Source of the DNA: Chlorobiaceae bacterium | Lineage (GTDB): Bacteria; Bacteroidota; Ignavibacteria; UBA10030; SZUA-254 | Assembly (NCBI GenBank): GCA_013824245.1 | Contig: PNNN01000051.1 | Coordinates: 1-64,000, forward strand | DNA length: 64,000 nt | Reading direction: 5' to 3' | In this document: positions 1-64,000 of the stretch, in pieces | How positions within the stretch are numbered: the first letter of the stretch is position 1 | Layout: each line of letters starts with the position of its first letter | The notes under the pieces: generated by a model | Told to the model about the DNA's origin: nothing | Database searches by the model: none | Seen by the model: the letters and a program-made list of their open reading frames with translations, nothing else | Translations under genes and position numbers: made by a program

Positions 1-60
1 TTAAACCTCAAATCTATTTCTTGCAACCCTTACTGCCATTTCTTACATTGTAACATCTTT

Positions 61-1146
61 ATGGAAAAAATTGATCTCAAAGGGCTTACGTTAAAAGAAT
101 TGGAAGTTTTTGCCGTTTCAATCGGTGAAAAGAAATTCCGCGGCAAACAGCTATTCGATTGGCTTTATGCCAAAGAAGCCGAATCTTTTACACAGATGAC
201 GACAATCTCGAAAGCGTTGCGTGATAGTTTGGATGCAATCGCCAGCATACATACTGCTGAGATTGTAAATACTCAAGATTCTATAGACGGAACAAAAAAA
301 TATCTAATCGAATTATCTGACGGGAAGCGAATCGAGAGCGTGCTGATTCCATCAGTTACGGCATTTGAAGAACCGGATTCAGAATCAAAACGATTGACTC
401 TCTGCGTATCAACTCAAGTCGGATGTCCGCTCGATTGCAAGTTCTGCGCAACGGGAACTATGGGTTTTATACGCAATCTGACTGCGGGCGAAATTATAGA
501 CCAGCTTCATATCGTAAAAAAAGTTACAGGTAAAAGAATAACAAATTTAGTTTACATGGGAATGGGCGAGCCGTTTTTGAATTACGACAACGTGATGAAA
601 TCTATTGAAATAATTTCGACTGGAATGGAAATTGCCGCCCGCAGAATAACCGTTTCAACAGTTGGATTGGTTCCGCAAATAAAACAGATTGCGGATGAAA
701 AAAGGAAGATGAAATTGGCAATCTCGCTGCATACTCTGGATGATAAAATCCGCAATGCAATAATGCCTATCGCAAAGAAATATCCGATAAACGATCTAAT
801 TGAGTCACTCCAATATTATTATAAGAAAACAAAGCTCCGCCCAACGTTTGAGTATATACTTTTCGATGGTGTCAACGATCGTGTTGAAGATGCGAAGCGA
901 TTGATTCAACTATCGAATAGAATTCCATGCAAGATTAATATTATTCCATTCCACAATAATGAAATAACTAAGGCAATCAAATCACCGATAACATTAAAAC
1001 CGACTTCAGCAGATCGAAGTGCGGAGTTTATTCAAACATTGCGAAGGGGCCATGTAACTGTGTTCGCCCGAAGTAGTGCCGGGAAAGATATTGATGCCGC
1101 TTGCGGACAGCTTGTTGTTGGAACGAAGAAAATTCGGAAGTCGTGA
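61..1146 (+). CDS. rlmN: 23S rRNA/tRNA (adenine-C2)-methyltransferase RlmN, radical SAM
   Basis: 361 aa ORF; radical-SAM CxxxCxxC in CPLDCKFCATG; GEPFLNYDNV and ISLHTLDDKIRNAIMPI motifs typical of RlmN. Confidence 0.96.
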   Translation: MEKIDLKGLTLKELEVFAVSIGEKKFRGKQLFDWLYAKEAESFTQMTTISKALRDSLDAIASIHTAEIVNTQDSIDGTKKYLIELSDGKRIESVLIPSVTAFEEPDSESKRLTLCVSTQVGCPLDCKFCATGTMGFIRNLTAGEIIDQLHIVKKVTGKRITNLVYMGMGEPFLNYDNVMKSIEIISTGMEIAARRITVSTVGLVPQIKQIADEKRKMKLAISLHTLDDKIRNAIMPIAKKYPINDLIESLQYYYKKTKLRPTFEYILFDGVNDRVEDAKRLIQLSNRIPCKINIIPFHNNEITKAIKSPITLKPTSADRSAEFIQTLRRGHVTVFARSSAGKDIDAACGQLVVGTKKIRKS

Positions 1147-1148
1147 TA

Positions 1149-3581
1149 ATGTCATTATGGAAAAAATATTTCCTCGTTTTATTATTCATCTGTTTTGCTT
1201 CTATTACATACGGACAACCGGAACATTTCACACGTGACCGTTCTTACGATGTGCTTCATTATAAATTAAATATTACGATTGACGAAAAGCTTAAAACATG
1301 TTCCGGCGAAACTTCGATCCGCTTGGTTCCTCTGAGACCTTCTACCGAAAGATTGGAAATTGATGCGGGCGAGATCTTGATATCGGCAGTCAGATTGGGC
1401 GCTTCACAACTGCGCTTCGAACAAACCGGCGATTCTCTGATCGTATTCTTGAATAAATTTTATGAATGCGATGATACATTGATGCTGACTATATCGCATT
1501 CCGTTTCTTCACCAAAAAAAGGATTGTATTTTGTTTCACCCGACAGCGGTTATCCCAATAAGCACGAGCAGGTGTGGTCGCAGGGTGCGCCGGAAGATAA
1601 TCATTATTGGTTTCCGTGTTACGATTCGCCAAATGATCGCGCAACAAGCGAGATGATTGTTACAGTGAACGAAAAATTTAAAGCAGTCAGCAACGGGAAA
1701 CTGATTGAAGCGAAAAATAATCCATCAATGCACACAACAACATATCACTGGCTTGAGGCGAAACCGCACTCGTCTTATCTTATTTCGCTCGCTGTGTGTG
1801 ATTATGCTGAGGTGAAAGATTTGTACGGTAATGTTCCTATTATCAACTATGTGTATCCTGAGCAGAAGCAAAACGCCGTTCGATCTTTTCAAAATGTTCC
1901 GAAGATGATAAAATATTTTGAGCAGGAAACAGGATTCATTTACCCGTGGGAAAAATTCGGTCATGTTGTGGTTGACGAGTTCATGTTTGGCGGTATGGAG
2001 AACACGAGCATTGTAACAGTAACCGATAAAACCATACACGATTCGCGCGCTCATATTGATTTTCCAAGTGATGGACTTGTTGCTCATGAGCTTGCTCATC
2101 AATGGTACGGAGATTTAATCACCTGTAAAGATTGGTCGCATGTATGGTTGAATGAGGGCTTTGCCACATATTTTGAAAATCTTTATCGGGAATATTCTCT
2201 TGGTAAAGATGATGCAGAAAAGAGTTTGATGGAAGCGCAAACGGGTTTGCGGAATCTTGATGATGCAGATCGCAGGCGACCGATGGTGTGCAATAAGTAT
2301 AATAATCCGCTTGATCTTTTCGATTCAAGAATTTACGGCAAGGGTGCGGTTGTGCTGAATATGCTGCGCGATTTTCTTGGAGATGAGTTGTTTTTTAAAT
2401 CGATAAAACTTTACACGGAAAGAAACGCGTTCCGGTCGGTTGAAACCAATGATTTTAAAAATGCCATCGAAGAAGCCACCGGCCATAATTTGTATTGGTT
2501 CTTCGATCAATGGATCTACAAAGCGGGATATCCTGAATTCGAAGTAACATCAAAATGGGACAAGGACTCACGAAAAGTAATTCTCAATATAAAACAAATT
2601 CAAAAACTTGATTCGCTTACCGGAATTTTTCGTGTGCCGCTCGATATAGAAGTATGGGTACATGGCACACCGATAATTTATTGCGTGATGATAGAGAAAA
2701 AGGAAGAAATATTTTCTTTCGACGCGTATCAGGAACCGCAACTCGTCATATTTGATCGCGGGAGTAAAATTTTAAAGAAAATTCAGTTTGAAAAACCGCT
2801 CGAACAATGGATATTTCAATTAAAGAATGCAAAAGCAGGTGTAGACCGACTGTTAGCGATAGACGAATTACGTTGGTATGTAAGTAACGAACTGGTTGTA
2901 AATGTTTTAGCAGAGGCGGTCGTCAACGATGGTTTTTGGGCGGTTCGCGAAGATGCGTTGTGGACTCTGGGTGACGCAAAACTACCGTCTGTTATCGACA
3001 CTTTAATTACAGCATATGGAGATATAGATTCGCGTGTGCGAAGGGCAAGTGTGGGTGTGCTTGGAAAATATCGTGATGAGAAAGCGCTAAACACACTCCG
3101 ATATGCTTTCACTAACGATTTAAGTTATGTTGTGGTGGCAACAGCGCTGCGTTCGCTTATAAAAGTGGATACCCCACAAACCGCAAAATATTTGTCGGAT
3201 GCTATGACGAGAGACTCTCACTCCGAAATAATTCGTCAGACGGCATTGCGATTGTTGGGTGAACGAGGTGATGATAGCTCATTGAACATTATCTTTTCTC
3301 AAACGCAATACGGTGTTGAACAAAATTTGCGCATAACGGCTCTCGATATTATTATTGAACGATGGAAGGAACGGGAAGATGTTTTTATCTTGTTATTGAA
3401 TTTAATCAATGACCCTAATCGTGAAATCAGATATGCTGCTATTCGGGGGTTGATAAAAATTGGAGATGAGCGGGCAATTGAGCCGCTGAAGAAGCGTTTA
3501 TCAATCGAAAATAATATACGTTTGATCGATCAAATCGAAGATGCAATCATAAATATTCAAAAAGCCAATATTAAAAAATAA
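1149..3581 (+). CDS. M1-family aminopeptidase with C-terminal HEAT-like repeats
   Basis: HELAHQWYGDLITCKDWSHVWLNEGFATYFE (HEXXH-X18-E) and GGMEN; signal peptide after likely start MSLWKKYFLVLLF (ORF-track start 1101 probably too early); C-terminal alpha-repeat segment. Confidence 0.93.
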   Translation: MSLWKKYFLVLLFICFASITYGQPEHFTRDRSYDVLHYKLNITIDEKLKTCSGETSIRLVPLRPSTERLEIDAGEILISAVRLGASQLRFEQTGDSLIVFLNKFYECDDTLMLTISHSVSSPKKGLYFVSPDSGYPNKHEQVWSQGAPEDNHYWFPCYDSPNDRATSEMIVTVNEKFKAVSNGKLIEAKNNPSMHTTTYHWLEAKPHSSYLISLAVCDYAEVKDLYGNVPIINYVYPEQKQNAVRSFQNVPKMIKYFEQETGFIYPWEKFGHVVVDEFMFGGMENTSIVTVTDKTIHDSRAHIDFPSDGLVAHELAHQWYGDLITCKDWSHVWLNEGFATYFENLYREYSLGKDDAEKSLMEAQTGLRNLDDADRRRPMVCNKYNNPLDLFDSRIYGKGAVVLNMLRDFLGDELFFKSIKLYTERNAFRSVETNDFKNAIEEATGHNLYWFFDQWIYKAGYPEFEVTSKWDKDSRKVILNIKQIQKLDSLTGIFRVPLDIEVWVHGTPIIYCVMIEKKEEIFSFDAYQEPQLVIFDRGSKILKKIQFEKPLEQWIFQLKNAKAGVDRLLAIDELRWYVSNELVVNVLAEAVVNDGFWAVREDALWTLGDAKLPSVIDTLITAYGDIDSRVRRASVGVLGKYRDEKALNTLRYAFTNDLSYVVVATALRSLIKVDTPQTAKYLSDAMTRDSHSEIIRQTALRLLGERGDDSSLNIIFSQTQYGVEQNLRITALDIIIERWKEREDVFILLLNLINDPNREIRYAAIRGLIKIGDERAIEPLKKRLSIENNIRLIDQIEDAIINIQKANIKK

Positions 3582-3586
3582 ATATT

Positions 3587-4234
3587 ATGAGAATTATACT
3601 TTTTGGACCTCCGGGTGTGGGAAAAGGAACACAGGCAAAAATACTTGTCGATAAATTTAATATCCCGCAAATTTCAACAGGCGATCTTTTACGCGAGGCG
3701 GTATCGCAGGGTACGGAAGTTGGAAAACAGGCGAAAGCAGTATTGGAAGCCGGACAGCTTGTTTCGGATAAGATAATGATTGAAATAATCCGGGTTGTTC
3801 TAAAATCGGACAAATGTAAAAATGGTTTTATACTTGACGGGTTTCCGCGAACAGTTCCTCAGGCAGAAGCGCTGTCATTGCTGCTTGTTCAATTACACTT
3901 GGGTATCGATCATGTAATCAATATGGAAGTTGATGAAGAAGAAATAATCAAACGACTTGGCAAACGGATGATGTGCAAAGATTGCGGAAAAATATACCCA
4001 ATCGATAATGATCACCATCGTGGAGACGCCAGATGCGATTCCTGCTCAGGGGAATTGTTTCAGCGAGATGATGATAAACCCGAGACTATACATAAACGCC
4101 TGCTTGTTTACAGTCGATCTACATTTCCGGTTAAAAAATATTATTCCGGACTTGGATTATTGCGCACGATTAAAGCAACAGGAACGGTTGAGCATGTAAA
4201 TAACGAGATACTTAAGGCAATCAATCATAAATGA
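3587..4234 (+). CDS. adk: Adenylate kinase with zinc-type lid
   Basis: FGPPGVGKGTQA P-loop, ISTGDLLREA, GFPRTVPQA; CKDCG...CDSC lid cysteines. Confidence 0.96.
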   Translation: MRIILFGPPGVGKGTQAKILVDKFNIPQISTGDLLREAVSQGTEVGKQAKAVLEAGQLVSDKIMIEIIRVVLKSDKCKNGFILDGFPRTVPQAEALSLLLVQLHLGIDHVINMEVDEEEIIKRLGKRMMCKDCGKIYPIDNDHHRGDARCDSCSGELFQRDDDKPETIHKRLLVYSRSTFPVKKYYSGLGLLRTIKATGTVEHVNNEILKAINHK

Positions 4235-5016
4235 ATTTTTCATGGCACAATCCGAACTTTAAACCGATAATCATTGCTCACCGTGGTTCATCGGCTTCCG
4301 CGCCGGAAAACACTATCGCCTCTTTTTTAAAAGCTGTTGAAGATCAATCGGACGCGATTGAATTAGATATCCGCATATCGCTCGACCATCATCTGATTGT
4401 AATACATGATAAGAGTATTAATCGTACAACCAACGGAAGAGGATATATTTCCAAATTAAATTTAGATGATATAAAAAGATATGATGCCGGGAGTTGGTTT
4501 GATCCTCAGTATGCCGGAGAAAAAATTCCGACGCTGTCAGAAGTTCTAAATATTTGCAAAGGGAAGGTTGGAATCAATATTGAAATTAAAGCTGAAGCCG
4601 ATAATCGAACAGATGCGATTCTGGTGAAGAACTGTTTGAGTGAATTAAAAAGATATCGAAACAACGATGATATTTTAATATCTTCATTTAATAAAAAAAT
4701 CTTAGAGAAAATTCGGGAAGAAAATTCAAATATATCACTCGGTTATTTGTATGATCCAATCCACAATTATTTACGGAATCCGGTTAAACAAACTATGGCT
4801 CTCGGAGCCGGATATTTAAATGTTAGCAACAGGGTTGTTGGAAAGCGCTTGGTTGAAGAGGCGCATGATGTTGGTGTTCGGGTTGGTGTATATACGGTGA
4901 ACACGCTAAATCAATTGAAAAAAGTTGTACAATTTAATGTTGATGCAATTATTACGAACGATCCTTCAAGAACAAGGCAGATGTTGGAGGATATAAACAA
5001 AAAAGCCCCTAAGTAA
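4231..5016 (+). CDS. Glycerophosphodiester phosphodiesterase family protein
   Basis: IIAHRGSSASAPENTIASF, ELDIRIS, VIHDKSINRTTNG; overlaps adk stop by 4 bp. Confidence 0.92.
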   Translation: MNFSWHNPNFKPIIIAHRGSSASAPENTIASFLKAVEDQSDAIELDIRISLDHHLIVIHDKSINRTTNGRGYISKLNLDDIKRYDAGSWFDPQYAGEKIPTLSEVLNICKGKVGINIEIKAEADNRTDAILVKNCLSELKRYRNNDDILISSFNKKILEKIREENSNISLGYLYDPIHNYLRNPVKQTMALGAGYLNVSNRVVGKRLVEEAHDVGVRVGVYTVNTLNQLKKVVQFNVDAIITNDPSRTRQMLEDINKKAPK

Positions 5017-5024
5017 GGGGGCTT
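5003..5024. terminator. Convergent-gene terminator hairpin (AAGCCCCT...AGGGGGCTT)
   Basis: Stem lies between convergent genes; T-run follows the stem when read on the minus strand. Confidence 0.6.
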
Positions 5025-5044
5025 CTAAGATAAATCTTAAATCT

Positions 5045-5599
5045 TTAGTTCGTGTTTGCGAAAATTTGCCCGTACAATTTTACTTTCAAATCAAAATGCA
5101 GAGACGAAGCATTCGTTCCGGCAACCACTGTTACATTTAAAATATCTGGTGATTGAGTCTTCAGTGCGTTGAGGAGGAACAAAACACCCCCTGCGTGATA
5201 TTGGAATCCCTTGCCGGCTAAATCCTTGTCAAATATCGAACGCTCGGTTTGAAATTCTGATATGTTAACATTCGTCAATGTAACAAGAGCATTATCGTTA
5301 ACGGAAATAGTTCCGGTAATTCCAGCATCATTCGGTGAGGTATTATTATCGATTAATAAAGTCAGATTGTAGAACTTCATTGAATCAACACTTTCGCCTG
5401 TCACATTTCGTAATTCTGAAATATTCACACTTGTTGTTTGTGTAACCTGCACCGGTAATGGTAAATTGAGATCAACACGAATTGCCCCGCTGGTAACTGA
5501 GCTGTCGAGTATCAACGGGTATTTACCGAATTCACATCCAACAAGCATAAAAGCAGATATGCTCAAAAAAATCATTAGCAAAAAAATAGTTTTGTTCAT
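5045..5599 (-). CDS. Hypothetical lipoprotein
   Basis: Likely start MNKTIFLLMIFLSISAFMLVGC with lipobox LVGC; no family recognised. Confidence 0.7.
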   Translation of the reverse strand: MNKTIFLLMIFLSISAFMLVGCEFGKYPLILDSSVTSGAIRVDLNLPLPVQVTQTTSVNISELRNVTGESVDSMKFYNLTLLIDNNTSPNDAGITGTISVNDNALVTLTNVNISEFQTERSIFDKDLAGKGFQYHAGGVLFLLNALKTQSPDILNVTVVAGTNASSLHFDLKVKLYGQIFANTN

Positions 5600-5638
5600 A
5601 AAATATCCTTTCAAAAAATTCGTTATCCTAAGATAGTA

Positions 5639-6550
5639 TTAAAATCCAAATCCAACTCCACCGCTTATTACTGTGGCGCTTCCAATATTGATATCGGCAA
5701 ATATATGAAGAAGCGCTAAACTAATATCAACTCCGGCTGTTCCGCGAAACTGATTTTTTCCATCTAAATTTAAAGAGACGTTAGCATCCGGGACAGTAAT
5801 CCCGGGAATGTTTCCGGTGTATGTGTAATTTACATCCATCGACATAGATTCGTATTGCAAACCGCCATAAACAGTCAGTATTGCAAACGATTTACTGACC
5901 TGAGCGCCAAGTGAAAATGTTTTTGCTTCGAATAAATTTCCGACTTCCAACGATTGATAAAAAATTGATGCCGAAAGATCGACGGGAACTGCAGGTATAT
6001 ATTGACTCACACAATGCCGCGCGCCAATACCGAAGAGAGTAACCTTTGGCACGTTGTTAACTTCCGGAATCGGAACGTAACGGATAATTGCTTGCGTTCC
6101 AAAAACATCTCCGATTGTTAATTGTGGGAGAAAGAAAGGAATGAAACTTGTTTTGACCTGACCATTCTGAAATTGATACTGTACACCCGGAATAGGTTCG
6201 ACTATTGCCCCCTGTTCTCCGAAAATTGTCGCCGTTTCAACTTCGGAGCCATCGTATGGATTTGTGGCTTTATATTTTTTCTCCGCGTCGCCAATCACTG
6301 TTCCCATTGCTATTAAATCAAGCCGGAGAGTGAAACCCAACTGGCTGATATCTGCTGAATGGTACAAGCCCGAATTCATATTCGCTCCGAATGCAGTAAC
6401 AAAAGGTTGTAAATATCCTTTGGCGTTTTCGGATGTAAGTTGTTTTATCGCGTCCTCAAGCGGATTCTGTGCACGAACTTGCAATGTGAGAACTGTCAGC
6501 AAGCAAACAACAGACATTATGGTGAATAAAATTGATCGTTTTCTTGTCAT
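5639..6550 (-). CDS. Outer-membrane-type protein with signal peptide (DUF6588-like)
   Basis: N-terminal signal, beta-rich sequence, C-terminal aromatic residue; family name is a recollection, not searched. Confidence 0.5.
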   Translation of the reverse strand: MTRKRSILFTIMSVVCLLTVLTLQVRAQNPLEDAIKQLTSENAKGYLQPFVTAFGANMNSGLYHSADISQLGFTLRLDLIAMGTVIGDAEKKYKATNPYDGSEVETATIFGEQGAIVEPIPGVQYQFQNGQVKTSFIPFFLPQLTIGDVFGTQAIIRYVPIPEVNNVPKVTLFGIGARHCVSQYIPAVPVDLSASIFYQSLEVGNLFEAKTFSLGAQVSKSFAILTVYGGLQYESMSMDVNYTYTGNIPGITVPDANVSLNLDGKNQFRGTAGVDISLALLHIFADINIGSATVISGGVGFGF

Positions 6551-6862
6551 AATAACTCCATGTTATTTATTGAAACTTACAGAAACTATTTTTCTTAATC
6601 AATCATTTCTCGAAACCGCGTGATTGCAATCACCCGGATTTCAACTCTATGATTATGCTAATGTACAGAAATGAGTGTAAAAATCAAATCTTTCTGCCGC
6701 GGGGGATTTTAAAGATGGATGACTGTGCCTTGGAAAAGTGCAAAAAATTAAAAAAATATAAGTTCTGTCTCTTGTATGAATATTTTCCCATACTCTTTTG
6801 GGAACCGATTTTTCGCATTTAAGAAGAAAATGTATTAAGGTTGGAAAAATTAATTGAAGGTT

Positions 6863-7753
6863 TCAGTCGTTTTTTATGGTTACGTTTCCCAGTCCCGCCT
6901 CAATATGGAAATTCAATCTACCTTTTGCATTGTAATAGTTTTTACTGAAGTATGTATTCTCTTCCTTTTCTTCGTAGTATTTTGGAAGATCGATAGAGGC
7001 AACCCAGCTTTTTTCGTAATATACTTTAGCGCCGATCTCATCGGGGATAATGAGAATAATGGATCCCAATCCAATTTGAATATCGACATCAACTTCACGT
7101 TGAAGTTTGCCGCTGAAATCGAGCAAGTAACTTCCCACGCCGCCTTCGAATTTTAGATTATCGAAATTGGCATTCGATAATCCGTAAGCTTTGAATTTAC
7201 TTAATCCGGTTTCTATGGTGATATTATCGATTGTAGTTTTATTTTTTTCATCAAATCTAAGTAAAACCGAACTGGCGCCGGTTGATAAATTTAAATCTTT
7301 CACTTGCAAGCCGGTCAAATCTATTTCTCCTTTACCCATTCCCAATTCAATATCGAAAGAGATCGGTACTGCATCGGTAAATCGCATAAGCCAGTTATTG
7401 TCTTCAAAACCACTGATATGAAGGGAGTGCTTCTTCTTGTCGCGCTTTTCTATAATCGCATCGGTAGTATTGATGCTGAGGTATCCGGTCTCGTCGCGAT
7501 TTGAATAATCGATATACTCGGATGCGTCTTTTTTCAAATCGGCATCGATATCGACTGTAAATAGCCGATCAGCTGAACCTTTCCCAATACGAATATTTCC
7601 AAAGCCCGCCTCTAAATCAACTTTAAGTTCACGTTCATTAGTGACGAGAATTTCTTTCTTAAATTTTTCACCAAGAATATATATAAATCCGAGTGCCGGT
7701 AAAATTACAAGAATAGCTAAGAATGGGGCAATATGTAATAATTTAGAGTTCAT
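6863..7753 (-). CDS. Membrane-anchored adhesin-/LiaF-like 'toast-rack' beta-helix protein
   Basis: N-terminal TM helix then repeated Gly/Ile-rich beta strands (IETGLSKFKAYGLSNANFDNLKFEGGVGSYLLDFSG). Confidence 0.5.
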   Translation of the reverse strand: MNSKLLHIAPFLAILVILPALGFIYILGEKFKKEILVTNERELKVDLEAGFGNIRIGKGSADRLFTVDIDADLKKDASEYIDYSNRDETGYLSINTTDAIIEKRDKKKHSLHISGFEDNNWLMRFTDAVPISFDIELGMGKGEIDLTGLQVKDLNLSTGASSVLLRFDEKNKTTIDNITIETGLSKFKAYGLSNANFDNLKFEGGVGSYLLDFSGKLQREVDVDIQIGLGSIILIIPDEIGAKVYYEKSWVASIDLPKYYEEKEENTYFSKNYYNAKGRLNFHIEAGLGNVTIKND

Positions 7754-7797
7754 ATTGAAACTTCTATAAAATCATACGATGGCTTCAATTGTAAGTT

Positions 7798-8460
7798 TCA
7801 GTAGTGTGAAATTTTATCGCGAAGGGATTTGTTTAACAATTCGCGGGCTCGGAAAATATGAGCTTTTACGGTTCCAATGGGGAGTTTCAAGATTTTAGCA
7901 ATTTCGCTGTAATCGCGTTCTTCGGAATGGCGTAGAGTTATAACTCGGCGGTATTTTTCGGGAAGTTTTTCAATTGCTTCTTGAAGTATTGCCGCACGTT
8001 GTTTTTGTATGATATGCTTATCTGGTTCGTATCGAGAATCGGGCAGTTCATAGGTTGCATTGCTTTCTTCCATCGCAATTGGTTTATCGATCGAGAAAGT
8101 GAAAAGTTTTTTCTTTCTGATATAATCGATACTGCTGTTTGTGGCAATCTTGTATAACCAAGTAGAAAAAGCGAATGTCGAATCAAAACTTTTTAATGAC
8201 GCAAAAGCTTTTATGAATACTTCTTGTGTCAGGTCTTCAACTTGTTCTCGCTGGTGTGTAATGCGATAAATTACATGTGAAATCTGGTCGTGATATTTCT
8301 TCATCAACCTTTCGTATGAGGGTTGGTTTCCTCTTAGCGCATTTCGGATAAGCTCCTTATCCTCTTTCCTTGACGCTGCTCTTCTGTCGGCAGTCGCCTG
8401 AGAAATTATCTCGGGGCGTGTGAATCTAACTTTTGTAGATTTATTTTTCGGTTTCGGCAT
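7798..8460 (-). CDS. ECF RNA polymerase sigma factor (RpoE-like)
   Basis: Sigma-2 DLTQEVFIKAFASLKSFD...FSTWLYKIATNSSIDYIRKKK; sigma-4 LPEKYRRVITLRHSEERDYSEIAKILKLPIGTVKAHIFRARELL. Confidence 0.95.
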   Translation of the reverse strand: MPKPKNKSTKVRFTRPEIISQATADRRAASRKEDKELIRNALRGNQPSYERLMKKYHDQISHVIYRITHQREQVEDLTQEVFIKAFASLKSFDSTFAFSTWLYKIATNSSIDYIRKKKLFTFSIDKPIAMEESNATYELPDSRYEPDKHIIQKQRAAILQEAIEKLPEKYRRVITLRHSEERDYSEIAKILKLPIGTVKAHIFRARELLNKSLRDKISHY

Positions 8461-8570
8461 TAGCTAATATTTGTCTCGAACATCGTAAACATACGTAAAA
8501 ATTGAGAGAGAGGCAAAATTTGAATAAAAGTGTGAATTTGGTTACTTTGTACAAACAATCAAAAATAAAT

Positions 8571-9188
8571 ATGTTCATAACGTTCGAAGGCATCGATTAT
8601 TCTGGAAAAACAACACATGCGAAGGCGCTGGTTGAATTTTTAGAAGAACAGAACCTGCCGGTTCTTTTTCTGCGTGAGCCGGGTGGAACTCTAATTTCAG
8701 AAAAAATCCGCACTATCTTGCTGGATAAAGTGAATTTAGGCATGTCTCAGGTTGCAGAGCTGCTTCTTTTTTCGTCCGCCCGTGCTCAACTTGTTCGTGA
8801 GGTGATAACTCCGGCATTGGGAAAAAATATTATTGTGATATGCGACCGATTCACCGATTCCACCGTAGCTTATCAAGGGTACGGACGCGGGATTGATCTT
8901 GAAGATGTTCATCGCCTCAACCATCTTGCAACAGGTGGATTGATTCCCGACCTCACTTTCTTCGTCGATATAACAATTGATGAAATATATAAACGGCAAT
9001 CCGCGGCTGGTGTTGAAATTGATAGAATGGAATCTTCGGGTCGAGAATTTTTCGAAAAAGCGCGCGACGGATATTGGAGGATTGCGCAAGAAGCTCCCGA
9101 TAGATTTGTCGTTGTGAATGGAACAAGACCCATCGATGTTATTCAAAATGAAATTCGCGATATTATAATGAAAAGGATTATTAATTGA
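8571..9188 (+). CDS. tmk: Thymidylate kinase
   Basis: MFITFEGIDYSGKTTHAKAL; REPGGT; DRFTDSTVAYQGYGRG. ORF-track start 8502 is probably upstream of the true start. Confidence 0.95.
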   Translation: MFITFEGIDYSGKTTHAKALVEFLEEQNLPVLFLREPGGTLISEKIRTILLDKVNLGMSQVAELLLFSSARAQLVREVITPALGKNIIVICDRFTDSTVAYQGYGRGIDLEDVHRLNHLATGGLIPDLTFFVDITIDEIYKRQSAAGVEIDRMESSGREFFEKARDGYWRIAQEAPDRFVVVNGTRPIDVIQNEIRDIIMKRIIN

Positions 9189-10852
9189 TGAAACTATTTT
9201 CAAATCGGCAACGCCGAGGTAAACTTATTATATTATTTCTCACTATCTCTGCTTTCATTTTTGGCTTCACTATGTCTGATGGTGATTATTTTTTTAAAAT
9301 CAATAAAAGTATCGACATTTTTGGAAGAGTCTATAAAGAAATTGCATTAAATTATGTTGACGAGGTGGACCCTGAAAAATTTATGGAATCAGGAATAGAC
9401 GGGTTGCTCAGCACATTGGATCCATACACCACTTTCATAACCGAATCTGAGGCAGAAGAGGTAGAGTTGATCACTGTTGGGAAATATGGTGGTATAGGTA
9501 TAACCGTTGGATCAAGGGACGGATATATTACTGTTCTGTCGTTGATGGAAGGATATTCGGCTCAGCGTCAGGGAATTCAACCGGGCGATAGAATTATTGA
9601 TGTTGACGGGAAAATGATAGTCGGTTTAAAAGCTGAAGATCTTCGAACCTTGACACGCGGTGAGCCGGGAAGTGAACTGCGGTTAAAAATTGAGCGTGAT
9701 GGAGAAGAAAAACATCTCGAATTTGTTCTTGTCCGAGAAGAGATTCAGTTGAAAAATATTACCTATTCAGATTATATAAAAGACAGTATTGCGTATATTA
9801 AGCTCGAACGTTTTTCACGGGGTGCAGGCGATGAATTGCGTTTGGCACTGAAAGACCTAAAATTAAAACATCAAATTGGCGGCGTAATTTTAGATTTGCG
9901 TGGAAATCCCGGCGGGTTGTTGGATGTTGCAGTAGATGTTGTGGAAAAATTTTTACCAAAAGGAAGTTTGATTGTAAGTACACGCGGTAGACAACCTGAA
10001 ACAGAACGAAAATTTTTTGCAACGGAAGACCCAATGTTACCGCAGGTACCTTTGGTAATCCTTGTTAACAATCGGAGTGCAAGCGCGAGTGAGATAGTTG
10101 CCGGAGCCGTTCAGGATTTAGACAGAGGAATCATACTCGGCACACGAACATTTGGAAAAGGTTTGGTTCAAACTATTACACCGCTGGTGTATAATACTCA
10201 ACTCAAACTTACAACAGCAAAATATTATACTCCCAGCGGGCGCTGCATTCAGGAGATCGATTACACACACAGAAATAAAGATGGGATATTCTCGCCGGTA
10301 CCTGAAAGTGCGAAGAAAACATTTAAAACCCTCAAGGGTCGTCTCGAACTTGAAGCCGGTGGAATTCAACCCGATACTGTTGTAAGTGAAGTCGAACAGA
10401 GCGAGTTCTATAATTATCTCACACGCAAAGCGATGTTCTTCAAGTTTGCTAATATATATGTTCAAGCTCATAAGGATACCCCAAAAGTTTTCGAGAGTGT
10501 AGAGCTTACAGAAAAGTTGAAACAGTATTTAGACAGCGTGAAATTCACTTTTCAAGATGAGATCGAAACAAAATATTTAGAATTATGCGCTAAATCGGAA
10601 AAATGTAAGTACAGTGCTGCCGTTCGGGAGCAATTCGAAAAATTAAAATCAATGCTGAAAGAGGAAAAACCGGATCTCGTTCAGCAATATGCCGATGAAA
10701 TCCTCCCAACTCTCCGTGCTGAAATAATGAATCGGTACAAAGGAGAAAGAGGACGCGTGGAAGAAATGCTGAAGGATGACCCGCAGGTAATTGCTGCTTC
10801 CGGATTGATTGCAAATAAGAAAGAGTACGCCCGGCGATTAGAATCTAGATAA
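9185..10852 (+). CDS. S41 family carboxy-terminal processing protease with PDZ domain
   Basis: PDZ (GYSAQRQGIQPGDRIIDVDG), VILDLRGNPGGLL, NNRSASASEIVAGAVQDLDRGIILGTRTFGKG (Ser/Lys). Confidence 0.94.
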   Translation: MMKLFSNRQRRGKLIILFLTISAFIFGFTMSDGDYFFKINKSIDIFGRVYKEIALNYVDEVDPEKFMESGIDGLLSTLDPYTTFITESEAEEVELITVGKYGGIGITVGSRDGYITVLSLMEGYSAQRQGIQPGDRIIDVDGKMIVGLKAEDLRTLTRGEPGSELRLKIERDGEEKHLEFVLVREEIQLKNITYSDYIKDSIAYIKLERFSRGAGDELRLALKDLKLKHQIGGVILDLRGNPGGLLDVAVDVVEKFLPKGSLIVSTRGRQPETERKFFATEDPMLPQVPLVILVNNRSASASEIVAGAVQDLDRGIILGTRTFGKGLVQTITPLVYNTQLKLTTAKYYTPSGRCIQEIDYTHRNKDGIFSPVPESAKKTFKTLKGRLELEAGGIQPDTVVSEVEQSEFYNYLTRKAMFFKFANIYVQAHKDTPKVFESVELTEKLKQYLDSVKFTFQDEIETKYLELCAKSEKCKYSAAVREQFEKLKSMLKEEKPDLVQQYADEILPTLRAEIMNRYKGERGRVEEMLKDDPQVIAASGLIANKKEYARRLESR

Positions 10853-11503
10853 TTATTGTGTCTGAATAGTATCTGTGTATCCTAATTCCATTAGTTTACC
10901 CTGGATTAACATCAACATTCTGTTAAAATCGCCTCGCTCGTGTACGAAGTCAACTTCGTCTGATGGGACTACGAGGAGCGGTCCCAGCGTGTAACGATTA
11001 ATCCAATCTTTATAAAGTCCGCTCAGTTGTTCAAGGTATGTACGCGGTATGCTTTGTTCATAATCTCTGCCCCTTCTGGCGATTTGTTTTATCAGCGTTT
11101 CAATCCTAGCATCGAGAAAAATTAGGAGGTCAGGCGGTTGGAGATATTCCATCATAACCTTATACAACTCAACGTAATTTGTGTAATCGCGCTTGTCCAT
11201 CTTTCCGATGTCGGAGAGATTGCGCGCGAATATTTCGGCGTCTTCATATATCGAACGATCCTGAATAACGCTCTCTTTTCCTTCGACAATTTTTTTATGA
11301 TCGTTGAATCGCTTCGATAGAAAATAAACCTGCAGATTGAACGACCATCGATCCATATCGGCATAAAAATCTGAAAGATATGGATTGTCTTCAACCGATT
11401 CATAAAACGAATTCCAGCCATAGTGCTGGCTTAGCATTCGCGTGAGCGAAGATTTTCCCGATCCGATGTTACCGGCTACTGCGACAAAAATTTTTTTGTT
11501 CAT
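10853..11503 (-). CDS. Deoxynucleoside kinase family protein
   Basis: VAVAGNIGSGKSSLTRML; QDRSIYEDAEIFA; RRGRDYEQSI. Confidence 0.9.
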   Translation of the reverse strand: MNKKIFVAVAGNIGSGKSSLTRMLSQHYGWNSFYESVEDNPYLSDFYADMDRWSFNLQVYFLSKRFNDHKKIVEGKESVIQDRSIYEDAEIFARNLSDIGKMDKRDYTNYVELYKVMMEYLQPPDLLIFLDARIETLIKQIARRGRDYEQSIPRTYLEQLSGLYKDWINRYTLGPLLVVPSDEVDFVHERGDFNRMLMLIQGKLMELGYTDTIQTQ

Positions 11504-11562
11504 GATTTATAAAATATACTTGAATGTTCTTTTATCAGTAAGTTATTTATCCGTGATCGTTC

Positions 11563-13521
11563 TTATTTGAGTTTCTTGATCTTTTCGATTGCAGATGGAT
11601 TCTTAAGGGATGCCGCTTTCTGGAAATATTCTTTCGCCGTGCGTTTGTTTCCCCGATCTTCTTCGATACTCCCGATGTTGTAAAGTGGATCGGAATATGA
11701 AGGATCTAAATCGATGGCTTTTTGAAAATAAATCAGTGCAGAATCTAACTGGTTATTTTGCGCGAAGACACTTCCTAAATTGTTATATGCTCTCTCATAT
11801 GTTGGAGCAAGTGTTATTGTCCTTCTGTATACTGCCTCCGCACCCTTCAGCTCGCCTTTTTCAAAAAAATAATTTCCGGCATCGATGCAATATGTTACAT
11901 ATTCTACATAGGCGGCAGTGTCGGTTGGGATTGCGGCAAGCCATCTCTCATATGCATTTAGGTTATATGGAATTCCCTGCGGACCGAGCGCCTTTAAATT
12001 TGTAACTAAATTTTGATGTCCTTGTGGATCGAATGGATAGAGATTTGTGTACCGATTCCACGCATCGATGGGTCCTTGCGTATTTTCCATTTGATGGTAG
12101 TAAAGTACCAGCGATAATGTTGAACTGTAGTAACCGTAATTAGAAACCGTTCCCGGCTCAAATAGCGTTTGATAGCGGTTTAGGTTTGATTCTGTACTGG
12201 CGTGAACCACAATAAATGAGAATGTATTTATCAGAGTTATTGTGATAATAATTCCGAACGAACTAAATAATCGGTCGGGTTTTAATTCTGCGATCAACCA
12301 TGCGGCCCATAATGCAATAACAGGAAAATACGGCGCCATAACATCCCAGTCTTTTGCCAATCCTAAATCGAATTTTAAAATTATAATAAGTCCGAAAAGG
12401 GGGAGGGCAGAAATGAGAAAGAATTTTCCCCAATTTGATTGCCAGAGTAATCGGCGGTTTGTAAGGAATATGTATAATATTATCGCAATAGATGTTCCGC
12501 CAAGCAGTAAAAGATAATTTAAAAGTTCAGATGCATGGACTGCATCAAATAAAGTGTATGGTTCAGTATAAAGCGATAGTGCATCTTGCCCTGAAACGAA
12601 TGGAAGGAAGTGGCTGTGTGGAGTCCAGGCATAAAAATTTTGCAGATCAAAATTTACCATGAAAAGCAGAAGGAGGATTAAAGACGCTAATACAGCGGTT
12701 CCTTTCACGACACCTTTTGAGCCGTTCTTCTTGTATTCTAAAAATCCCATGAAACACAGTGATGGGAGGAAAAGCAAACTGATGTAGTGACTTAACGCCA
12801 TCACAAAGAATAATATTACAACACTCGATATAGACAATTTTTCTCGAATATAGAGGATCACAGAAAGCATGTAAACAGTAACGGCTAAAATAGCAATACC
12901 GTATGTTTCCATGTATCCGAAAAATAATTGCATATACGGAAAAGACAACATGAAAAGGAACGATAGAAATTTTTGAGCCGGTTGGTTGAACAAGTTCTGC
13001 ACGATGAAGAAGACCGCCGTGATGAACCCGATTCCCAATAACATAGAGCCGATGAGGAAAGCGTTGAGCAGTTGTTCGTATGACATAACTTTGAGTAATT
13101 TTACAATTCCAAAAAAATATGCTGTTGCCAACGGTTCATTCCGGAGGTCGAGTGTGGCATTACCGCGGAGTGTCTCGAAAAAATTTTTAACGATGTACAT
13201 ACCGTCGCCGAACAGAGGCGTGGCGACTCGAAATATCCAGGCAAAAATTAAATAGACGATTATCGATATAATTAGAAAATGGTACGGTTTTGTCTCCATC
13301 TGCAAACCGAATCGCTCGGTTAATTTTGTTTGAGGTCTTTTGATAAACAAGGTCAAGATGCCGATTGAGAGAAAAATATAACCAATCGTATAAGTGTTTG
13401 GGAGGAACGACAAAGAATTAAATCCCCAAACGAAACCATTGGGTAAAAAAGCGCCGACGATATAAAGTATTGCCAATAGGCAACTTAGGATAAGACTGAA
13501 TTTTAAAAATGATCCTGCCAT
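11563..13521 (-). CDS. Multi-pass membrane protein with C-terminal TPR repeats
   Basis: About 10 hydrophobic segments then YERAYNNLGSVFAQNNQLDSALIYFQKAIDLDPSYSDPLYNIGSI. Confidence 0.85.
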   Translation of the reverse strand: MAGSFLKFSLILSCLLAILYIVGAFLPNGFVWGFNSLSFLPNTYTIGYIFLSIGILTLFIKRPQTKLTERFGLQMETKPYHFLIISIIVYLIFAWIFRVATPLFGDGMYIVKNFFETLRGNATLDLRNEPLATAYFFGIVKLLKVMSYEQLLNAFLIGSMLLGIGFITAVFFIVQNLFNQPAQKFLSFLFMLSFPYMQLFFGYMETYGIAILAVTVYMLSVILYIREKLSISSVVILFFVMALSHYISLLFLPSLCFMGFLEYKKNGSKGVVKGTAVLASLILLLLFMVNFDLQNFYAWTPHSHFLPFVSGQDALSLYTEPYTLFDAVHASELLNYLLLLGGTSIAIILYIFLTNRRLLWQSNWGKFFLISALPLFGLIIILKFDLGLAKDWDVMAPYFPVIALWAAWLIAELKPDRLFSSFGIIITITLINTFSFIVVHASTESNLNRYQTLFEPGTVSNYGYYSSTLSLVLYYHQMENTQGPIDAWNRYTNLYPFDPQGHQNLVTNLKALGPQGIPYNLNAYERWLAAIPTDTAAYVEYVTYCIDAGNYFFEKGELKGAEAVYRRTITLAPTYERAYNNLGSVFAQNNQLDSALIYFQKAIDLDPSYSDPLYNIGSIEEDRGNKRTAKEYFQKAASLKNPSAIEKIKKLK

Positions 13522-13723
13522 TTTGTTCCTTAAATCAAAGAATTACTAAAAAAAGGTGAATAAATGTAAAAGGGATTCCTGTTATTTGCGTTTTCGGGGT
13601 TGAATATTGTAAAGGATAAAGATAGAAAAAATCTCGCGGAAGTCCAATTTAAAAAGTTACTTAGAGATTCATAAAAGTGAGGAATAACACAGCATGGGTT
13701 ATAAAATGTACTTTATTAGGTAT

Positions 13724-13800
13724 GTAAGTTGATACCTCCGCAACTTACTGTATGGTTCTGGGGATAGCCCGGTGCGTGAAAGCGCCGGGCTCGATTTTTT
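13724..13800 (+). ncRNA. Candidate small RNA 3' module: perfect 8-bp hairpin with CCTCC loop plus rho-independent terminator
   Basis: GTAAGTTG-ATACCTCCG-CAACTTAC at 13724-13748, then AGCCCGGTGCG-N6-CGCCGGGCT and a T8 run on the + strand between two minus-strand genes; 5' end unknown. Confidence 0.4.
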
Positions 13801-13808
13801 TTATACCC

Positions 13809-16502
13809 TTATCTTCGTGGCATTGCTAAGTCTTTACACAGTTCAACAAGCTGTATAAATTCAGCGCGGTATCCTTCGCGGTCTTTACCTCTCGAATCCT
13901 GCGAAAGCTCAAGCACATCGCGGAATGACGCGCTTCCTTTAAATTGTGAATCGCGAAGCAGCATTCCGAACTCAGCAACAGATGCAGCCCACCGAAAGTT
14001 GTTTGATGTCTCATCCAATTCCGCTGTTTCATCTTCAAGTGCTTGAACGATCAACCGACTCTCTGATTCCTTCGGTGGTTTGTATCGGAATTTAACCGTG
14101 AGTATTTCGTCTGTTTGCTTCGCGTTGCGATTAATACGCGAATCCTGATACTTGAGATCGTCAACTTCCGGCAGATCGATTTCACCACCGCTCGAAATTA
14201 TTTCATACAAAGCAGTTACTGAATGTCCCGCGCCAATATCGCCGGCATCTTTTTTATCGTTGTTGAAATCTTCTTTTGCAAGCATACGATTTTCATATCC
14301 TATCAAGCGGTATGCTTTAACTTTAGCCGGATTGAATTCAATCTGAAGCTTCACATCTTTTGCGATAGTAAATAATGTTCCTGCCATTTGCCCGACAAAA
14401 ACTTTTCGTGCTTCTTGTAGATTATCTATGTAAGAGTAGTTACCATTTCCTTTGTCGGCAAGTTTTTCCATTTTGGAATCTTTATAGTTTCCGGTTCCGA
14501 AGCCAAGAACAGAAAGATAAATACCGAGATCGCGTTTTTCTTCAATAAGACGCTCAAGCTCTGCATCGCTTGATATACCAACATTGAAATCTCCATCTGT
14601 TGCAAGTATAACCCGATTGTTGCCGTTCTTCTTGAAATTCTCTTGTGCAATTTTATACGCAAGAAGAATTCCCTCACCGCCCGCTGTTGAGCCGCCTGCT
14701 TGCAATTGATCTATGGCGTGCAATATTTCTTCTTTATTATCGCCGTAAGTCGAAGGCAGGACGAGTCCAGCTCTTCCGGCATAAACAACGATTGATACTT
14801 TGTCTTCTTCACGTAATTGATCCACAAGCAATCTGAACGCTGCTTTAACAAGTGGGAGCTTATTCGGTTGATTCATAGAGCCGGAGACATCGAGCAGAAA
14901 AACAAGATTGCTTGGAGGCAAGTTTTCCGTTGCGATTTTCTTTCCCTGCAATCCGATTAGCAAAAGTTTATTCTCACTGTTCCATGGACATGTTGACATC
15001 TCTGTCGTTATTGAAAATGGATGTCCATTTTTCGGTTGCGGATAATCATAAGTGAAATAATTGATTAGTTCCTCTATTCGCACGGCATCTTTGGGCGGCA
15101 GTTGACCGTTTTTGATAAACCTACGAACGTTGCTGTAAGATGCATTATCGACATCAATAGAAAAAGTTGAAAGCGGATTCTGGCGGACATCGAGAAATTC
15201 ATTCTCGTTTATTTTATCATACTCTTCTGTATGGAATTGACGTTGTTGTGCTTGCAATCGATCTAATTTGCTCGTGACAGGTACTCCGTCAACAAGATAT
15301 TGAACTTCATTATTTCTACCACCTCGCAGGAAAAGATTATTCCCTTGCTTTGTAACTCCTGTTTGAAGTTTAAGTACATCTTCAACACTTTTGACGTTTG
15401 GAATGGATTCAATAGGTTTCTCACCCGCTTTTTGCGTTGACGAAGTGGCTAGAGAATTTACAAGATTCTGATCTGCGGTTATTGTGACACCTGAAACTTG
15501 AACCGCACTTGATGTCAGACTAAAATCCATCGGTGTTACTTTATCCTTTTTTATTATTATATCTTTCATCTCCATGGCGGCGTACCCTACCTGGGTAGCT
15601 CGCAACGTGTATGTACCGGAAGGTAGACCAATGATGGTAAATTTCCCATCCATGTCGGTCGTTGCACCATGGGTTGTTCCGACAACGAGCACATTAGCTG
15701 CTATGATCGGATCACCTGAAACAGCATCTGTTACTCTTCCGACTATTTTATTAGAACCTTTTTCAAGCTGAGTAATCTGGTACATCGATTTTTGTGTTGA
15801 ATCGATTTTTGTAACGATTGAATCTTTTGCCGGAGTTGCTGCCGCCATTAACTGTTCAGTTACTTGCGGTTTTTGCACGTCAGCATGTTTTGTTTGTACC
15901 TGTGAATTTTCGGCAACGATCGATGGTTGTTTCGGTTGGGATGATTTGCTTTCAGCAACTTTAGATTTAACTGTCTGCTCTTTATTTTGAGATGGTGGAG
16001 ATTCCATCTGTTTAAATTTGTCGGAAACATCGGATTTCTTATCATCCAATTGCACGCCATCGGTTGTGGGTGAAATTATTTGAGAAATATCCGGATGTGG
16101 AGAAGAAGTTTTCAGCGTAAACCAGACAGCAAACGCACCAACAAGAACCGTCAACATCGCTGCCGCTCGAAAATACCAAGCAGCTTCTACTTTATTCGGA
16201 TTGAAATAATCGAAAAATCTTAATACCTTCTTTTCAACTTTACCATTACGGCGGTGGTCAATTTCAAGAGATTCCAGCTCTTTTCCCGCTAACTTCGATT
16301 CGATTTCTGTAAAAAATTCAGCAGGGGGTTTGATGCTCTTCGGAAGTGAATTTAATTCCTCTATAAGTGTGCGCAGTGAATCAAATTCTTTTTTGCAAGA
16401 ATCGCACTGCCCGAGATGCTCTTTAACCGACTTATTTTGGACATCGTTTAATAATCCATCGATGTAATCGTGGATCAAATCTAAAACATGTTTCTGGTTC
16501 AT
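13809..16502 (-). CDS. YfbK-type von Willebrand factor A protein with N-terminal anti-sigma zinc finger, TM helix, CarboxypepD_reg-like domain and TonB-plug-like segment
   Basis: HLGQCDSCKK (HxxxCxxC); TM YFRAAAMLTVLVGAFAVWFTL; GRVTDAVSGDPIIAANVLVVGTTHGATTDMDGKFTI; NNLFLRGGRNNEVQYLVDGVPV; VFLLDVSGSMNQPNKLPLVK MIDAS. Confidence 0.9.
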   Translation of the reverse strand: MNQKHVLDLIHDYIDGLLNDVQNKSVKEHLGQCDSCKKEFDSLRTLIEELNSLPKSIKPPAEFFTEIESKLAGKELESLEIDHRRNGKVEKKVLRFFDYFNPNKVEAAWYFRAAAMLTVLVGAFAVWFTLKTSSPHPDISQIISPTTDGVQLDDKKSDVSDKFKQMESPPSQNKEQTVKSKVAESKSSQPKQPSIVAENSQVQTKHADVQKPQVTEQLMAAATPAKDSIVTKIDSTQKSMYQITQLEKGSNKIVGRVTDAVSGDPIIAANVLVVGTTHGATTDMDGKFTIIGLPSGTYTLRATQVGYAAMEMKDIIIKKDKVTPMDFSLTSSAVQVSGVTITADQNLVNSLATSSTQKAGEKPIESIPNVKSVEDVLKLQTGVTKQGNNLFLRGGRNNEVQYLVDGVPVTSKLDRLQAQQRQFHTEEYDKINENEFLDVRQNPLSTFSIDVDNASYSNVRRFIKNGQLPPKDAVRIEELINYFTYDYPQPKNGHPFSITTEMSTCPWNSENKLLLIGLQGKKIATENLPPSNLVFLLDVSGSMNQPNKLPLVKAAFRLLVDQLREEDKVSIVVYAGRAGLVLPSTYGDNKEEILHAIDQLQAGGSTAGGEGILLAYKIAQENFKKNGNNRVILATDGDFNVGISSDAELERLIEEKRDLGIYLSVLGFGTGNYKDSKMEKLADKGNGNYSYIDNLQEARKVFVGQMAGTLFTIAKDVKLQIEFNPAKVKAYRLIGYENRMLAKEDFNNDKKDAGDIGAGHSVTALYEIISSGGEIDLPEVDDLKYQDSRINRNAKQTDEILTVKFRYKPPKESESRLIVQALEDETAELDETSNNFRWAASVAEFGMLLRDSQFKGSASFRDVLELSQDSRGKDREGYRAEFIQLVELCKDLAMPRR

Positions 16503-17044
16503 CGTCCTAACCTCGCTTTCAAAAGTGTACGCGCTCTGTGTAATGTTGCTTTAGAAGTGCCGGAAGCAATTCCGAGCATTGTACCTATTTCATCATGCGA
16601 GTATCCTTCGATATCGTGGAGAACAACAACAGTTCGCGCCTGAAGTGGCAAAGAAGCTACTGCCGATTCAAGATCCATCATAGTTTCGGGTGATATCTGT
16701 CCATCATCGCGTTCAAACCGTTCGATGTCGTCTGTGAATTGGACATGTGCCGAGCGTCTTTTCTGTGAGCGTATATGATCGAGCACAGCATTGACGGCAA
16801 TACGGTGGAGCCATGCGCCAAACGGACTTTCGCCGCGGAAGGTGTGAAGCATTTGCCATGCGCGAACAATAGTTTCTTGCGTTAATTCTTTGGCAAGTTC
16901 GGTGTTGGCAAGCATACGCAGGCAAACGGCATAAACTCTGCCCGAGTTCTCCCTGCAAAGCTGAAGAAACGCCGCGTTATCACCCGTTTTTGCAAGACCA
17001 ATTAGGTCTGTGCTTTCTGCGAGGAACTGCTTCTCATGTTCCAT
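16499..17044 (-). CDS. ECF RNA polymerase sigma factor
   Basis: ELTQETIVRAWQMLHTFRGESPFGAWLHRIAVNAVLDHIR; LPLQARTVVVLHDIEGYSHDEIGTMLGIASGTSKATLHRARTLL; stop overlaps start of 13809-16502 by 4 bp. Confidence 0.95.
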   Translation of the reverse strand: MEHEKQFLAESTDLIGLAKTGDNAAFLQLCRENSGRVYAVCLRMLANTELAKELTQETIVRAWQMLHTFRGESPFGAWLHRIAVNAVLDHIRSQKRRSAHVQFTDDIERFERDDGQISPETMMDLESAVASLPLQARTVVVLHDIEGYSHDEIGTMLGIASGTSKATLHRARTLLKARLGR

Positions 17045-17173
17045 GGTTATCTCCGATATTTGATACTGTATGAACATAGGTCATCTACTAAGATGACGCC
17101 GGCGAGGGAGGAAGGGTTTATACAACGAACGGAATTGTTTCTCATTCGGTGATAATCGAAGATGCTGGTGAAA

Positions 17174-18727
17174 TTAGTATAATAGGTCGATATATTGTTT
17201 GGCGCTTTTTGACCACTCAAACCTTGCGCTTGCTGCCTCCAATTTTATTTTTTCCCATTTCATTTTATCGGTTAAATAAATATCAATCGCTTTCTTTGTT
17301 ACTGAAAATAAATTATCAACCTTCTCTTGAATTGTATCTCCCCTAAATTGGAATCCAGTAACCTCATCAATAACCGTATCTTTCAAACCTCCGGTTGCGT
17401 GAACGATGCACGGTTGTCCGTTTTGCATTGCAATCATCTGACTTATCCCGCACGGTTCGAAGGAACTCGGCATCAGAAATATTGTGCCGTTACCATAAAG
17501 CATATTGCCGATTTTGTTCGAATAAAGTTTTATGAAAACCAGCCGCTTGTGTTTGCTGAATGCCTTTTCAAATTTAACTTCCAATTCTCTTGGTCCGTTT
17601 CCAAGGAGAAAATAAAAACCGTTCACTTTTTCCAAATGCGTGAGTATTTCATCGAGTGCGGTTAATTTTTTAATTCCGGGTTCGAGCAGGAGTCGAACTT
17701 TTTGTTCTGTAACTCTTGTAACGCTCGTCAGAATAACGGAGGGTTGCATCGATTTTATATTTCCAAGCCGCTCGATAACTTTTTTTGAAAATGTGTCAGA
17801 TTGGGAATCGCTCAATATTTCTTTTATGCTGAGGTTGCATAGATCTAGAAATGAAATCGGCTGATTTTTATTTTGGAGCGGATATTCTATCCCGTTCAGG
17901 ATACCGAATAAACTGCTTTCTTCTTTTTTCTTCCGAAGAAATTGTTCTAATCCCTCGCCCCCGTAAAAACCGTTTTTGTGGTCGCTCGGTTTTAATATTT
18001 CTTCAGCATAAGTTGAAGAGACTGTATTAATTTTTTCCGAGAACCTGATTCCTGCGGCAAGCGGTGTGAACTGTGGTTCAGTATATCGTGGATCTTTCCA
18101 TTTATCTATCCAGTCTGAATCTTTAAAAAGTTCAGGAAACCACTGTTCAACGGATGCCCGTTTCCCATTTATTGGACGATTTCCCTGATATCCTAAATTA
18201 TGAATGGTAAAAACAACTTTATGTTTTTTGAGATGTTTAAAGTCAGGATGAAGTTCTCTCAAAAGATTAAATGCGCCCATATGCCAATCGTGCAAATGAA
18301 TTATGGTTGAGGAGGGAATTGTTTTGATATATTGCCCGATGGCTGAGCAGAAAAGTGCAAATTTCGTTGCATCTTGAGCAAATGGTTGAGAGGGTGGATC
18401 CTGACTATAAATTTTATCGCCGCGAATTTCAGGATGCTCGAAAACCAAATGAATTACGTTTTGTTTTGGATGTTTTGGCGTTACGTCCCAGAGTTCACCT
18501 TCTGTAGTTTTACCTGCGAACGGAAAGTTAATGGTCGATAGAATTTTAGAAGGATTGTCCTTATGCAAAAATCCGTATGCAGGTGTAATCACGATTACTT
18601 GATATCCGAAATCTGCGAGAGCGTTTGGCAGATCTCGTATAACATCTGCAAGCCCACCAACTTTGCCATTAACGAGTGAGTCATTTTCTGCAGCGAGCAT
18701 GATTATTGTTTTTGAGGCATCGGGCAT
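17174..18727 (-). CDS. glgA: Glycogen synthase
   Basis: GKVGGLADVIRDLPNALADFGYQVIVITPAYG; IHLHDWHMGAF; FTIHNLGYQG; MPSSFEPCGISQMIAMQNGQPCIVHATGGLKDTV. Confidence 0.92.
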   Translation of the reverse strand: MPDASKTIIMLAAENDSLVNGKVGGLADVIRDLPNALADFGYQVIVITPAYGFLHKDNPSKILSTINFPFAGKTTEGELWDVTPKHPKQNVIHLVFEHPEIRGDKIYSQDPPSQPFAQDATKFALFCSAIGQYIKTIPSSTIIHLHDWHMGAFNLLRELHPDFKHLKKHKVVFTIHNLGYQGNRPINGKRASVEQWFPELFKDSDWIDKWKDPRYTEPQFTPLAAGIRFSEKINTVSSTYAEEILKPSDHKNGFYGGEGLEQFLRKKKEESSLFGILNGIEYPLQNKNQPISFLDLCNLSIKEILSDSQSDTFSKKVIERLGNIKSMQPSVILTSVTRVTEQKVRLLLEPGIKKLTALDEILTHLEKVNGFYFLLGNGPRELEVKFEKAFSKHKRLVFIKLYSNKIGNMLYGNGTIFLMPSSFEPCGISQMIAMQNGQPCIVHATGGLKDTVIDEVTGFQFRGDTIQEKVDNLFSVTKKAIDIYLTDKMKWEKIKLEAASARFEWSKSAKQYIDLLY

Positions 18728-18742
18728 AAGATTGTTGACCTC

Positions 18743-20032
18743 TCAAATTATAGTATTGTCTGGTATGATAGCGTTTTTGACGATAATTGTAATTCCATTT
18801 CGGATACAGTAACTTTCTTTCTCACAGTCGATTTGCTGTATCTTGTTTTTATTGACTATTTTTACATTGCGGCCGATACGCGCATTTTTGTCGATGATCG
18901 AATCGCGAATGATAGTATTCTCGCCAATGCCGATTGGAGGCAAATTATTCTTTAGGTCGTTCTCTCTTTCTGTGTCAGATTGGTAATAATCTGCGCCCAT
19001 CATCAAAACATTTTCGAGTTGAGATTTTGCTTCAATCCGTGTTCTAACGCCAATCACTGAGTTTTGTATTTTAGCGCAGCGGATTATGCACCCATCTGAA
19101 ATCATAGACTGCTCAACTTTACTGTTTAGAATTTTACTAGGCGGAAGAAAGCGCGGCCGAGTGTATACCGGGAATTGTTCATCAAAGAAACTGAAATCAG
19201 GATTCGGCTGCTTTACAAGCGCAAGATTCGCTCTGTAAAACGATTCAATTGTTCCTATGTCTTCCCAATATCCGCGAAAAATATATGATTGCACTTTAAA
19301 GTCTTTAATCGCTTCCGGTATCAGATGTTTCCCGAAATCGGTATGCTGGGGATAACGTTCCAATAATTTTGTAATCACATCATTTTTAAAAATATAAATC
19401 CCCATCGACGCAAGATATGAAGTTCCCCATGTTGAAGCATCCACAAAGCCGAGCGATGTAACATCTACCTGCATATTCTTTAATTCATCACCCTTTGGTT
19501 TCTCTTTAAATTCAACCACTCTGCCTTTCGCATCAATCTTCATTAATCCGAATCCCGAAGCATCAGCTTCTGAAACGGGAATTACTGCAATGCTAACATC
19601 GGCGTTTGTTTCGCGGTGTGATTTCACGAATAATCTATAATCCATTTTATAAAGATGATCGCCCGCGAGAATTAAAAGGTCGTTGGCTTTTTGCGGTTCA
19701 ATAACCCAAAGTATTTTTCGCACAGCATCGGCAGTGCCTTGAAACCAATCCGGACTGATGGTTGTTTGCTGTGCCGCAAGAACTTCTACGAAACCTTTCA
19801 TGAACGGAGAGAATCCGTATGTAGTCGACACATGCCGGTTTAGCGATGCCGAATTGAATTGTGTTAAAACAAAAATTTTATGGATGTTAGAATTAATACA
19901 ATTACTGACCGGAATATCGATGAGACGATATTTGCCGGCGAGGGGTAGGGCTGGCTTCGCGCGTAATTTTGTTAAAGGATAAAGGCGTTCACCGCGCCCG
20001 CCACCTAAAATTATCGCTACTACATCTTTCAT
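18743..20032 (-). CDS. glgC: Glucose-1-phosphate adenylyltransferase
   Basis: AIILGGGRGERLYPLTKLRAKPALPLAGKYRLIDIPVSNCINS; WFQGTADAVRK; GDHLYKMDY; FRGYWEDIGTI. Confidence 0.96.
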   Translation of the reverse strand: MKDVVAIILGGGRGERLYPLTKLRAKPALPLAGKYRLIDIPVSNCINSNIHKIFVLTQFNSASLNRHVSTTYGFSPFMKGFVEVLAAQQTTISPDWFQGTADAVRKILWVIEPQKANDLLILAGDHLYKMDYRLFVKSHRETNADVSIAVIPVSEADASGFGLMKIDAKGRVVEFKEKPKGDELKNMQVDVTSLGFVDASTWGTSYLASMGIYIFKNDVITKLLERYPQHTDFGKHLIPEAIKDFKVQSYIFRGYWEDIGTIESFYRANLALVKQPNPDFSFFDEQFPVYTRPRFLPPSKILNSKVEQSMISDGCIIRCAKIQNSVIGVRTRIEAKSQLENVLMMGADYYQSDTERENDLKNNLPPIGIGENTIIRDSIIDKNARIGRNVKIVNKNKIQQIDCEKESYCIRNGITIIVKNAIIPDNTII

Positions 20033-20040
20033 TTAGATAT

Positions 20041-23000
20041 TCACCTTAATTCTTCATCAGATTTAATCATTGAAATAAAATCGTTAAACCGAAATTTCGA
20101 TTTGTTCGATTTGTTAATAAGAGCGGCATAAACATTTTTAAACGATTCGAGATCGATTTTATTTTCATTTGAACTTTTAAATGTTGTTATTGCCTCCGAG
20201 CTAATCGCCAGACTGATCAGCTCTTCGAGTTTTTCTTTGTTGAAATATCTGATATTTTTAAAAACATTTATACCGATTATCTTTTCGATTTCAGGTCGAA
20301 TGAAATATTCACTCCATGTTTCGTTTTTTGTGCGTTTCATCTGAAGAACGAGCCGAGCCATATCGTTGGCTTGATCCTGATTAAAATCGTAGCTTGCGAA
20401 AATTTCGGTAAAGGAACGGTGAAAACACAATCTCTTTATGATTTCATCTCCCCCAATTTCGAGGATACTTTCGGTTATAAGCCATGCGTGAAGGATCAAT
20501 AGAGATCGTTTATCCGTCGCATTGAAAAACGGAGCGAGATCAGGATGATTTAATTTTAAAATGAATTGCCTGCTTGCACGGATATTATTTTTATATTCCT
20601 CAAGAACTTTTTGAGTTTGCAAAGATTGGTGAATAATTAATTTGATTTGTTCAGCCAATAATCCACCCCTTTTTTCTATAGAGGTTAGAATCGAATCGGT
20701 TATTGAGTCATCTTTCTCGATTAGATATTGAGAAAATTTATTGAATATCTTATTATCAAAAAGATCGTACAGTTTGATTAAGACAGGGAAGAGCCGGACT
20801 TTCTCAAGCTCTTCTACGATGTTCACAACTCCACTGCCATGTAAATGACTTGCAAGCCGTTCGTAATCGCCCGAGTCATCATATATTTCTTTGAAATTGA
20901 TGAAAACATGATACCCGAATGCTTTTAGTTCTATGTACAATCCTTTCTCGTGAAGATCTTTTCCTGAGCGGATGTAATTACGATTAGTCATCTGATCTTT
21001 AAAGATATAAAAAACATTGCCGTCGTTACGGCATCCGAGTGCATCGCCGATTGTCCGGTGAGTGATGACGGGATTTTCTGTCGATCCTGAATTCCGACCA
21101 ACGCTCATCCTAATTCTCCCGGCAGTTTCCGCGTATCTGTTATGAAAACAAACAACAGCGCGCTCGTTACCCGATTTATTCGAGTAGGCAATTAAATCAT
21201 TGTCCAGATTACCGTCGATATCTATAAAATCGTACAACTCAAAATTCGCTACCTGACTGAATAAATATCTTTGGGCTAATAACGGGAAAATTTCCTGCTC
21301 ATGCCGCTTTATCAGTTCGAGGTTTGGTTCTTCATCGTAATATGCCCGACGGTATTCCATTCCATATTTTTCAGTCAGACCTTCAATCTGTCCGTGTCCA
21401 ATCATCGGCAAACCCGGAAGTGTTACCATCATCGCTAAAGTTCCGAAGTATTTATCCTCTTTTCCGAATTGAGCAATTGCCGTCTGTTCGTCGGGATTGC
21501 TCATAAAGTTAACGTAGCGTTTCAAGATTTCGGGATGATAATGCAATGTGTTGCGGATAAGCTCGCGGTACTTCGAGTTCTCTTCCATCTTCAGCATATT
21601 CATGAACGCGCTGTTATAAACACGGTGCATTCCCAATGTTCGCACAAAGTATCCCTCGAGCAGCCAAAATGCCTCGGCTAACAGCAAAGTATTCGGAAGT
21701 TCCGCGTTGATGCGATCAACTACCTCACGCCAAAATTCCTGAGGAAACATGCGATTGAATTCTTCTGTGCTCATTGAGTGATCTGCCCGCGATGGTATAT
21801 CTCCTCCTTTTCCGGGGTGTGGAAACCAGAGCCGTTGAAAATGTTGCTTGGTCAAAATCATCGCCGCATCGAAACGTATGATCGGAAATTTTCTTGCGAC
21901 GTGAAATATAGTTTGGATAACAGCTTCCCGAACTTCCGCCCTCATGAAATTTAATTGTGCGGTATCGTTCCACGGCATGTGTGTGCCGTCGTTACCGTGA
22001 TAAATGTAATGAACCGTTTGATTGCGGCGGTCGATCCTTTGAAATACAACAGCGGCATCATTCTTTCGCCAGTAACCGTCTTCAATTCGAATCTCTATAT
22101 CGGGATGATCGGAAAGATTTCCTCCGCTGAAATTGTAATTTGGAAACGGCGGATATTCCGATTGAATGAAATACTCGGGATGCTCAACAACCCATTTCGA
22201 AAATATTCCCATATGATTCGGAACCATATCTCCCGACATTCTGATGCCCCGCTCCCAAGCCCGCGATTTAAGATTTTGAAACGCATCCTCGCCTCCTAAA
22301 TCATGAGCGATCACATAATCGTATAAAGAATATGCCGAGGCGGCAGCTTCAGGATTCCCCATCCACTGCTTTATCTTTTGCGATGCAGAACTTCTTTCCC
22401 AGATTCCTATCAACCATAACGCGGTGATATTCCAGCTTGCCAGTTGATCCAACTCTTCATCGGGAATTTCATTCAACTTCGTGATCGCGCGTTTATATTT
22501 TTTTGATAATTGATCGAGCCAGACATGAATATTCTTGGCAAGAAGTACAACGTTCGGCATCCAGTCGAGATCTGAAGAAAATCGCTCTAAGTCTAACAAA
22601 TCTACTCCGCTCAATTCTTCTCTATTGTAAACCGGAACTTCTGTGCTCTGTTGATCGCCGTGAAAAATTATTTTATCGTCTTCTTTTAATAAATCGCCCG
22701 AGCCCAATATGCGATTGATAAATTTTTCTCCGAGCAATAATCCCCATTGCCGCTTCATGTATTCGAGTTGTCCGGCTAAGCTATTCGGACTTGCAAGTAT
22801 AGGAGCACGCAGCAAATCGAAAATATATAAATTTTCGGGGCCGAAACGTTTTTCTGTTTGAAAGAATTTATCGAGAGATTCGATTGCAGTCGGATAGATA
22901 GTTCTCTCTGCCAAATCTTTTTCATCGAACAGTTCTTTAAATTTACCGAATGCCGGGTTGAAATTGGCAAAATACAGAAGAATGATCTCTTCAAGCGTAA

Positions 23001-23508
23001 TTTCCTTGTTCGATTTTCCGGCGCTGACCTTGTTCAGATAATCCGCGATGCTCGTTTGCCCGCGATAAATTTCGATTGGAGGGAATAATTCGGAAAATTG
23101 CTCAAGCAAGAATGTTGATTTTTTGTTTCCGAAATTTTCTTCAACCGATTTCAGCGCCCTGCCGAACACTATAGGATTTTTGGTTTCTTCGTACAAGCGT
23201 AAAACATAATGATAGATTTCATCTATCAATCCCATCGCATTCAGTTCGCCTGCGCGGACGCTCTTTTCGGGATGGCTTTGCAGATCGCGCTGCGAATTCA
23301 TCTTCTGCGCAAGCACACGCACTGCGTGATAATTAGGGAATATGGCATTTCCAGTAATGGTAAAAAGCGAATCGTCGACATCATATTTATTTCTTACCGG
23401 GGAAAGTATATGAAACTCGAACGAAGGATACACATTTTTGGATCGTTGGAGTCCGCCTGATGCGGAGGGATATTTGGAGAGAGTAAGATTTAGTATATGA
23501 TTATTCAT
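20041..23508 (-). CDS. Very large GH13 (alpha-amylase superfamily) protein, 1155 aa
   Basis: DMVPNHMG; FPIIRFDAAMI (nucleophile region); LLAEAFWLLEG (acid/base); FMSNPDEQTA; long extensions on both sides. Confidence 0.85.
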   Translation of the reverse strand: MNNHILNLTLSKYPSASGGLQRSKNVYPSFEFHILSPVRNKYDVDDSLFTITGNAIFPNYHAVRVLAQKMNSQRDLQSHPEKSVRAGELNAMGLIDEIYHYVLRLYEETKNPIVFGRALKSVEENFGNKKSTFLLEQFSELFPPIEIYRGQTSIADYLNKVSAGKSNKEITLEEIILLYFANFNPAFGKFKELFDEKDLAERTIYPTAIESLDKFFQTEKRFGPENLYIFDLLRAPILASPNSLAGQLEYMKRQWGLLLGEKFINRILGSGDLLKEDDKIIFHGDQQSTEVPVYNREELSGVDLLDLERFSSDLDWMPNVVLLAKNIHVWLDQLSKKYKRAITKLNEIPDEELDQLASWNITALWLIGIWERSSASQKIKQWMGNPEAAASAYSLYDYVIAHDLGGEDAFQNLKSRAWERGIRMSGDMVPNHMGIFSKWVVEHPEYFIQSEYPPFPNYNFSGGNLSDHPDIEIRIEDGYWRKNDAAVVFQRIDRRNQTVHYIYHGNDGTHMPWNDTAQLNFMRAEVREAVIQTIFHVARKFPIIRFDAAMILTKQHFQRLWFPHPGKGGDIPSRADHSMSTEEFNRMFPQEFWREVVDRINAELPNTLLLAEAFWLLEGYFVRTLGMHRVYNSAFMNMLKMEENSKYRELIRNTLHYHPEILKRYVNFMSNPDEQTAIAQFGKEDKYFGTLAMMVTLPGLPMIGHGQIEGLTEKYGMEYRRAYYDEEPNLELIKRHEQEIFPLLAQRYLFSQVANFELYDFIDIDGNLDNDLIAYSNKSGNERAVVCFHNRYAETAGRIRMSVGRNSGSTENPVITHRTIGDALGCRNDGNVFYIFKDQMTNRNYIRSGKDLHEKGLYIELKAFGYHVFINFKEIYDDSGDYERLASHLHGSGVVNIVEELEKVRLFPVLIKLYDLFDNKIFNKFSQYLIEKDDSITDSILTSIEKRGGLLAEQIKLIIHQSLQTQKVLEEYKNNIRASRQFILKLNHPDLAPFFNATDKRSLLILHAWLITESILEIGGDEIIKRLCFHRSFTEIFASYDFNQDQANDMARLVLQMKRTKNETWSEYFIRPEIEKIIGINVFKNIRYFNKEKLEELISLAISSEAITTFKSSNENKIDLESFKNVYAALINKSNKSKFRFNDFISMIKSDEELR

Positions 23509-24449
23509 TAAAGTTTGTTTTCATTTTTCTGGTTGAGATGTGTTTTCACGTGTTCAGCTATAAGCTGCTCAATTTTGTGAACAATATCATCGGGAGCGCC
23601 GTTATAATATTTAGATTGCAAACGCATATCGCAAACTTCGTTAACATAATCTACAACCACAAGCTTACCGTCTTTTGTCAGCGCTATCTCGGAAGAAAAG
23701 AAATCAAGTCCGCAGATGCGCTGTATGATGCTCATCGTATTACGTAACCCGCTCAAGTTGAAACATGATTCTTCATTCTTTGTAAGTTCGGTGTAACGAT
23801 GTGTTTGGTCGTCCCACCAGCAAGGGATGATTTCGCCGAAAGCAAAATAAACCCTGAACCATGCGCGCTTGCCTTCGAAAATTGTCGGGATGATTGTTTC
23901 CTGTATTAAATACTTATCGTTTTTATGTTCCTGCCGTGCTTTGATGATTTCGGAGATACTCACGGCGTTCATTATCACTCCCGTTCCGCCGCCGGTCGTG
24001 TTTGCCGGTTTGATCACGAAAAAATTCCCGATGTTTTTTAACTCTTTCTCATCCATGCTTATACAACGCTGCTCGTTGTAGGGGGAGAGAATTATCGTGT
24101 TTGGAACATATAAACCGTTCGTAATAAACTCTAAATGCATATTAGCTTTATCGATGGCATGTGTAACGCGGTGGTACGGATTGATAAGGCAGGTTGCATG
24201 TTCTTCCATCCATTTTACGAGAGGAAGGAAATGCGGATCTGCATCCGATGCACGGTCAAAAAATGCTTCAAAAGTGATTTTATTATCTTTAATATCACCA
24301 AGCAAATGAGGGAGGTGATTTGTATCGATTTTATATGTTGATATGCCGCGGAGTGAACATTCATGCTCGATGCCGGATATGAAATCGGAATCGAATTCCC
24401 AGTTCCAGGCGATTGCAAGATTATACAATTGCGGCTTGTTATCTTTCAT
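23508..24449 (-). CDS. ATP-grasp fold protein
   Basis: FFVIKPANTTGGGTGVIMN, LIQETIIPT, LVVVDYVNEVCDMR; start codon taken at MKDNKPQ. Confidence 0.65.
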   Translation of the reverse strand: MKDNKPQLYNLAIAWNWEFDSDFISGIEHECSLRGISTYKIDTNHLPHLLGDIKDNKITFEAFFDRASDADPHFLPLVKWMEEHATCLINPYHRVTHAIDKANMHLEFITNGLYVPNTIILSPYNEQRCISMDEKELKNIGNFFVIKPANTTGGGTGVIMNAVSISEIIKARQEHKNDKYLIQETIIPTIFEGKRAWFRVYFAFGEIIPCWWDDQTHRYTELTKNEESCFNLSGLRNTMSIIQRICGLDFFSSEIALTKDGKLVVVDYVNEVCDMRLQSKYYNGAPDDIVHKIEQLIAEHVKTHLNQKNENKL

Positions 24450-24526
24450 GTAGCAATATACTGCTTTAATGAAAAAAAGACAATATACATTCAAGAAAAG
24501 ATGAGCTGATTGACTCGCCGAAAAGA

Positions 24527-24557
24527 GTCATGCTGAGCGCCAGTCGAAGCGTGAGTC
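24527..24557. repeat. Short intergenic inverted repeat (gtcatgctgagcgccagtcgaagcgtgagtc)
   Basis: Resembles the GTCATGCTGAGCG..AGTCGAAGCATGA-type intergenic repeat seen in many bacterial genomes (recalled, not searched). Confidence 0.5.
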
Positions 24558-24575
24558 CTGAAGAGATATTCGTAG

Positions 24576-24812
24576 AGTTTGTTTCTCATTTATTTACCTC
24601 TGGCGATGAACAGACATTCTTTTGAAGATGTTGACCAAAAAGTAAAAAGGACTGTGTCATTCCCGAATTCTTCAATCGGCCTGCCTGCCGAAACGGCACG
24701 CAGGCAGGGAATCCAGAAATTGGGAAAATCTGAACACTGGACTCCCGACAAAAACGTTCGGGAGTGACAGTCTGGGTCTTTTTGGACAACCTCTGTAACG
24801 AGAAAACAAACT
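24576..24812. repeat. Composite inverted-repeat element (MITE/REP-like), no transposase
   Basis: Nested arms: agtttgtttctc/gagaaaacaaact, gttgaccaaaaag/ctttttggacaac, tgtcattcccga/tcgggagtgaca, with an internal CCTGCCTGC...GCAGGCAGG palindrome. Confidence 0.6.
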
Positions 24813-24851
24813 TATTGGTCAGTCCCATGAAAGGGGTGGTCAAAAAATAAA

Positions 24852-25583
24852 TTAAAGTATTACTTTTGTTGTTAACGCAAATCCAAAATCGCGTGAGTTT
24901 GCAAGCCCCTTTGCAATTTCGTTTTGCAAATAAATACTGCTGCCGAGGTGCGCGCCTAAAAATAAACTTGCCGAGAACTCGCTTTGAGTAATACGCCGAC
25001 CCGCTGAACTGCTGCTTTGAACACTTGCATACTCAGCGCCAACACCAATAATACCCGATTCGTTAAAATCGTAAAAGAGTCCTGTGTGTCCGCCAACAGT
25101 CATATTATTATCTTCGAATGCGTAAGTTGCGGTTGGATGAACAACATAAGTCAGTTGCTCTGAGCGGAAAATATTCGGCAACGAAAATGTCATTTCGTTC
25201 TCCGCGCCGTCGAACCTGCCGGCATGTTCGGCAATAACATCAAGCGTGTAATCCTGTGCTTCAGATGAGAAAAGATTATATACGCCTCTGATGCCGTATG
25301 AATCGATCTTGAAATCGTTGCGCGGCTTTTCACCAGAGCCAAGCGTGAATTGAACTGAAAAATTACGAGCTATACCGTAATAAATATTTCCGTTCAGAAA
25401 GAACATATCGTTTTGCGGAGCTCCGACGCTGTTGAATGAATATTCATTGTTGAGATCAAAGACGAGAGATCTTTGCGGGTAAACCATAGATCCTTTGCCG
25501 AGGAAAAGATATGTATCAAAGCATGGATAGGCGGTGCTTGCAAATAGAGATATTAGCGCAACTGTTATAATAAATTTTTTCAT
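24852..25583 (-). CDS. Outer-membrane beta-barrel-like protein linked to nikR
   Basis: Signal peptide MKKFIITVALISLFASTAYP, amphipathic beta strands, starts 11 bp after nikR stop. Confidence 0.55.
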   Translation of the reverse strand: MKKFIITVALISLFASTAYPCFDTYLFLGKGSMVYPQRSLVFDLNNEYSFNSVGAPQNDMFFLNGNIYYGIARNFSVQFTLGSGEKPRNDFKIDSYGIRGVYNLFSSEAQDYTLDVIAEHAGRFDGAENEMTFSLPNIFRSEQLTYVVHPTATYAFEDNNMTVGGHTGLFYDFNESGIIGVGAEYASVQSSSSAGRRITQSEFSASLFLGAHLGSSIYLQNEIAKGLANSRDFGFALTTKVIL

Positions 25584-25594
25584 GATGATATCCT

Positions 25595-26041
25595 TTAATG
25601 TTTGTGAATATGGTGTGAAGAGTTTGATTGTTTTCCGAGAGAAGATGTCAGCGTTAATTTACCGTGCTTAACTCCATTGATGCTGAGAAGTTTTTCAGAC
25701 AACTGTTTTAAAATTCGCGCATCACCACGAAGCAGTATCACCTCGAAACAGTGGTCGTGATCGAGATGGACGTGGCTGGTTGAGATTATATTGTGAAAAT
25801 GTTTGTGCTGGAGATTGGCAAGCTGTTTCTCAAGCTCGCGCTTGTGATGATCGTAAAGATAAACAAGCGCGCCGAATACCTTGCCGGTTTCATCCTGAAT
25901 ACTTTCATCCACAAGTTTATCGCGAACAATATCGCGTATTGCCTCTGAGCGGTTTGTGTATCCTTTTTTGGTTATAAGTTTATCGAATTGTCCGAGGAGA
26001 TTTTCTTCCATCGAAACGCCGAAACGGATCAGTTTTTTCAT
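25595..26041 (-). CDS. nikR: NikR-type ribbon-helix-helix metal-responsive regulator
   Basis: RFGVSMEENLLGQFDKLITKKGYTNRSEAIRDIVRDKL (RHH) and SHVHLDHDHCFEVILLRGDA (His/His/Cys metal ligands). Confidence 0.92.
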   Translation of the reverse strand: MKKLIRFGVSMEENLLGQFDKLITKKGYTNRSEAIRDIVRDKLVDESIQDETGKVFGALVYLYDHHKRELEKQLANLQHKHFHNIISTSHVHLDHDHCFEVILLRGDARILKQLSEKLLSINGVKHGKLTLTSSLGKQSNSSHHIHKH

Positions 26042-26129
26042 ATTAGTGTGCCACGATTTTTAAAAATATAACACGCTAAAACGAAAAAAGCAAATGAGAA
26101 TGGTTAGTATTGTTCCCGGGAGAAAATTA

Positions 26130-26711
26130 TTATTTAGATTTTAAGATACGCACGAGATGCTGGCGCAATGCCTCTTCAGCAGTGTAACCAACAAACTCTT
26201 TTATAAGAGAGCCATCGCGGTTGAAAAGATAACTTTGCGGCAGTCCCACCGTTTTGTAGATGTTTAAAAGATCATCCTTAATACCTGACTGCCATATTAC
26301 GTTATTCTCTTGTATGAACGAACGAACTGCGGTTTCGGTTGTCTTCACTGCAATACCGACAATTTCGAAACCTTTGCCATGAAATTCTTTGTAAAGCTTA
26401 GCGAGACCTTCCGATTCTTTCTTGCACGGCTCGCACCACGGCGCCCAAATATTGACGAGCAATATTTTCCCTCCAAAATCTCCGATCCTGATTGTTTTAC
26501 CGTCGAGTGTTTTGAAAGTAAAATTATATTTGCCGTAATTCGAATTTATTTTTGAAGGAATATTTTTTTGTGCGGGTTTCACCTTCTCAATTTTATTAGA
26601 TATCTGTGAGAAAGTTGCCGAAGATACGATCAACAAAAGAAATATTGTCATCAAAGCCAACTCTTTCATTCTCTTCCTCATATCCATCATATTTTCATCT
26701 TCGTCCTTCAA
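26130..26711 (-). CDS. TlpA-like thioredoxin-fold lipoprotein/periplasmic reductase
   Basis: LVNIWAPWCEPCKKESEGLAKLY (WCEPC), GLPQSYLFNRDGSLI. Confidence 0.9.
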   Translation of the reverse strand: MKDEDENMMDMRKRMKELALMTIFLLLIVSSATFSQISNKIEKVKPAQKNIPSKINSNYGKYNFTFKTLDGKTIRIGDFGGKILLVNIWAPWCEPCKKESEGLAKLYKEFHGKGFEIVGIAVKTTETAVRSFIQENNVIWQSGIKDDLLNIYKTVGLPQSYLFNRDGSLIKEFVGYTAEEALRQHLVRILKSK

Positions 26712-26741
26712 AGCTCAAAACTCATATCTCATAAGCCAATT

Positions 26742-28172
26742 TCATCCTTCTATTAGTTTTTTCCCAGCTAATAAAAGTTGATGCACCTGTTCCTTGCTCA
26801 ACGCTTCAGAGTAAATTCTAACAAGCGGTTCTGTGCCTGAGAAACGTATTAACAACCAACTGCCATCGGTAAGGATAAACTTAAATCCATCTGTAAGATT
26901 CACCTTCGCAATTTCCCAACTTCCTAATTTCTTGGGTTGATTTTCTTTAAGGTTTTTCAGGATTCCATCTTTTTGACTCGCCTCGATGATCGTATCGATC
27001 CGATCATAAAAATGCGGTCCAACTTTCTCGAAAAGCTTGGCAAGAAGCTGAGAGGGTTTCAATTTTGTCTTCACCATAAAATCGAGGAAAAGGAGTCCGG
27101 CTAAAATTCCGTCACGTTCCGGTACATGTCCATGGAAGGCATAGCCGCCGCTTTCTTCACCGCCGATGATCGCATCTGTTTCCATCATTTTCGGTGCGAC
27201 GAACTTGAAGCCGACACCTGTTTCATGCACGGGAACGTTATAAATTTTTCCTAATGCTTCGAGCATTGAAGTCGTGGAAAGTGTTTTTACAATCGCGCCG
27301 CGTTGTTTGCGAACATCCAACAAATACATCGCAAGCAAGGCGTACACACGAAGTTGATCTAAGAATTCTCCATTCTCATCCGCAAATCCGCATCTGTCGG
27401 CATCGCCATCGGTTATTACCACAACATCCGCGCCGATTTCTTTTGCTTTTGCAAGACCTGCGTCAATGTTTGGTGGAATCGGTTCAGGTCTGCTCATTTC
27501 GGGGAAAATAGGATTTCGTTCGCTGTGGATTTCTATGATCTGTGTTTTACCGCCACCGATCAGTCGCATAAACCAGCCCGCGCCGTTGCCCCACATCGGA
27601 TCAACGAGGACTTTGAACCCCGCTTGCTTTATCGGCTCAAGATCGACTAACTTTTTAATTTGTTTTATATAATCTTCATCGGCGTTGAATTTCATTATTT
27701 TACCCGATGCGATTCCGTCATCGAATTTAATTCTTTTAACTGAAGAGATATCTTTCGGAATCAGCGCTTCAATTTTTATCAAACCATCCGGGTCGATAGC
27801 ACCGCCGTTCTCATCACGAACCTTGAAACCATTATCAACAGGCGGATTGTGGCTTGCAGTGATGTTGATTGCGGCGATTGCATTACGAGCTTTCACACTG
27901 AATGAGATAACCGGTGTTGGCACACCGCCGCCGCAAAAGAGAACCGGAATTCCATTCGCTGCTAGAACTTCAGCCGATGCAACGGCAAAATTTTCAGAGT
28001 GAAAACGTCTGTCGCCGCCAACTACAACGCCTCGCTGGAGTTTGTCGGATTGATAAACTGATTTTAAATAATCGGCAAAGCCCTGAGTGCAGCGTCGAAC
28101 ATTATCGAATGTGTAATCTTCGGCAATTTTGCCGCGCCAGCCGTCTGTACCGAATTTGATGTCGTGAGTCAT
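26742..28172 (-). CDS. Phosphoglucomutase/phosphomannomutase family
   Basis: [61 protein letters not shown]. Confidence 0.93.
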
Positions 28173-28198
28173 ATAAATTTTATTCTATTAAAAAGTTA

Positions 28199-29206
28199 TT
28201 ATTCAAAATTTACCGCATACTGGAAATTCAAATATCCGGCATTGATCTTATTTGTCTGATCTCTTTCGTAGTTGAACTGAATTTTAATTTCTTTTAACGG
28301 ATAATAATTAATTCCTCCAATATATTTTCGGGAAATTTGATACATCCATTGCGGATATTTAGCGAACCAATCAAACCGTCCAATCAGTTCCCAATCCGAA
28401 CAAAATTTCTTTCCCAGATCAACGTAAAAACCTTCACGCGTTTTCAGGTTGTCGCTGTTTGAATTCAGGTATTCCCCCTCAAGCCAATAATCTTTAAATG
28501 AGAACCTTGTGTAACCGCCAAGAAGGAGATGATTTCTTCCATAAAACGGAAGACTGGTAAAATCATCTTCCTGTTTTGTGTATGCGGTACTTCCGCCTAT
28601 CTCAAATTGCATCGCGTGATCGTTTTCATCTTTTTTAATAGGTGTGAGAAGAACTCTTCCAACGAATAAAGATATATTCTTCTTCACTGCATTATCGCCG
28701 TTAAAGGCGCCGGCAGTGAATTGAATTTTTTTATCAAGATAAGATCCGTTTAATTGAACGCCAAGTTGTCTAAATGGTCCGATAGTGCTTGCAACTGTTG
28801 ACCGACTTGTAAAAGTGATGTGCACATCGTTCCGCAGATATTCAACTGAATAGGGAGTTTTGAGCCGTCCCGCATCGATACGAAAATGATCATCGAGCGT
28901 GTACATTAATTTTAAATCAAGAAGAGAAAAAGTACCGTTCAAATTACCCTGAAAGAAATACGAAAAATTTTCTCCTGCTGATCCGGTAAAATACATACGA
29001 AGATTGCGAATTGTGAATTCGCTCGTTGTGTTATTGCCGTTATCCTTTACTTCTGCGGCAAACTGCGACATAAAACCAAGCTTGGGCTGGTTTCTGCCGA
29101 GCAGGGAATTGATTACATTCATAAAATTTGTCGAATCATTCTCTTGCGAATATACTCCACTAGAGAAAATGATTATTATCGAGAATACGATAATCAAACG
29201 ATTCAT
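28199..29206 (-). CDS. Phosphate-selective porin O/P-like outer-membrane protein
   Basis: Signal peptide; DLKLMYTLDDHFRIDAGRLKTPYSVEYL; terminal strand ending NFE. Confidence 0.7.
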   Translation of the reverse strand: MNRLIIVFSIIIIFSSGVYSQENDSTNFMNVINSLLGRNQPKLGFMSQFAAEVKDNGNNTTSEFTIRNLRMYFTGSAGENFSYFFQGNLNGTFSLLDLKLMYTLDDHFRIDAGRLKTPYSVEYLRNDVHITFTSRSTVASTIGPFRQLGVQLNGSYLDKKIQFTAGAFNGDNAVKKNISLFVGRVLLTPIKKDENDHAMQFEIGGSTAYTKQEDDFTSLPFYGRNHLLLGGYTRFSFKDYWLEGEYLNSNSDNLKTREGFYVDLGKKFCSDWELIGRFDWFAKYPQWMYQISRKYIGGINYYPLKEIKIQFNYERDQTNKINAGYLNFQYAVNFE

Positions 29207-29294
29207 AGATTTATCTCCTGATTTTGTAATGTCAATCAGCTCTGCGTTTCTGCGGCATGATTCTTACCGCAGAGACGCAAAGGACACATTGCTT

Positions 29295-30599
<1,305 letters not shown>

Positions 30600-30678
30600 T
30601 CAATAAAAACGTTTAAATATCGCCAGATTTTGACTGAAAAGCAAAGATGCTAACTATGGCTTAAGATTGGTGCTGTTA

Positions 30679-32577
30679 CTATTTAAGTTGAGAGGGAAGA
30701 AGAAATTCTTTTAGCCGAATTACATCTGCCGGTATTTTGCCAAATCTTTCTCCGCGCTCAATCATAAATAAAGCGCTGTCAGTTTTTCCTATCACAGAAT
30801 ATAATTTTCCAAGATTGAAATATGCGGAGGCATAATCTGGTTTGATGTGAATGGATTGCAATAGCGATTGCTTTGCTAATTCGTTCTTGTTCAGATTTGC
30901 ATATATCAAACCTAAGCGCTCATGAATTCTATATAAAGATGTATCTTTCTTTAATGCTTGCATGTAAGTATTTATCGCGCTGTCCGGGAGATTAAGTTGT
31001 TCGAACAGCGCGGCTAATTCGATGTATCGATTTTCATTGGTTGGCTCCATCGAAATCAGCGTTCGGCATACCGAAACCGCTTCCGGAATATTCCCTGATA
31101 TGAAATATGTTTGTCGCAGCTTCGAATATCCTAAGAAATCTTCCGGTTTTAATTCAATATATTTTTTTAGATGAGAGATAGTCTTATCGTATTCTTGCTT
31201 ATCGAAATAATAACCTGCAAGATTAAAATATGATCGGTTTGCAGAGGGAGCTTTTTCGATTGCATCGAGCCAGAGTGTTTCGCTGTTCTTCCAAACAGGT
31301 ATGCGCATGAACGAAGAGACTGCAAGGACAATAATCAATGCGATTGTCGCGATTTTTGCTGTTAATAAATTCTTCCCGATGTCAATGCTCGATACAAGCA
31401 TAGCCAGTACGAATGTGTATCCAACCATCGGTGTGTAAAGTCGATGCTCAAGAATTGGAACTGCTAACGGAATAATATTTAAAGCCGGCAGTAAGCCAAC
31501 CCCAAGCCATAATAGAGCAAAACTAAAAATATTTTTTTTGAATAAGGAAAGAATAAACAGAATGAATAGCGAAATGGCGAAAATGTATGCAATTATATTC
31601 CACGGATATTCCAGCCAAAGTAATCTATCAAGTGGGTGTTCAACAGATAAATTTATTGGAGCAACAAGCAATTTCATGTTTTCGGTCAATATTGCCGGAA
31701 GTAGTTGTAACCGGCTCAATACCGGAAGTTTGCCGTATAATTCTTCTGCCCCAATCATTTTTCCAAATAGTAAAATTCTGATTATAAGATAAATAACTAA
31801 AGGAATCGAAAACCAGATAAATTTTTTAATCTTTTCTCTTGAAAAAAATATTGCTGGAGATTCTTTTCTTATAGTGAGTTCATATATCGGAATCAAGGTA
31901 AGATAAAACGCGCCAGATTCCTTTGTGAATAAGGCAAAGCAAAATGAGGCAACACTCAGAACAAAATATCGATTCGATTTTTCCGGTTTTTCATAATGCA
32001 GATGGTACCAATAAATCATCAAAACGATGAAAAGTGCCAGAAGAATATCATTTCTGCCGGCTATCCAAGCCACAGATTCAACATTAATTGGATGGACGGC
32101 AAAAAATAACGCGGCAGTCAAAGCGAGCCACGATTGTTTGGATAGAGAGTTGAAAAGAAAAAAGACAGATAAAACGGTTATCAGATGCAAGATGATATTT
32201 GTTGCATGATACCCGGCGGGGTTCAGTTTCCAAACTTGATAATCGAGGATGTAACTTGTTAAAAGTATCGGGCGGTAATAAATGCTTTCTTGCCGCCATG
32301 ATGTAAATGCGCTTGTTGAAAATGATGCTATAATATTTCCCGGATTTTTTAGGAAAGATTCATTCTGGAATACAAGATAATAATCGTCGTAATTAACAAA
32401 ATCATATGTAACGGTGATTCCGTAAATGAGAATTGTACAAAAAGATAGAATGAAGATTTGTTTCCAGTAAGTTCGAAAATTAGAATATGTTTTATTCAAT
32501 TGCGATGATTCGGTATTTACCGCTTCAGATAAAATCGGCTCGTGATTTTCTTTCGACTCGGACAGTAGTTCTTGCAT
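30679..32577 (-). CDS. Multi-pass membrane protein with TPR repeats
   Basis: Hydrophobic N-half with AVHPINVESVAWIAGRNDIL; TPR C-half. Start placed at MQELLSES, so it no longer overlaps murA. Confidence 0.8.
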   Translation of the reverse strand: MQELLSESKENHEPILSEAVNTESSQLNKTYSNFRTYWKQIFILSFCTILIYGITVTYDFVNYDDYYLVFQNESFLKNPGNIIASFSTSAFTSWRQESIYYRPILLTSYILDYQVWKLNPAGYHATNIILHLITVLSVFFLFNSLSKQSWLALTAALFFAVHPINVESVAWIAGRNDILLALFIVLMIYWYHLHYEKPEKSNRYFVLSVASFCFALFTKESGAFYLTLIPIYELTIRKESPAIFFSREKIKKFIWFSIPLVIYLIIRILLFGKMIGAEELYGKLPVLSRLQLLPAILTENMKLLVAPINLSVEHPLDRLLWLEYPWNIIAYIFAISLFILFILSLFKKNIFSFALLWLGVGLLPALNIIPLAVPILEHRLYTPMVGYTFVLAMLVSSIDIGKNLLTAKIATIALIIVLAVSSFMRIPVWKNSETLWLDAIEKAPSANRSYFNLAGYYFDKQEYDKTISHLKKYIELKPEDFLGYSKLRQTYFISGNIPEAVSVCRTLISMEPTNENRYIELAALFEQLNLPDSAINTYMQALKKDTSLYRIHERLGLIYANLNKNELAKQSLLQSIHIKPDYASAYFNLGKLYSVIGKTDSALFMIERGERFGKIPADVIRLKEFLLPSQLK

Positions 32578-32599
32578 TTGAAATTGAGCAGAATTAAAA

Positions 32600-33862
32600 T
32601 TAATATTCTTTACCCGAAACTCTTCTGATTTTTGCGCCAAGAGATTGCAATTTTTTCTCCAGGCGTTCATATCCGCGGTCGAGATGATAAACACGGAGGA
32701 CTTCAGTTTTTCCTTTTGCCACCAATCCGGCAAGCACCAAGCTGGCAGAAGCACGTAAGTCTGTCGACATTACCTTTGCTGCCTTTAGCTGTTTAACTCC
32801 CTTCACCATTGCGGTGTTTCGGTTTAATTCAATGTTTGCACCAAGCCGGATCAATTCCGGTACATGTTTAAATCTATCGAAATATATCGTATCAATAATT
32901 ACGGATGAACCTTTTGCCACCGACATTAATGACAACCATTGTGCCTGCATATCGGTTGGAAATCCGGGATAAACAGCAGTGGTAACATCTACAGGTTTTG
33001 GAATTTTTGGAGATTGAATTTTAATCCAGTCGGTGCCAATTTGTAATTTCGATCCAGCTTCTTCTAATTTTGTCAACAGCGATGTTATATGCGAAGGATT
33101 ACAATTTTCTATTTTTATTTTTCCACCTGTTAAAGCGGCGGCTACTAAAAAAGTCCCGGCTTCAATCCTATCGGGTATCATGGCTTCGTTAACGGGATGT
33201 AATGCGTCAACACCTTCAATCTCTAAACGTGTTGTTCCAATCCCATTTATTTGTGCCCCCATTTTGACAAGAAATTCCGCAAGAGCTATTATTTCCGGTT
33301 CGATAGCTGCGTTCTCAATTACGGATGTTCCTTTTGCAAGCACAGCCGCCATCATAACATTTCCGGTGGCTCCAACGCTTGAAACATCAAACGTGATTCG
33401 CGCTCCCTTTAATTTTTTTGCTTTCGCGACGATATATCCTTGATCGATCTCAATCTTCGCGCCCAATTTTCTAACGCCTTCGATATGAAGGTTCACCGGG
33501 CGTGGTCCCCATGCGCAGCCGCCGGGCAGAGATACTTTCGCGTAACCATATCTCGCTACAAGTGGACCTAAAACATAAATTGAAGCGCGCATTTTCTTCA
33601 CTTGCTCGTAGGGAGCTTCGAACTTATTCACGCGAAATGTATTAATTGAAAGAATCTGATTATGCTTTTCTGTATCCACACCCATCATTTCGAGGAGCTT
33701 CGACATGGTAGATATGTCGCGCAGATCGGGTATGTTATCGAACTGATATTTTCCACTGGCTAATAGTGTTGCGGGCATAAGCGCCAATGCTGCATTTTTT
33801 GAACCACCAATTTTTATTGTGCCCTTGAGTGTATTTCCTCCGTTAATAATGAATTTATCCAC
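32600..33862 (-). CDS. murA: UDP-N-acetylglucosamine 1-carboxyvinyltransferase
   Basis: INGGNTLKGTIKIGGSKNAALALMPATLLA; PGGCAWGPRPVNLHIEG; YPGFPTDMQAQWLSLM; DLRASASLVLAGLVA. Confidence 0.97.
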   Translation of the reverse strand: MDKFIINGGNTLKGTIKIGGSKNAALALMPATLLASGKYQFDNIPDLRDISTMSKLLEMMGVDTEKHNQILSINTFRVNKFEAPYEQVKKMRASIYVLGPLVARYGYAKVSLPGGCAWGPRPVNLHIEGVRKLGAKIEIDQGYIVAKAKKLKGARITFDVSSVGATGNVMMAAVLAKGTSVIENAAIEPEIIALAEFLVKMGAQINGIGTTRLEIEGVDALHPVNEAMIPDRIEAGTFLVAAALTGGKIKIENCNPSHITSLLTKLEEAGSKLQIGTDWIKIQSPKIPKPVDVTTAVYPGFPTDMQAQWLSLMSVAKGSSVIIDTIYFDRFKHVPELIRLGANIELNRNTAMVKGVKQLKAAKVMSTDLRASASLVLAGLVAKGKTEVLRVYHLDRGYERLEKKLQSLGAKIRRVSGKEY

Positions 33863-33957
33863 GCTCTTTATCCTTTATCGAATAAATTTTTTGATTCTGA
33901 CTTAACTTGAATTGTCGTTATCGAAAATATACGGCAAACCGAACGGAAAAGCAATCC

Positions 33958-33986
33958 TTGACAATAGATTGAAAATCTATTACTTT
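33958..33986 (+). promoter_or_regulatory. Sigma70-like promoter TTGACA-N17-TACTTT with AATAGATT-GAA-AATCTATT palindrome in the spacer
   Basis: -35 at 33958-33963, -10 at 33981-33986, upstream of 34027 CDS; palindrome 33963-33981. Confidence 0.55.
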
Positions 33987-34026
33987 CACATATCAAGAAA
34001 AAAGATTTTTCAAAGGAATACAAGCC

Positions 34027-35421
34027 ATGGCATTACTGATAAAGAACGGAACAATAGTAACAGCGGAATCTATTTCGCATAAAGATATTTTAATAGAAGA
34101 AGATAAAATATCACGTATCGAATCGAATATATTTATTGATGGGATTGAAATGATCGATGCTGAGGGAAAATATGTGATTCCGGGCGGAGTGGATGTCCAC
34201 ACACATCTCGATATGCCGTTAGGCAACATTGTTTCGCGTGACGACTTTGAAACCGGGACCCGTGCCGCGGCGTTTGGAGGCACAACCACTATTATAGATT
34301 ATGCCACTCAGTCAAGAGGAATGCGAATGCAGGAGGCGCTTGAAATTTGGCATCGCAAAGCGGCGGGCAAAGCATGCATCGATTATGGTTTCCATATGAT
34401 TGTTACGGAATTGAGAAATTCTTTCGATGAAGATCTAAAAGAAATGATACGCGAGGGCGTTACCAGTTTTAAATTATTTATGGCTTATCCGGGATCGTTG
34501 ATGGTTGACGATGAAACAATTTTGCAAGCTCTGAAAATTTCAGGCAAGCATGGAGGATTGATTTGTCTTCATGCCGAGGATGGTAACGATATAGATATGC
34601 GTGTTAAACTTGCTCTTGCATCGGGAAATATATCGCCTAAATACCACGCGCTTACGAGGCCGCCGTCAACCGAAGCTATTGCTGTAAGGCGAGCGATAGC
34701 GCTTGCCGCAAAAGCGAATGCGCCATTATATATCGTTCACGTTTCTTCGTCTGATGCCCTTAAAGAGATTGAACAAGGGAAGCGAAAGAATCTTCCTGTT
34801 CTGGGAGAAACCTGCCCGCAGTATTTGTTTTTGTCGATTGATGATATTGATAAGCCAAATTTTGAAGGTGCGAAATATGTATTTACACCGCCTGTTCGAG
34901 AACACGATCATCAGGATGTTTTATGGAAAGGATTAATCTCCAACACGTTAGATGTAGTAGCAACGGATCATTGTCCTTTTAATTTTATCGGAGATAAAGA
35001 AATTGGACGCGAAAATTTTGCAAAAATCCCGAACGGCGGACCAGGTATCGAAAACAGATTGCATTTGCTTTTCGAAGGTGGTGTCAATGAGAAGAGAATT
35101 TCATTGAACCGCTGGGTCGATCTTGTTTCTACCAGACCGGCGAAAATATTCGGTTTGTTTCCGCGAAAAGGAACTATCGCCGTGGGTAGCGATGCCGATA
35201 TTGTAATTTGGGATCCCACCAAAGATCATAGAATTTCTGCAAGCACACATCATATGAGAGTCGACTACAATATGTATGAAGGAACAAAAATTATGGGAGA
35301 TGTTACAATTGTTCTCTCGCGTGGTAAAATTATAGTACAAGAAGGAAAGTGGAGAGGAAGTTTAAAGCACGGTAACTTTTTAACAAGGGATCTTTTCGGA
35401 TTTCAGATAAATCACTCCTAA
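34027..35421 (+). CDS. Dihydropyrimidinase/D-hydantoinase family
   Basis: GGVDVHTHLDMP; GVTSFKLFMAYPG (carboxylated Lys); CLHAEDG; VVATDHCPF; NGGPGIENRL. Confidence 0.93.
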   Translation: MALLIKNGTIVTAESISHKDILIEEDKISRIESNIFIDGIEMIDAEGKYVIPGGVDVHTHLDMPLGNIVSRDDFETGTRAAAFGGTTTIIDYATQSRGMRMQEALEIWHRKAAGKACIDYGFHMIVTELRNSFDEDLKEMIREGVTSFKLFMAYPGSLMVDDETILQALKISGKHGGLICLHAEDGNDIDMRVKLALASGNISPKYHALTRPPSTEAIAVRRAIALAAKANAPLYIVHVSSSDALKEIEQGKRKNLPVLGETCPQYLFLSIDDIDKPNFEGAKYVFTPPVREHDHQDVLWKGLISNTLDVVATDHCPFNFIGDKEIGRENFAKIPNGGPGIENRLHLLFEGGVNEKRISLNRWVDLVSTRPAKIFGLFPRKGTIAVGSDADIVIWDPTKDHRISASTHHMRVDYNMYEGTKIMGDVTIVLSRGKIIVQEGKWRGSLKHGNFLTRDLFGFQINHS

Positions 35422-35456
35422 AATATCAGATCAAACCAGTAATTATTTCTTTCGAT

Positions 35457-35482
35457 CAGGTAATATTTACCTGTATTTTTTT
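35457..35482 (+). terminator. Intrinsic terminator CAGGTAA-TAT-TTACCTG + T-rich tail
   Basis: Perfect 7-bp stem followed by tattttttt, downstream of 34027-35421. Confidence 0.75.
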
Positions 35483-35641
35483 ATTTATCATCCATAGTAT
35501 CAAATTATTGCCTGATTTTCAATAATTTCAGCATTATTCTTATATGTGCAGATGATAATAAATTTGGCATGTCAATTGTCAAGAAGTAGGGGAGACATAA
35601 TAAATGAGTTATTAAAATACAACAAATGATGGATAAGAAAA

Positions 35642-36022
35642 ATGGGACAGCAACAACTGCTTCTTTTAATACTCGGTGTAATTATAGTCGGAATAGCGAT
35701 AGCTGTTGGAGTAACGATGTTTGGCGCTCATAGTACCGAAGCAAACAAAGATGGTATTACCAGCGGCTTAATAAGTATATCGGCGAACGCGTACGAATAT
35801 AAAATTAGACCGAGAACATTAGGCGGTGGTCTCCCGTCGTATGTAGGTTATTCGGTACCGGTGAAGTTGCAATCTGATGAAAACGGTGCATATCAGGTAT
35901 TTGGGTCGGTAACAGCATCACAAATACAAATACGCGGAACTTCATCTCAAAATTCGACTTGGAATGCAACATGCACAATTGATAGTATGGGTAAGCCATC
36001 TATAAGTTATAACGGTTGGTAG
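35642..36022 (+). CDS. Type IV pilin-like major subunit, copy 1, ultra-short leader
   Basis: MG|QQQLLLLILGVIIVGIAIAVGVTMFGAHST; in-frame TGA at 35627; hydrophobic N-helix then beta-rich domain ending GW. Confidence 0.65.
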   Translation: MGQQQLLLLILGVIIVGIAIAVGVTMFGAHSTEANKDGITSGLISISANAYEYKIRPRTLGGGLPSYVGYSVPVKLQSDENGAYQVFGSVTASQIQIRGTSSQNSTWNATCTIDSMGKPSISYNGW

Positions 36023-36088
36023 AACACAAAACTTTTTTTAAAAATAAACATTAAACAACAAACAACAACAATTTAAAGGATTTTTATT

Positions 36089-36472
36089 ATGGGTCAGCAA
36101 CAACTTCTACTTATCATACTCGGCGTTATAATCGTCGGTATAGCCATTGCAGTTGGTATATCACAGTTCGGCGCACACAGCACACAGGCAAATAAAGACG
36201 GCGTAACGTCGAGCTTGGTAAATATAGCCGCCAACGCATATCAATTTAAGATTCGTCCGACAACCATGGGCGGCGGCGGTGGATCATATGTTAATTATAC
36301 GGTACCTACAAAGATGGCATCGGATGATAACGGTACATACACAATTCAAACTGCCGGAACAGCTACAACCATCATTTTCCGCGGCGTATCATCGCTAAGC
36401 ACAAGCTATACGTCAGATTGTACTGTGGATTCGACCGGAAAGACAACCCTCTCGTATAGCACGGGCTGGTAA
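36089..36472 (+). CDS. Type IV pilin-like major subunit, copy 2 (tandem paralogue)
   Basis: MG|QQQLLLIILGVIIVGIAIAVGISQFGAHST nearly identical to copy 1; AAAGGA RBS; in-frame TAA 15 nt upstream. Confidence 0.7.
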   Translation: MGQQQLLLIILGVIIVGIAIAVGISQFGAHSTQANKDGVTSSLVNIAANAYQFKIRPTTMGGGGGSYVNYTVPTKMASDDNGTYTIQTAGTATTIIFRGVSSLSTSYTSDCTVDSTGKTTLSYSTGW

Positions 36473-36535
36473 TAAATTTAGGATTGCTTTGGTATCTCAA
36501 ATTTTAGATGAGATGTGCTAAAGCGTCAACATGTT

Positions 36536-36589
36536 TGCTTTGCCAGATGTAACAGGATATTGGTCCTCAAACTCTGGCAAAGCATTTTT
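36536..36589 (+). terminator. Strong intrinsic terminator after the pilin pair
   Basis: Perfect 12-bp stem TGCTTTGCCAGA/TCTGGCAAAGCA followed by TTTTT. Confidence 0.85.
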
Positions 36590-36766
36590 GTCTTATTTTA
36601 GGGTGTAAAATAAAATGTGATTTTGGTAATATCAGGGTTGCATTTTTCAATAATGTAATGTAGATTGCTACGGCTAAATAATTATAGCCGACTAAACAAT
36701 ATGCAAGGTCGATAGGGTCGGACGAGCAGTTGTAAAATAGTAAGAAAATAAAAACGGAGTGGTCAA

Positions 36767-38116
36767 ATGCCTGAATTTCGGATAGAGGGTATCTCAACTT
36801 CTGGAAAAGCAATACAGGGAATAATAGAAGCTGAGAATCCTCGTGTTGCAAAACAAAAATCGCAGCAAATGGCTGCGACGCGAAAATTTAAGTTACTGCG
36901 TGTTCTGCCACGTACTACGTTCTTATACAAAGTCCAGCGTGGCGGCGAAAAACCTTTACTTGGTGAACAAAAAGCATTCACTAAGGAAGAAGTTCAAGAC
37001 GCCCTTTCTAAAATGGGATTTCGCGTGTTAAGCGTGCGGAAAAAAATCATTGATTTTAAAATTAAACCTCCCAATGCTGAGATTGTTACATTTGTTCGCG
37101 TAAGCGCAGATCTGATTCGTCAGAAACTGCCGTACAACGAGATTCTACAACTCATGGTGAATGACATCGAAAATAAAACTCTCCGCGACTCTATTAGGGA
37201 AATTAATAATGAATTAAAACAGGGAAAAGACAGCGAGAAAGTTTTTGTCAAACAAGAAGGTGTGTTAGGTATATTTGCCGCGCATATGCTCGGTTTGGCA
37301 TCGAAGAGTGGCAACATGGCAGAGATTTACGACAGCACCGCTAAATTTCTTGAGCGCCGCGCTGAATTTAAGAAAAATTTAAAAAGCGCACTCATCATGC
37401 CCGCTGTAACACTGGTAGCATTATTTGGTGCTTGCGTTTATTATGTTGGATTTATTTTCCCGGATATGGCGGAAGTCTTTGTTAGATTAAAAGTAGATAT
37501 GCGCCAATTTCCGATGACATATTTTTCATTGCAAATGAGTTATTTCCTTCAAGATAATTTTCTCGTCATACTTATCCTCACTTTGATACCGGTTGTGTTT
37601 GCAATCCGATTTTTCACCACCGAGCGAGGGAAATTTATTCTTGATCAATATATTTGGAAGATTCCGGTATTAGGGTCTTTGCTTCATAAATCGGCAATCG
37701 AAATTTTTTGCAGAGTATTTTACGCTTTGTATAGCGGGGCTGGTGAAAACATCGACGTGATAAGAATGGCTGCTGAAGCATGCAGTAATAAATATATGGA
37801 ACAGCAGATAAAAACAATTGCAATTCCGATGATGGTTGAAAGAGGCGCCGGTATAACTGAAGCATTCGAAGCAAGCGGCGTGTTTACTAAAACGGCACTC
37901 TCCAGATTCCATTCTGGCGCTGAGACCGGTACCGTTAAGCATACCGCATTGCAGCTTGCCGAGTATTATGAAAAAGAAACAAATTATAAAATGCGAAACG
38001 CTATCGATTTTATCCAACTTTGGGTAAATATGATTATCATGATTGTGCTGACGTTATTGACACTTGTATCTTCAGAAACAGCAACATTCCATCCAAGCAG
38101 CATGGGTGGTAGGTGA
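36767..38116 (+). CDS. pilC: Type IV pilus inner-membrane platform protein (PilC/GspF)
   Basis: Two T2SF-like segments: FVRVSADLIRQKLPYNEIL... and AIEIFCRVFYALYSGAGENIDVIRMAAEACSNKYMEQQI...; TM helices. Confidence 0.88.
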   Translation: MPEFRIEGISTSGKAIQGIIEAENPRVAKQKSQQMAATRKFKLLRVLPRTTFLYKVQRGGEKPLLGEQKAFTKEEVQDALSKMGFRVLSVRKKIIDFKIKPPNAEIVTFVRVSADLIRQKLPYNEILQLMVNDIENKTLRDSIREINNELKQGKDSEKVFVKQEGVLGIFAAHMLGLASKSGNMAEIYDSTAKFLERRAEFKKNLKSALIMPAVTLVALFGACVYYVGFIFPDMAEVFVRLKVDMRQFPMTYFSLQMSYFLQDNFLVILILTLIPVVFAIRFFTTERGKFILDQYIWKIPVLGSLLHKSAIEIFCRVFYALYSGAGENIDVIRMAAEACSNKYMEQQIKTIAIPMMVERGAGITEAFEASGVFTKTALSRFHSGAETGTVKHTALQLAEYYEKETNYKMRNAIDFIQLWVNMIIMIVLTLLTLVSSETATFHPSSMGGR

Positions 38117-38149
38117 TGAAACGGTATTATGTAATATTGGGAAAATAAC

Positions 38150-39940
38150 ATGGCAGATGTTGATATTACCGATAAAATAGGTTACACGCTATTAAAGAAG
38201 GGGATCATTGATTATGAAACCCTCGAAAGGTCACTTCGTGTGCGCGAAAGCGAAGATAAGAAAACACGTCGCAACCTTGGACAAATATTAGTAACCGATT
38301 TTCGGATTGATCATGATCTCGTTTTTCGGGAAGTAGCTAACCTCTATGCGTTTCGGGAAATTTACTTAAGCGATGAGGTAGTTGATCCTCCACGAATCGA
38401 ATTTATTAAAAAATATGTAGACACCTTACCTGAAAATTATCGGGATCTTTTAATTCAAACTAAAATGCTGCCCCTGAGGTTCGACGAAAAACAACCGGAT
38501 AAACTGATAATAATCGCTGGCGATCCGACAGATCGCAACATACCTTCGGTTGCAAGAAATTTTGGTGTGAAAAAATATGAGGTTTGTTATAGCCGTTTGA
38601 AGGATTTGCAAAATCTTTTAGAGCAGGTTGTACCACCCGAGAATGAATTCCTTAAGTTGCTCGCAAATGCCGATGTCCAATTGAATACTGGAATAGAGGA
38701 TGAAGGTGCTGTTGATGAAGAATCACTCGAAAGTGAAATAAATAAAAGTGCTCTTGTTAATCTCGTGGAAGGGTGTCTTGTTGAAGCGGTGCGTTCCGGA
38801 TCGAGCGATATTCATATAATTGGAAAAGAAGGAAACCGGACCGAAATCTTAATGCGACTTGATGGTAATTTGAAAATGTGGCATGTTCAGGATAATACAA
38901 TGCCCGAGGCGGTTGCGGCGGTTGTTAAAGACCGTTCGAAAAATATTGATCGCTTTGAGCGTGAAATGTCGCAAGATGGTTTTATCCAGCGAACAATCGA
39001 CGGGCACCAGATTCGTTTTAGGGTTTCAATCATGCCGATTGTTGGTACAGAGTTTAAACATAAATTCGAGAGTATAGTTATTCGCGTTTTGGATGACCGT
39101 AAAGTTATCACCGATCTTAATAAGCTTGGTCTTCAGGGACCCGCGCGCGATTTTTTCTACAAGGCAATTTCAAAGCCACAAGGGATAGTAATTTTAACAG
39201 GTCCAACCGGAAGTGGAAAAAGTACAACACTTATTGCCGCACTCCATCAAGTTATAGATCCCACTGTGAACGTTTTAACCGTAGAAGATCCGGTCGAATA
39301 TATAATCAAAGGCGCGCGGCAATTAAAAATTGGGCCGAAAATGGATTTCGATCTTGCCATTCGTGGTATCCTCCGGCACGATCCCGATATCGTACTTGTT
39401 GGTGAGATGCGTGATAAAACAACAGCAGAAATTGCTGTAAAACTTGCTAACACAGGTCATCTAACTTTTTCAACTCTACATACAAACGATGCACCAAGTG
39501 CAATCTCACGTCTATTTAAAATGGGAATTGAACCGTTTTTAATTGCATACGCAATTAATATCGTGGTTGCACAACGATTAATCCGTACGCTTTGCCCTAT
39601 CTGTAAAAAACCGATGAAGATGACCGATAAAGACAGAGATATTTTTAATAAATTCGGTTTTACAGATGAAATGATAAAAAACGCAACATTTTTCGATCCT
39701 GTTGGTTGTGATAAATGCAACAGCGGGTGGAAGGGGCGTGCGGCAATTCATGAAGCGCTCTATTTTACACGTGAAATTAAACAACTTATTGTAACTGCAG
39801 GCGATGATATAAATGAAAATGCCCTTCGTGAACAAGCAGTTAAAGATGGAATGTGGACATTGCGTCGTTCAGGGATGGAAAGAATGATGGAAGGGGCTAC
39901 TACATTGGAAGAAATAATCGCTACCACCACAGAAGATTGA
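38150..39940 (+). CDS. pilB: Type IV pilus assembly ATPase (PilB/GspE) with MshEN-like N-terminus
   Basis: LTGPTGSGKSTTLIAAL; VEDPVEYIIKGARQLKI; LRHDPDIVLVGEMRDKTTAEIAVKLANTGHLTFSTLHTNDA; CPIC...CDKC zinc motif. Confidence 0.95.
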   Translation: MADVDITDKIGYTLLKKGIIDYETLERSLRVRESEDKKTRRNLGQILVTDFRIDHDLVFREVANLYAFREIYLSDEVVDPPRIEFIKKYVDTLPENYRDLLIQTKMLPLRFDEKQPDKLIIIAGDPTDRNIPSVARNFGVKKYEVCYSRLKDLQNLLEQVVPPENEFLKLLANADVQLNTGIEDEGAVDEESLESEINKSALVNLVEGCLVEAVRSGSSDIHIIGKEGNRTEILMRLDGNLKMWHVQDNTMPEAVAAVVKDRSKNIDRFEREMSQDGFIQRTIDGHQIRFRVSIMPIVGTEFKHKFESIVIRVLDDRKVITDLNKLGLQGPARDFFYKAISKPQGIVILTGPTGSGKSTTLIAALHQVIDPTVNVLTVEDPVEYIIKGARQLKIGPKMDFDLAIRGILRHDPDIVLVGEMRDKTTAEIAVKLANTGHLTFSTLHTNDAPSAISRLFKMGIEPFLIAYAINIVVAQRLIRTLCPICKKPMKMTDKDRDIFNKFGFTDEMIKNATFFDPVGCDKCNSGWKGRAAIHEALYFTREIKQLIVTAGDDINENALREQAVKDGMWTLRRSGMERMMEGATTLEEIIATTTED

Positions 39941-40021
39941 GTTTATTGTGACGGTATGCACAAGATTGTTGATTATGGTTGGTGACAGTGTTACCTTAGT
40001 CTAAAGGGTGAAAGATAAACT

Positions 40022-40624
40022 ATGAATACTGGTCAAGTTTTATTGGTAATTGCGGCGCTAACATTATTGTCTATTGTTGCGCTCTCTGTCAATTCTTTGA
40101 TAGTGAGTAAGACTACCACTATTCTGCAAGCCGAAGCATATCTTGCCGCTGTAACGATAGGGCAATCTATGCTAGACGAAATAATGGTTGCGAGATTTGA
40201 TAGCGCTGTGCTGGGTACTAAAAAAGTATTTCCCGGGCAGGCGGCTAAGTTTACGCCTGTTACATATTTTGGACCTGAGGTTAACGGAACAAGCGGTAAC
40301 GAGCGTACCTTAGTTTCTTTACCCGAAAGCCCCGATACTGCCACTATTTATGGTGCATCCCGTTATTATGATGATATCGATGACTACCACTGCTATAAGA
40401 GGTATTATTATTCTGAAGCATTAGGAGTATTCACTGTTACAGATTCTATATTTTATTGGTTAGAGGGTTCCGACGCTACAACTTCCAGCCAAACATTCTA
40501 TAAAAAAATTCTTGTAACTGTTCGTCATCCAAACCTTGCATTCGACGACAATGTATTTAATCCATGGGGTAGCCGCTACTACCTGCAAATTTCCGATGTT
40601 ACCGTATACAGAAGATATTATTAG
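40022..40624 (+). CDS. Minor pilin-like protein (PilV-like position)
   Basis: MNTG|QVLLVIAALTLLSIVALSVNSLIV; in-frame TAA two codons before ATG; small exported protein between pilB and other minor pilins. Confidence 0.55.
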   Translation: MNTGQVLLVIAALTLLSIVALSVNSLIVSKTTTILQAEAYLAAVTIGQSMLDEIMVARFDSAVLGTKKVFPGQAAKFTPVTYFGPEVNGTSGNERTLVSLPESPDTATIYGASRYYDDIDDYHCYKRYYYSEALGVFTVTDSIFYWLEGSDATTSSQTFYKKILVTVRHPNLAFDDNVFNPWGSRYYLQISDVTVYRRYY

Positions 40625-40637
40625 GAGAGGATGATAT

Positions 40638-41219
40638 ATGGGTGTAATGCTTGATATGGTTCTTGCGTCTGTTCTTGTCGGAATTATTATTCTGACTGTA
40701 ATGAATGTCAATATAAATTTAAGCGATGAAAATTACAGGGGTATGGTAGAATTCCATACACAAATGGAAACTATTCAACTTGCCCGTATCATAGAGTTTG
40801 ATTTTTTTAAAATGGGATATCGTCAAACTGTCCGGCCATTTATTAGTATCGCCGAAAGTTCCCATATAAAATTTACTTCTAATCTAAAAGATATAGCTGG
40901 TGCAACTGATGTGATTGAATATGGTCTCGGTGATTTAGTTCTTAATTCAAAAAACCCGCGCGATAAAATGTTGTTCCGCATCGAAAATATCTCCAAAGTG
41001 TATATCAATTACAGCGTTATTCGGTTCAAGCTCACATACTATAACTCAAGAGATTCAATATTATCCGCTCCAATTGTGGGTGCATTGCGCGATAGTATCA
41101 AATCTGTTCGGGTTCAATTGATGTTAGAAAGCTCCGAACCGTATGATACTGCGCGTGTGGGCGGTAAACTTTATTCCCACGCTATGTATTCAAAGCTTTT
41201 ATTCCCAAGAAATTTATAA
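40638..41219 (+). CDS. Minor pilin-like protein (PilW-like position)
   Basis: MG|VMLDMVLASVLVGIIILTVMNVNI; in-frame TGA two codons before ATG. Confidence 0.55.
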   Translation: MGVMLDMVLASVLVGIIILTVMNVNINLSDENYRGMVEFHTQMETIQLARIIEFDFFKMGYRQTVRPFISIAESSHIKFTSNLKDIAGATDVIEYGLGDLVLNSKNPRDKMLFRIENISKVYINYSVIRFKLTYYNSRDSILSAPIVGALRDSIKSVRVQLMLESSEPYDTARVGGKLYSHAMYSKLLFPRNL

Positions 41220-41236
41220 TATAAAGGAGTCTATTT

Positions 41237-42307
41237 ATGGGAAAGATGGCATTATTAGTTGTGTTAGGATTATCGGTGGTGGTTGGAATAATTTCCTTCA
41301 CTATCAATCGTTCTAAATCAGATCTCTCTGAAAATGTTTCCGGTTTCGATAAGTTGACAAATGTGAAAAACATCGCACACACCGCGGTGAACATGATGTT
41401 GAGAAGAATCGATGATCGCGATACAAGTGTTGTCAATCATTTGGTGGTGGGCAAACTCGACTCAGCCGTACTGATCACAAAGATATCAAAGGGCGTCTGC
41501 TCGGTTTCTGTGGCATTAACAAATATGTACTATCCCGATACAATCGATATCCGTTGTCGGGCGCGATATATGGATTCAACACACTACATGAAAATCCGCA
41601 TGCGTCGGCAACCGGTTCCGTTTCCATCTGTGAATGAAGCTTTAGGGTTGCGTGTACCGGATGTAAAATTTACGATTAAGGGAACGGGTGCCGCCAAAGG
41701 GTTTATTGACGGTCGCAATCATGATGTAGATGGTGCGCTTACAATCCGACCCGACACAAACGATAAACCGGGTGTGGGTGTTTTAGCAGGTAAAGATACG
41801 ACGGATGTTTTGATATATGCGGATAATATTAATGGAACAAAAGATGTTGTCGTTGATACAGCATTATTTGATCCAAGAGTATATGCCGATGAATATATCA
41901 ACGCAGCCGATCGTGTTTATACCGATGCGACGATCGCCGGAACTACTACATGGGGAACCAAAGCTGCTCCAGAGATTATTTATTGTAATGGAGATGTACA
42001 TATATCGGGAACAGTCACTGGCTGGGGTATATTGATTGTTAACGGAGATCTGAAAATCACGGGAAGAATCGATTTCCATGGACTAGTTGTTGTATATAAA
42101 GAAACTGTGATTGATGTTGTAGAAGTCTTAGAGACCGGTGGTGGAGCGATTGCTAATGTTATTGGAGGAATGATGATGGCTGGTCCGGCGGGCAGTTCAT
42201 TTGAGATGAGAGGAAGCCAGCAAACTTTATACAGTAAAGATGCTTTAGAATTAGCAAAGTATATCGGTCATCTTCAGTGGTATACTGTTTTATATTGGTA
42301 CGAATAG
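41237..42307 (+). CDS. Minor pilin-like protein with C-terminal beta-repeat domain (PilX/DUF7305-like)
   Basis: MG|KMALLVVLGLSVVVGIISF; C-terminus IIYCNGDVHISGTVTGWGILIVNGDLKITGRIDFHGLVVV. Confidence 0.55.
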   Translation: MGKMALLVVLGLSVVVGIISFTINRSKSDLSENVSGFDKLTNVKNIAHTAVNMMLRRIDDRDTSVVNHLVVGKLDSAVLITKISKGVCSVSVALTNMYYPDTIDIRCRARYMDSTHYMKIRMRRQPVPFPSVNEALGLRVPDVKFTIKGTGAAKGFIDGRNHDVDGALTIRPDTNDKPGVGVLAGKDTTDVLIYADNINGTKDVVVDTALFDPRVYADEYINAADRVYTDATIAGTTTWGTKAAPEIIYCNGDVHISGTVTGWGILIVNGDLKITGRIDFHGLVVVYKETVIDVVEVLETGGGAIANVIGGMMMAGPAGSSFEMRGSQQTLYSKDALELAKYIGHLQWYTVLYWYE

Positions 42308-42335
42308 AATCGGCGTAGTTGGCATTTTAAATTTC

Positions 42336-42380
42336 TGCCTCGAAATGAGTAAATCGCGTAAAATTTCGAGGCATTTTTTA
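42336..42380 (+). terminator. Intrinsic terminator ending the pilin/pilC/pilB/minor pilin unit
   Basis: TGCCTCGAAAT...ATTTCGAGGCA then TTTTTT; line-end-consistent stem at 42336-42373. Confidence 0.85.
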
Positions 42381-42415
42381 TTTACAAAGATTTAATTTCG
42401 TTTTTTTAAAAAAAT

Positions 42416-42444
42416 TTGACAAGAATTAAACTTTTGCATATATT
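42416..42444 (+). promoter_or_regulatory. Near-consensus sigma70 promoter TTGACA-N17-TATATT
   Basis: -35 42416-42421, 17-nt spacer, -10 42439-42444, upstream of PilT-like CDS and just after a terminator. Confidence 0.8.
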
Positions 42445-42506
42445 ACACGCCGTGAATACATATGCGACTATCTGACAGGAGTTAAAGTTTAGCTTGAGAG
42501 AGAAAT

Positions 42507-43742
42507 ATGATTGAAGAAGCAAGATCGATAATAAAACAGATAGTAAGCAACATCCCTGAAACAGCTTATGGCGTAGAACGCCAGATGCTGGTCGGCGATT
42601 TGGTTGCACGTCAATCCCAAGAGGAACGGGTTATCATCAAGCGGATGTTCGATAGCTTTCTTATGCGTATGTTCGAAATTTCCGCTTCCGATATTGATCT
42701 TGGCGGATTTGGAAGCCAAGGAAAAATTTGGTATCGCATCCACGGTACTAAAAAACCCGATACAACACTTCCCACCTTCACATTCGATGAAATGAATGTG
42801 CTTATCCAAAGCATCCTGCTTGAACGGCAAAGACAATTTCTGTATGAAAATCGAAATCTTGATTTTTCATATACAATTTTCGAAAATGACCTGATGCATC
42901 GATTTCGTGCTGATACCTATTTCGATCTGGATCAAATCGCGCTCAACCTGCGTGCCATTAACGCAGAGGTTCGACCGTACAAATCGCTTGAGTTTCATCC
43001 CAGCGTTACAAAAGTTCTTAGCTTAGCTCATACAAAAGAGGGATTGATTTTGGTAACTGGCATAACAGGGTCCGGAAAAAGTTCGACTCTTGATAGCATA
43101 CTTGATATGAATAATCACCAGATTGATGCTCATGCAGTGGTCATCGCATCGCCTGTTGAATATGTGCATCGGTCGGATCGTTGCATCATAAGGCATCGTG
43201 AAGTTGGTCGCGACGTACTTTCGTTTAAAGAAGGAACAGTGCAATCGCTTCGTCAGGATCCGGATATTATTATAATCGGTGAGCTTCGCGATCCCGATAC
43301 AATTCTGACTGCGCTTGAAGTAACAGACAGCGGCCATAAAGTGTTTTCAACACTTCACACCTCATCTGCCGTCGACAGCATCGACCGAATAATCGGCGAA
43401 GTACCCCCGATTGAACAAGAGCGGGTTCGTTTGCGGTTGGCAGACGTTGTACAATGTGTGATGTCCCAAAAATTAGTTCCAAGTCTAGACAAAAAACGGG
43501 TGCTGGCAAAGGAAATAATGATTGCTACGCCATCTGTGCGGGCGGCTATTAAGAATAGCAACACCGGTGAAATTTATCAAATGATGTCCGAGTCAGGTGA
43601 ACTTGGAATGTGTACAATGGAGCAAGACTTAAAAAGATTATATTTACTACGAAAAATATCTCTCGAAGTCGCAATGAACTTTGCAAACAACAAGAGACGT
43701 TTACAGCAATTATTGAATATCGCGACTACGAGCGATAAATAA
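42507..43742 (+). CDS. PilT-like retraction ATPase family protein
   Basis: VTGITGSGKSSTLDSIL; LRQDPDIIIIGELRDPDTILTALEVTDSGHKVFSTLHTSSAVDSIDRII; PilT-like C-terminus SVRAAIKNSNTGEIYQMMSESGELGMCTMEQDL. Confidence 0.85.
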   Translation: MIEEARSIIKQIVSNIPETAYGVERQMLVGDLVARQSQEERVIIKRMFDSFLMRMFEISASDIDLGGFGSQGKIWYRIHGTKKPDTTLPTFTFDEMNVLIQSILLERQRQFLYENRNLDFSYTIFENDLMHRFRADTYFDLDQIALNLRAINAEVRPYKSLEFHPSVTKVLSLAHTKEGLILVTGITGSGKSSTLDSILDMNNHQIDAHAVVIASPVEYVHRSDRCIIRHREVGRDVLSFKEGTVQSLRQDPDIIIIGELRDPDTILTALEVTDSGHKVFSTLHTSSAVDSIDRIIGEVPPIEQERVRLRLADVVQCVMSQKLVPSLDKKRVLAKEIMIATPSVRAAIKNSNTGEIYQMMSESGELGMCTMEQDLKRLYLLRKISLEVAMNFANNKRRLQQLLNIATTSDK

Positions 43743-43766
43743 ATGGAGACAAATTAAGGATATTTT

Positions 43767-45362
43767 ATGGCCTCATTACGCGGCAGAAAATCATCGGCAA
43801 TCGGTATTTTTGTAGATGGGCTTGAATTAAAGCTTGCAAAATTATCGATCAAAAAAGGAAATGTTGTCATCGACGAACTGCAATCGGCTTCGCTCGTTAC
43901 CAAGCTTGAAGAGCGGCAGGTTGCCAACATTGATATGGATAATCTTTCCGACACCGGCGAAACATTTGCTTTAGGCGGCACTGAACCAGCAGCAGAAAGC
44001 TCAGGCAGTAACAGTAATGTTCTTTTAGGATTGATTTCTAAATACGACACGAATGATTACGTATTCAGTTATTCCATCACCGAGCCGAGCATTTATTATC
44101 ACACGCTCGAAAGCGATTTCGGGTTGGAGAAGAAAAAGCTTAAACAGCGAATTCTCGACGAATTAAGGAGTGTTCGTGCAGTTCAACCAGCCCCGGATGC
44201 GATAGATTATTTTTATTCGGTCGAAAAAAATCTCGTCTGTGTGGTGCGCGAAGATGGCGTATCGCTTCTTAATCTTTTAGAAGACATCAAACCGTTTTTG
44301 GGTAAACGTCTTCCGCGGATTTCGTTGATCGAGATAGGCGATGTTGCCCTGATGAACCTTACCCGCGCAAATTATGGTTTTGCACCAGATGAAATCACCA
44401 CAATCATTTATATCGGTGCAGAGTTTACCCGACTTATCTTCATGAAGGGAACTGAGTTTTTCCATTTCGCACCTGTTCTTGGAGAAGGATATGATTCTCC
44501 GAATATTCAGAATACTGTCTACAGTCGATTGCTTCTCGAACAAGATAACATGGGAATTCCGCGCATAGATAAAATTTTTATAGCGGGCGAGAGCAAAAAA
44601 ATCAACTTCGAAGAGTTCATGAAGGAACAACTTCCCGATGTAGCAATACAGTATCTCCTAACGCCCCAACTCGATGCAACATCTCTGCCACCCGAAATTC
44701 AGCAGCAGATACCCGAATTTGCAATACCGATAGCCACAGCGTGGAAAGTATTAGACGACGATCACCCCGGATTTTATCCAACCAACTTATTGCCCGAAAC
44801 CGTTCGCGAAGGACAGCGCGCGTTCAAACTCGCATGGCACGGATACGTACTTCTTATGTTGGTGTTTCTATCTTCATTCTTTTTCACTACGAGGTATGCT
44901 ACAGTTCAACGTGAAATCACTCTTAGACAAAGAACACTTTTGCAGTTAGAAGATAAAATAGGTGAGAATGAAAAAATGAAAACCGCCATCGGCGGTCTTG
45001 AAGAGCAAATTAATCGATTCAACACAGCACTCGCAGTCTACGATTCGCTCATACCCGGAGCTGATAGATGGAATAAAACCATCGCTCAATTAACGAAGGG
45101 TGTTGATGATTTAGGGGCGACATGGATTACGGAGTTGCGCGCGCAACCCGGCGGAGCAATGGCAATTCAAGGGTACGCTCTTTACCGTGGAAGAATTCCG
45201 CGCATAGCCGCTCTTTTTGAGAATACAACATTGACAAAAGTTGAGGTTCGAGAAATTCGACCCAACACACCACCTGTGTACAATTTTATGATTTCAATTC
45301 CCCCGCAACCGGAGAAACCTGCAACTCAAGAGCAGCAACCGGCGGCTGGAACAAAACAATAA
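43767..45362 (+). CDS. PilM-PilN fusion (actin-like cytoplasmic domain + TM + periplasmic domain)
   Basis: AIGIFVDGLELKLAKLS...; internal GFYPTNLLPETVREGQRAFKL (PilN NLLP motif) followed by TM YVLLMLVFLSSFFF and coiled-coil. Confidence 0.75.
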   Translation: MASLRGRKSSAIGIFVDGLELKLAKLSIKKGNVVIDELQSASLVTKLEERQVANIDMDNLSDTGETFALGGTEPAAESSGSNSNVLLGLISKYDTNDYVFSYSITEPSIYYHTLESDFGLEKKKLKQRILDELRSVRAVQPAPDAIDYFYSVEKNLVCVVREDGVSLLNLLEDIKPFLGKRLPRISLIEIGDVALMNLTRANYGFAPDEITTIIYIGAEFTRLIFMKGTEFFHFAPVLGEGYDSPNIQNTVYSRLLLEQDNMGIPRIDKIFIAGESKKINFEEFMKEQLPDVAIQYLLTPQLDATSLPPEIQQQIPEFAIPIATAWKVLDDDHPGFYPTNLLPETVREGQRAFKLAWHGYVLLMLVFLSSFFFTTRYATVQREITLRQRTLLQLEDKIGENEKMKTAIGGLEEQINRFNTALAVYDSLIPGADRWNKTIAQLTKGVDDLGATWITELRAQPGGAMAIQGYALYRGRIPRIAALFENTTLTKVEVREIRPNTPPVYNFMISIPPQPEKPATQEQQPAAGTKQ

Positions 45363-45396
45363 TTACGATAATGAAAAAAAATAATCGGAGATTCCT

Positions 45397-46281
45397 TTGT
45401 CATACATAGTACGCAATACCGTTGTCTTAAGCATTGTTCTCGTGTTGATACTGGCAGTGGGATTGTTTTTTACATCTCTCTCGCTTCCCAAAAAACTCAA
45501 GAACATTGAATCAGAGATCAGGCGTATTGAAGTTGAGTTGCAAAATACTCCCGATCTCGCAAACACATACAACACAGTTTCTGCTCGCCTCGACGAAATC
45601 AAGAAGCGCTGGGAGACACGCAACAAAGATGTACCGCCGCGCGATATTACGGGCGAAACGTACGGCTATTTCAACCGTACAATGGACATCAGCGGTGAAA
45701 TTAAAATGGACATGACCTATGTTGGTCCGAGAGACTTTGGAAGTTTCGGATACAATGTTTATTCGTTAAAAGGTGAAGGTCCATTCCGGAATCTTTATAA
45801 TTTTGTCTGGCTGACCGAAAGTGGAAAACGGCTGTTTAAAGTTGCGAATCTCGTTCTTCGTGGATACGAATCGAAATCGGCAACTACGAATGAAACAAAA
45901 ATTCTCGTTTTGTTCGAGATGGAAGTACAGGCATACTATTCTTCGCTGCCGGAATTGAATAATGCGCCGGGTATGATTACAGCAATGAAAAAATCACTCG
46001 GAATGAATCCGTTCCATCCATTAATCATGCACGAAATTCCGCCCCCGCAAGCCGACGAGATTGAAGTTGAGCGCTCGATTTTGAAAGCGGTTATTCCGGG
46101 CAAAGCTTTTATTGTAGATCAGAATCAAAAATCACGGACGTTAGAAGAAGGCGATAAAGTATATCTCGGTTATGTCACACGCATTTTGCCGAACGAAGGC
46201 AAAGTTGAATGTCTTTTGAATCGTGGCGGCGTTGCCGAACGTTATGAACTAAATATTCAACAAGGTCAACCGCTTAAGTAA
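45397..46281 (+). CDS. PilO-like protein with PilP/GspC-like C-terminus (TTG start)
   Basis: N-terminal TM, coiled coil, then SILKAVIPGKAFIVDQNQKSRTLEEGDKVYLGYVTRILPNEGKVECLL; GGAG 6 nt before TTG. Confidence 0.6.
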   Translation: MSYIVRNTVVLSIVLVLILAVGLFFTSLSLPKKLKNIESEIRRIEVELQNTPDLANTYNTVSARLDEIKKRWETRNKDVPPRDITGETYGYFNRTMDISGEIKMDMTYVGPRDFGSFGYNVYSLKGEGPFRNLYNFVWLTESGKRLFKVANLVLRGYESKSATTNETKILVLFEMEVQAYYSSLPELNNAPGMITAMKKSLGMNPFHPLIMHEIPPPQADEIEVERSILKAVIPGKAFIVDQNQKSRTLEEGDKVYLGYVTRILPNEGKVECLLNRGGVAERYELNIQQGQPLK

Positions 46282-46300
46282 GTTAAATTACGGAGTGTAC

Positions 46301-47569
46301 ATGAAAAAGAACTATATATTTGTTTTCGCCCTTTGTTTGTTGTTCGTTCAAGCATCTTTCGGTCAGGGAAGAGATGCACGATTGAAAACGAAGGGATATG
46401 TGAACCCACAGGAGATTGTTTCTCTCGATTCAACTATGCGAATGGATCAAGCATTGCTCGTTATAAATGAATTGAGTAAGCAATTTGCGGGGAAAATAAT
46501 AATCGATTTGGAAAAAAGAAAAGGACCGATCGGAGTGTATGTGGTCAATCAGCACTGGCGCGATGCGCTGGATATGATTTTAACGCGCAACGGCATGATG
46601 TGCGTTGAAGAAGCTGATTACATCCGGATACTGCAGGCGGGAGCCGCACCAGAAGTTGAACGTGGCGCCAGCGGGGGAATTCCCGGAGAACCGCCTCCAA
46701 CTCTGGATAGCCGCGATGTAAAAATTTCGGCGGTATTCTTCAGCACCGATTTGTCGAAGTTGCAGGAATTCGGAATAAGCTGGCATTTCTTCCGGAATAA
46801 AGCAAAGGAACCACTTGAAGAATTTTATCTTTCAGCAGGGTTGGGTCTTGGCGATACAGCTGGAGTTGTTCCGGCAATGGCAAGAGAATCAAAATCGCAA
46901 ATGAATATTCCTCCATTGCGTAGAGGGATAGGAATTCTCCAGACACCCCCTGAGTTTAATTTTGCAAACATAGATGCGTTAATAAAATTTTTCGGCTCCA
47001 ACGAACTGGGCGAAGTAATTACCAGTCCCGATATAGTTGTGCGAAACGGTAAGCCGGGCAGAATTCAGGTTGGAAAAGATATTTTTATAACCTCGCGGGA
47101 TATTGCAGGTAATACAATCAACCAGCTAATATCCACCGGAACTATCATCGAAGTTACTCCTACAGTTTACACACAAACGGACACCGATTTTGTTTATCTC
47201 AATATGACGATCGAACAAAGCGATGCGGCACCCGGTGCAACAGGTCCTGAAATCTCTCGCAATCAGGTGAAGACACATACTTTGCTTTACAACGGCGAAG
47301 AAACCGTAATCGGCGGTTTGATTAGAACACAAGACGTCAATCGAAGAGAGGGGATACCATTTCTAAAAGATTTGCCGTGGTGGTTTCTTGGATTAAGATA
47401 TGTTTTTGGCTCTGATGTAAAATACAATACGAAAACAGAGTTAATTGTTCTCTTAAAAGTTGAACTACTCGAACCGATACGAGATCGAATGCTGCGACGA
47501 ACTACGCGGCAAGAGTTGATAAACAGTAAACGCAAAGCTAATCAGCGCGATTTCGAAAAAAATCCATGA
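46301..47569 (+). CDS. Secretin family protein (PilQ/GspD-like), short form
   Basis: Signal peptide, STN-like segment, LGEVITSPDIVVRNGKPGRIQVGKDIFI...GTIIEVTPTVYTQTDTDFVYLNMTIEQS...NGEETVIGGLIRTQDVNRREGIPFLKDLPW. Confidence 0.9.
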   Translation: MKKNYIFVFALCLLFVQASFGQGRDARLKTKGYVNPQEIVSLDSTMRMDQALLVINELSKQFAGKIIIDLEKRKGPIGVYVVNQHWRDALDMILTRNGMMCVEEADYIRILQAGAAPEVERGASGGIPGEPPPTLDSRDVKISAVFFSTDLSKLQEFGISWHFFRNKAKEPLEEFYLSAGLGLGDTAGVVPAMARESKSQMNIPPLRRGIGILQTPPEFNFANIDALIKFFGSNELGEVITSPDIVVRNGKPGRIQVGKDIFITSRDIAGNTINQLISTGTIIEVTPTVYTQTDTDFVYLNMTIEQSDAAPGATGPEISRNQVKTHTLLYNGEETVIGGLIRTQDVNRREGIPFLKDLPWWFLGLRYVFGSDVKYNTKTELIVLLKVELLEPIRDRMLRRTTRQELINSKRKANQRDFEKNP

Positions 47570-47601
47570 TGATGATTTATAATTTGCAAAGGAAATTACT
47601 T

Positions 47602-50157
47602 ATGAAATCAAAAATTGTTTTTGGTCTGTTCGTTGTTCTCCTTGCACTCACATTGTGGAGTTGCAAAGATACACCGCCTACAAGCAGTATCGGAACTTCG
47701 ACCATACAGGGATATGTGTATGATGCGATTACAGGTAGTTATTTACAAAATGTTACGGCGGTTCTTGCTACAGAAGCGAAACGGGAAACAACATTTACCG
47801 GCGCTGACGGCATATTCCTTTTTAAAGTCGATTTATCGAACCTTCAAAACCAAAGCGCCACTATCAGTCTTCAAAAGTTCGGATACATATCCGAATCGTT
47901 CTCGATATCTGTTGCTAAAGATACTACGTTGAGTGTCAGCTTGACGATCGATTACTCGTCATCGGCGGTGGTTGTGGGTGTTGTTAGGGATAGCGCAACC
48001 AGTTATCCGTTACGCGATACCAAAGTGCACCTCACAGTTCCTGGCGCCGATACATCGGTTATCACAGGTGTTGACGGAAGTTATAGACTTTCTGCAGACT
48101 TGGTTGATTTGCAATCTCTTACTGCCCTGGTTACTGTGGAAAAGGCGGGCTACCGCACTAAACAAATTCCTGCCACTTTAACGCGCGGACAAACCAATAA
48201 TATGGGAAATGTTTTGCTCAGAGTGGATATGGGATCAACTGCAGGTCAGTTGATGGGGAGAGTGCTCGATAACAGAACCCGTCTTCCCATTACAAATGCT
48301 AATTTGGTTCTCTCAGCCGGAAGCTTCATTGATAGTACAAATAGTTCGATAAATGGTGATTTCTCTTTCACTGTCGATCTTGCCGGACTTACGGCTTTGA
48401 ATGGACAGTTAAGAGTTTCTAATCCCGGATATATATCAAGGACATTCAATGTCACAATCGAAAAAGCAAAAACTCTTGAGGTTGAAATTATTCTTGATAG
48501 AGATACTACAGCGTCATCTGCACTTATAACGGGAATATTACGGGATAGTCTCACATTATATCCACTTCGGAATGGCACAATCTTATTGACTTTACCGGGT
48601 GTTGTGGATTCGGTAATAACACCTACAGATGGATCATTTAGATTAACCGCCGATTTAGTTGATCGTGATTCGCTGCCTGTTTTAATCACCGCTTACAAAG
48701 CGGGTTACAGAACCAAGAGATTTACTTTCACAATTTATCGCGGGCAATCAACAAACCTCGGTGATGTTTTGTTGGCTGTAGATGCGGCGTCTACTATTGC
48801 TCAGATTGTTGGGCGGGTATTTGATTCGCAAACGAAACTGCCGCTTACAAATGCACATGTTACTTTATATTCAAATCTGCTTGTTGATAGTTTGCAAACA
48901 ACTTTCAGCGGAGAATATTCGTTCTCAATCAATCTTCAAGGGTTACCGTCATTGCCCGGATTATTGAAGGTAGAAAAGTCTGGATATAAACAGCAATCTG
49001 TTAACTTCAACGTTGAAGCCGGCAAACAGGTATCAAATGACTTTTACCTTATTCGCGATACCACAACCGGTATCCGGGACTCAAGTGATTCCGGTTTGTA
49101 TGCGCGGTCTATAGCATTGATGAGTATAAGCGCGCGTGAAATTTCGGTGTATGGAGTAGGTGGCACTGAATCTTCCATCATCACATGGGAAGTACGCGAC
49201 TCACTTGGTTTCCCAATCGATATTGATCATCGCGATACTGTCGAGTTCCAGTTGATCGGTGAGCCGGTTGTTGGTGGAGCATACGTTACACCGCAGCGTG
49301 CGCTTACAAATGTTTCAGGTCGTGTTGCAACTACCGTGAACAGCGGGACAAAATCGGGCGTACTGCAATTTGTTGCAAAACTTTATCGTGAACGTGACAG
49401 TGTCTGGATTTACTCAACACCTGTCATAATTACGGTTAATGCAGGATTACCGGATCAAGTCCATTTCACAGTCGCTGCTCATAGATATAACTTCCCCGCT
49501 TATGACTGGCTCGGTAGAACCGATGCAATTACAGTTCAGGTTGGAGACAAATATAGTAATCCGGTTAAATCTAATACCGCTGTTTATTTCAGCACAACCG
49601 GTGGAATTATCGGTGCATCCGGATTTACAGATAGAGTGACTGGCCAGGCAACTGTTCAGCTTCAGAGCGGTAATCCTCACCCACCGGATACCATATATGG
49701 TGTTCCTAATATGGCAAAGATCGCGGCTGTTACTATGGGTGAAAACGGAATCGCTGTGCATGATACCATAATTATTCTCTTCTCAGGGTGGTCTCAAATT
49801 AGCGATGTTAGTGCTGATAGTTTCAATGTTCCGAGGAGCGGAAGATCTGGCAGGATATACTTCAAAGTGTCTGATAGGTTTGGTAATCCGCTATCCTCAG
49901 GGACCCACATTGGAGTTACTTTGCAATATACGCCTCCTCCAAACAGTCAGGTTAATTTAAGTGTTACAGGATTCATTGATGTAACGCTTGGAGACACTCA
50001 GGCGCGAGGACTTGGAACGACCGATTTCTGGTTCGAGGTGGTTGACCAAACCCAAGGAGGAGTTTCTTCAGCAATACCCTGTAATGTTATTATCAGGGTG
50101 ACGAGCGAAAACGGTAACCCACCTGATGCCTCAATACCCGGCATCATAGGCGGGTGA
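47602..50157 (+). CDS. Large lipoprotein with repeated CarboxypepD_reg-like domains and Ig/invasin-like C-terminal domains
   Basis: MKSKIVFGLFVVLLALTLWSC lipobox; repeats GVVRDSATSYPLRD/GILRDSLTLYPLRN and GRVLDNRTRLPITNAN/GRVFDSQTKLPLTNAH. Confidence 0.75.
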   Translation: MKSKIVFGLFVVLLALTLWSCKDTPPTSSIGTSTIQGYVYDAITGSYLQNVTAVLATEAKRETTFTGADGIFLFKVDLSNLQNQSATISLQKFGYISESFSISVAKDTTLSVSLTIDYSSSAVVVGVVRDSATSYPLRDTKVHLTVPGADTSVITGVDGSYRLSADLVDLQSLTALVTVEKAGYRTKQIPATLTRGQTNNMGNVLLRVDMGSTAGQLMGRVLDNRTRLPITNANLVLSAGSFIDSTNSSINGDFSFTVDLAGLTALNGQLRVSNPGYISRTFNVTIEKAKTLEVEIILDRDTTASSALITGILRDSLTLYPLRNGTILLTLPGVVDSVITPTDGSFRLTADLVDRDSLPVLITAYKAGYRTKRFTFTIYRGQSTNLGDVLLAVDAASTIAQIVGRVFDSQTKLPLTNAHVTLYSNLLVDSLQTTFSGEYSFSINLQGLPSLPGLLKVEKSGYKQQSVNFNVEAGKQVSNDFYLIRDTTTGIRDSSDSGLYARSIALMSISAREISVYGVGGTESSIITWEVRDSLGFPIDIDHRDTVEFQLIGEPVVGGAYVTPQRALTNVSGRVATTVNSGTKSGVLQFVAKLYRERDSVWIYSTPVIITVNAGLPDQVHFTVAAHRYNFPAYDWLGRTDAITVQVGDKYSNPVKSNTAVYFSTTGGIIGASGFTDRVTGQATVQLQSGNPHPPDTIYGVPNMAKIAAVTMGENGIAVHDTIIILFSGWSQISDVSADSFNVPRSGRSGRIYFKVSDRFGNPLSSGTHIGVTLQYTPPPNSQVNLSVTGFIDVTLGDTQARGLGTTDFWFEVVDQTQGGVSSAIPCNVIIRVTSENGNPPDASIPGIIGG

Positions 50158-50176
50158 TCTGATAATTAAGAGTAAT

Positions 50177-50212
50177 AAAAAATGCCATCTCGGTTTTCCG
50201 GGATGGCATTTT
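50177..50212. terminator. Bidirectional intrinsic terminator
   Basis: AAAATGCCATCTCGG-TTTT-CCGGGATGGCATTTT between convergent 47602-50157 (+) and hemL (-). Confidence 0.9.
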
Positions 50213-50233
50213 AATTTGATCTAAATCTTTAAT

Positions 50234-51535
50234 TCATTTCATCAAGTGTAAAACTGCTTTCAATGATTTGAAATTAGCTCCGACAGTTTTATCTATCATC
50301 TCATCTGTGTGAGCCGATGAAACGAACACTGCTTCGAATTGTGAGGGGGGAAGATAGATTCCATTATCCAACATTTCCCGGAAATATGGTCCAAATAATT
50401 TTGTGTCTGAACTCCGGGCAGAATCCGCGTCTATCACTTTTTTATCAGTAAAGAATAAAGTGAACATAGACCCGACACGGTTTACAACAAAATCCAAATT
50501 CAGTTTCCTCAAATTATCTTTGAATCCTTCTTCAATTTGATTTGAAGCCCGTTCAATCTTTTTATATATCGATTTATTTTTAGAAAGGATTGAAAGCATC
50601 TCGAAACCCGCCGCCATTGCGAGAGGATTTCCAGATAGAGTTCCTGCCTGATACATCGGACCATTCGGTGCAACCATTTCCATCATTTCGCGCTTACCGC
50701 CGTAAGCACCAACCGGCAATCCGCCGCCGATAATTTTTCCAAGCGTTGTCAGATCGGGTTTAATTCCGTATAATTCTTGCGCACCTCCGGCAGATACTCT
50801 GAAGCCCGTCATCACTTCATCAAAAATGAGCACAATTTTTTGTTTCGTGCAAATAGCTCTTAGCGCTTCAAGAAATCCCGGCTTGGGCGGAATGCAACCC
50901 ATATTCCCAACTATCGGCTCAACAATAATTGCCGCGATCTCGGATTTATGATCAGCGATAATTTTTTTTACAGATTCGATGTTGTTGAAAGTGGCGTTCA
51001 AAGTATCCGCGGCTGTCGATTTTGTTACACCGGGACTGTCGGGTGTTCCAAATGTTGCCGCACCCGATCCGGCTTTGATTAAAAATGAATCGGCATGACC
51101 ATGATAACAGCCATCGAATTTAATTATCTTATCTCTTCCGGTAAAAGCACGCGCTAAACGTATTGCGCTCATCGTGGCTTCTGTACCGGAATTAACCATT
51201 CTCAACATTTCAATGGAAGGAACCATCTTCGTAATAAGCTCTGCGATCTTCACTTCAAGCTCGGTTGGTGCGCCAAAACTTGTTCCAAGTTTCGCTTTCT
51301 CACTGATCGCTTTCAAGATGGATGGATGAGAGTGACCCAATATCATCGGTCCCCAAGAGCCGATGTAATCTATATATTTATTTCCATCAACATCCCAAAG
51401 ATATGCGGCTTTGGCTCGTTCAATAAAACGTGGAGTTGTTCCGACTGATTTAAACGCTCGAACTGGAGAATTTACTCCACCCGGTATAACTTTTTTAGCT
51501 TTTATAAAAAGATTGTTTGATTTAGTTGATTTCAT
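50234..51535 (-). CDS. hemL: Glutamate-1-semialdehyde 2,1-aminomutase
   Basis: PGGVNSPVRAFKSVG; MVNSGTEATMSAIRLARAFTGRDKIIKFDGCYHGHAD; LTTLGKIIGGGLPVGAYGG. Confidence 0.97.
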   Translation of the reverse strand: MKSTKSNNLFIKAKKVIPGGVNSPVRAFKSVGTTPRFIERAKAAYLWDVDGNKYIDYIGSWGPMILGHSHPSILKAISEKAKLGTSFGAPTELEVKIAELITKMVPSIEMLRMVNSGTEATMSAIRLARAFTGRDKIIKFDGCYHGHADSFLIKAGSGAATFGTPDSPGVTKSTAADTLNATFNNIESVKKIIADHKSEIAAIIVEPIVGNMGCIPPKPGFLEALRAICTKQKIVLIFDEVMTGFRVSAGGAQELYGIKPDLTTLGKIIGGGLPVGAYGGKREMMEMVAPNGPMYQAGTLSGNPLAMAAGFEMLSILSKNKSIYKKIERASNQIEEGFKDNLRKLNLDFVVNRVGSMFTLFFTDKKVIDADSARSSDTKLFGPYFREMLDNGIYLPPSQFEAVFVSSAHTDEMIDKTVGANFKSLKAVLHLMK

Positions 51536-51592
51536 ATTAATAAAAAATATTATAAAGGTTTAACTTGAATATAATTTACAACCCTAATTTAT

Positions 51593-51669
51593 AAATCCCA
51601 AATCTCAAATCTCAAATCTCAAATCTCAAATCTCATATCTCATATCTCATATCTCATATCTCATATCCC
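51593..51669. repeat. Heptanucleotide tandem array (AAATCTC/ATATCTC), about 11 units
   Basis: aaatccc(aaatctc)5(atatctc)4atatccc read directly in the sequence; intergenic. Confidence 0.95.
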
Positions 51670-51700
51670 AAATCCAACATCACAACTCACTACTCACAAC

Positions 51701-52681
51701 TCATAACATCCCATTTTTCTTATACCAATCATACGCTTCCAAAATTGCTTGCTGAATTGGTTTTGGTTTGTATCCAAGTTCTCGTGTAGCTTTCTCATGA
51801 GAACACCAATTATATGCAAGAAGACTTTTAGCAATTGTGGGTGAGAGAGGCAACTCGATGCCAGATAGATTTGATATTATTCCGGAGAAAAACACCGTAG
51901 TTTGCACAAACCATTTCGGAGCTTTAATTTTCGGGGCTTTACCATCGATGAGTGAGGCAATCAAGTGGAATAATTCTTTATGAGTTAAATTAACATTTCC
52001 AAGAATATACCGCTCACCGGTTTTCCCAAATTTTGCAGCGGAGATATGTCCCAAAACAACATCTTCAACTCCAACAATATTGATCCCGCCATCGGTATAT
52101 GCGGGGATTTTACCGTTTTTAATATCGCGAATTAGTTGTCCGCCGTGGATGTTGACATCCCGTGGACCAATAATTACAGATGGATTTACGATGCTGGCGT
52201 TCAATCCTTTTCCCATACCTTTTAAAACCTCTAATTCGGCGAGATGTTTAGTATATCGGTAAGCAATACCGTTTCCCCAATTGTAAATTGTGTTTTCATC
52301 GACAAGAGAGCCATCAGTTGTAAAACCAAGGGCACCTATTGTACTTGTATGGACAAGTTTTTCAACATCAAGTTCTAAACAAACTTCTACAATATTTCGA
52401 GTTCCTTCAACATTGATTTCAAAGTGTTGTTTCTGTTTTTGTTTGAAGAAAGATATTAAAGCGGCAGTATGAAAAACGGTATCGCATTCCCGGATTGCTT
52501 TGCGGAGAGATTCTTTATCGCGTACATCTCCAATAACATGCTCAACATTAGCTTCTGCGAGTGTGGCTGTGTTAGATGTTGAACGATGAAAAGCCCGAAC
52601 CTGATACCCTTGTTTGATAAGCTCAATAATTAAGTTCGAACCGATAAAGCCGGTGGCGCCGGTTACAAGAATTTTTTGCAC
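51701..52681 (-). CDS. NAD-dependent epimerase/dehydratase (SDR, dihydroflavonol reductase-like)
   Basis: ILVTGATGFIGSNLI; VFHTAALISFF; YRYTKHLAE (YxxxK). Confidence 0.9.
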   Translation of the reverse strand: MQKILVTGATGFIGSNLIIELIKQGYQVRAFHRSTSNTATLAEANVEHVIGDVRDKESLRKAIRECDTVFHTAALISFFKQKQKQHFEINVEGTRNIVEVCLELDVEKLVHTSTIGALGFTTDGSLVDENTIYNWGNGIAYRYTKHLAELEVLKGMGKGLNASIVNPSVIIGPRDVNIHGGQLIRDIKNGKIPAYTDGGINIVGVEDVVLGHISAAKFGKTGERYILGNVNLTHKELFHLIASLIDGKAPKIKAPKWFVQTTVFFSGIISNLSGIELPLSPTIAKSLLAYNWCSHEKATRELGYKPKPIQQAILEAYDWYKKNGML

Positions 52682-52685
52682 TTAA

Positions 52686-53660
52686 TTATAGCAGCTTAGC
52701 CGCTTCTTTAGCGTGATAAGTTAAAATTATATCTGCGCCGGCGCGTTTTATACTCGTTAGAATTTCCATCATGACTCGTTGTTCATCAATCCAGCCAAGT
52801 TTTCCTGCCGCTTTCACCATAGAATATTCTCCACTTACATTATAAGCGGCGGTCGGCATATGAAACGTATCTTTTACGCGTCTTATTACATCTAAATATG
52901 AAAGAGCCGGTTTTACCATTACAATATCAGCGCCTTCATCGATATCGGTTTGAACTTCACGGATTGCTTCATCGGAATTTGCCGGATCCATTTGATGCGA
53001 GCGCCGGTCGCCAAATTTAGGTGTGCTTTCGGCGGCTTCGCGGAAAGGTCCGTAAAATCCGGATGCATACTTTGCCGCGTACGACATAATAGGAATGTTG
53101 TCAAAATGATTTGCATCGAGAATAGATCTGATCGCTTGTACTCGCCCGTCGAACATATCTGAAGGTGCAATCATATCCGCCCCCGCCTGCGCGTGTGTTA
53201 GAGCTTCCTTTGCAAGCAATTCGATGGAGGCATCATTAACAATCTCCTCGCCGAGGACTATTCCACAGTGTCCGTGAGATGTGTATTCGCACAAGCAAAC
53301 GTCGGTGATGACAACAATTCCCGGAACTTCTTTTTTAATTGCGCGGACTGTTTGTTGAATGATTCCGTCCGCGTCATAAGCGCCGCTTCCTACTTCATCT
53401 TTTTGGGGCGGAATTCCAAAAAGAATTACAGCCGGAATTCCCAAAGATTTAACTTCTTCACATTCCTTCACGATATTATCGATCGACATTTGATAAACAC
53501 CCTGCATCGAAGAAATTTCTTTCTTTATATTTTTACCCGGAACGGAAAACAGGGGATAAATAAAATCGTTTTTCGAGAGTTCAGTCTCGCGAACCATCGA
53601 GCGGAGTAGCGGAGTCATTCTGGTTCGTCTGTGCCGTGTAAATTTTACTGGAGTATTCAT
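52686..53660 (-). CDS. hemB: Delta-aminolevulinic acid dehydratase (porphobilinogen synthase)
   Basis: RHRRTRMTPLLRSMVRET; DVCLCEYTSHGHCG; APSDMFDGRVQAIR; FREAAESTPKFGDRRSHQMDPANSDEA. Confidence 0.97.
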   Translation of the reverse strand: MNTPVKFTRHRRTRMTPLLRSMVRETELSKNDFIYPLFSVPGKNIKKEISSMQGVYQMSIDNIVKECEEVKSLGIPAVILFGIPPQKDEVGSGAYDADGIIQQTVRAIKKEVPGIVVITDVCLCEYTSHGHCGIVLGEEIVNDASIELLAKEALTHAQAGADMIAPSDMFDGRVQAIRSILDANHFDNIPIMSYAAKYASGFYGPFREAAESTPKFGDRRSHQMDPANSDEAIREVQTDIDEGADIVMVKPALSYLDVIRRVKDTFHMPTAAYNVSGEYSMVKAAGKLGWIDEQRVMMEILTSIKRAGADIILTYHAKEAAKLL

Positions 53661-53692
53661 TTTGTTTCCTTTGTTCAGAATATATTTCAAAA

Positions 53693-54490
53693 TTATTCAA
53701 TTGACTTTAAAAATTTTCTAAGAATTTTATTAAATTCTTCAGGATTTTCAACATTCGACATATGTGCGGCATTCGGAATTATATGAAGCGCGGAATCGCT
53801 TATTTTTTCTTTCATTGAAATTGAACAAGATGGAGGTGTAAGTTCATCGAACTGTCCGACCATTATTAAAGTGGGAATTTTGATGCTCGGCAGGAACGCT
53901 GTTGAATTTGTGCGTCCCGCTAACGCAATCATCATTCCAGCCATAGCATTTGCAGAATTTCTTTCGATGATATCGTGCAAATGTCTCCATACTTCTGTTT
54001 TTTTGTGAACATTATTTTCCGTGAGCACAGCCGGAAGAAACTTGTTTGCAAATTTCTTCATACCGTAGATTTTAACTTTTCTTGCGTCAGTAGCACGCTT
54101 GATTTTAACCTCATTTGAATCATCTTCACTTCGTGTATCACATAAAACAAGTCCTATGAAGCGATCTTGATTTCTCTCAACTGCGCGAAGCGCTATATAA
54201 CCGCCCATCGATGATCCAACAATCACTGCTTTTGGGATGTGTAAAATATCGAGCAGACCGAACAGATCGTCAACGCAATACTCGATTGTATATTGCCCAT
54301 TGCCAACGTCGCTCAATCCGTGTCCTCTTACGTCGTATGATAAAACTGCATAATCTTTTTTAAATTCTGCGACCTGCGGTCTCCACATTTCTTTACTGAA
54401 AGGAAAACCGTGTATAAAAATTACCGGTACACCCGTATTGGGTCCTTCAATTGAATAATCAATGCCAAAGCCATTAACTTTTACGTACAT
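53693..54490 (-). CDS. Alpha/beta-fold hydrolase
   Basis: VIFIHGFPFSKEMWRPQ; VIVGSSMGGYIAL; C-terminal His in IIPNAAHMSN. Confidence 0.9.
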   Translation of the reverse strand: MYVKVNGFGIDYSIEGPNTGVPVIFIHGFPFSKEMWRPQVAEFKKDYAVLSYDVRGHGLSDVGNGQYTIEYCVDDLFGLLDILHIPKAVIVGSSMGGYIALRAVERNQDRFIGLVLCDTRSEDDSNEVKIKRATDARKVKIYGMKKFANKFLPAVLTENNVHKKTEVWRHLHDIIERNSANAMAGMMIALAGRTNSTAFLPSIKIPTLIMVGQFDELTPPSCSISMKEKISDSALHIIPNAAHMSNVENPEEFNKILRKFLKSIE

Positions 54491-54606
54491 ATTAACTTCT
54501 CCTGCTCGTCATATATCGATTAAGAAATTGATAAGATATAAAAATTGATTCCGATGATCGAGTTTCATACAGATAGTATATAAAAAATATTTTACCGCTA
54601 TTAGAA

Positions 54607-55530
54607 CTATTTCGATTTATCTTTTTTGTCGGGATGAAGAATTGATAGAACAATTGAAGTGGCAATTATAATAAATATAGCCGCAAGTGATGATAAAATA
54701 GGAACCTGATACCACGGTTCAATAAGCATTTTTACTCCGATGAAACCAAGTACAATCGAAAGTCCATATTTGAGATAGCGGAATTCATTCATGAATCCCG
54801 CGAGAACGAAATAAAGAGCGCGTAATCCTAATATTGCAAAAATATTTGAAGTATAGATGATAAATGTATCTTGCGTAATCGAAAAAATAGCGGGAATTGA
54901 ATCGGTAGCAAACGCAATGTCGGTGCTTTCTATCATTAGAAGGACTAATAAGAGCGGTGTCGCGAATCGTTTTCCCTCTTGCACAACGAAAAATTTTTCT
55001 CCGACATAATCTTTAGTCACAGGGAACAATTTTCTCGCAAATCGAACCAAAGGATTATTCTCGGGATGAATTTCAGTCTCTCTCTGTACAGCCAATTTTA
55101 TTGCCGTGAATATTAAAAAGGCACCTAAGAGATAGAGTATCCAATGAAACTGTGAAATTAATGCCGCACCCGCAACAATAAATATTGCCCGAAAAACTAT
55201 AGCGCTAAGGATGCCCCAAAAAAGTACTTTATGTTGCGCGCTCCGAGGAACAGAAAAATAAGAGAAAATAATAATAAAAACGAAAACATTGTCTACAGAT
55301 AATGCTTTCTCTACTACATATCCTGTGTAATATTCAAGCGCTTTTATAGGTCCACTCTCATACCAAATGAATAACCCGAATAGCAAAGCAAGTGCTACCC
55401 AAACAGCACTCCATGCGAGCGCTTCCTTCATACTAGGAAAGTGTGCTTTCTTTTGGATTACCCCCAAATCCAAAATCAACATTAAAATAATAAAAACATT
55501 AAAAAGAAGTAGAATCAGGTTTTCGTTCAA
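54607..55530 (-). CDS. TerC/Alx family integral membrane protein
   Basis: EYYTGYVVEKALSVDNVFVFIIIF; LLVLLMIESTDIAFATDSIPAIFSITQDTFIIYTSNIFAILGLRALYF. Confidence 0.93.
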   Translation of the reverse strand: MNENLILLLFNVFIILMLILDLGVIQKKAHFPSMKEALAWSAVWVALALLFGLFIWYESGPIKALEYYTGYVVEKALSVDNVFVFIIIFSYFSVPRSAQHKVLFWGILSAIVFRAIFIVAGAALISQFHWILYLLGAFLIFTAIKLAVQRETEIHPENNPLVRFARKLFPVTKDYVGEKFFVVQEGKRFATPLLLVLLMIESTDIAFATDSIPAIFSITQDTFIIYTSNIFAILGLRALYFVLAGFMNEFRYLKYGLSIVLGFIGVKMLIEPWYQVPILSSLAAIFIIIATSIVLSILHPDKKDKSK

Positions 55531-55730
55531 AGAACCCCTCGAAATAAATTGTGATTGAATATTTCTCTGAAGAATTAATTGTTGCCGTTACTTATTTATG
55601 AAAACACCCGAATTAGTAATATCGTTCGGATGATCGATCCGTTTATGATGAAATTATTGTTTTGATCATTAAACGGGATCCCTATTCGAGTTAAATAAAT
55701 GTACTAATTTTGAATAACAAATGCACATTA

Positions 55731-57143
55731 TCAAGAATGGTCACGGTTTAAATAATCAACGATTTTTTTACAAGTTTTGTCAGAATTCATAAAACAATCT
55801 CCAACCGCTATCCCGCCACGATAGTTGCTGGCAACGAATGTGCCTTGGAAATTGTCTTCAAATCGAGTTATCTTATCGAGGATTTTACCGTAACCTAAAT
55901 TGTATTGCGGTATCGCTCTCTTCCAGCGTGCAATTTTTTGGTAAACCGGTTTACCTTCAATTTGCATCAACGCTTGTAAATCATCGAGCACGATTTTAAG
56001 AATCTCATCATCATCGAATTCGGTAAGTTCCGGTTGCCGTGAGCCGCCGACAAAAGTTGTGAGAGCAATATGATCTCTTGGCGCTCGATTCGGAAAAAGT
56101 GAAGAGGACCAGATGGTGCCCAATATATTTTTGTGCTCAACGGCAGGCACAAGAAAACCGAATCCGTCAAGATTGCGATTGATTTGCTTGTCTGCAAATC
56201 CGAGGAACACTTCAGCCACAGGAGGATAGTAAATTGACCGCAAAACTGAAGCTGTTTCGGGATCGATCTTTTCTATGATCGAAGCGGTGGCATCGGCAGG
56301 AGATGAGAGTACAACCACTGGAGCTTCGAGCTTTAATCGTTCACCGTTTTGAATAAACGTTACAGTATAAATAGGTCTGTTGCCAACTTTCATCGGGATT
56401 ACGCTTTCAACTGTTGATTCATTGATGATCGCGGTGCCGAGCGCTCTTGAAATATTTACCGGTAAACTCTGCATCCCGTCATGAAACGAAAATAATTTCG
56501 CACGGTCTTTTGCAATTTCTTTACGTGCTTTGCGTTCTCTGCGCGATCCAATCATTCCTTTAATCAACCCGCCGTATTTTTCTTCTAACGCGTATAATTT
56601 GGGAAATGCGTGCTTAACCGACAATGTTTCAGGGTTGCCCGCATATACACCGGCAACAAACGGATTGATTGCATAATCTAAAAATTCTTTTCCAAGTCTT
56701 CGTTCAACAAACTGGGCAATTGTTTCTTCCGAATTGCCTCTGCCAATGAACGGTTCTTTTAACAATCGCAATTTGCCGCCTGCACTCCACAATTTTGTTC
56801 GAATGAAAGATAATGGATCCATCGGCACAGGAAGCAATGTTCCGTTCTTTACAATATACCGTTTGGATGATTGCTCGTTTGCATAAATGCGTTGAGATTC
56901 AATTCCTAAGCTACTGATGATTTCCCCAATCAATGGAGTGGTTTCGAGCGCGCTGTTAGGACCTGTTTCAATCAGCCATCCGTTATCGGGAACAGTCTTC
57001 ATTGTGCCGCCAACGGCGCTATCTTTTTCTAGGACTGTTACATCAATGTTTTGTTTCGAAAGCAAGTATGCTGTCAGCAATCCGGATATTCCGCCACCGA
57101 TTACAATTACCGAATTATTCATCTGTGAGTTTGCATGTTGCAT
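55731..57143 (-). CDS. hemY: Protoporphyrinogen/coproporphyrinogen oxidase (HemY/HemG-type, FAD)
   Basis: VIVIGGGISGLLTAYLLSKQNIDVTVLEKDSAVGGTMKT; C-terminal GTFVASNYRGGIAVGDCF. Confidence 0.88.
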   Translation of the reverse strand: MQHANSQMNNSVIVIGGGISGLLTAYLLSKQNIDVTVLEKDSAVGGTMKTVPDNGWLIETGPNSALETTPLIGEIISSLGIESQRIYANEQSSKRYIVKNGTLLPVPMDPLSFIRTKLWSAGGKLRLLKEPFIGRGNSEETIAQFVERRLGKEFLDYAINPFVAGVYAGNPETLSVKHAFPKLYALEEKYGGLIKGMIGSRRERKARKEIAKDRAKLFSFHDGMQSLPVNISRALGTAIINESTVESVIPMKVGNRPIYTVTFIQNGERLKLEAPVVVLSSPADATASIIEKIDPETASVLRSIYYPPVAEVFLGFADKQINRNLDGFGFLVPAVEHKNILGTIWSSSLFPNRAPRDHIALTTFVGGSRQPELTEFDDDEILKIVLDDLQALMQIEGKPVYQKIARWKRAIPQYNLGYGKILDKITRFEDNFQGTFVASNYRGGIAVGDCFMNSDKTCKKIVDYLNRDHS

Positions 57144-57186
57144 TTTGATTGAATTGATATCTATAATTAATAAACAGTTGTACGGT

Positions 57187-58170
57187 TTAAATCTGTTCCA
57201 GCACTAACGCAGTCAAGCATGCAATGAAGTCAGCATCATTATTTAATGCCGGCATGATTTCAAATCTGCTCGCTCCGTTTTCCATTGCGTATTTTCTCAT
57301 TTCGATTCCAATTTCATGAAGTGTTTCAATATGATCTGTTACGAACGAGATTGGAATGATAAGAAAATTTTTTCTGCCTCTCGCGGTCAGTTCCGTAATC
57401 GCATCATGCAGAGATGGACCAAGCCATTTAATCGGCCCGACTTTACTTTGATAGCAAACTGTGTGTGGAGAATTCCATTTACCTTTTTGAAGAACAAGTT
57501 TAACCGTTTCAATAATATGATTTTGATACGGGTCTCCTTTTTTTACATAACTTACAGGAATACTATGTGCGCTAAAAACCAGATCGATATCTGTCGGACC
57601 GATGTCAGTAAAACTTGCCAACGCTGAATTTATATGATTTATAATTGCATTTATATATAATGAATGGGTGTAAAAAGATTCTATCGTTCCTAATTGAACG
57701 GGGTTGTAATTTAGAAGCGCGCATTGTTTCTTCCATTCCTTTATGCTTGAAAGAGTGGTTGCTTTTGAGTATTGTGGGTAGAGTGGGAGTAAAATTATTT
57801 TTGAAAACGTATCATGTTTGATTTTTAGTATAACTTCTTCCGTGTTCGGATGCCAGTAACGCATTGCGACGAAAACTTCTGCATTAGTATGTTTATTTAA
57901 ACTTTGCTCAAGCGCGACTGCCTGCGCCCGGGTTAAAGAGAGAATGGGAGACTTGCCGCCTATTGTACGGTAATTTTCTTTTACTTTCGTAGAGCGGCTT
58001 GCTGCAATTTTTCGCGCAATAAATCGACGGGCAAGAAAAGCGCCGGGGAAATTTATTATGTCAGGATCGGAAAAAAGGTTGTACAAAAATGGCTCAACTG
58101 AATCTAACGAATCAGGTCCTCCAAGCTGAAAAAGAATCACGGCTATTTTATTTGTTAAATTTTTCAACAT
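57187..58170 (-). CDS. hemH: Ferrochelatase
   Basis: AVILFQLGGPDSLDSVEPFLYNLFSDPDII; LVFSAHSIPVSYVKKGDPY; CYQSKVGPIKWLGPSLHDAI; PISFVTDHIETLHEI. Confidence 0.96.
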   Translation of the reverse strand: MLKNLTNKIAVILFQLGGPDSLDSVEPFLYNLFSDPDIINFPGAFLARRFIARKIAASRSTKVKENYRTIGGKSPILSLTRAQAVALEQSLNKHTNAEVFVAMRYWHPNTEEVILKIKHDTFSKIILLPLYPQYSKATTLSSIKEWKKQCALLNYNPVQLGTIESFYTHSLYINAIINHINSALASFTDIGPTDIDLVFSAHSIPVSYVKKGDPYQNHIIETVKLVLQKGKWNSPHTVCYQSKVGPIKWLGPSLHDAITELTARGRKNFLIIPISFVTDHIETLHEIGIEMRKYAMENGASRFEIMPALNNDADFIACLTALVLEQI

Positions 58171-58189
58171 TTGATTAAAAAGATTAAAA

Positions 58190-59014
58190 TTAATAGATGC
58201 ATGTACTGATCACATAATCTAAATCTTCACCTGTAACTGCATCCACATATACATCCCAACAATTCAAGGATATTTTCCATGCTTTTCTGTATTCAACATA
58301 TCTTGTTTTCAAATCTCTTGGATGAGACCAACGATATACAAGAGCCATCGTAAGATTCGTTGAGATAATGTCATCCTTTGATATGTTTATTTTTTTTATT
58401 AACGATTTCCATCCTCCGTACGAAATTTCTTTCCCAATAATAATTTCTTTTGCTTGATTTTCATTTATTGAAATATCCCCGGATGAAAACAATAAAGTTG
58501 GGACACAATTGGAATGAAAATAATGTAAAACCCCAAGCTTTGAAAGCTGTACATTTACTTTGCCGCCCTTAGAAGGATCAGATACTTCTAATTGATACGG
58601 GAATCTTTTCTCGAATTGAAAGTAATACAATTCTCCCCTAAGATCGTTTTGTTCACCTTGCGCTACCAAAATGAGTTCGGAAGATGAAACATTAAACAAC
58701 TCTTTCCATTCATCAATGAATTTTAGAATAACCGCAAGAGCATACTCGCTGGTTATTGTATCTTTAAGAGAGGGTAAAATATTTATTTCATGATCGGTTC
58801 TTAGGTCAGGTGTGAGTAATAAGGTATCAATTTTTATTTTTGTATTATTAAATTTATACTTGTTGTTAAATTTAGTCCAAAGCTTATTAAATTTATTAAT
58901 GCGTTCTTCTGAAAATCGTAAAGTAGGTGGGTATCCGTCTGGGTTTTTAATGGTAATCTGAAAACAATTTAAAGATATAAAAAAAAATAGTCCAAATAAA
59001 AAAATATTCTTCAT
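58190..59014 (-). CDS. Hypothetical exported protein, no recognised family (possibly PepSY/FTP-like)
   Basis: Signal-like N-terminus MKNIFLFGLFFFISLNC; C-terminal AWKISLNCWDVYVDAVTGEDLDYV resembles PepSY-type ends. Confidence 0.45.
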   Translation of the reverse strand: MKNIFLFGLFFFISLNCFQITIKNPDGYPPTLRFSEERINKFNKLWTKFNNKYKFNNTKIKIDTLLLTPDLRTDHEINILPSLKDTITSEYALAVILKFIDEWKELFNVSSSELILVAQGEQNDLRGELYYFQFEKRFPYQLEVSDPSKGGKVNVQLSKLGVLHYFHSNCVPTLLFSSGDISINENQAKEIIIGKEISYGGWKSLIKKINISKDDIISTNLTMALVYRWSHPRDLKTRYVEYRKAWKISLNCWDVYVDAVTGEDLDYVISTCIY

Positions 59015-59091
59015 ATTTTACTACTCCCGAAAATTATAAATTATAGACTGAGATATTTTCACAAATTATTTGTAGCAATTTTGCGTTTTAA

Positions 59092-59775
59092 TTAATCAAC
59101 GAATTTATATTTGAACAACGTCCAAATGGCTTCAATTCCGTCTTTCCATTTTATTTTCTTGCCTTCGTTTTTCGTTCGCGGATAATAATGAATCGGTAAT
59201 TCAACTATCTTCTCACCGCGCTTTAAAACCTTTGCAGTAACCTCGGGGCAGAATTCGAAACGAACGCATCGCAATTGTATTTTTTTTAATAGGTCTGCTC
59301 TGAAAACTTTATAACAAGTCGGTTCATCTGTGATGTTGGAGTTGTAGAGGAAGTTTGTCAACCACGATAAAAATTTTCCTCCGATATAAAAACTGAAATA
59401 ACTATGCTGATGTGTTGTGCCAAGTTCGCGCGAGCCGTAAACAACATTTGTTTTTCCATCGATGATCGGTTTCATAAGTTTCGGATAATCTTCCGGCTCG
59501 TACTCCAGATCGGCATCTTGAATGATGACGATATCTCCTGTAACGTGCTCAATCCCGCTGCGGATTGCTTTCCCTTTTCCGTAATTTCTTTCGTGAAATA
59601 CAACCTTCACACTCTCAAGCTTCGCGTATTCTCCGATGATTTCCCGCGACCGGTCGGTTGAATAATCATCAACGATAATAATTTCTTTTTCAACATTGAC
59701 TTTTAAAACTTTATCGAACAGTTGTCGGAGTGTTCGTTCTTCATTGTAAACAGGAATGATTACAGATAGTTTCAT
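59092..59775 (-). CDS. GT2 glycosyltransferase, DPM1-like
   Basis: LSVIIPVYNEERTLRQLFDKVL; IIVDDYSTDRSREII; VIIQDADLEYEPEDYPKLM. Confidence 0.93.
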   Translation of the reverse strand: MKLSVIIPVYNEERTLRQLFDKVLKVNVEKEIIIVDDYSTDRSREIIGEYAKLESVKVVFHERNYGKGKAIRSGIEHVTGDIVIIQDADLEYEPEDYPKLMKPIIDGKTNVVYGSRELGTTHQHSYFSFYIGGKFLSWLTNFLYNSNITDEPTCYKVFRADLLKKIQLRCVRFEFCPEVTAKVLKRGEKIVELPIHYYPRTKNEGKKIKWKDGIEAIWTLFKYKFVD

Positions 59776-59792
59776 TTTGTGAGATTATCCTT

Positions 59793-61346
59793 TTATTCTT
59801 TCAGCGATAAAGAACGTTGAAGTCCAAATGCCGATACAGTTATTGATGAGGCGAGCAAAACAATTCCCACGATAATAATCCATCCCTGAATATTTGCGCT
59901 CAATCCGTAAGTGAACCAAAAATCTATTGTATGAAGAAGTTTTGAACGATCTTCTTCTCCGATTGGCAATCTTTTATCGGGTGTATCCTGACTAATGCCA
60001 AGTCGTGGATAATTTCCTTCAAGATGTTCACCAATATTTCTTTTTAGCATTTTCCAATGTCCAATAATTGGAGAATAATTTGGGATGAAGTGTGCCTTTG
60101 AAAGAAATTCAGGGTCGTCGAAGTTTTTTTGATATGGATATTCGCCGATTTCTCTTAAGTACGCACCGGCATAAATTGAAATACCGCCGATTTGGACAAT
60201 GAATCCGAGAACGGTAAGCGTAATTGCAAATTGTTTAACTATCTTTTGTGCTCGGTTGAGATAGAATGCAATCATTAAGAAGAAAAGCGGGAGAAATGGC
60301 GATAGATATCTGGGACCCCAACTGCCATCGCCGCCCCATGCGATATATACACTCGATAAAATCAAATTGACGATAAACATTCCTCCGATTAAGTATGTTT
60401 CATCTCTATGGTGTTTGCGAAATTCATTGATTGTCGGAAAGATGAGTAACAAGAGAGGAGCAAACCAAAACATTCCTTTTCCCGGACTAAATAATAATCC
60501 GAACATTCCGACATAAAAAGGAATGTTGAACGAAGTTCCTCCGGCATAACCAGTGTTTAACGGATTTGAGAATCGAATAAAATTATACAATCCCGTTCCC
60601 ATAAATCCAATCAGGATAATCGGTATAGAAAATTTTAACAGGACAGAGAATTTCATGTCATTTTTGCCGGTGAATATTTTCCAGAAGATGTATAGACCAA
60701 GCGGCAGCAAATTTATCACGAACGCCAACTTTGTGAGTATACCATATCCAATAAAAATCCCAGCGATGATTACATCTTTAGATTTTTTTTCCTTAAGCGC
60801 GCGGATTATATATCCCGTTCCACCTATCATACATAATGCAAGTATCGGTTCACGCATGAACATTTTTAGATATGGGAGAAGAAATGTTGTCAATATTAGC
60901 GCAATAGCCATGCCGACTGATAACCGACGAGTCACTCCATAATAACGTGAGAGCGAATAAAACATAATCGCTATCCACGCTCCAACAAAAGCACTTGTGA
61001 GTGAGACTGCGGCTTTGATTATTAATGTAGATAAGGATGGAGATATAGAGATGATCGATGTGATTCCATATCCTATCAGATACATCGGTATCCCCGCGAT
61101 GATATTGCCTGCTTCGTACCATGTATATGATTTTCCATCGAGGGTGGTGCTGTTGGGTGCGTCTGGGAAGGGAATAGCAAAACTGCCGTTCTTAATAATG
61201 TTTTCTACAGTTAGATACATCGAAACTTCATCGCTGGAAACAAGTCGTGCGCCGCTGATAAAAAATAGAATTGAAAGGATGAAGAGAAAAAGAAAAAATT
61301 TTACCTTCCGTTCCGAAAAAAATATCGATACTTTCTGATCCATCAT
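59793..61346 (-). CDS. Polytopic membrane protein, GT39/PMT-like
   Basis: Multiple TM helices, N-terminal ARLVSSDEVSMYLTVENIIKNGSFAIP, paired with the GT2 gene. Confidence 0.65.
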   Translation of the reverse strand: MMDQKVSIFFSERKVKFFLFLFILSILFFISGARLVSSDEVSMYLTVENIIKNGSFAIPFPDAPNSTTLDGKSYTWYEAGNIIAGIPMYLIGYGITSIISISPSLSTLIIKAAVSLTSAFVGAWIAIMFYSLSRYYGVTRRLSVGMAIALILTTFLLPYLKMFMREPILALCMIGGTGYIIRALKEKKSKDVIIAGIFIGYGILTKLAFVINLLPLGLYIFWKIFTGKNDMKFSVLLKFSIPIILIGFMGTGLYNFIRFSNPLNTGYAGGTSFNIPFYVGMFGLLFSPGKGMFWFAPLLLLIFPTINEFRKHHRDETYLIGGMFIVNLILSSVYIAWGGDGSWGPRYLSPFLPLFFLMIAFYLNRAQKIVKQFAITLTVLGFIVQIGGISIYAGAYLREIGEYPYQKNFDDPEFLSKAHFIPNYSPIIGHWKMLKRNIGEHLEGNYPRLGISQDTPDKRLPIGEEDRSKLLHTIDFWFTYGLSANIQGWIIIVGIVLLASSITVSAFGLQRSLSLKE

Positions 61347-61410
61347 CCTTCTTTATTAGAATTTAGTTTTACGGAATAAAAAATCGTAAATGAAATTACA
61401 ATATCAAGAG

Positions 61411-62454
61411 TTACAAATGAAACGATACACTTTCTTCTTTAACCGCATTGATAAATTCCCTCGCATGTTCAACGGGGATGTCGGGCAGTATGCCATGCCC
61501 TAAGTTAAATATATGTCCGTTACCTTTTCCGAATTTCTCTAAAATCATTTTCACTTCTTGCCGAATGCGTTCCGGTTTTGTGTAAAGGATTGTTGGATCC
61601 ATATTTCCCTGAAGAGCGGTAGTACTGCCGATTAATTTTCGCACCATTCCAATGTCGTTTGACCAATCCAAACCAACAACGTCGCAGCCGGTAGCGGCAA
61701 TTTTCTCAAGAGAGTGGCCGCAATCTTTACAGAAAACAATTATGGGTGCGCCTTTTGTTTTCGTTTCTTCTATGATTTGTCGGATGTAATATAATGAAAA
61801 TTCCTGAAATGCATCCTGCGTTAAAATACCCCCCCAGGTATCGAATATCTGGACTGCCTGCGCGCCGGCTTCGATCTGAGCGCTTAAATATGCCGCAACC
61901 GATTTTGCGAGTTTATCAAGCAATTGATGAGCAAGTTTAGGTTCGTTGTAAATTAGTTCTTTAGCATATCGGAAATTTTTTGAACCGTGCCCCTCCACCA
62001 TATATGCTGCGAGTGTCCATGGCGATCCGCTAAATCCGATGAGTGGAACACGATCGGAAAGAGATTTTCGGGTCAAACGCAAAGCATCCATTACAAACTT
62101 TAGTTTTTCATTCGGATCAGGAACCTGAATTTTGTTTATATCTTCTTTTGATCTCAACGGTGAAGGGAATCGTGGTCCCCCTTTTCCTTCTTCAACAATT
62201 AATTCCATTCCCATTGCTTCGGGGATAACAAGTATGTCGGAAAAAATTATAGCGGCGTCAACTCTAAGGATATCGACCGGTTGAATTGTAACTTCTGTTG
62301 CAAGCTCAGGAGTTTTGCATAATGTTAGAAAGTCGGTTTTTGCACGAACCGCGCGGTACTCAGGCAAATACCTGCCTGCCTGGCGCATCATCCAAACAGG
62401 AGTTCGATTTGTGGGTTGACGTTTACAAGCTTTAAGAAAAATATCGTTGATCAT
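61411..62454 (-). CDS. hemE: Uroporphyrinogen decarboxylase
   Basis: RTPVWMMRQAGRYLPEYRA; IIFSDILVIPEAMGM; GFSGSPWTLAAYMVEG; FNLGHGILPD. Confidence 0.98.
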   Translation of the reverse strand: MINDIFLKACKRQPTNRTPVWMMRQAGRYLPEYRAVRAKTDFLTLCKTPELATEVTIQPVDILRVDAAIIFSDILVIPEAMGMELIVEEGKGGPRFPSPLRSKEDINKIQVPDPNEKLKFVMDALRLTRKSLSDRVPLIGFSGSPWTLAAYMVEGHGSKNFRYAKELIYNEPKLAHQLLDKLAKSVAAYLSAQIEAGAQAVQIFDTWGGILTQDAFQEFSLYYIRQIIEETKTKGAPIIVFCKDCGHSLEKIAATGCDVVGLDWSNDIGMVRKLIGSTTALQGNMDPTILYTKPERIRQEVKMILEKFGKGNGHIFNLGHGILPDIPVEHAREFINAVKEESVSFHL

Positions 62455-62471
62455 TTGTAATAATTAAATTA

Positions 62472-63257
62472 TTATTGTTCATGTGTATTAAAATAACGAA
62501 TTATAGATTCAATCATCGCTTCGATCGAAGATTGAGATGGTAAAATGTCTGGCTCTAAATCGAATTCTACGAGAGCAGTGGCGGTGGTTGGACCAATTAC
62601 AGCTATCCTGGGCTTTGCACTAAAATATTTATTTTTATCGTTTCCGATTATTTGGAAAAAATTTTTCACCGTTGATGGACTTGTGAAAGTTATTACATCT
62701 ATTTTATTAGCTTCGAGCATTGCTCGAATTATTTCCACATTTTCTCCGCTCGGAGGCAATGTTCGATACACAATAACATCATCAACAGATGCCCCTAAAT
62801 ATTTTAACGTAGATGGAATTGTATCTTTTGCCAAGTCTCCTTTCGGAAATAGGTAACACTTTCCGTTAAGGTTCTCTTCCCTCATCAATCGGGAAAGATC
62901 TAATGCGGTATGTTTCTCAGGAACAGAAATTGAAGTAACTCCTTGTTCAGTAAGAGCTTTCTTGGTTTTCTCACCAACGGCAAATATATTTTTTTTATTC
63001 AGCGTCGAAATCTCCGCATGAAGATATTTCATTCTTTCAAAGAAAAAAGAAACTCCATTCCAGCTTGTGAATATTATGCCATCGTACATATAAAGCTTTC
63101 CAAGAGCATGGTCTACCGGGTCCCAATTTTCAGGTGGATGAATCTCTATCGTAGGAAAGCAGATAGCCACACCGCCGTTAGTGTTGATGAGGTCTATAAT
63201 TTCAGCAGTCTGATTGCCCGCTCTGGTTATTAAGATGGTTTTTCCCGAAAGATTCAT
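62472..63257 (-). CDS. hemD: Uroporphyrinogen-III synthase
   Basis: ILITRAGNQTAEI; DGIIFTSWNGVSFFF; DVITFTSPSTVKNFF; IAVIGPTTATAL; position between hemC and hemE. Confidence 0.9.
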   Translation of the reverse strand: MNLSGKTILITRAGNQTAEIIDLINTNGGVAICFPTIEIHPPENWDPVDHALGKLYMYDGIIFTSWNGVSFFFERMKYLHAEISTLNKKNIFAVGEKTKKALTEQGVTSISVPEKHTALDLSRLMREENLNGKCYLFPKGDLAKDTIPSTLKYLGASVDDVIVYRTLPPSGENVEIIRAMLEANKIDVITFTSPSTVKNFFQIIGNDKNKYFSAKPRIAVIGPTTATALVEFDLEPDILPSQSSIEAMIESIIRYFNTHEQ

Positions 63258-63260
63258 GAA

Positions 63261-64000
63261 TTAAGCAATTCGGATGCTTTCTAGAATTTCTTTGCCGCCG
63301 CTTTCATAAAGCGATTTAGCAAGTTCGTTCCCAATTGATTCGCACTTCGCGGGTTCACCGTGAATACTGCCGCGTAAAATTTTCTTGCCATCCAAACTGC
63401 CTATCATTCCGTCGAAAACAAGTTTATTTTCTTCCACTCGGGCATACGCTCCGATTGGTACTTGGCATCCGCCTTCGAGGGTTCGAAGAAAAGCTCGCTC
63501 GGCAAGCGCGGAAAATGTTGTTGCCTCGCTGATAAGTGATTCGAGAATCGATTTTAGTTCGACATCTTCAGAGCGAATCTCGATCCCAAGCGCCCCCTGA
63601 CCGACAGCCGGGAGAATTTTATTTGTCGGGATGATTTGTGTAATTCTGTTTGAAAATCCAAGCCGCATCACTCCGGCGTGGGCAAGAATCATTCCATCCC
63701 AATCGGATGAATCGAGTTTGGCAAAACGGGTGTTCAAATTTCCCCTGAGATCAATAATTTCAAGTTGAGGTTTCCAGTTTAAAAGCTGGCACTTACGGCG
63801 TAAACTGCCGGTCGCAATTTTTCCGCTCGAAGGAACGTCATCAAGATTTTTATATTTTTTTTCTGGATGAGATATGAAAACATCTCTAACATCTTCACGT
63901 TTTGGAATTGCACCAATCATCAAACCAGCGGGTAAATTTGTTGGCAAATCTTTTAAACTATGGACGGCTAAATCAACACGCTTATCGAGCAAAGCAGTTT
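63261..64000 (-). CDS. hemC: Porphobilinogen deaminase, 5' part beyond the window end
   Basis: RVDLAVHSLKDLPTNLPAGL; GSLRRKCQLL; RAFLRTLEGGCQVPIGAYA; frame open through the window edge. Confidence 0.96.
   Translation of the reverse strand, partial: TALLDKRVDLAVHSLKDLPTNLPAGLMIGAIPKREDVRDVFISHPEKKYKNLDDVPSSGKIATGSLRRKCQLLNWKPQLEIIDLRGNLNTRFAKLDSSDWDGMILAHAGVMRLGFSNRITQIIPTNKILPAVGQGALGIEIRSEDVELKSILESLISEATTFSALAERAFLRTLEGGCQVPIGAYARVEENKLVFDGMIGSLDGKKILRGSIHGEPAKCESIGNELAKSLYESGGKEILESIRIA

Follow-up and report, generated by a model that had tools for sequence, protein, structure and literature searches.

The closest described counterparts of the protein studied here are PilM and PilN of the type IVa pili (P. 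aeruginosa 5eou, T. thermophilus 2ych and M. xanthus 3jc8), which provide an actin-like fold, an INLLP-type peptide before a transmembrane (TM) helix, a coiled coil and a periplasmic domain, and which are found with PilO, PilP, the secretin, PilB and PilT. In Thermus, the pilM and pilN genes are arranged head to tail with an overlap, and it has been shown that PilM alone does not stimulate the assembly ATPase PilF and only PilN-bound PilM does so; together with PilN, even PilM K26A, a variant unable to bind ATP, stimulates PilF (PMC6325625). In type II secretion systems (T2SS), GspL/PulL/EpsL is a single membrane protein that combines a cytoplasmic actin-like part with a periplasmic ferredoxin-like one, PilM and GspL are treated as equivalents (PMC10191384, PMC4471445), and GspL/PulL has been described as a fusion of PilM and PilN (PMC10191384). 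A fused PilM/PilN-like protein is also found in the Cytophaga/Flavobacterium-type 'T2SS' of the Bacteroidetes (PMC5553014), the same phylum as that of the locus described here, and the Cytophaga system branches with the type IVa pili according to Denise et al. (PMC6668835).

The window, by which we mean the whole stretch of 64,000 nucleotides that was analysed, carries an operon of pilin-like genes, pilC, pilB, three minor-pilin-like genes, pilT, pilMN, pilOP, a secretin gene and a gene for a carboxypeptidase-regulatory-domain protein; the genes from the first pilin-like gene to the secretin gene are on the + strand. PilMN shares with type IVa PilM and PilN all the elements and the neighbourhood listed above, and it differs from them in being one chain and not two, in the loss of nucleotide pocket residues and in that PilO and PilP are also fused. 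Most probably this locus, whose host is of the Ignavibacteria type, encodes a retractable type IVa-like pilus machine, standard among the members of the phylum that bear type IV pili (T4P), in which PilM-PilN and PilO-PilP are joined head to tail and a docked NLLP peptide would hard-wire the stimulation of the ATPase.

The fused PilM-PilN protein

The pilMN gene (43767..45362), recognised by its relatives, a phylum survey, Foldseek and profile matches, encodes a protein of 531 aa; it starts with ATG, has a stop 3 codons upstream and is directly preceded by a purine-rich stretch resembling a ribosome binding site. When the lone window protein was searched against Pfam and, by phmmer, against the PDB no match was found and profiles were required. 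An alignment of 27 PilMN sequences (A1) was the input to the AlphaFold (AF2) model, whose pLDDT was 78.5, and an alignment of 29 sequences of 19-55% identity (A3) was the basis of the divergent-family profile.

The first 330 residues (43767..44756), which include AIGIFVDGLELKLAKL at residues 11-26, form a PilM-like actin-fold domain that is collinear with canonical PilM to its C-terminus. The ten best PDB matches of the model in Foldseek were all PilM chains, with E values from 2.6e-15 to 1.3e-12 (5eoy at 2.6e-15 and the PilM:PilN1-12 chain 5eou at 8.7e-15; 5eoy, 5eou and 2ych span 3e-15 to 3e-13), and below them came FtsA at 4e-11 and the EpsL cytoplasmic domain at 4e-6; 3hrg was also among the structure matches. 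The A3 profile matched T. thermophilus PilM 2ych with an E of 0.0042, and hhalign of A3 against a single-sequence canonical PilM gave a match that was weak (E 0.018) but ran end to end over residues 6-330. There was no Pfam match in the PilM half and no hhalign match with single sequences of E. coli HofM; the identity of this half is therefore based on the fold together with the weak sequence matches. Its nucleotide pocket is degenerate. Canonical PilM carries the motifs GLDIGS...K, (V/L)DIGA and SGGG/AGG, and an intact ATP site of this kind (GxDIGS, DIG and GG) was not found in the PilMN family: the first pocket Asp (column 15) is F/Y/T/S/M and is Asp in 0/29 members, the second (phosphate-2) Asp is replaced by Y/R/Q/H in 28/29, and the pocket GG is mostly GE, NN or GD. 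From these substitutions we infer that the PilM half has probably lost ATP binding. A PilM_2 match elsewhere in the genome (C47; L096 5955-6824) was considered as a separate PilM and rejected, as it adjoins rsmD/coaD and a ComEA-like gene outside the pilus operon; we take this actin-like protein to resemble the DUF3822/BT_3980 type, of unknown function. The PilM_2 match on C4 in the same genome is probably FtsA.

The PilN half has a transmembrane helix at residues ~357-377 (44835..44897), seen in the alignments and in the AF2 model and opened by a Trp, W357, that is invariant in A3 (29/29), followed by a coiled coil and a periplasmic domain at residues ~378-511 (44898..45299), whose strands and helices are present in the model. 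The A3 profile matched M. xanthus PilN (3jc8_Na) with an E of 6.6e-13, the match starting exactly at INLLP, and PF05137 matched 10 of the 29 A3 members (best 1.3e-5). In hhalign, A3 matched a canonical PilN at 2.4e-7 and E. coli HofN at 6.8e-5, both from INxLP and in the same register. All the parts of a PilN were thus found, namely the INLLP peptide, a single TM helix, the coiled coil and the periplasmic domain, with the peptide being internal, and judging from these alignments the PilN portion would be almost complete, starting at the INLLP peptide. The original prediction, that PilM and PilN are fused in one polypeptide, is therefore confirmed, the order being PilM-like domain, linker, NLLP, TM helix, coiled coil and PilN periplasmic domain; a lack of PilM or PilN homology in either half, named in advance as grounds for abandoning it, was looked for by profile, hhalign and Foldseek and did not occur.

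Could the fusion be an error of sequencing or gene calling, or the result of an isolated stop-codon loss of recent date? The head to tail and overlapping genes of Thermus show that one small change could fuse them (PMC6325625), but PilMN is a single open frame in 47 of 60 relatives (38-96% identity) and in dozens of genera at identities as low as 19%, with the motif and the linker conserved, and where a split seemed to be present it lay at the end of a contig or in a single disrupted duplicate. We therefore count this explanation as already refuted, with hardly any probability left to it. The duplicate is a second operon copy in genome G230 (L128 8505-11343) in which pilMN is disrupted, ~840 bp separating the halves; it was rejected as a true PilM/PilN split because the PilM end remains joined to PilN. 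Outside the T2SS, no published description of a PilM-PilN fusion was found in a limited literature search, and a prior report is possible; within that search this variant of the type IVa pilus platform is apparently new and undescribed, and it is widespread.

The junction and its possible mechanism

The PilN half is entered through FYPTNLLPETVREGQRAFKL (residues 336-355), within which TNLLP (residues 339-343; 44781..44795) is an internal copy of the N-terminal PilM-binding peptide of PilN. As had been predicted, the NLLP motif is internal (residues 340-343), and the alignments put TNLLP in the same register as the INLLP peptide from M. xanthus PilN, INFLP from E. coli HofN and the corresponding peptide from another canonical PilN. 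In hhalign the last residues of canonical PilM align to residues 321-330 and PilN residue 3 aligns to residue 338; the junction therefore consists of a complete PilM, a linker of ~8 residues and a PilN that starts near its residue 3. The mean column information in A3 is 1.30 bits for the linker (330-338), compared to 2.53 for residues 339-343 and 1.64 for the whole protein, and among the 531 columns P343 ranks 8th and N340 29th (n=29), Pro343 being kept in 27/29 sequences. The motif is thus selectively kept, in the pattern that would be expected of a retained binding peptide.

Whether the peptide also docks in the PilM groove of its own chain is a matter of the model. The mean pLDDT of residues 331-340 is 90, and the TM-score was highest to 5eou (0.65; the remaining PilM chains among the ten best matches score 0.57-0.62). 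The 5eou chain has 372 residues and is recorded as PilM plus PilN, PilM alone having 357, and this record suggests that it was engineered with a tether of the same kind. A sub-profile running from the PilM C-terminus to the TM helix did not recover 5eou. The pLDDT and the better TM-score to 5eou are no more than suggestive, and docking is plausible. It could also be that NLLP no longer docks and is a relic or a juxtamembrane turn, the fusion serving merely as a tether; docking is a prediction, and in far relatives the motif letters drift to SFVP, NLFG and NMLV. But conservation is position-specific inside a variable linker region, the local pLDDT is confident and the best TM match is the chain of PilM plus PilN, and we regard loss of docking as unlikely, though it is a serious alternative.

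We propose the following mechanism. The internal NLLP would stay docked, in cis or in a neighbouring subunit, in the PilN-binding groove of PilM, which would keep PilM permanently membrane-bound and in its PilN-bound state. The fusion would thereby hard-wire the ATPase-stimulating state of PilM, the ATP pocket of the PilM half would be free to decay once stimulation was hard-wired, and PilOP would relay the contact onward to the secretin. This mechanism is based on the Thermus K26A result, with which a covalent PilMN lacking an ATP site is compatible in function; docking, constitutive stimulation and the production of a pilus are inferred. A joint that is usually seen as regulated docking is thus covalent across a large part of the phylum while the retraction motor is kept, and PilMN offers a test of whether the machine requires PilM to be released from PilN or to bind ATP at all. 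PilMN and PilOP are also natural single-chain versions of platform proteins for structural work.

A type IVa pilus or a type II secretion system

Downstream of pilMN, pilOP (45397..46281) encodes a TM helix, coiled coil and PilO domain (residues ~1-190) fused to a PilP/HR-like domain (residues ~202-287). Its model has the TM helix, the PilO fold and a C-terminal beta domain, and Foldseek matched it to PilO (3jc8_Oa at 6.9e-6, and also 2rjz) and to PilP (3jc8_Pa at 3.5e-3); in hhalign, residues 11-193 matched canonical PilO at 4.1e-5 and residues 202-273, with the DPFxPxI stretch, matched canonical PilP at 3.2e-4. These scores, and with them the PilO/PilP division, are moderate. With pilOP a PilO-PilP fusion, the four-protein PilMNOP subcomplex is therefore encoded by two genes, and PilM, PilN, PilO and PilP were not found as separate proteins. 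In PilOP the usual lipoprotein anchor of PilP would be absent. A locus with canonical separate pilM-N-O-P (L140) comes from a fragmented bin of 82% completeness with possible contamination and was used for reference only.

The other neighbours are a PilC/GspF platform protein (36767..38116; PF00482, 4.9e-27), a PilB-type assembly ATPase (38150..39940; TIGR02538 at 1.9e-122 compared to 6.8e-112 for GspE), a PilT-family retraction ATPase (42507..43742; TIGR01420) and a short secretin of 424 aa that is PilQ/GspD-like (46295..47569; PF00263, 1.5e-27). The window PilT scores 318.1 bits, 1 bit below the curated cut-off of 319.1, and the model is above cut-off in 57 genomes. The secretin scores near-equally with the GspD and PilQ models, slightly better with GspD. 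Directly 3' of it lies a gene for a large protein in which carboxypeptidase-regulatory-like and invasin-like domains are repeated (47566-50157), homologs of which are found at the same site in several relatives and which may be a pilus-associated surface protein.

A PilB and a PilT-family ATPase together with PilC in one system are the mark of type IVa pili, and they were found here. In a small tree, which carries long-branch warnings, the operon PilB is apart from a clade of E. coli GspE and Bacteroidota T2SS-like ATPases (96/96). The T2SSL family (PF05134) was searched in the genome and is absent, hhalign against a single sequence of E. coli GspL was insignificant, and the GspL setting of a GspE partner without a retraction ATPase was not observed. 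The original prediction of a GspL-like covalent link was right by analogy, as GspL/PulL is itself described as a fusion of this kind (PMC10191384). Its further proposal, a position of the locus intermediate between the T4P and T2SS architectures, was not supported, given the presence of PilT, the separation of PilB from GspE and the absence of the T2SSL family; the locus is better read as a type IVa pilus variant whose platform is condensed by head-to-tail fusions. The rival claim, that the locus is a T2SS and PilMN a divergent GspL, could draw on the same domain order, the degenerate pocket, the EpsL match, the secretin score and the YDMLHG of E. coli GspL, which stands at the place of NLLP just before the TM helix. 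But the E values of the PilM structures are about 9 orders of magnitude better than that of EpsL, no PF05134 match or significant GspL alignment was found, NLLP is clearly kept, the actin-like domain of GspL is shorter, PilB is separate from GspE, and a PilT-family ATPase, missing from the T2SS, is adjacent and co-occurs in 130 of 131 genomes. Moreover, a distinct T2SS-like locus, with a fused GspL-like protein, typical pilins and a prepilin peptidase, is found in the same phylum and even in the same family (L137). We consider the T2SS claim very improbable.

These T2SS-like loci (L137, L138, L139, L141, L145 and L146) carry a second kind of fused PilM/PilN-like protein together with leader-bearing pilins, and typical prepilin peptidase matches lie in or near them. 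The Bacteroidetes 'T2SS' (L137-L139, L145 and L146), which are similar to the Cytophaga system (PMC5553014), differ from the pilMN operon in their own prepilin peptidase and leader-bearing pilins, in having no PilT in the locus, in that NLLP is mostly lost and in that the PilO-like and PilP-like genes are separate. As a fused protein occurs both in the PilT operon and in the T2SS-like loci, covalent linkage does not mark an intermediate; with PilT retained beside the covalent joint, it is therefore not what separates secretion systems from retractable pili.

The type IVa-like reading also agrees with the distribution of the fusion, a survey of which had been proposed with the original prediction. 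The fusion was found in 130 of 395 genomes of the Bacteroidota phylum, and a PilT-family ATPase (E<=1e-60) in 131, which are the same 130 and G250; PilT-bearing systems of the phylum thus have the fused protein as a rule. The gene order pilC-pilB-...-pilT-pilMN-pilOP-secretin is kept in 31/31 loci examined from many families, as far as each extends. The arrangement probably extends to Verrucomicrobia, where the Amuc_1101 family (NF045709, MUL2B, 'PilM-like') would be a PilM-PilN fusion too: in the alignment with NF045709, 276-466 lies on 287-473 of 608, which spans the PilM end, NLLP, TM helix and PilN region. Scores of 22-29 are far below its cut-off of 650 bits; all 27 close relatives match weakly and the window PilMN has 22.7 bits.

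Leaderless pilins and the prepilin peptidase

Two pilin-like genes at the 5' end of the operon (35642..36022 and 36089..36472) encode proteins that begin MGQQQLLL, and the start MGQQQLLL(I/V)xLGxIIVGIA is near-identical phylum-wide (window; L098-L105, L119 and L126). A profile of 17 such proteins (A6) had type IV pilins as its best PDB matches, Geobacter geopilin at 0.0037 and Thermus PilA5 and others more weakly. Residue 9 of A6 falls on residue 6 of the mature pilins, the Glu5 is replaced by Leu and the proteins begin about three residues before the mature start. All 17 of the genes have a stop 0-9 codons upstream and lack a start codon in the intervening stretch, and therefore no ordinary leader is possible; the (K/R)G leader and Glu5 of prepilins processed by PilD were not found.

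Reviews describe prepilin peptidase as universal in type IV filaments (PMC10191384). When Peptidase_A24 was searched in the 130 operon-bearing genomes, 16 had a match and 114 had no recognisable prepilin peptidase; in 12 of the 16 the match was within ~12 kb of a T2SS-like PilN match and not of the pilMN operon. A relaxed search of 80 negative genomes gave none above cut-off, with 12/14 controls positive. The genome of the window has one Peptidase_A24 gene (C25) and its sister species G001 has none. A prepilin peptidase of an unrecognised kind in these genomes is possible. We lean slightly towards a retractable type IV pilus with no need of a prepilin peptidase, in which leaderless pilins lacking Glu5 and starting at about the mature position would be assembled by the PilMN and PilOP platform. 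If true, it would contradict the rule that no type IV filament can do without a pilin, a prepilin peptidase, an ATPase and a platform, and it would explain the genome of Melioribacter roseus (Bacteroidetes/Chlorobi group), in which pilT, pilQ, pilB and pilC were reported and no pilA or pilD (PMC3534657). Leaderless pilins together with the fusions raise the question which parts of type IV filaments are truly obligatory, and this side result may matter more than the PilMN fusion.

Three minor-pilin-like genes without long leaders lie between pilB and pilT (40022..42307; 40022-40624, 40638-41219 and 41237-42307); they were recognised by position and an N-terminal hydrophobic segment, and Pfam gave them no identity. 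Their homologs are found in a second partial cluster of the same genome (L142, C15:36000-40600) with a PilB-like ATPase and without pilMN, and two further T2SSE-family ATPases lie on C14 and C6 (L143 and L144), one of them adjoining a response-regulator-like protein.
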